From the NCBI GenBank assembly GCA_934247125.1, contig CAKQIZ010000036.1:1-18637 (forward strand): a DNA stretch of 18,637 nucleotides, written 5' to 3'. The notes under the pieces were generated by a model that was given only the letters and a program-made list of their open reading frames with translations, did no database searches and was not told the origin of the DNA. Positions 1 to 18,637 of this stretch are shown in pieces; the stretch's first letter is position 1, and each line of letters opens with the position of its first letter. The stretch comes from an uncultured Clostridia bacterium (GTDB lineage Bacteria; Bacillota; Clostridia; Peptostreptococcales; Anaerovoracaceae). The translations under genes were made by a program, and so were the position numbers.

Positions 1-318
1 GTCGTGCTTTCGAAGAACGTGATGCCGCTGCAAAACGGCAGTTACCGTGTAAAGTGCAGTGCCAACATCAACAAGGTCTTCGACTATCTGAAGATCGATG
101 ACGATTCTGATGCGGTAACTGTGAACGGCTGGGTAGTGGAAAAGCTGGACAAACTTCCGGAAAAGAATGATTCGTTTGAGGAAATCGCAGGCGGCAAGAA
201 GCTGAAGGTGAGGGTCACCAAGGCGGACGGGCGCAAGGCGATAGAGATAAATCTCAAGGTCGAAGAAGCCGGAGATGACGCCGATAACGGCGCTGCAGGG
301 AAAAAGGCGAGAGGATGA
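1..318 (+). CDS. CorC/HlyC-type transporter-associated domain, C-terminal fragment
   Basis: The reading frame is open at the left window edge and ends at TGA 316-318, so this is the last ~105 residues of a longer protein and the true start is outside. The visible part (GSYRVKCSANINKVFDYLKI, then VNGWVVEKLDKLPEKND, then KLKVRVTKADGRKAIEINLK) has the pattern of the CorC/HlyC transporter-associated domain: a 'G-y-v-dG...i.d.n..l' start, a 'GG-v...lG.iP..g' middle and a beta strand ending in 'r-I..v.v'. This domain closes the CNNM/CorC/TlyC family of membrane proteins with DUF21 and paired CBS domains, which are implicated in Mg2+ or cation efflux. The last ~20 residues are acidic and then basic (AGDDADNGAAGKKARG), probably a disordered tail. 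Membrane and CBS domains cannot be seen here. The family call is from recognition only. Confidence 0.75.
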   Translation, partial: VVLSKNVMPLQNGSYRVKCSANINKVFDYLKIDDDSDAVTVNGWVVEKLDKLPEKNDSFEEIAGGKKLKVRVTKADGRKAIEINLKVEEAGDDADNGAAGKKARG

Positions 319-322
319 CCTG

Positions 323-510
323 ATGTCGACTTACAGTCGGCACACTGATGAAACACCACAAGGGTGTGCCCTTAATGTCGGTCTTTGACCGACAAATTAA
401 TGAAACCCTAAAGGATAACCTATATGTCGGTCTTTGACCGACAAATTAATGAAACACCACAAGGGTATAACCTGATGTCGATCTGCGATCGACACACTAA
501 TGAAAGGAGA
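323..510 (+). repeat. Four tandem ~50-nt hairpin repeats in the secA leader
   Basis: Four units start at 323, 375, 424 and 475. Each begins ATGTCG and forms a 7-bp stem with a 3-nt loop: GTCGACT-TAC-AGTCGGC (325-341), GTCGGTC-TTT-GACCGAC (377-393 and 426-442) and GTCGATC-TGC-GATCGAC (477-493). The stems differ in sequence but stay paired; three stem positions change on both sides between units 1 and 2. After each stem comes a conserved tail, roughly AMAHTRATGAAA, and in units 1 and 3 also CACCACAAGGGT. In unit 4 the tail turns into the secA ribosome binding site (AAAGGAG). Stem starts are spaced 52, 49 and 51 nt. No T-run follows any stem, so these do not look like ordinary terminators. The function is unknown to me. 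A cis-acting RNA or protein-binding array controlling secA is the simplest guess. Confidence 0.85.
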
Positions 511-516
511 ATATAG
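424..516 (+). other. Possible leader ORF abutting secA (30 aa)
   Basis: An ATG inside repeat unit 3 opens a 30-codon frame that runs through unit 4 and stops at TAG 514-516, directly touching the secA ATG at 517. AAAGG at 410-414 is a plausible, weak ribosome binding site 9 nt upstream. Units 1 and 2 open similar short frames (323-388 and 375-437), each ending at GGT CTT TGA in the next hairpin. The peptides are hydrophilic, with no signal peptide or membrane segment, so they do not resemble SecM-type arrest peptides. The stem changes alter the amino acids freely, which favours structure over coding. Translation is therefore uncertain. Confidence 0.2.
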
Positions 517-3282
517 ATGGGATTGATGGAAAAGATCTTTGGAGATCTTAATGAAAAAGAAGTAAAAAAAGTCTCGAAAATAGCAGATAAAGTCATGGCT
601 TATGACGAGGAAATGCAGGCACTGACGGACGATCAGCTTCGTGAGAAGACTGCGGAATTTCAGAAACGCGTGCAGGAAGGCGGCGAAACGCTCGACGATA
701 TCCTGCCGGAAGCCTTTGCAGTATGCCGTGAAGGAGCATGGAGAAGTCTGGGAATGAAACACTTCTACGTGCAGGTAATAGGCGGTATCGTGCTTCACCA
801 GGGCAGGATATCCGAAATGAAGACAGGTGAAGGTAAGACTCTCGTTGCGACGCTCCCGGCATATTTGAACGCGCTGGAAGGAAAAGGCGTGCACGTCGTT
901 ACAGTCAATGACTACCTGGCAAAGCGAGACATGGAGTGGATGGGCAAGCTTTACACATTCCTCGGGCTTACAGTAGGATGTGTGATACACGGCATTTCGG
1001 AAGAAGAAAGACGCGCGGCTTATCTCGCAGATATAACATATGGAACGAACAACGAATACGGTTTCGACTACCTGCGTGACAATATGGTCGTTTACAAGGA
1101 AGCTATGATGCAGCGCGAGCTCAACTATGCCATCATCGACGAAGTCGACTCCATCCTGATCGATGAGGCGAGAACACCGCTGATCATTTCGGGAAAAGGC
1201 GACAAGTCGACAGATATGTACAAGCGTGCAGACGGATTCGTCAGAACGCTGAAGGTAGAGGACGACTTTACGATAGAAGAAAAAGACAAGCAGATCGCGC
1301 TCACCGATGAAGGTGTGGAAAAGTGCGAAAAGTATTTCGGTGTGGAGAACTTCTCGGATCCGGAAAATATGGAAATAAACCATCACGTGCTGCAGGCTCT
1401 GAAAGCCAGAAACATGATGAAGCGTGATGTAGACTATATCGTAAAAGACGGCGAGATCGTTATCGTCGATGAGTTTACGGGACGTCTGATGTTCGGAAGA
1501 AGATACAGCGACGGGCTCCATCAGGCGATCGAAGCTAAGGAAAACGTGCTGGTGCGTTCGGAATCGAAGACACTTGCAACTATAACGCTGCAGAACTACT
1601 TCAGAATGTATCAGAAACTCGCAGGCATGACAGGTACGGCGAAGACCGAGGAAAGCGAATTCAGAGACATCTACAACATGGACGTAGTGGTGATCCCGAC
1701 GAACAAGCCTGTTGTCAGAAACGACCTGCAGGATGCTGTTTATGCGACGGAAAAGGGCAAGTACAAGTCGATCGTGGACAGAGTAGAAGAGGCACACAAG
1801 AAAGGCCAGCCGGTACTCGTAGGTACGATTTCCATAGAAAAGTCGGAACTCATCGCGAATGCTCTCAAAAAGAGAGGTATAAAGGATTTCAATGTCCTGA
1901 ATGCGAAGCAGCATGAAAAAGAGGCGCAGATCATCGCAGAGGCAGGACGTCTCGGCGCGATAACGATCGCGACGAATATGGCCGGAAGAGGTACCGACAT
2001 CATACTCGGAGGAAATCCGGAATTTGAGGCAAAGAAGGAAATGGCTGCAAACGGCTACGACGAGGATGCGATAGCATTTGCAGCGAGCTTCGTGCAGAGC
2101 GACGATGAAGAACTGCTCAAGGCGCGCGAAGAGTACAGAAAGCTTCTTGAAAAATACAAGGAAGAGAGAAAGGCTGAGCAGGAGAAAGTGGTAGAGCTCG
2201 GCGGCCTTTACATCATAGGTACTGAGCGCCACGAATCCAGACGTATAGACAACCAGCTCAGAGGGCGTTCGGGAAGACAGGGAGACCCTGGTCAGACGCA
2301 GTTCTGCATCTCTACTGAAGACGATCTTATGAGACTTTTCGGCGGTGAAAGGATGCAGAATATCATACAGCGACTCGGCGTCGAAGAAGACGAGGCCATA
2401 GAAGCGAAGATGATAACTAAGCAGATCGAAAACGCTCAGAAGAAAGTGGAAGGCAAGAACTTTTCCATAAGAAAATACGTGCTGCAGTACGACAACGTAA
2501 TGAACAAGCAGCGTGAGATAATCTACGGCGAGCGTAAGAAGGTCCTGTTTGGAGAAAATCTCAGAGAGGATCTCGTTTCGATGACTCACCAGCTGATCGA
2601 TGAAGTGGTGGATCCTGTGGTCGTGGCTTCAAAATTCGCAGAGGAATGGGATTTCGAGACGATAAACAAAGGTCTGAGGAAGATCACTCCGGCATTCGAG
2701 CCGCTCGACTTTGACAGGGAAACGCTTGCGGATATGGATGAGGAAAGTCTCAAGACTGGTCTGTATGCAGACTTTGAGGATCTCTACAAGGCTAAGGAAG
2801 AAGAGATCGGAGAGGAGCGTCTCAGAGAAGTCGAGAGAATGATCCTTATAAGAGTCGTGGATAATAAGTGGATGGATCACATCGATGCGATGGATCAGCT
2901 CAAGAGCGGTATCGGACTTAGAGGACTCGGCGGCCAGGACCCTGCAGCGGCATACGCTCAGGAAGGCTTCGACATGTTCGAACTGCTGATCAGTTCCATC
3001 AAGGAAGATTTCGTGAAGTTCTGCTACAATGTTACAGTCCAGACTACTACAGAGAGAAAAGATGTCATCGGTACCGGCGAGAGCAGGAAAGATGAATTCG
3101 ACGAAGATGCAGTGATGTCAGGCGGTCAGGACATGCCCGCAGGCGCAGTCGTTCCCGAAAGAGAACATAAACAGCAGACCGTCAGAAGAGACGCCCCTAA
3201 AGTAGGCAGAAACGACCCGTGCCCATGCGGCAGCGGCAAGAAATACAAACACTGCTGCGGGAGGACGACTCCCCGCGAGTAG
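517..3282 (+). CDS. secA: Protein translocase ATPase SecA
   Basis: SecA is the cytoplasmic motor that drives preproteins through the SecYEG channel by ATP hydrolysis. The 921-residue product shows the DEAD-like motor: Walker A MKTGEGKT at residues 101-108, NDYLAKRD at 131-138, DEVD at 208-211 followed by [14 protein letters not shown], the preprotein cross-linking region after it, TGTAKTEE, and the second motor domain with [11 protein letters not shown] and [10 protein letters not shown]. The C-terminus carries a zinc-binding SEC-C motif (C902-x-C904-x8-C913-C914) that binds SecB or ribosomes in relatives. The start has AAAGGAG 7 nt upstream. Length is usual for the family (about 800-950). 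The last residues after the SEC-C motif (RTTPRE) and the stop codon lie inside a 39-bp sequence repeated downstream, so the 3' end may have been remodelled. The upstream hairpin array is the likely place of control. Confidence 0.98.
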
Positions 3283-3300
3283 CTCGTTGAAAACGAGATA
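3262..3300 (+). repeat. 39-bp direct repeat, copy 1 (over the secA stop codon)
   Basis: This 39-nt segment starting AGGACGACTCCCCGCGAG is identical to 3457-3495, 195 nt away. It codes the last residues of SecA, contains its TAG (3280-3282) and ends with a small hairpin CTCGTT-GAA-AACGAG (3283-3297). It may be an att-like or duplication footprint. Confidence 0.9.
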
Positions 3301-3456
3301 GAGCGGCTGGAGTGTCCCCCCCGTCAAAACATTTTGCTCTGCGAGGTAACGAGCAGCAAGCGAAATTTTCGCAAGGGATGCCCACGAACGCAGAGAGTGG
3401 CTAGCAGCCCGAACGTGAATGTCACAGGGCTACAGCCCGTGGTGACCAACGACGCA
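3301..3456 (+). other. Structured non-coding segment between the direct repeats
   Basis: There is no convincing reading frame. Several pairings are visible: CTCTGCG (3337-3343) with CGCAGAG (3389-3395), enclosing the hairpin GCGAAA-T-TTTCGC (3360-3372); and a two-step hairpin GTCAC (3421-3425)/GTGAC (3442-3446) enclosing GGGCT-AC-AGCCC (3427-3438). There is also a run of seven C at 3317-3322 and beyond. The density of pairings suggests an RNA or the end of a small mobile element. I do not recognise the family. Its bracketing by a perfect direct repeat supports an insertion or duplication event. Confidence 0.45.
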
Positions 3457-3495
3457 AGGACGACTCCCCGCGAGTAGCTCGTTGAAAACGAGATA
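3457..3495 (+). repeat. 39-bp direct repeat, copy 2
   Basis: Identical to 3262-3300, including the GAG-TAG stop context of secA and the CTCGTT-GAA-AACGAG hairpin. Here it is in non-coding DNA between secA and prfB. Confidence 0.9.
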
Positions 3496-3510
3496 AGGGC
3501 TTAACTATTC

Positions 3511-3528
3511 CGGCCGCGACCGCGGCCG
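3511..3528 (+). other. GC-only palindrome upstream of prfB
   Basis: CGGCCGCG-AC-CGCGGCCG forms an 8-bp all-GC stem with a 2-nt gap, 32 nt before the prfB start. No T-run follows, so an intrinsic terminator is unlikely. It could be a processing or pausing hairpin, or a protein site. The function is not evident. Confidence 0.5.
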
Positions 3529-3559
3529 CACCATATAAAACTGAAAAGGAAGTGAGACA

Positions 3560-4661
3560 ATGATACAGCTTGACCAGATAAAAGGTCAGATACCTGCACT
3601 GCAGACGCTGTTAAAAGAGGCAGGTGAGTCCCTTTGACCCGGCAGGGCTCAAAGAACGACTCGAGAAAATAGAAAATGAAATGAACAGGAGCGACTTCTG
3701 GGACGACCCGGATTCCGCTCAGAAATACATGAAAGAAAAGAAGTCCATCGAAGGCAAGCTTTCGGAGCTCGAGAGTCTGAACGGACAGCTTGAAGACCTC
3801 GAAGTCATGGTAGAGATGGCCGATGAAGAGCAGGACGAGGACCTCGCCAAGGAAGCAGAGGACGCATGTGCAAAGCTTTCCGCAGCGCTGGACGATCTTA
3901 GACTCAGGACGCTGCTCGACGGCAAGTATGACAGGAACAACGCGATCATTTCAGTGCATGCAGGCTCCGGCGGCACAGACGCGCAGGACTGGGCAGAGAT
4001 GCTTTTCAGGATGTACACGAGATGGTGCGAGAAGAAAGGCTTCAAGTCTAAGCTGGTCGATATGCAGGAGGATACCGAGGGAGGCATAAAGAGCGCGACA
4101 CTTCTGGTCGAGGGCGAATATGCCTACGGATATCTTAAAAACGAAAAAGGCGTTCACAGACTCGTGCGTATATCACCGTTCGACTCGTCCGGCAGAAGGC
4201 ATACATCATTCGCATCGCTGGATGTGGTCCCGGAGATAGATGACGATGAAGAAGTTGAGATCAGCAGCGACGATCTGAGGATCGATACGTTCAGATCCAG
4301 CGGCGCCGGCGGTCAGCACGTAAACAAGACGGACTCGGCGATCAGGATAACGCATATCCCGACAAACATCGTCGTGACGTGCCAGAACGAGCGATCGCAG
4401 CACCAGAACAGAGAGACCGCGATGAAGCTGCTGATGTCAAAGCTGATCGAGCTCAAGGAGCAGGAAAAGAAAGAAAACCTCGACGAGCTCAAGGGCGACT
4501 ACAGCCAGATAACATGGGGCAGCCAGATAAGATCGTACGTTTTCCATCCGTACACTATGGTAAAGGATCACAGGACTGGTGCAGAAGTCGGCAATGTCGA
4601 TGCCGTTATGGATGGAGACATCGATTACTTTATAAATGAAAAATTAAAGCAGAAGGAGTAG
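3560..4661 (+). CDS. prfB: Peptide chain release factor 2 (programmed +1 frameshift)
   Basis: RF2 ends translation at UGA and UAA. The gene is in two frames: ATG 3560 opens 25 codons ending CTT TGA (3632-3637), and the rest continues in the +1 frame from GAC 3636 to TAG 4659-4661. The expressed product is therefore join(3560..3634, 3636..4661), 366 residues. With this numbering the stop-codon-reading tripeptide SPF falls at 205-207 and the catalytic GGQ (GAGGQHVNKTDSAIR) at 250-252, the positions I recall for E. coli RF2, which confirms the join. The N-terminal part is a coiled, acidic domain 1 (about residues 1-115). AAGGAAGTGAG just upstream of ATG 3560 is the ribosome binding site. A start inside the downstream frame, for example at 3624, would drop the conserved first helix. 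RF2 shortage raises frameshifting, giving autoregulation. tex starts 8 nt after the stop. Confidence 0.96.
3622..3638 (+). promoter_or_regulatory. RF2 programmed +1 frameshift site
   Basis: The slippery core CTT TGA C (3632-3638) matches the classic prfB site, where the Leu tRNA slips from CUU to UUU at an in-frame UGA. A Shine-Dalgarno-like AGGTGA (3622-3627) lies 4 nt upstream of the CTT, weaker than the AGGGGG of E. coli. The zero frame ends at this UGA, and the RF2 homology resumes exactly in +1. Confidence 0.95.
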
Positions 4662-4668
4662 CAGGCCA

Positions 4669-6930
4669 GTGAATATCATCGAAACGATAGCGAGAGAGTT
4701 TCAGCTCAGAGAATCACAGGTGCAGCAGACCGTTGCACTTATCGACGAGGGGAACACCATCCCGTTCATAGCACGTTACAGAAAAGAAGCGACAGGCGGC
4801 CTGAGCGACGTTGTCCTCAGAGATATGGATGAAAGGCTCACATATCTGAGAAACCTGCAGGAGAGAAAAGACGAAGTAATAAGACTGATAGAGGAGCAGG
4901 GCAAACTCACGGAGGAGCTGCGTGCGCAGATCGAAGAAGCGGAAGTTCTGCAGCGTGTCGAAGACCTGTATAAACCATACAAGAAGAAAAAAGCGACGAG
5001 AGCTTCGAAAGCGAGAGAAAAAGGCCTCGAACCGCTTGCCGCGGTTTTCCGTGAACAGAAAGAGGAAAGCGGCACACCGCAGGAATTTGCACAGCCTTTC
5101 ATAAGCGAAGAAAAAGGCGTTGCGACTGCAGACGAAGCGATAAAGGGCGCATGCGACATCATCGCCGAGATGATATCGGACGATCCGGAGCTGACTGCGG
5201 CGATCCGTGAAAAAACGCACGACTCGGGAGTCATAGTGACCGAGGCAGCCGACCCGGAAGAGAAGACCGTGTACGAAATGTACTACGAATACAGCGAGGG
5301 CGCGGCAAAGATCCCGAATCACAGGATACTCGCGATCAACAGAGGCGAAAAGGAAAAGAAGCTCAAGGTAAAAGTCCAGACCGATGCGGAGAAGATGGAA
5401 AAGATCATTCAGGAAGCGGTGATAACCAACGAAAAGTCGATTTTCAGACCGCTTCTCGAGGAGACCATCGCGGACGCATACAAAAGGCTGATGGCGCCTG
5501 CATCAGAGCGCGAGCTCAGGAACATGCTGACAGAGAGAGCCGAGGCTGAAGCGGTCAAGGTCTTTGCGAAAAATACAGAAAAGCTCCTGATGGTGCCGCC
5601 GGTCAAGGGTGCGCGCATAATCAGCATCGACCCGGGCTACAGGACGGGCTGCAAAGTCGCAGTCCTCAACGAGACAGGGAAGCTTCTCGCGTACACGACA
5701 GTATTTCCGACTGAGCCGAAGAAGGATATAAAGGGCACGGAAGCGGTGCTCGGCAAGCTTGCTGACAAATTCAGGATCAATACGATCGTCATAGGCAACG
5801 GCACAGCCTCAAGAGAGACGGAAGAAGTCGTAGCCGATTTCATAAAGAAGTCGGGACGCGATATCAGCTACACGATAGTAAATGAAGCGGGCGCATCGGT
5901 GTATTCTGCTTCAAAGCTCGCAACAGAGGAATATCCGGATCTTGATGTCACAGTCAGGGGTGCGATGTCACTCGGAAGAAGACTTCAGGATCCGCTGGCA
6001 GAACTCGTGAAGATACCGACAAAGAGCATCGGCGTAGGGCAGTATCAGCATGATATCAACCAGGGACTGCTGGAAAACGCACTCGATAATGTAGTCGAGG
6101 ACTGCGTGAACAGAGTCGGGGTCGAGCTCAATACCGCGTCGCCTTCGCTGCTGTCACATGTCGCGGGCATCAACATGGGCATCGCGAGCAACATAGTCGC
6201 ATACAGAGAGCAGAACGGCGTTTTCAAAGAGCGCAAAGAACTGAAAAAAGTCGCAAAGCTCGGAGAGAAGACGTTCAATCAGTGTGCAGGATTCATCAGG
6301 ATCTCGGGCGGGAAAAATCCGCTGGACAGCACTTCGGTGCATCCTGAGTCGTACAAAGTGGCAGAATCGATGCTCGAAAAGCTCGGCATAGAGAAGGACG
6401 ATCTCAAAAAAGGCGGGATCCCTGACATAGACGACAAGATCTGGGCGGTTTACGGCAAAGAGGAAAAAACTGCACAGCCGAAGAAGAGAGCCAAGGGCTT
6501 AGCGGCACTTGCAGAGCTTTCCGCAAAAGAAGAAAAGCCTAAGAGAAATATGAAAAAAGCGATCGAAAGGATGGCTGCCGACCTCGATGCAGGGGTGCCG
6601 ACGCTGACGGATATCGTGGCCGAGATGAAAAAACCGGGCAGAGACCCGCGTGAAGACGCGCCGCCGGTAGTGTTCAGAAACGACGTCAAATCATTTGACG
6701 ATCTGAAGCTCGACATGGAGCTTGAAGGAACGGTGAGAAACGTCGTCGATTTCGGTGCATTCGTCGATATCGGCGTCAAGAACGACGGACTCGTGCATAT
6801 TTCACAGATGAGCCGCAAGTACATCAGCCATCCTATGGATGTCGTTTCGGTAGGTGATACCGTAAAGGTCAGGATAATAAGCATCGACAGAGAAAAGCAG
6901 AAGATAGGGCTGACTATGAAGCTCAAATGA
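4669..6930 (+). CDS. tex: Tex-family RNA-binding transcription accessory protein
   Basis: The 753-residue product matches Tex in length and order of parts: an N-terminal helical region (IPFIARYRKEATGGLSD near residues 32-48, a hallmark), a YqgF/RNase H-like domain from about residue 315 (ISIDPGYRTGCKVAV), a helix-hairpin-helix part (about residues 490-580, with GIASNIVAYRE and GEKTFNQCAGFIRI), and a C-terminal S1 RNA-binding domain (about 684-753, GTVRNVVDFGAFVDIG, GLVHISQMS). Tex is a cytoplasmic nucleic-acid-binding factor linked to transcription and toxin expression in other bacteria; its exact role is unsettled. The start is GTG at 4669, with AGAAGGAG ending 10 nt upstream and the prfB stop 7 nt before it, so it is probably co-transcribed with prfB. 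A Lys/Ala-rich linker (about residues 600-630) precedes the S1 domain. Confidence 0.95.
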   Translation: MNIIETIAREFQLRESQVQQTVALIDEGNTIPFIARYRKEATGGLSDVVLRDMDERLTYLRNLQERKDEVIRLIEEQGKLTEELRAQIEEAEVLQRVEDLYKPYKKKKATRASKAREKGLEPLAAVFREQKEESGTPQEFAQPFISEEKGVATADEAIKGACDIIAEMISDDPELTAAIREKTHDSGVIVTEAADPEEKTVYEMYYEYSEGAAKIPNHRILAINRGEKEKKLKVKVQTDAEKMEKIIQEAVITNEKSIFRPLLEETIADAYKRLMAPASERELRNMLTERAEAEAVKVFAKNTEKLLMVPPVKGARIISIDPGYRTGCKVAVLNETGKLLAYTTVFPTEPKKDIKGTEAVLGKLADKFRINTIVIGNGTASRETEEVVADFIKKSGRDISYTIVNEAGASVYSASKLATEEYPDLDVTVRGAMSLGRRLQDPLAELVKIPTKSIGVGQYQHDINQGLLENALDNVVEDCVNRVGVELNTASPSLLSHVAGINMGIASNIVAYREQNGVFKERKELKKVAKLGEKTFNQCAGFIRISGGKNPLDSTSVHPESYKVAESMLEKLGIEKDDLKKGGIPDIDDKIWAVYGKEEKTAQPKKRAKGLAALAELSAKEEKPKRNMKKAIERMAADLDAGVPTLTDIVAEMKKPGRDPREDAPPVVFRNDVKSFDDLKLDMELEGTVRNVVDFGAFVDIGVKNDGLVHISQMSRKYISHPMDVVSVGDTVKVRIISIDREKQKIGLTMKLK

Positions 6931-6955
6931 TGTCAAATGATGGAGGGCATGACTG

Positions 6956-7609
6956 ATGAACAAGATAGATACAGTGCTTTTTGATTTTGACGGCACTGTG
7001 ATGGATACGAACAACGTGATCCTGATGTCCTGGCAGCACACATTCAGGACGCTCAGGGGCAGAGAGGCAGACCAGAAAACCATAGTGAAGACATTCGGTG
7101 AGCCTCTCGAACTGACGATGAAAAAATTCTTCCCTGAAGTGCCGGCGGAGAAAGCGCTCGAAGTTTACAGGAGTTTTCACCGTGATAATTTCGGCGAACT
7201 GATAGACCTGTTCCCGGGGATGAGGGAGCTGCTTACAGAAGTGAAGCGCAGAGGATACAAGACTGGACTCGTAACATCACGTCTTTACAACACGACTATG
7301 CAGGGACTTGAAAAATATGAGATAAAGGATCTGTTCGATGCGGTCCTGACCGCGGATGACACAGACAGGCACAAACCCGATCCGGCTCCGATAAACATCA
7401 CCCTGGAAAAGCTGGGGTCTTCGCCGGAAACATCTATAATGCTGGGCGATACGCTTTTTGATCTTCTTTGTGCAAAGAATGCAGGCGTGCGGTCGACACT
7501 GGTTTCATGGTCGCTGGCGCTTCGCGGCATGACAAAAGAAGAACTCGGTGAAGCCGCACCGGACTACATAATACAGAAGCCGGAAGAACTGCTGGAAATA
7601 ATCGCATGA
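6956..7609 (+). CDS. HAD-superfamily phosphatase, PpaX-like
   Basis: The 217-residue product has all four HAD motifs: DFDGT with D10 and D12 (nucleophile and acid/base), T107/S108 in GLVTSR, K140 in HKPDP, and G164-D165 with D169 in LGDTLFD. The insert after motif I (FGEPLELTMKKFFPEV...) is the small helical cap of subfamily IA. The stretch MDTNNVILMSWQHTF resembles my memory of Bacillus PpaX, a pyrophosphatase that removes the pyrophosphate made when HPr-Ser-P is dephosphorylated. Phosphoglycolate phosphatase and related nucleotide or sugar phosphatases are the alternatives, so I give no symbol. TGGAGGG lies 9 nt before ATG 6956. The gene begins 25 nt after tex, across a 10-nt tandem duplication (TCAAATGATG twice, from 6924), and is followed by a terminator, so it probably ends the secA-side operon. 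Confidence 0.85.
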   Translation: MNKIDTVLFDFDGTVMDTNNVILMSWQHTFRTLRGREADQKTIVKTFGEPLELTMKKFFPEVPAEKALEVYRSFHRDNFGELIDLFPGMRELLTEVKRRGYKTGLVTSRLYNTTMQGLEKYEIKDLFDAVLTADDTDRHKPDPAPINITLEKLGSSPETSIMLGDTLFDLLCAKNAGVRSTLVSWSLALRGMTKEELGEAAPDYIIQKPEELLEIIA

Positions 7610-7614
7610 TGGGA

Positions 7615-7649
7615 TGGCCGGAGCTGGATTTGTCAGCTGTCATCGGCCA
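7615..7649 (+). other. Hairpin just after the HAD phosphatase stop
   Basis: TGGCCG (7615-7620) pairs with CGGCCA (7644-7649), and inside it AGCTG (7622-7626) pairs with CAGCT (7634-7638). There is no T-run; it probably protects or shapes the mRNA 3' end upstream of the real terminator. Confidence 0.5.
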
Positions 7650-7676
7650 GTGCTGTAAGATTTGAAAATTTCAGAG

Positions 7677-7717
7677 TACCAATGATTTGCTTTGATGAGC
7701 GAGTCATTGGTATTTTT
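7677..7717 (+). terminator. Rho-independent terminator after the HAD phosphatase
   Basis: TACCAATGA (7677-7685) pairs perfectly with TCATTGGTA (7704-7712). The stem continues inward for about six more pairs (TTTGCT/AGCGAG, with wobbles), and TTTTT follows at 7713-7717. Confidence 0.85.
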
Positions 7718-7725
7718 AGGTGGTG

Positions 7726-7774
7726 GTAAATATCGGCTGTAATATTTCCCGGGATCGCTATGCGATTCTCCGGG
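7726..7774 (+). repeat. Interspersed palindromic repeat, copy 1
   Basis: A 24-nt block (7726-7749) with AAATAT...ATATTTCC at its ends is 20/24 identical to 18529-18552. It runs into a stepped hairpin, CCCGG (7748-7752)/CCGGG (7770-7774) enclosing ATCGC-TAT-GCGAT (7754-7766). The end of the window has a related pairing with the same TAT loop. This looks like a genome-wide repeat family. Confidence 0.6.
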
Positions 7775-7846
7775 TCGATGGCGCATTCGTTACGCTCCGC
7801 TCATGCACTGCACTCTCTTTAAGCTGAGCCTGTGAGATCTGCAGTT

Positions 7847-8152
7847 TGTCGCAGCGATTTCAGCCGTAATCAGGTGTTTTATATGTTGCTGTGGCTGAAA
7901 AATGTAAATTTCAGTCTGTTCGAGATCGGCAGTGGCTTTTTCGCAGCGTGATCCATAGCGGCAACTGGATGTGGATTTCCATATTTCAGCCATAACTCCT
8001 TCTAAATTTTATCATATGGCTGAAATGAGAGCATACGTGAGCTGGCAGCTCATCAGAAGATCATGCAGACGACGTTTCAAAGGAAGAGGATTTCCATTTT
8101 TCCGCCATAGACCTGCAGATATGAGCGATTTATGGCTGAAATCGTTGCGACA
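7847..8152. repeat. Cluster of alternating ATTTCAGCCATA inverted repeats
   Basis: The ends, 7847-7868 and 8131-8152, are inverted repeats matching at 20 of 22 positions, and both mismatches become G-U pairs in + strand RNA. Between them are more copies of the core in both orientations: around 7892 (minus), 7983-7994 (plus), 8015-8026 (minus) and a degenerate one at 8092-8111. The copies at 7983 and 8015 form a perfect 12-bp stem with a 20-nt loop. No transposase or clear target duplication is seen. A MITE-like element or a REP-type cluster are the options. Open frames here are unsupported by homology or ribosome binding sites. Confidence 0.65.
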
Positions 8153-8160
8153 GACACCGG

Positions 8161-8350
8161 GCGACTCCGATTGCCTGCGCCGCACGCCGATTGCCGATCG
8201 CCTGCGCCGCTCCGCTTGCCGCTCATCGCCCGCCGATCGCCTGCGCCGCCCGCCGCTTACCTGCTTCGCGCACCGATCACGGCCGTTCACCGCACGCCGA
8301 TTGCCTGCTACGCGCACCGATCGCCGCCGCTCTTTGCCCGCCGCTCCATA
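8161..8350. repeat. GC-rich degenerate tandem repeat tract
   Basis: The 17-mer CCGATYGCCTGCGCCGC occurs at 8167, 8194 and 8233, and in a degenerate form at 8297, within about 190 nt made mostly of CGCC, GATC and TGC pieces. The composition is far more GC-rich than the neighbouring genes and stops abruptly before the AT-rich fab promoter. Frames are open in several phases on both strands, typical of low-complexity DNA, and nothing recognisable is encoded. This completes the description of the gene-free stretch 7610-8529. Confidence 0.65.
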
Positions 8351-8386
8351 CAGCGTTTGCCATCCAGCCATGTGCGAATCCTTTCC

Positions 8387-8415
8387 TTGACGAAAATGCG
8401 CAGAAATAGTATCAT
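8387..8415 (+). promoter_or_regulatory. Predicted sigma-A promoter of the fab operon
   Basis: TTGACG (8387-8392), a 17-nt spacer and TATCAT (8410-8415). The start point would be near 8422, giving a ~108-nt leader before fabK. The same TTGACG -35 with a 17-nt spacer precedes the tRNA gene in this window. Confidence 0.7.
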
Positions 8416-8421
8416 ATAAAT

Positions 8422-8452
8422 AGTTTGACTATCAAAGTATTTGAATATAAAA
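8422..8452 (+). promoter_or_regulatory. FabT-type operator, with a second degenerate box
   Basis: TTTGA-CTA-TCAAA (8424-8436) is a perfect 5+5 palindrome. It closely resembles the TTTGAnTATCAAA site I remember for streptococcal FabT. A weaker box, TTTGA-ATA-TAAAA (8440-8452), follows 16 nt later. The first box sits on the predicted transcription start, a repressing position. The MarR/FabT-like domain encoded at the end of this operon is the likely ligand. Confidence 0.7.
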
Positions 8453-8529
8453 CTAAAAAAAGTTAACAATAGCAGTGCGGATCAAACCGCACATCAAAAC
8501 AGAGATCAGAACAGATGAGGAGGTACGAT

Positions 8530-9483
8530 ATGGTGAATGTTTGCGAGATCTTAGGAACAGAATACCCGATCATTCAGGGGGCTATGGCAAGGATCGCAGA
8601 ATGCAGTCTGGCAGCGGCAGTCAGCAACGGCGGCGGACTTGGGATAATCGCAGCCGGCGGTCAGAGCGCAGACTGGCTCAGGGACCAGATAAAGAAGACA
8701 AGAGAAATGACAGATAAGCCGTTTGGTGTCAATATCATGCTGCTTGCAGACAATGTTGACGAGCTGATGGACGTAGTGTGCGAGGAGAAAGTCGCCGTCG
8801 TGACTACAGGCGCGGGAAATCCGGGCAAATATATAGCAAAGCTCAAGGAAGCAGGCATCAGAGTCATTCCTGTAGTAGCCAACGTCACACTGGCGCAGAG
8901 AGTAGCGCGCGCAGGTGCAGACGCGGTAGTTGCAGAAGGAACGGAGGCAGGCGGTCACGTCGGTGAGACTACGACCATGGCGCTGATCCCGCAGATGGTC
9001 GATGCGCTGGATATCCCGGTCATCGCGGCAGGCGGCATTGCGGACGGAAGAGGTATCGCAGCGGCATACATGCTGGGAGCTAAAGGAGTGCAGGTGGGAA
9101 CGAGATTCCTCGTTGCAGACGAATGCATCATACATCAGGGATACAAAGACGCGATCCTGAAAGCGAAGGATTCATCGACAGTGGCTACGGGCAGGAGCAC
9201 CGGACACCCTGTAAGAATAATCAAGAACAAGCTCGCAAGAAAGATACTTTCACTCGAGAAGAAGAACGCTCCTGAAGAGGAGATCAATGAACTCTGCACA
9301 GGCACCCTCGCGGCAGCAGTGGTGAATGGAGATGCAGACAACGGGAATATCATGTCGGGACAGATCGCAGGCCTCGTGAAGAAAGAACAGCCTGCAGCAG
9401 AGATGATAGAAGAAATGTTTAAGGAGGCGGCAGAAGTTTATGAAGATAGGAATAGTATTTGCAGGGCAGGGCGCACAGTATAG
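8530..9483 (+). CDS. fabK: Enoyl-ACP reductase II, FMN-dependent (FabK)
   Basis: FabK reduces the enoyl-ACP double bond in the last step of each elongation cycle, using NAD(P)H and FMN. The product (317 aa from ATG 8530) has the family's TIM-barrel marks: YPIIQGAMARIA near the N-terminus, NGGGLGIIAAGG, VTTGAGNPG, the catalytic EAGGHVGE motif with H143, and the FMN phosphate site AAGGIADGRG...GVQVGTRFLVADE. I chose ATG 8530 because GAGGAGGT ends 5 nt before it. The upstream ATG at 8515 would lie across that ribosome binding site. First gene of the fab operon, directly under the FabT-like operator. The end overlaps fabD by 44 nt. General nitronate monooxygenase is the alternative, but the fab context and length favour FabK. 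Confidence 0.93.
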   Translation: MVNVCEILGTEYPIIQGAMARIAECSLAAAVSNGGGLGIIAAGGQSADWLRDQIKKTREMTDKPFGVNIMLLADNVDELMDVVCEEKVAVVTTGAGNPGKYIAKLKEAGIRVIPVVANVTLAQRVARAGADAVVAEGTEAGGHVGETTTMALIPQMVDALDIPVIAAGGIADGRGIAAAYMLGAKGVQVGTRFLVADECIIHQGYKDAILKAKDSSTVATGRSTGHPVRIIKNKLARKILSLEKKNAPEEEINELCTGTLAAAVVNGDADNGNIMSGQIAGLVKKEQPAAEMIEEMFKEAAEVYEDRNSICRAGRTV

Positions 9484-10420
9484 CGGCATGGGAAAGGATC
9501 TCTACGAGACTTATCCCGAAGCAAAGGCAGTATTCGACATGGCGGGAGACCAGGTGAAAGACTGGTGCTTCAACGGCGATGCGGATACCCTCAAGCAGAC
9601 GCACGTCACCCAGCCGACGATATACACGACAACGATGGCAGCTTATGAAGCGCTGCTCGCAGAGCTCAAAAAGCAGGGCATCGCAGACAAGCTGGAGATC
9701 ACCGCACTGGCAGGCTTCAGCCTCGGAGAATATTCAGCGCTGACTGCAGCAGGAGCGATAGACGAGATCAGCAAAGGCATCGACATAGTTTCCAAGAGAG
9801 GCGTGCTGATGCAGCAGGCAGGTCTTGACGAGGAAGGCAATGCAAAGGGCGGCATGGCGGCAGGTATCGGCGACAGACAGGCGATCCTGGAGGCAGTCGA
9901 AGAAGCAAGGGAGGACGGTATCCTCGAGGGCGTGAACTTCAATTCGCCGGTGCAGACAGTAGTCGCAGGAGACAAGGCGGCGCTGAAGCGCTTCAGAAGA
10001 GCCGCGAAGGCAAAAGGTGTAAAAGCGATCCCGCTCGGAGTGAGCACGGCTTTTCACAGTCCTATGATGATCCCGGCAGCAGAAAAGCTCAGAGATGTTC
10101 TGCTTGCAGCTGACCTGAAGGCTCCGGAGAAGACGGTTTATGCAAATGTCACTGCAGACGACATCATGAAGGACTTCGATGGAAAAGATGCAGGCGCTTA
10201 CCTTACGGACATGCTGGCAAAGCAGGCGATGAGCCCTGTTTACTGGGAAGAGATCATCAGGAGATTCGAAGCCGACGGCGTCAAGGCTATCGTGGAAGCA
10301 GGTCCGGGACATACGCTGACGGGGCTTACGAAAAAAACATGCCCTGAGATCGCGGCGCTCAATGTAGAAAACGTGGAGACACTGAACGAAACTGTGCAGA
10401 AGCTCGCAGAAATGCTCTAG
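9440..10420 (+). CDS. fabD: Malonyl-CoA:ACP transacylase
   Basis: FabD loads malonyl units onto acyl carrier protein for fatty-acid elongation. The 326-residue product has FAGQGAQYSGMG at the N-terminus (oxyanion-hole Gln), the nucleophile S94 in GFSLGEYSA, R120 for the malonyl carboxylate and H206 in STAFHSPMM. Near the end is VEAGPGHTLTGL, also typical. Length is normal (about 310). AAGGAGG (9421-9427) is 12 nt before ATG 9440, inside the fabK coding sequence, so translation of the two is probably coupled. A 123-nt gap follows before fabG, longer than other gaps in the operon. Confidence 0.97.
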   Translation: MKIGIVFAGQGAQYSGMGKDLYETYPEAKAVFDMAGDQVKDWCFNGDADTLKQTHVTQPTIYTTTMAAYEALLAELKKQGIADKLEITALAGFSLGEYSALTAAGAIDEISKGIDIVSKRGVLMQQAGLDEEGNAKGGMAAGIGDRQAILEAVEEAREDGILEGVNFNSPVQTVVAGDKAALKRFRRAAKAKGVKAIPLGVSTAFHSPMMIPAAEKLRDVLLAADLKAPEKTVYANVTADDIMKDFDGKDAGAYLTDMLAKQAMSPVYWEEIIRRFEADGVKAIVEAGPGHTLTGLTKKTCPEIAALNVENVETLNETVQKLAEML

Positions 10421-10485
10421 GCGCAGCGCAGACACGGGTGCACACAGGTTTACAGATGCGTGGGCGCCGGAGGGTCATGCGCACC

Positions 10486-10506
10486 GTACCGCACATGGTG
10501 CGGCAC
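10486..10506 (+). other. Hairpin in the fabD-fabG gap
   Basis: CCGCAC-ATG-GTGCGG (10489-10503), with GT/AC outside across one mismatch. It lies in the 123-nt gap before fabG. There is no T-run, so it is not a standard terminator; it could be a processing site. No acyl carrier protein gene fits in the gap. Confidence 0.4.
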
Positions 10507-10543
10507 GAGCGGCACATATTTCAGCACATACAGGAGGACATAT

Positions 10544-11287
10544 ATGTTAAAAGGAAAAACAGCAGTAGTGACAGGCGGAGTCAGAGGGATCGGCAAGGCT
10601 ATCGCGAAGATTTTCTGTGAAAACGGCGCGAACGTCGTGCTCTGCTACAGGAGCAACGACGCCGAAGCGGAAAAGACTGCAGCCGAGCTCGGAACGCTTG
10701 GCACGCAGGTCCGCGTAGTGAAAGGCGACGTCGCAGATCCGGAAACCGCAAAGAAAGTCGCAGAACTTATAAAGACAGATTTCGACAAGAAGGTGGATAT
10801 ACTCGTCAACAACGCAGGCATCACCAACGATAAACTGATGATGAGAATGGACGCTGAAGACTTTACAAAAGTAATAAACGCAAACCTGAACGGTGCGTTT
10901 TACATGATGAAAGAACTCTCGGCACTCATGGTCAAGAAGAGAAGCGGCGTCATCATCAACATGGCGTCAGTCTCGGGACTCAAGGGCAACCCTGCGCAGG
11001 TGAACTACAGCGCATCGAAAGCCGGAATTGTCGGCATGACGCTTTCGGCAGCGAAAGAGCTCGGAAGACGCGGCATAAGAGTGAATGCGATCGCACCGGG
11101 ATTCATCGAAACCGATATGACTGCAGTGCTCACAGATGAACAGAAGGAAGCAGCTGCGAAGAACATCACGCTGGGAAGGCTCGGACAGCCCGAAGACATC
11201 GCGAACACTGCGCTTTTCCTCGCCTCGGATATGGGATCATATATCACGGGACAGGTCATCAGCGTAGACGGCGGGATAATAATGTAA
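10544..11287 (+). CDS. fabG: 3-oxoacyl-ACP reductase (FabG)
   Basis: FabG reduces the 3-ketoacyl-ACP made by FabF using NADPH. The 247-residue product is a classical short-chain dehydrogenase: TGGVRGIG (10-17) binds the cofactor, NNAG at 89-92, catalytic S142 in NMASVSG, Y155-SAS-K159, then the NAIAPGFIETDMT loop and the C-terminal ITGQVISVDGG typical of FabG. ATG 10544 is chosen because AGGAGG ends 6 nt before it and MLKGKTAVVTG fits the family start. An in-frame ATG further upstream (10460) would add 28 residues with no counterpart in FabG. fabF follows after 27 nt. Confidence 0.96.
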   Translation: MLKGKTAVVTGGVRGIGKAIAKIFCENGANVVLCYRSNDAEAEKTAAELGTLGTQVRVVKGDVADPETAKKVAELIKTDFDKKVDILVNNAGITNDKLMMRMDAEDFTKVINANLNGAFYMMKELSALMVKKRSGVIINMASVSGLKGNPAQVNYSASKAGIVGMTLSAAKELGRRGIRVNAIAPGFIETDMTAVLTDEQKEAAAKNITLGRLGQPEDIANTALFLASDMGSYITGQVISVDGGIIM

Positions 11288-11314
11288 CACAGGATTTTTC
11301 AAGGAGGAACTCAA

Positions 11315-12550
11315 ATGGAAAGAAGAGTTGTCGTAACAGGACTCGGAGTCGTTTCCCCTGTAGGAAACAATATAGATGAAATGTGGGCGTCGATAAAAGC
11401 CGGAAAGCACGGTATCGCGCCGATCACGAGATTTGACACAGAAGGCCACAAGGTGACGCTGGCAGCAGAAGTCAAGGATTTTGATTTCGGCGACAAGAGA
11501 GCTGCAAAGAGACTGGATATCGCGGATCAGTACGCACTCGTTGCAGCAAGGGAGGCTGTTGCGGACAGCGGCATCGTGAGCGGGGAAAACGTTGACCCTG
11601 ACAGATTCGGCATCTACGGCGGCACAGGTATCGGCGGTATCGCCACACTGGAAAGCGAAGTCACGAAGTGCATCAAGAAGGGCAACATGGCGAGAGCATC
11701 CGCCCTGCTGGTCCCTATGATGATGCCGAACGCTATCGCAGGGAATATTTCCATGGAATTCAATGCAAAAGGCCCGAGCTTCGGTATAGTTTCGGCTTGT
11801 GCATCAGGCACGCACACGATCGGTGAAGCATACAGGAACATCAAGCACGGATATAACGATGTCATCATGGCAGGCGGCGCAGAATCAGTGCTGGCACCTG
11901 TTTCATTCTCAGGCTTCGCGAACATGACAGCGATGAACACGACTACAGACCCTGACAGAGCATCGATCCCGTTTGACGTTGAGAGGAACGGATTCATACT
12001 CGGAGAAGGCGCAGGTTTCCTGATCCTCGAAGAGCTCGAGCATGCAAAGGCAAGAGGGGCGAAGATCTATGGAGAGATCGCAGGATACGGTGCAACGTCG
12101 GACGCATACCACATCACATCACCTGACCCTGAGGGAACAGGTGCGGCAAAGGCTATCCGGATGGCGCTCGATGATGCAGGCATCAAGCCTGAGGACGTTG
12201 ACTACATCAACGCTCATGGAACAGGTACACCTTACAACGACGCATTCGAGACGATCGCTATCAAGAAAGTGTTCGGAGACGACACGAAAGTGCCTGTAAG
12301 CTCGACTAAGAGCATGACGGGACATCTGCTCGGAGCTGCAGGAGGACTTGAGGCAGTTATCTGTGCAAAGGCTATCGTGGAGGGCTTCATTCCGCCTACG
12401 GTCGGTCTGCAGAACCAGGATCCTGAGCTCGACCTCGACTACGTTCCTAACACAGGCAGAGAAGCGGATCTCGAATACGTGCTTTCGAACTCGCTGGGAT
12501 TCGGCGGACACAACGGAACTCTGCTGATGAAGAAATACAGGGGCGAATAG
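11315..12550 (+). CDS. fabF: 3-oxoacyl-ACP synthase II (FabF)
   Basis: FabF condenses malonyl-ACP with acyl-ACP to lengthen the chain. The 411-residue product begins RRVVVTGLGVVSPVG and has the thiolase-fold triad C162 (SACASGTHT), H301 (INAHGTGTPYND) and H337 (STKSMTGHLLGAAGG), plus the closing SLGFGGHNGTLL. It is a KAS II rather than a KAS III by these His-His motifs. AAGGAGG is 7 nt before ATG 11315. No fabH is present in the window, so the initiating condensation must come from a gene elsewhere. Confidence 0.97.
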   Translation: MERRVVVTGLGVVSPVGNNIDEMWASIKAGKHGIAPITRFDTEGHKVTLAAEVKDFDFGDKRAAKRLDIADQYALVAAREAVADSGIVSGENVDPDRFGIYGGTGIGGIATLESEVTKCIKKGNMARASALLVPMMMPNAIAGNISMEFNAKGPSFGIVSACASGTHTIGEAYRNIKHGYNDVIMAGGAESVLAPVSFSGFANMTAMNTTTDPDRASIPFDVERNGFILGEGAGFLILEELEHAKARGAKIYGEIAGYGATSDAYHITSPDPEGTGAAKAIRMALDDAGIKPEDVDYINAHGTGTPYNDAFETIAIKKVFGDDTKVPVSSTKSMTGHLLGAAGGLEAVICAKAIVEGFIPPTVGLQNQDPELDLDYVPNTGREADLEYVLSNSLGFGGHNGTLLMKKYRGE

Positions 12551-12570
12551 CCGGCAAGGAGGCAGTTTAA

Positions 12571-12996
12571 ATGTTGATGAACAAAGAACAGATAAAGGAA
12601 GTGCTTCCTCACAGAGAGCCGTTCCTCCTGGTCGATCAGGTGGAAGAGATGGAAGTCGGCAAGTCCATCGTCGCTACTAAATTCGTGACGGAAGACGAGT
12701 ATTATTTTCAGGGACATTTTCCGGGCAGACCTATAATGCCCGGGGTCCTCATAGTCGAGTCGCTCGCGCAGGCAGGCGGTATAGCGGTGCTTTCCATGCC
12801 GGAAAACAAAGGCAAGCTGGCTGTTTTCGGAGCTATAAAGAATGCAAAGTTCAAGAAGCAGGTCGTTCCGGGGGACACGCTGACTCTCAAGGTCACTATG
12901 GACAGGCTCAGGACCAGTTCGGGGACGGGCCATGCAGAAGCTTATGTCGGAGACGTGCTCGCATGTAAATGCGAGATACTGTTTGCTTTCAGCTAG
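12571..12996 (+). CDS. fabZ: 3-hydroxyacyl-ACP dehydratase (FabZ)
   Basis: FabZ removes water from 3-hydroxyacyl-ACP to make the enoyl-ACP used by FabK. The 141-residue hot-dog protein shows LPHREPFLLVD, then QGHFPGRPIMPGVLIVESLAQAGG with the catalytic pair H49 and E63, and the usual FGAIKNAKFKKQVVPGD. AAGGAGG lies 8 nt before ATG 12571; an ATG two codons later is possible but spaced worse. It starts 20 nt after fabF, and its TAG is followed almost at once by the regulator-fusion gene. No isomerase function (FabM or FabA-like) can be inferred from sequence alone. Confidence 0.96.
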   Translation: MLMNKEQIKEVLPHREPFLLVDQVEEMEVGKSIVATKFVTEDEYYFQGHFPGRPIMPGVLIVESLAQAGGIAVLSMPENKGKLAVFGAIKNAKFKKQVVPGDTLTLKVTMDRLRTSSGTGHAEAYVGDVLACKCEILFAFS

Positions 12997-13005
12997 GTGG
13001 CGGGA

Positions 13006-14472
13006 TTGGACAGAGAGATAAGAAAGCTCAATGACATAATGGTCAGTCTGTTCAATACGGTGCTGAAGATGGAGGAGGAAGCCATCAGGAATACCTCGTG
13101 TGAGGATATTTCCATCACGGAGGTGCATACGCTCGAGGCGATCGGCACCGGCAGGCCCAGGACTATGACTCATGTCGCGAACATCCTGGGGATAAAGGTC
13201 AGTACGCTGACGACTGCCGTGAACAGACTGGTCAGAAAAGGATATGTCAGCAGGCTGCGCGATGAGAACGACCGAAGGATAGTCAAGATAAGCCTGACGG
13301 AAAAGGGCAGGGATATTGTCAGTGAGCACGAGGAGTTTCACGAGTCGATGATCCGTGAAGCGATAGCACAGATCCCTCAGGAGAATGTCAGTCAGTTCGT
13401 GTCGTCGCTGGAAAATATCAGCAGCTTCATGATCATGCGCGGCAGCATGCCGTATGAGAAGCAGTCGCGCTTTGAGCTGAAACCTCTGCAGCTGGCCGGA
13501 AACACGCTGCCGGTGCCGATCGTGCAGGCGGGCATGAGCATCGGCATCGCAGGCAAGCGCCTGGCGTCGGCAGTCGCGATACAGGGCGGACTGGGTCTGA
13601 TAGGCACTTCCAGGATCGGATACCGCAGTGAAAACTACGAAACTGATCCGCTGGAGGCTGATCTCAAGGCTCTTGAAGCGGAGGTCGCCGAGGCGTGCAG
13701 GATCGTGAAAAAGGCAGGCGGAAAAGGGCTGATAGGCGTGGCGGTCATGTGGAACGATCACGACGCAGGCAGATACGTCCAGGCGGCGGTACGAGGCGGC
13801 GCTCAGGTGATAGTCACCAGCGTCGGACTCCCCAAGGATCTTCCTAAATACTGTGAAGACAGGAAAGTCGCGCTTTTGCCTACCATATCTTCAAAGCGTG
13901 CGGCAGCCGCGATAACCAGGACGTGGACACAGAAGTACAACAGGACGCCGGACGGATTCATTTTCCAGGGGCCGTGTGCGGCAGGACTGCTCGGCTTCCG
14001 TGAATCAGAGCTCGAAAAGGCGTGCAACGACCGTTACAAGATAGTTGCCGAGATAAAGGCGGAGCTGGCGAAGATCGAAAACTGCCCGCTCATAGTGGGC
14101 GGCGGCATTTTCGACAGACAGGATGCGGAGAAGGTCTTCATGTACGGCGCGGACGGCATCCTGATGGGCACCAGATTCATTGCCACTGAGGAGTGCGATG
14201 CTGATGAGGCATACAAAAGGCTGTATTTGAACTGCACGGAAAATGATGTTACAATAGTCAGGAGTCCTATGAAGACATCTGCCAGAGTGATGAAAAACTC
14301 GTTCGCCAACATGCTGGCACGCACGGGCAAGGCGGATTACGACATAATCCGGGCCGTGCAGAAAGGCGTTGAGGGCGATCACGACAACGGACTGATCTTC
14401 TGCAGTGCGAATGCCGAAAAAATCAGGAAGACAGGTACCGTGGAAGATGTTTTCAGAGAATTCACCACCTGA
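13006..14472 (+). CDS. FabT-like MarR regulator fused to a degenerate nitronate monooxygenase/FabK-like domain
   Basis: One uninterrupted frame encodes two domains (488 aa from TTG 13006). Residues 1 to about 145 are a MarR winged helix: KLNDIMVSLFNTVLKMEE, ISITEVHTLEAIG, recognition helix VSTLTTAVNRLVRKGYV and the wing DENDRRIVKISLTEKG. They strongly resemble FabT, the acyl-ACP-responsive repressor of fab genes. Residues from about 157 are a nitronate monooxygenase/FabK-type barrel: PIVQAGMSIGIAGKRLASAV, GGLGLIGT, then the FMN phosphate elements IVGGGIF and GADGILMGTRFIATEECDAD. The usual GGHxG, whose His is the catalytic base, reads AAGLLGF, with Leu at 328. FMN binding may thus remain without the normal chemistry. 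I chose TTG 13006 because AGGTGG lies 5 nt upstream; GTG 12997, touching the fabZ stop, is the alternative (491 aa). Regulation of the fab operon by this protein is an inference. Confidence 0.88.
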   Translation: MDREIRKLNDIMVSLFNTVLKMEEEAIRNTSCEDISITEVHTLEAIGTGRPRTMTHVANILGIKVSTLTTAVNRLVRKGYVSRLRDENDRRIVKISLTEKGRDIVSEHEEFHESMIREAIAQIPQENVSQFVSSLENISSFMIMRGSMPYEKQSRFELKPLQLAGNTLPVPIVQAGMSIGIAGKRLASAVAIQGGLGLIGTSRIGYRSENYETDPLEADLKALEAEVAEACRIVKKAGGKGLIGVAVMWNDHDAGRYVQAAVRGGAQVIVTSVGLPKDLPKYCEDRKVALLPTISSKRAAAAITRTWTQKYNRTPDGFIFQGPCAAGLLGFRESELEKACNDRYKIVAEIKAELAKIENCPLIVGGGIFDRQDAEKVFMYGADGILMGTRFIATEECDADEAYKRLYLNCTENDVTIVRSPMKTSARVMKNSFANMLARTGKADYDIIRAVQKGVEGDHDNGLIFCSANAEKIRKTGTVEDVFREFTT

Positions 14473-14534
14473 CCGAAGTTGCCTGGACCGGCGCTGACGG
14501 CCGGGAGGAACTGATTTCAGCCAGGAGGTATCCC

Positions 14535-17500
14535 ATGCTCAGCATCTATTACGGCAGCGAAGCGACAGACAGAGAAAAATTCATATTCGAACATGTAAAA
14601 GGCAGGACTCTGCTGCTTGTACCGGACCAGTTTTCGCTGCAGGCAGAAAGAGACGCCTTTTTTTATCTTGGAAAGAACAGCCTCATGGATCTGCGGGTCG
14701 TGGACTTCTCGACCATGGGGTATAAAGTACTGCGTCAGACGGGCGGCAGGATCCCGGATCTGATAGATAAGTACGGACGTCACATGCTGCTTGCCAGAGT
14801 GACTGCGGAGCTGGAAAGCGAGCTGGGGATCTACAAGGGGCTCAGCAGGAAAAACTCGTTCATCGATATGCTCAATACCGTGATCTCGGAAATGAAGCGC
14901 TACGATGTGAGCCCTGAGGATCTTGAAGATGCGCTGGGAAAGCTCGAGGAAAACAGCTATCTGAGCTGCAAGCTCGGCGACATACTCAAGGTCTATCGGG
15001 AGTATCAGGAGCAGATCGAAGGCAGATACCTTGACTCCGAGGACTATATCTCGTTTTACGGAGATCGGATCCTCGAAGCTCCGATGATACATGAATCGGA
15101 GATATGGATATACGGATTCGATACGTTCACGCCGAAAAACATGCAGGTGATCGAACGGCTGATCCTGTCTGCTCGGAATGTCAATGCAGTGATGACATAT
15201 GAAGCCGGAAAGGAGCAGTTTGAGCTCACCGGTCATGTGATGGGGCAGCTCAGGCAGCTTGCGGAGCGCAATGGCGTCGCTGTCAGCTTTGATGAGATAC
15301 ACGGGACGCAGAGAAAGACCGTATGGTCGAAAATCGCGCAGATGAAGCACGAGCGTCAGACGATCGCCGATGGGACTGAGACGAGTGCGCAGCCGGCAGA
15401 CGGAGCGGAGTGCAGCAGATTCCCGATCACGCTTGTCGCGGCTTCAAACATGTATGCGGAAGCGGAACGCGCGGCGGCATATATACTGGAGCTGGTGCGT
15501 GAAAAGGGATACAGATACGGTGATATCGTCGTTGTCTGCAACGATACGGAGACAAGGGGCGGCATCCTCAGACGCACGCTGATGCGATGGGGCATCCCTG
15601 TTTTCATGGATAAAAAGCGTAAAGTGCTGCACCACCGGGCCGTCAGCTTCCTGCTGGCACTGCTTGAGGTGATCGCGAAAGGATATCGTGATGAGGCTGT
15701 GATGAGCCTGGTGAAATCGGGCATGATACCTTTCAGCGAAGAAGAAAAGGAGCAGCTCGAGAACTACGTGAGGCAGTTTCGCATAAGAGGCAGCGCATGG
15801 AAAAATGATTTTGAAAAATGCGGAGACAGGTATGATGCGGAGCAGTTGAATATACTCAATGCTCTGCGAAGGAGTGTCGTTGACTGCATAGAAAATGCGA
15901 GACTCAGGATGGGTTCGCGAAATACAGCTGGGGAAAAGATCCGCGGGCTTTACACCTTCCTGGAGCAGGATATGGCTGTGATGGAGCGTCTGGAGCAGAT
16001 CATGGAAAGGCAGCAGGCGCTTGGTCTTGCTGAGAGTGCAGCTGAAACGTCGCAGAGCTGGAGCGTGATCTGTAATATATTCGATCAGATCGTGGATATC
16101 GCCGGAGAAGAGCGCATGTCCAATGAGGATCTGTTCTCACTGATGTCGGCGGGATTTGAAGAAGTCGAGATCGGTCTCGTTCCGGTGACGGGCGACAGTG
16201 TGCTGATCGGAACTCTGCAGAGGACGAGACTGAGCCAGCTCAAAGCGCTGCTCATCGTAGGAGCGAACGAAGGCGTGCTGCCTCTGAACAGGAACGATGA
16301 AGGTCTGCTCAGTGAGCGTGAAAAAGAGATACTGCAGTCGATGGAGCTTGAACTTTCAAAGAGAGACGAGATAGCCAGGCAGGAGGAGCAGCTGGCGATA
16401 TACAGGGCACTGTGGCTCCCGGAGGAAAGGCTGTACGTGAGCTGCTGCGGAGTCGATGAGAAAGGCGAGGAGTGCAGGCCGTCAGAGATTTTCGCGGTGC
16501 TGAAGGATTTTGTAGAGAAAAAGAGTGAGATTTCGCCGTTTGAGGATGGCGCGCGCCGATCTGCGGAAAATCATGAAAACTCGCCGTCAAAGGACATCGA
16601 ACACCGGCATAGCGCATCGGTGTTTGGCGATTCGTCACCTGAAGATGAGCGATCTGGCGAAAACTCATCGTCAAAGGATGTCGAACGTTGGCATAGCCCA
16701 TCGGTGTTTGGCGATCTGGGGGCGCGCGGCAGCTTTGCAGAACTGATAATTACGCCTAAAGGCACACTTTCACATATGGCTGCAGCTTTGCGCGACTATA
16801 AGGCCGACGGTACACTCGACCGCAGATGGCTGGAGGTGATGGACTGGTATGAAAAAAAAGACGAGGAAGATTTCGATCGCGTGAAGCACGGCCTGATGTT
16901 CGACAACAGGCTGGAGCTGCTGGGTGAAAAGTTTGCGGACAGCCTTTACAAAGGCGACTTGTCTGCTCTTGAAGTCAGTGCATCGCGCCTCGAGCAGTAC
17001 AGCAGATGTCCGTTCTCGCATTTCGTGATGTATGGGTTGAAAGCGCAGGAGCCAAGGATCTATGAAGTCGGCGCCAGGGAAATCGGCGATGTCTATCACA
17101 GATGTCTGATGAAGCTTTCGCAGCAGCTGACGCCCGGACGTGACAGCGGGATGGCGGTCAATGATCCGGATTCGCCGTGGATGAAGATAACGAGAGAAGA
17201 ATGCACGGAACAAATTCGCGATATAATGCGAAGCGACTCTCAAAGCTACAGAGAAGGGATACTTTCATCGGGCAGGGAGGAGTCGTACAGGGCAGAGCGC
17301 ATCGCCGAGATCTGCGGCAGTATTGCGTGGTCGATGGTGCAGCAGGTCAGAAAGGGCAGCATAAGATCTATGCGTTTCGAGTATCCGTTCGGGACAGGCA
17401 GAGCACTGCCTCCTGTCAGAGTGGACATCGGATCGCAGGAGGTGCTGATACAGGGCAAGATCGACAGGCTGGACATACTGGAGGGAGTTGCCGGCGATAT

Positions 17501-18179
17501 GGCAGATATGCAGCACGGTGGGGCAGACTGCGCTGCCGAAGATCATCCCGAAAGCAGCACTCGCCGTGATCCGGGAGCCGAAGCCTCAGTGAGGGTGATC
17601 GACTACAAGACAGGCAGCGAGACCGTGGACCCCGAGTATTTCATGAAAGGATACAAGCTGCAGCTGATGATTTACATGAAAGCCGCCGTGGATGCTTATC
17701 ACGGCAGACTCGAACCGGCCGGCGTGTTTTATTTCAAGATCCGTGATATAGATATGGATGCGGACAATACTTCGATGCCTGCGGACAAAGCCGGACGCGA
17801 AAAGAAGCTCGCGGATTCCTACCGGCTTGAGGGCATACTGCTGAACGATGACAGCCTGATAAGCTCGATGGACAGCGAGATCGACGGTTCGTCGCAGGTG
17901 ATACCGGTAAAGATAAGCAAAAAAGAAGGCGAGTATGTTCCGGCGGCAGGCGGCTGTCTGATGACTAAGGAGGAATTCGGTGAGCTGTATGAGCAGGTCG
18001 ATATGCAGGTGAAGCGGATCTGCACTGAACTGTGCGCCGGAAACATCGAAATCAAGCCGAAACGCGAGAGTCGCAAGGATATGGAAGGCAATTACAGGAC
18101 CGCATGCAGGTACTGCAGATACAGGAGCATCTGCATGTTCGACACTTCATTTGACGGGTGCAGGTATGAGAATGTGTGA
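14535..18179 (+). CDS. addB: AddB/RexB subunit of the AddAB helicase-nuclease
   Basis: AddAB processes double-strand breaks and loads RecA at Chi-like sites. The 1214-residue product has an AddB layout: an inactive helicase-like region, then a C-terminal RecB-type nuclease with GKIDRLD, VIDYKTG (D1023, K1025) and LQLMIYM, and the four Fe-S cysteines C825 (RCPFSHF), C1191, C1194 and C1200, the last three with the C-x2-C-x5-C spacing known for AddB. The N-terminal segment expected to be Walker A reads YYGSEATDREKF, with no GxGKT, as in RexB-type subunits. Low-complexity inserts are seen at about residues 665-735 (a duplicated 19-residue block) and just before VIDYKTG. AGGAGGT is 5 nt before ATG 14535. 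It lies 62 nt after the fab regulator. addA, normally adjacent, is not in the window. Confidence 0.93.
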   Translation: MLSIYYGSEATDREKFIFEHVKGRTLLLVPDQFSLQAERDAFFYLGKNSLMDLRVVDFSTMGYKVLRQTGGRIPDLIDKYGRHMLLARVTAELESELGIYKGLSRKNSFIDMLNTVISEMKRYDVSPEDLEDALGKLEENSYLSCKLGDILKVYREYQEQIEGRYLDSEDYISFYGDRILEAPMIHESEIWIYGFDTFTPKNMQVIERLILSARNVNAVMTYEAGKEQFELTGHVMGQLRQLAERNGVAVSFDEIHGTQRKTVWSKIAQMKHERQTIADGTETSAQPADGAECSRFPITLVAASNMYAEAERAAAYILELVREKGYRYGDIVVVCNDTETRGGILRRTLMRWGIPVFMDKKRKVLHHRAVSFLLALLEVIAKGYRDEAVMSLVKSGMIPFSEEEKEQLENYVRQFRIRGSAWKNDFEKCGDRYDAEQLNILNALRRSVVDCIENARLRMGSRNTAGEKIRGLYTFLEQDMAVMERLEQIMERQQALGLAESAAETSQSWSVICNIFDQIVDIAGEERMSNEDLFSLMSAGFEEVEIGLVPVTGDSVLIGTLQRTRLSQLKALLIVGANEGVLPLNRNDEGLLSEREKEILQSMELELSKRDEIARQEEQLAIYRALWLPEERLYVSCCGVDEKGEECRPSEIFAVLKDFVEKKSEISPFEDGARRSAENHENSPSKDIEHRHSASVFGDSSPEDERSGENSSSKDVERWHSPSVFGDLGARGSFAELIITPKGTLSHMAAALRDYKADGTLDRRWLEVMDWYEKKDEEDFDRVKHGLMFDNRLELLGEKFADSLYKGDLSALEVSASRLEQYSRCPFSHFVMYGLKAQEPRIYEVGAREIGDVYHRCLMKLSQQLTPGRDSGMAVNDPDSPWMKITREECTEQIRDIMRSDSQSYREGILSSGREESYRAERIAEICGSIAWSMVQQVRKGSIRSMRFEYPFGTGRALPPVRVDIGSQEVLIQGKIDRLDILEGVAGDMADMQHGGADCAAEDHPESSTRRDPGAEASVRVIDYKTGSETVDPEYFMKGYKLQLMIYMKAAVDAYHGRLEPAGVFYFKIRDIDMDADNTSMPADKAGREKKLADSYRLEGILLNDDSLISSMDSEIDGSSQVIPVKISKKEGEYVPAAGGCLMTKEEFGELYEQVDMQVKRICTELCAGNIEIKPKRESRKDMEGNYRTACRYCRYRSICMFDTSFDGCRYENV
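16575..16715 (+). repeat. In-frame 84-nt-spaced duplication inside addB
   Basis: Two 57-nt blocks, 16575-16631 and 16659-16715, match at 49 of 57 positions and lie exactly 28 codons apart (residues 681-699 and 709-727, ENSxSKDxExxHSxSVFGD). In the first, AACACCG pairs perfectly with CGGTGTT across 11 nt. In the second the left arm is AACGTTG, still pairable with CGGTGTT through G-U pairs. The block is hydrophilic and sits in a linker not expected in AddB, so it looks like an inserted repeat element that keeps the frame. Confidence 0.75.
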
Positions 18180-18185
18180 TTGCTG

Positions 18186-18227
18186 CATTTCAGCGTCTCG
18201 TGTGCCTGCACATGAGATGCTGGAATG
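18186..18227 (+). other. Long hairpin after addB
   Basis: A 19-bp stem (left arm 18186-18204, right arm 18209-18227) has a CCTG loop and three G-U pairs in the + strand RNA, 6 nt after the addB stop. No clean T-run follows, so it may be a weak terminator or an mRNA 3'-end stabiliser. Confidence 0.6.
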
Positions 18228-18234
18228 TCTGCCG

Positions 18235-18290
18235 GTTTGTCGTTTGCCATTTGTCGTTTGTCGCCTGCTGCCTGTTGCCGGTTGCCTGTC
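18235..18290 (+). repeat. Degenerate heptanucleotide tandem repeat
   Basis: There are eight consecutive 7-nt units: GTTTGTC, GTTTGCC, ATTTGTC, GTTTGTC, GCCTGCT, GCCTGTT, GCCGGTT, GCCTGTC. The variants are pyrimidine-pyrimidine swaps plus a few others. This resembles the short tandemly repeated heptamers described in some bacterial genomes. No coding function is seen. Confidence 0.7.
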
Positions 18291-18364
18291 AAGCGCCTTT
18301 CGCAGTGACTGACAGTACGTGGAATTTGTCACGCAGGTATATTGTAAAATTTGTATTGTCTTAC

Positions 18365-18393
18365 TTGACGTTGCTTTTAATACATAGTAAAAT
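18365..18393 (+). promoter_or_regulatory. Predicted promoter of tRNA-Thr
   Basis: TTGACG (18365-18370), a 17-nt spacer and TAAAAT (18388-18393). The start point would fall near 18400, 16 nt before the mature tRNA end. Confidence 0.8.
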
Positions 18394-18415
18394 ACTGTTA
18401 TTGATTTTCAGATTT

Positions 18416-18491
18416 GCCACTGTAGCTCATCTGGCAGAGCAGCACATTCGTAACGTGCAGGTGGCCGGTTCGATCCCGGCCAGTGGCTCCA
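18416..18491 (+). tRNA. tRNA-Thr (anticodon CGT)
   Basis: The 76-nt cloverleaf includes an encoded CCA. The acceptor GCCACTG/CAGTGGC is perfect, the D stem is GCTC/GAGC, the T arm is GCCGG-TTCGATC-CCGGC, the discriminator is T and CCA is at 18489-18491. The anticodon loop TTCGTAA gives CGT, which reads ACG threonine codons. The anticodon stem GCACA/CGTGC has an A-C mismatch at the pair next to the loop (31-39). It is a single gene with its own promoter and terminator. Confidence 0.96.
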
Positions 18492-18492
18492 C

Positions 18493-18523
18493 AAAACTGC
18501 GGTCTCAGCATCGCAGTTTTTTT
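18493..18523 (+). terminator. Rho-independent terminator of tRNA-Thr
   Basis: AAAACTGCG (18493-18501) pairs perfectly with CGCAGTTTT (18512-18520) across a 10-nt loop, and the T-run extends to 18523, seven T in total. It begins 1 nt after the CCA end. Confidence 0.92.
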
Positions 18524-18525
18524 AT

Positions 18526-18637
18526 GCAGGAAATATCGGCGGCGATATTTCCTGCTCCGGATGATTAGCTTTAGCGAAGGATCCGACGAGCGATAGGGAG
18601 GAGGATCAATAATCCCCCGGCTATGCCGGGGAGATTA
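18526..18637 (+). repeat. Palindromic repeat cluster, copy 2, cut by the window edge
   Basis: A perfect 13-bp stem with a GCGG loop (18526-18555) has a core 20/24 identical to 7726-7749. Next comes CGGAT/ATCCG (18558-18585, imperfect). At the edge is a GC-rich hairpin with CCCCGGC-TAT-GCCGGGG and outer AATC/GATT (18611-18636), which shares its TAT loop with the hairpin at 7748-7774. No gene is seen from 18524 to the window end. Confidence 0.65.

What the first reader, a model, noticed from the sequence alone, without database searches (positions are those of the whole stretch)
13006..14472. FabT-like repressor fused to a nitronate monooxygenase/FabK-like flavin barrel
A single frame joins a MarR domain that resembles FabT to a complete flavodoxygenase-type TIM barrel, at the end of a fab operon that itself starts with FabK. 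FabT is normally a stand-alone protein of about 145 residues that senses acyl-ACP. I know of no described FabT-enzyme fusion. The barrel could let the regulator sense flavin redox state, nitronates or an enoyl-ACP-like ligand, and so link membrane lipid synthesis to metabolism.
Basis: partly seen in the sequence, partly recalled or inferred. Interest (0 to 1): 0.88.

Follow-up and report, generated by a model that had tools for sequence, protein, structure and literature searches.

The report
Fat-synthesis repressor fused to dead enzyme
In some anaerobic bacteria related to Clostridia, the switch protein that shuts down fatty-acid synthesis is permanently joined to a relative of an enzyme that makes unsaturated fats, and here the enzyme half has lost its catalytic parts yet stays conserved, which suggests that an enzyme was turned into a built-in sensor.

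Summary
The fusion is real. One frame (TTG 13006 to stop 14472, 488 aa) joins a FabT-like MarR repressor (1-142) to a TIM barrel (157-488) at the end of fabK-fabD-fabG-fabF-fabZ. It is conserved: 120 non-redundant fusions, and the same operon in 17 of 20 loci. Of the fusions, 23 keep FabX's catalytic His and four Cys; the window and 96 others lost the His (Leu here), and 95 of those 97 also lost the Cys motif. In the window's group the barrel diverges no faster than in enzyme-bearing fusions, and its rewritten pocket is less variable than the rest of the barrel. A FabT-type operator (TTTGACTATCAAA, 8424-8436) lies before fabK and recurs, once per locus, in 16 of 21 loci. Best reading: a repressor of its own operon whose dead FabX barrel senses an acyl-ACP-type ligand. 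DNA binding, inactivity and ligand are inferred, not shown. The papers searched describe no such fusion.

The parts
8387..8415 (+). promoter-like pair TTGACG-17-TATCAT before fabK
   Evidence: consensus scan, 10 of 12 matches; the scan found 6 hits against 4.1 expected by chance, so weak on its own
8424..8436 (+). FabT-type operator TTTGACTATCAAA, with a further half-site TTTGA at 8440-8444; begins 8 bases after the -10-like hexamer, i.e. near the likely transcription start
   Evidence: exact core once in each of 16 of 21 fusion loci; 19 permuted half-sites average 0.53 sites; other spacings 0-2
8530..9483 (+). fabK, enoyl-ACP reductase (AGGAGG at 8518-8523 points to ATG 8530)
   Evidence: NCBIfam FabK 463 bits, above cut-off 453
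9440..10420 (+). fabD, malonyl-CoA:ACP transacylase
   Evidence: Pfam Acyl_transf_1 E 1e-27
10541..11287 (+). fabG, ketoacyl-ACP reductase
   Evidence: Pfam adh_short_C2 E 2e-69
11315..12550 (+). fabF, ketoacyl-ACP synthase
   Evidence: Pfam ketoacyl-synt E 4e-52
12571..12996 (+). fabZ, hydroxyacyl-ACP dehydratase
   Evidence: Pfam FabA-like E 9e-31
13006..14472 (+). fusion gene: FabT-like MarR repressor joined to FabX-derived barrel (TTG start)
13006..13431 (+). residues 1-142, FabT-like winged-helix repressor part
   Evidence: solved FabT 6jbx E 6e-28 over residues 5-142; NCBIfam FabT 129 bits, below its cut-off 200
13432..13473 (+). residues 143-156, linker, the least confident stretch of the model (block means 77, 61 and 79 over residues 131-160)
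   Evidence: AlphaFold2 model, mean pLDDT 89.4
13474..14469 (+). residues 157-488, FabX-derived TIM barrel without catalytic His and without the four-Cys motif
13897..13935 (+). Arg298, Arg305, Lys310: basic residues at FabX ACP-docking positions 152, 159, 164, kept
   Evidence: K/R in 97, 92 and 95 of 97 His-less fusions
13966..13989 (+). Gln321 (FabX Glu175) to Leu328 (FabX catalytic His182)
   Evidence: Glu 77/77 stand-alone FabX, 23/23 His-bearing fusions, 8/97 His-less fusions; His 77/77, 23/23, 0/97

Best explanation
A one-piece repressor-sensor of its own fatty-acid operon. (1) The FabT-like half, as a dimer, binds the TTTGACTATCAAA box near the start of transcription of fabK-fabD-fabG-fabF-fabZ-fusion and represses it (box and family shown; dimer, binding and repression inferred from FabT). 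(2) The barrel descends from FabX, which by the tree was most simply fused to FabT once, while still an enzyme. In the window's lineage it lost the catalytic parts: His182 to Leu, Glu175 to Gln, Gln240 to Leu, Asn99 to Ala, and the four-Cys segment gone (shown by sequence; loss of activity inferred from FabX mutants in print). (3) The pocket was rewritten rather than abandoned, and the basic residues at FabX's ACP-docking positions stay, so the barrel most likely binds an acyl-ACP-type ligand without turning it over and passes its state to the DNA-binding half through the short linker (inferred). Loss of the cluster segment, which closes the tunnel end in FabX, could admit longer chains (speculation). 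The likely sense is more repression when long acyl-ACP builds up, as for FabT.
For: Fusion conserved: 120 non-redundant members; the 62 sampled form one side of a branch (100/99) against 28 stand-alone FabX. Operon order K-D-G-F-Z-fusion in 17 of 20 loci. FabX nearest by sequence and fold. Coupled loss: His, Glu175, Gln240 and Asn99 are 77/77 in stand-alone FabX and 23/23 in His-bearing fusions, against 0, 8, 24 and 43 of 97 in the rest; Cys4 motif 77/77, 23/23, 2/97. Pocket rewritten: 7 of 13 clean switches fall in 26 pocket positions, 6 in 235 others (p 5e-5), yet the pocket is less variable than the rest (entropy 0.48 against 1.01), and barrel/FabT divergence in the window's group (0.87) matches the His-bearing fusions (0.89). 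Operator once in each of 16 of 21 loci; a longer version with at most one mismatch in 13 of 13 genomes searched, each time on the fusion's contig. FabX H182F and H182Q are inactive (PMC8626469 section 8). FabT binds its operator better with acyl-ACP (PMC13046290 part 1).
Against: No ligand or DNA binding was tested. Basic residues are kept (at least 95% K/R) at 3 of 3 ACP positions but also at 4 of 11 other conserved basic columns, so this is only suggestive; other ACP or phosphopantetheine contacts changed (Ile156 to Ala, Ile147 to Thr, position 277 to Thr, Glu175 to Gln). In the Tyr-bearing His-less group the barrel diverges faster than its FabT part (1.15). The backbone FMN contacts Gly366, Gly367 and Thr389 are kept, so flavin may still bind; FabX H182F keeps about 80% of its FMN. 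Stand-alone FabT already senses acyl-ACP without a barrel. In genome G176 an intact fusion stands with no fab genes beside it or found in the draft. The FabT part misses NCBI's FabT cut-off.
Confidence: 0.52

Rival explanations
1. The barrel still binds FMN and lets the repressor read flavin redox state or oxygen.
For: FabX residues 220, 221 and 243, which contact FMN, are kept in His-less fusions (Gly 97/97, Gly 96/97, Thr or Ser 96/97); that they hold the FMN phosphate is recalled of this fold. FabX without its His (H182F) still held about 80% FMN.
Against: Three of four FMN side-chain contacts are replaced in the window (Asn99 Ala, Glu175 Gln, Gln240 Leu), and the FMN-contacting glycines 22, 25 and 180 became Ala, Ser and Ala. 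In FabX, losing the cluster cysteines (except C304) also lost FMN.
Confidence: 0.13
2. The barrel is a fossil that serves only as a structural or dimer-stabilising tail; FabT does all the sensing.
For: Known FabT works alone; His, Cys and FMN contacts are lost; basic residues are kept at some other conserved sites too; faster barrel divergence in the Tyr group.
Against: In the window's group the pocket switched to specific new residues and stays less variable than the rest of the barrel. My fusion set was chosen for having both parts, so it cannot show that the barrel is never lost.
Confidence: 0.18
3. The His-less barrel is an enzyme with a new reaction.
For: Conserved rewritten pocket; a Tyr-bearing group (24 of 97) could still have an acid-base group.
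Against: Leu, Met or Ile stands there in 70 of 97, and I saw no obvious replacement for the lost cluster cysteines.
Confidence: 0.1
4. Artefact: a sequencing or assembly error joined two genes.
For: None found.
Against: 120 non-redundant fusions from many contigs; 17 of 297 genomes in one open frame.
Confidence: 0.01

Closest known systems
FabT, MarR-family repressor of fatty-acid genes (Streptococcus, Enterococcus, Lactococcus)
   Same: Homologous over nearly its whole length (6jbx E 6e-28); lies in the fab operon it should regulate; palindromic box before the operon.
FabX, FMN/[4Fe-4S] acyl-ACP dehydrogenase/isomerase of Helicobacter pylori
   Different: No catalytic His, no cluster-cysteine motif, three of four FMN side-chain contacts changed; fused to a repressor.
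FabK / nitronate monooxygenase family
   Same: Same TIM-barrel superfamily (Pfam NMO E 5e-37).
Repressors that are also enzymes of their pathway, such as BirA and PutA (recalled, not tested)
   Same: A DNA-binding domain and a pathway enzyme in one chain; the His-bearing fusions would be of this kind.
   Different: In the window's lineage the enzyme part looks dead and would be only a sensor.

Membership tests
FabT | MarR winged-helix family and sequence kinship to a solved FabT | tested here: met
   6jbx E 6e-28, residues 5-142; Pfam MarR
FabT | NCBIfam FabT equivalog cut-off (200 bits) | tested here: not met
   129.4 bits, the best family of that library for this protein; hence 'FabT-like'
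FabT | Lies in the fab operon and has a palindromic TTTGA-N3-TCAAA box before it | tested here: met
   the exact FabT consensus is recalled, the passages read say only 'palindromic'
FabT | DNA binding strengthened by acyl-ACP | not testable with these tools
   needs protein
FabX | Sequence and fold nearest to FabX within the NMO superfamily | tested here: met
FabX | Catalytic His182 | tested here: not met
   Leu328 in the window; His in 77/77 stand-alone FabX and 23 of 120 fusions
FabX | Four cysteines for [4Fe-4S] | tested here: not met
   absent in window; motif in 77/77 stand-alone, 23/23 His-bearing, 2/97 other fusions
FabX | FMN side-chain contacts Asn99, Glu175, Gln240, Thr243 | tested here: not met
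   Ala, Gln, Leu, Thr in the window
FabX | Basic ACP-docking residues 152, 159, 164 | tested here: met
   Arg298, Arg305, Lys310; the further FabX contact Arg160 is Thr306 in the window
FabK | NCBIfam FabK cut-off (453 bits) | tested here: not met
   69 bits; the operon's own FabK scores 463
Nitronate monooxygenase (Pfam NMO) | Pfam domain cut-off | tested here: met
   128.6 bits against 28; names the superfamily, not the activity

The most novel reading that the evidence does not exclude
An unsaturated-fatty-acid synthase was fused to the repressor of its own pathway, first as an enzyme-repressor in one chain (catalytic residues still complete in 23 of 120 fusions). In the window's lineage it was then converted into a non-catalytic acyl-ACP gauge, so that one polypeptide reads the pathway's intermediates through a dead enzyme pocket and sets transcription of the pathway.
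Probability: 0.48. Interest if true: 0.87.

Novelty: new variant of a known kind. Interest (0 to 1): 0.76.

Why it matters
It is a natural series, in one protein family, from pathway enzyme, to enzyme fused to its pathway's repressor, to dead enzyme kept as part of the repressor. It makes testable how FabT-type control reads acyl-ACP. It also points to a candidate for a long-open question: in 2009 no dedicated unsaturated-fatty-acid enzyme was known in Clostridia, and C. acetobutylicum was said to use a 'novel and unknown enzyme' (abstract of PMC2700279). All 77 non-redundant stand-alone FabX homologues collected here keep the catalytic His and the Cys motif, and several lie directly beside fabT. 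Whether this was already solved in papers outside the library I cannot tell.

Tried and rejected
Sequencing-error or two-gene explanation: rejected. Nitronate monooxygenase or FabK as the barrel's identity: rejected on scores. Simple loss of a stop codon between neighbours: not supported as the origin, because the adjacent pairs found run fabX then fabT (L061, L062, L064, L066, L073), the reverse of the fusion order. Viral contigs: no match. A 410-base scan around the fabK start found the operator in 5 of 18 loci; the longer scan found an exact core in 11 of the other 13 at 1.04-1.18 kb before fabK, a one-mismatch core in L117 and none in L002. In L126 a frame that looks like FabH by eye (no search run) lies between. 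Further operator-like sites: the exact second one in G281 lies near frames that look by eye like a transposase and a transporter, so no wider regulon was shown.

Limits and rows dropped: P0098 (barrel part only) and P0099 (truncated) were dropped from the final fusion counts (still counted them). De-duplication at 95% identity over the barrel kept 198 of 219 sequences. The tree used 91 rows chosen by identity thresholds: 48 of 97 His-less and 14 of 23 His-bearing fusions, 28 of 77 stand-alone FabX, and H. pylori FabX; its bootstrap had not settled, and H. pylori FabX, L130 and L131 have long branches. The branch that puts P0109 with the other His-less fusions has only 95/41. The protein search scored 7997 candidates and listed 120 of 1571 hits. 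Genome completeness is unknown throughout.

Papers: PMC8626469 abstract, outline, sections 8-10 and passages; PMC11091888 passages; PMC9083066 passages; PMC13046290 part 1 of 3; PMC2700279 outline and abstract; PMC11581127, PMC10213047 and PMC11362086 passages; all others only in search listings.

Full report
WHAT IS THERE. The window carries a single 488-residue frame at 13006-14472, nine bases after the fabZ stop. Its first 142 residues are a MarR protein whose best solved relative is FabT (6jbx, E 6e-28, residues 5-142) and whose best NCBIfam family is FabT, though at 129 bits it stays below the curated cut-off of 200. Residues 157-488 form a TIM barrel (Pfam NMO, E 5e-37). The operon is fabK (8530), fabD, fabG, fabF, fabZ, fusion; addB follows at 14535. 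AlphaFold2 gives a confident model (mean pLDDT 89.4, pTM 0.82) with the weakest block at the linker.

NOT AN ARTEFACT. A protein search returned 1571 relatives; of the 120 listed, 118 match over 95% or more of the query at 44-94% identity, and two are fragments. With fusions from genomes added and near-copies removed, 120 sequences with both parts remain. In 297 genomes of the order of one relative, 17 hold the fusion in one open frame without stops and one more is split by contig ends; 213 of 297 have some match, and the other matches in the (cut) list cover mainly the barrel part. Twenty fusion loci were examined: in 17 the full series fabK-fabD-fabG-fabF-fabZ precedes the fusion (in one of them, L132, the fusion runs off the contig), in two the contig ends inside the operon (L004, L131), and in one (L119) there are no fab genes.

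HOW IT AROSE. In a tree of the barrel (91 rows, seven key columns left out) the 62 sampled fusions form one side of a branch with support 100/99, and the His-less ones lie inside the His-bearing ones; two changes are needed, one for nearly all and one for L129. The simplest reading is that FabT and FabX were joined once, as an enzyme, and catalysis was lost later. Two His-less members (P0109, L129) still have the cysteines, as expected if the His went first. In other genomes fabX and fabT are separate neighbours (L061 Clostridium algifaecis, L062, L064, L066, L073), but in the order fabX-fabT, so the fusion is not simply a lost stop codon. In Ruminococcus gnavus a MarR gene and a 'nitronate monooxygenase' gene with successive locus tags fall in expression together with the fab genes (PMC11581127, one passage).

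DEAD BUT KEPT. If the barrel were decaying it should diverge faster than its FabT partner. The ratio of barrel to FabT divergence is 0.87 in the Leu/Met/Ile group (the window's) and 0.89 in the His-bearing fusions; in the Tyr group it is 1.15, which does not fit as well. Comparing 100 catalytically complete sequences with 60 of the Leu/Met/Ile group, 13 positions switched cleanly from one conserved residue to another: seven among 26 pocket positions and six among 235 others (Fisher p 5e-5). The pocket is still less variable than the rest of the barrel (mean entropy 0.48 against 1.01). The basic residues at FabX's ACP-docking positions 152, 159 and 164 are kept in 97, 92 and 95 of 97 His-less fusions. 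As a control, of 11 other basic columns conserved in stand-alone FabX four are kept at 95% or more and seven are not, so this point is suggestive only. Other ACP and phosphopantetheine contacts changed.

THE OPERATOR. TTTGACTATCAAA at 8424-8436 lies just downstream of a promoter-like TTGACG-17-TATCAT (8387-8415, a weak scan). The exact core TTTGA-N3-TCAAA occurs once in each of 16 of 21 fusion loci (298,466 bases). Nineteen permuted half-sites give on average 0.53 sites (at most 2), and the same half-sites at other spacings give 0-2. Of the five loci without it, L117 has a one-mismatch site, L119 has no fab operon, L004 and L131 end inside the operon, and L002 has none although 1.7 kb before fabK is held. 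In 13 of 13 fusion genomes a longer version with at most one mismatch is found, each time on the contig of the fusion: 21 rows in all (palindromic hits listed twice in places) against 3 for the reversed control. That this is the FabT box rests on my recall of the consensus; the papers read speak of a palindromic site and of binding strengthened by acyl-ACP (PMC9083066 passages; PMC13046290 part 1).

HOW IT LIKELY WORKS. Shown: fusion, kinship, operon, recurring operator-like site, loss of catalytic and cofactor residues, a rewritten and still constrained pocket. Inferred: dimer, DNA binding and autorepression; loss of enzyme activity (FabX H182F and H182Q are inactive); sensing of an acyl-ACP-type ligand by the barrel. 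I put the last step at about one in two. A flavin sensor is not excluded: some backbone FMN contacts are kept, and FabX H182F keeps about 80% of its FMN.

GENOME CONTEXT. With a Clostridium FabX as query, 20 fusion genomes were searched: only G283 has a separate complete FabX, and the 10 genomes whose fusion is His-less have none (completeness unknown). So those organisms either do without FabX chemistry or use another route. Fatty-acid data are mixed. Aminipila butyrica, from a genus that bears a His-bearing fusion (P0104 is labelled Aminipila sp.), has 8.9% C16:1 w7c/w6c, which fits an active enzyme; Anaerovorax odorimutans DSM 5092 has only 0.7%, although a protein labelled A. odorimutans (P0100) is also His-bearing (another so labelled, P0096, is of the Tyr kind) (PMC11362086 passage). 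Growth medium may add fatty acids.

AGAINST. In G176 an intact His-less fusion sits without fab genes, and no FabF, FabZ or FabK was found in the draft, nor a fitting operator. This is either a recent loss or a sign of other targets.

NOVELTY. Only one paper in the library held FabT and FabX together (PMC11091888), and the passages read describe no fusion; searches for MarR with nitronate monooxygenase listed no paper on such a fusion either, judged by titles, abstracts and the passages read. The library lacks most subscription papers. I rate it a new variant of a known kind: repressors that carry a pathway enzyme are known (recalled), but I know of none whose enzyme went from FabX to a dead, conserved pocket.

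Noticed in passing
L119 (genome G176), 7983-9419: Intact His-less fusion without fab genes beside it and without FabF, FabZ or FabK found in the 1.8 Mb draft; frames that look by eye like an integrase and a nuclease lie where the fab operon would be.
   Followed up: partly
L005-L080, for example L019 (Clostridium beijerinckii), L061 (C. algifaecis): Stand-alone FabX homologues with catalytic His and the Cys motif (77 of 77 non-redundant), in some loci next to fabT; candidates for the missing clostridial unsaturated-fatty-acid enzyme.
   Followed up: partly
L061, 2768-2796: Two overlapping exact FabT-type boxes just before the fabX-fabT pair of Clostridium algifaecis.
   Followed up: no
genome G283, C1:3063220-3064302: The only fusion genome of 20 with a second, separate complete FabX. 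Its contig length, 4,941,017, equals the chromosome length printed for Anoxybacterium hadale in PMC11362086.
   Followed up: no
window 8167-8343: G+C-rich degenerate tandem repeats (periods 20 and 44) shortly before the fab promoter.
   Followed up: no
window 318-505: Tandem array of about 49 bases, 3-4 copies, just before secA.
   Followed up: no
window 18416-18491: tRNA-Thr (cgt) downstream of addB.
   Followed up: no
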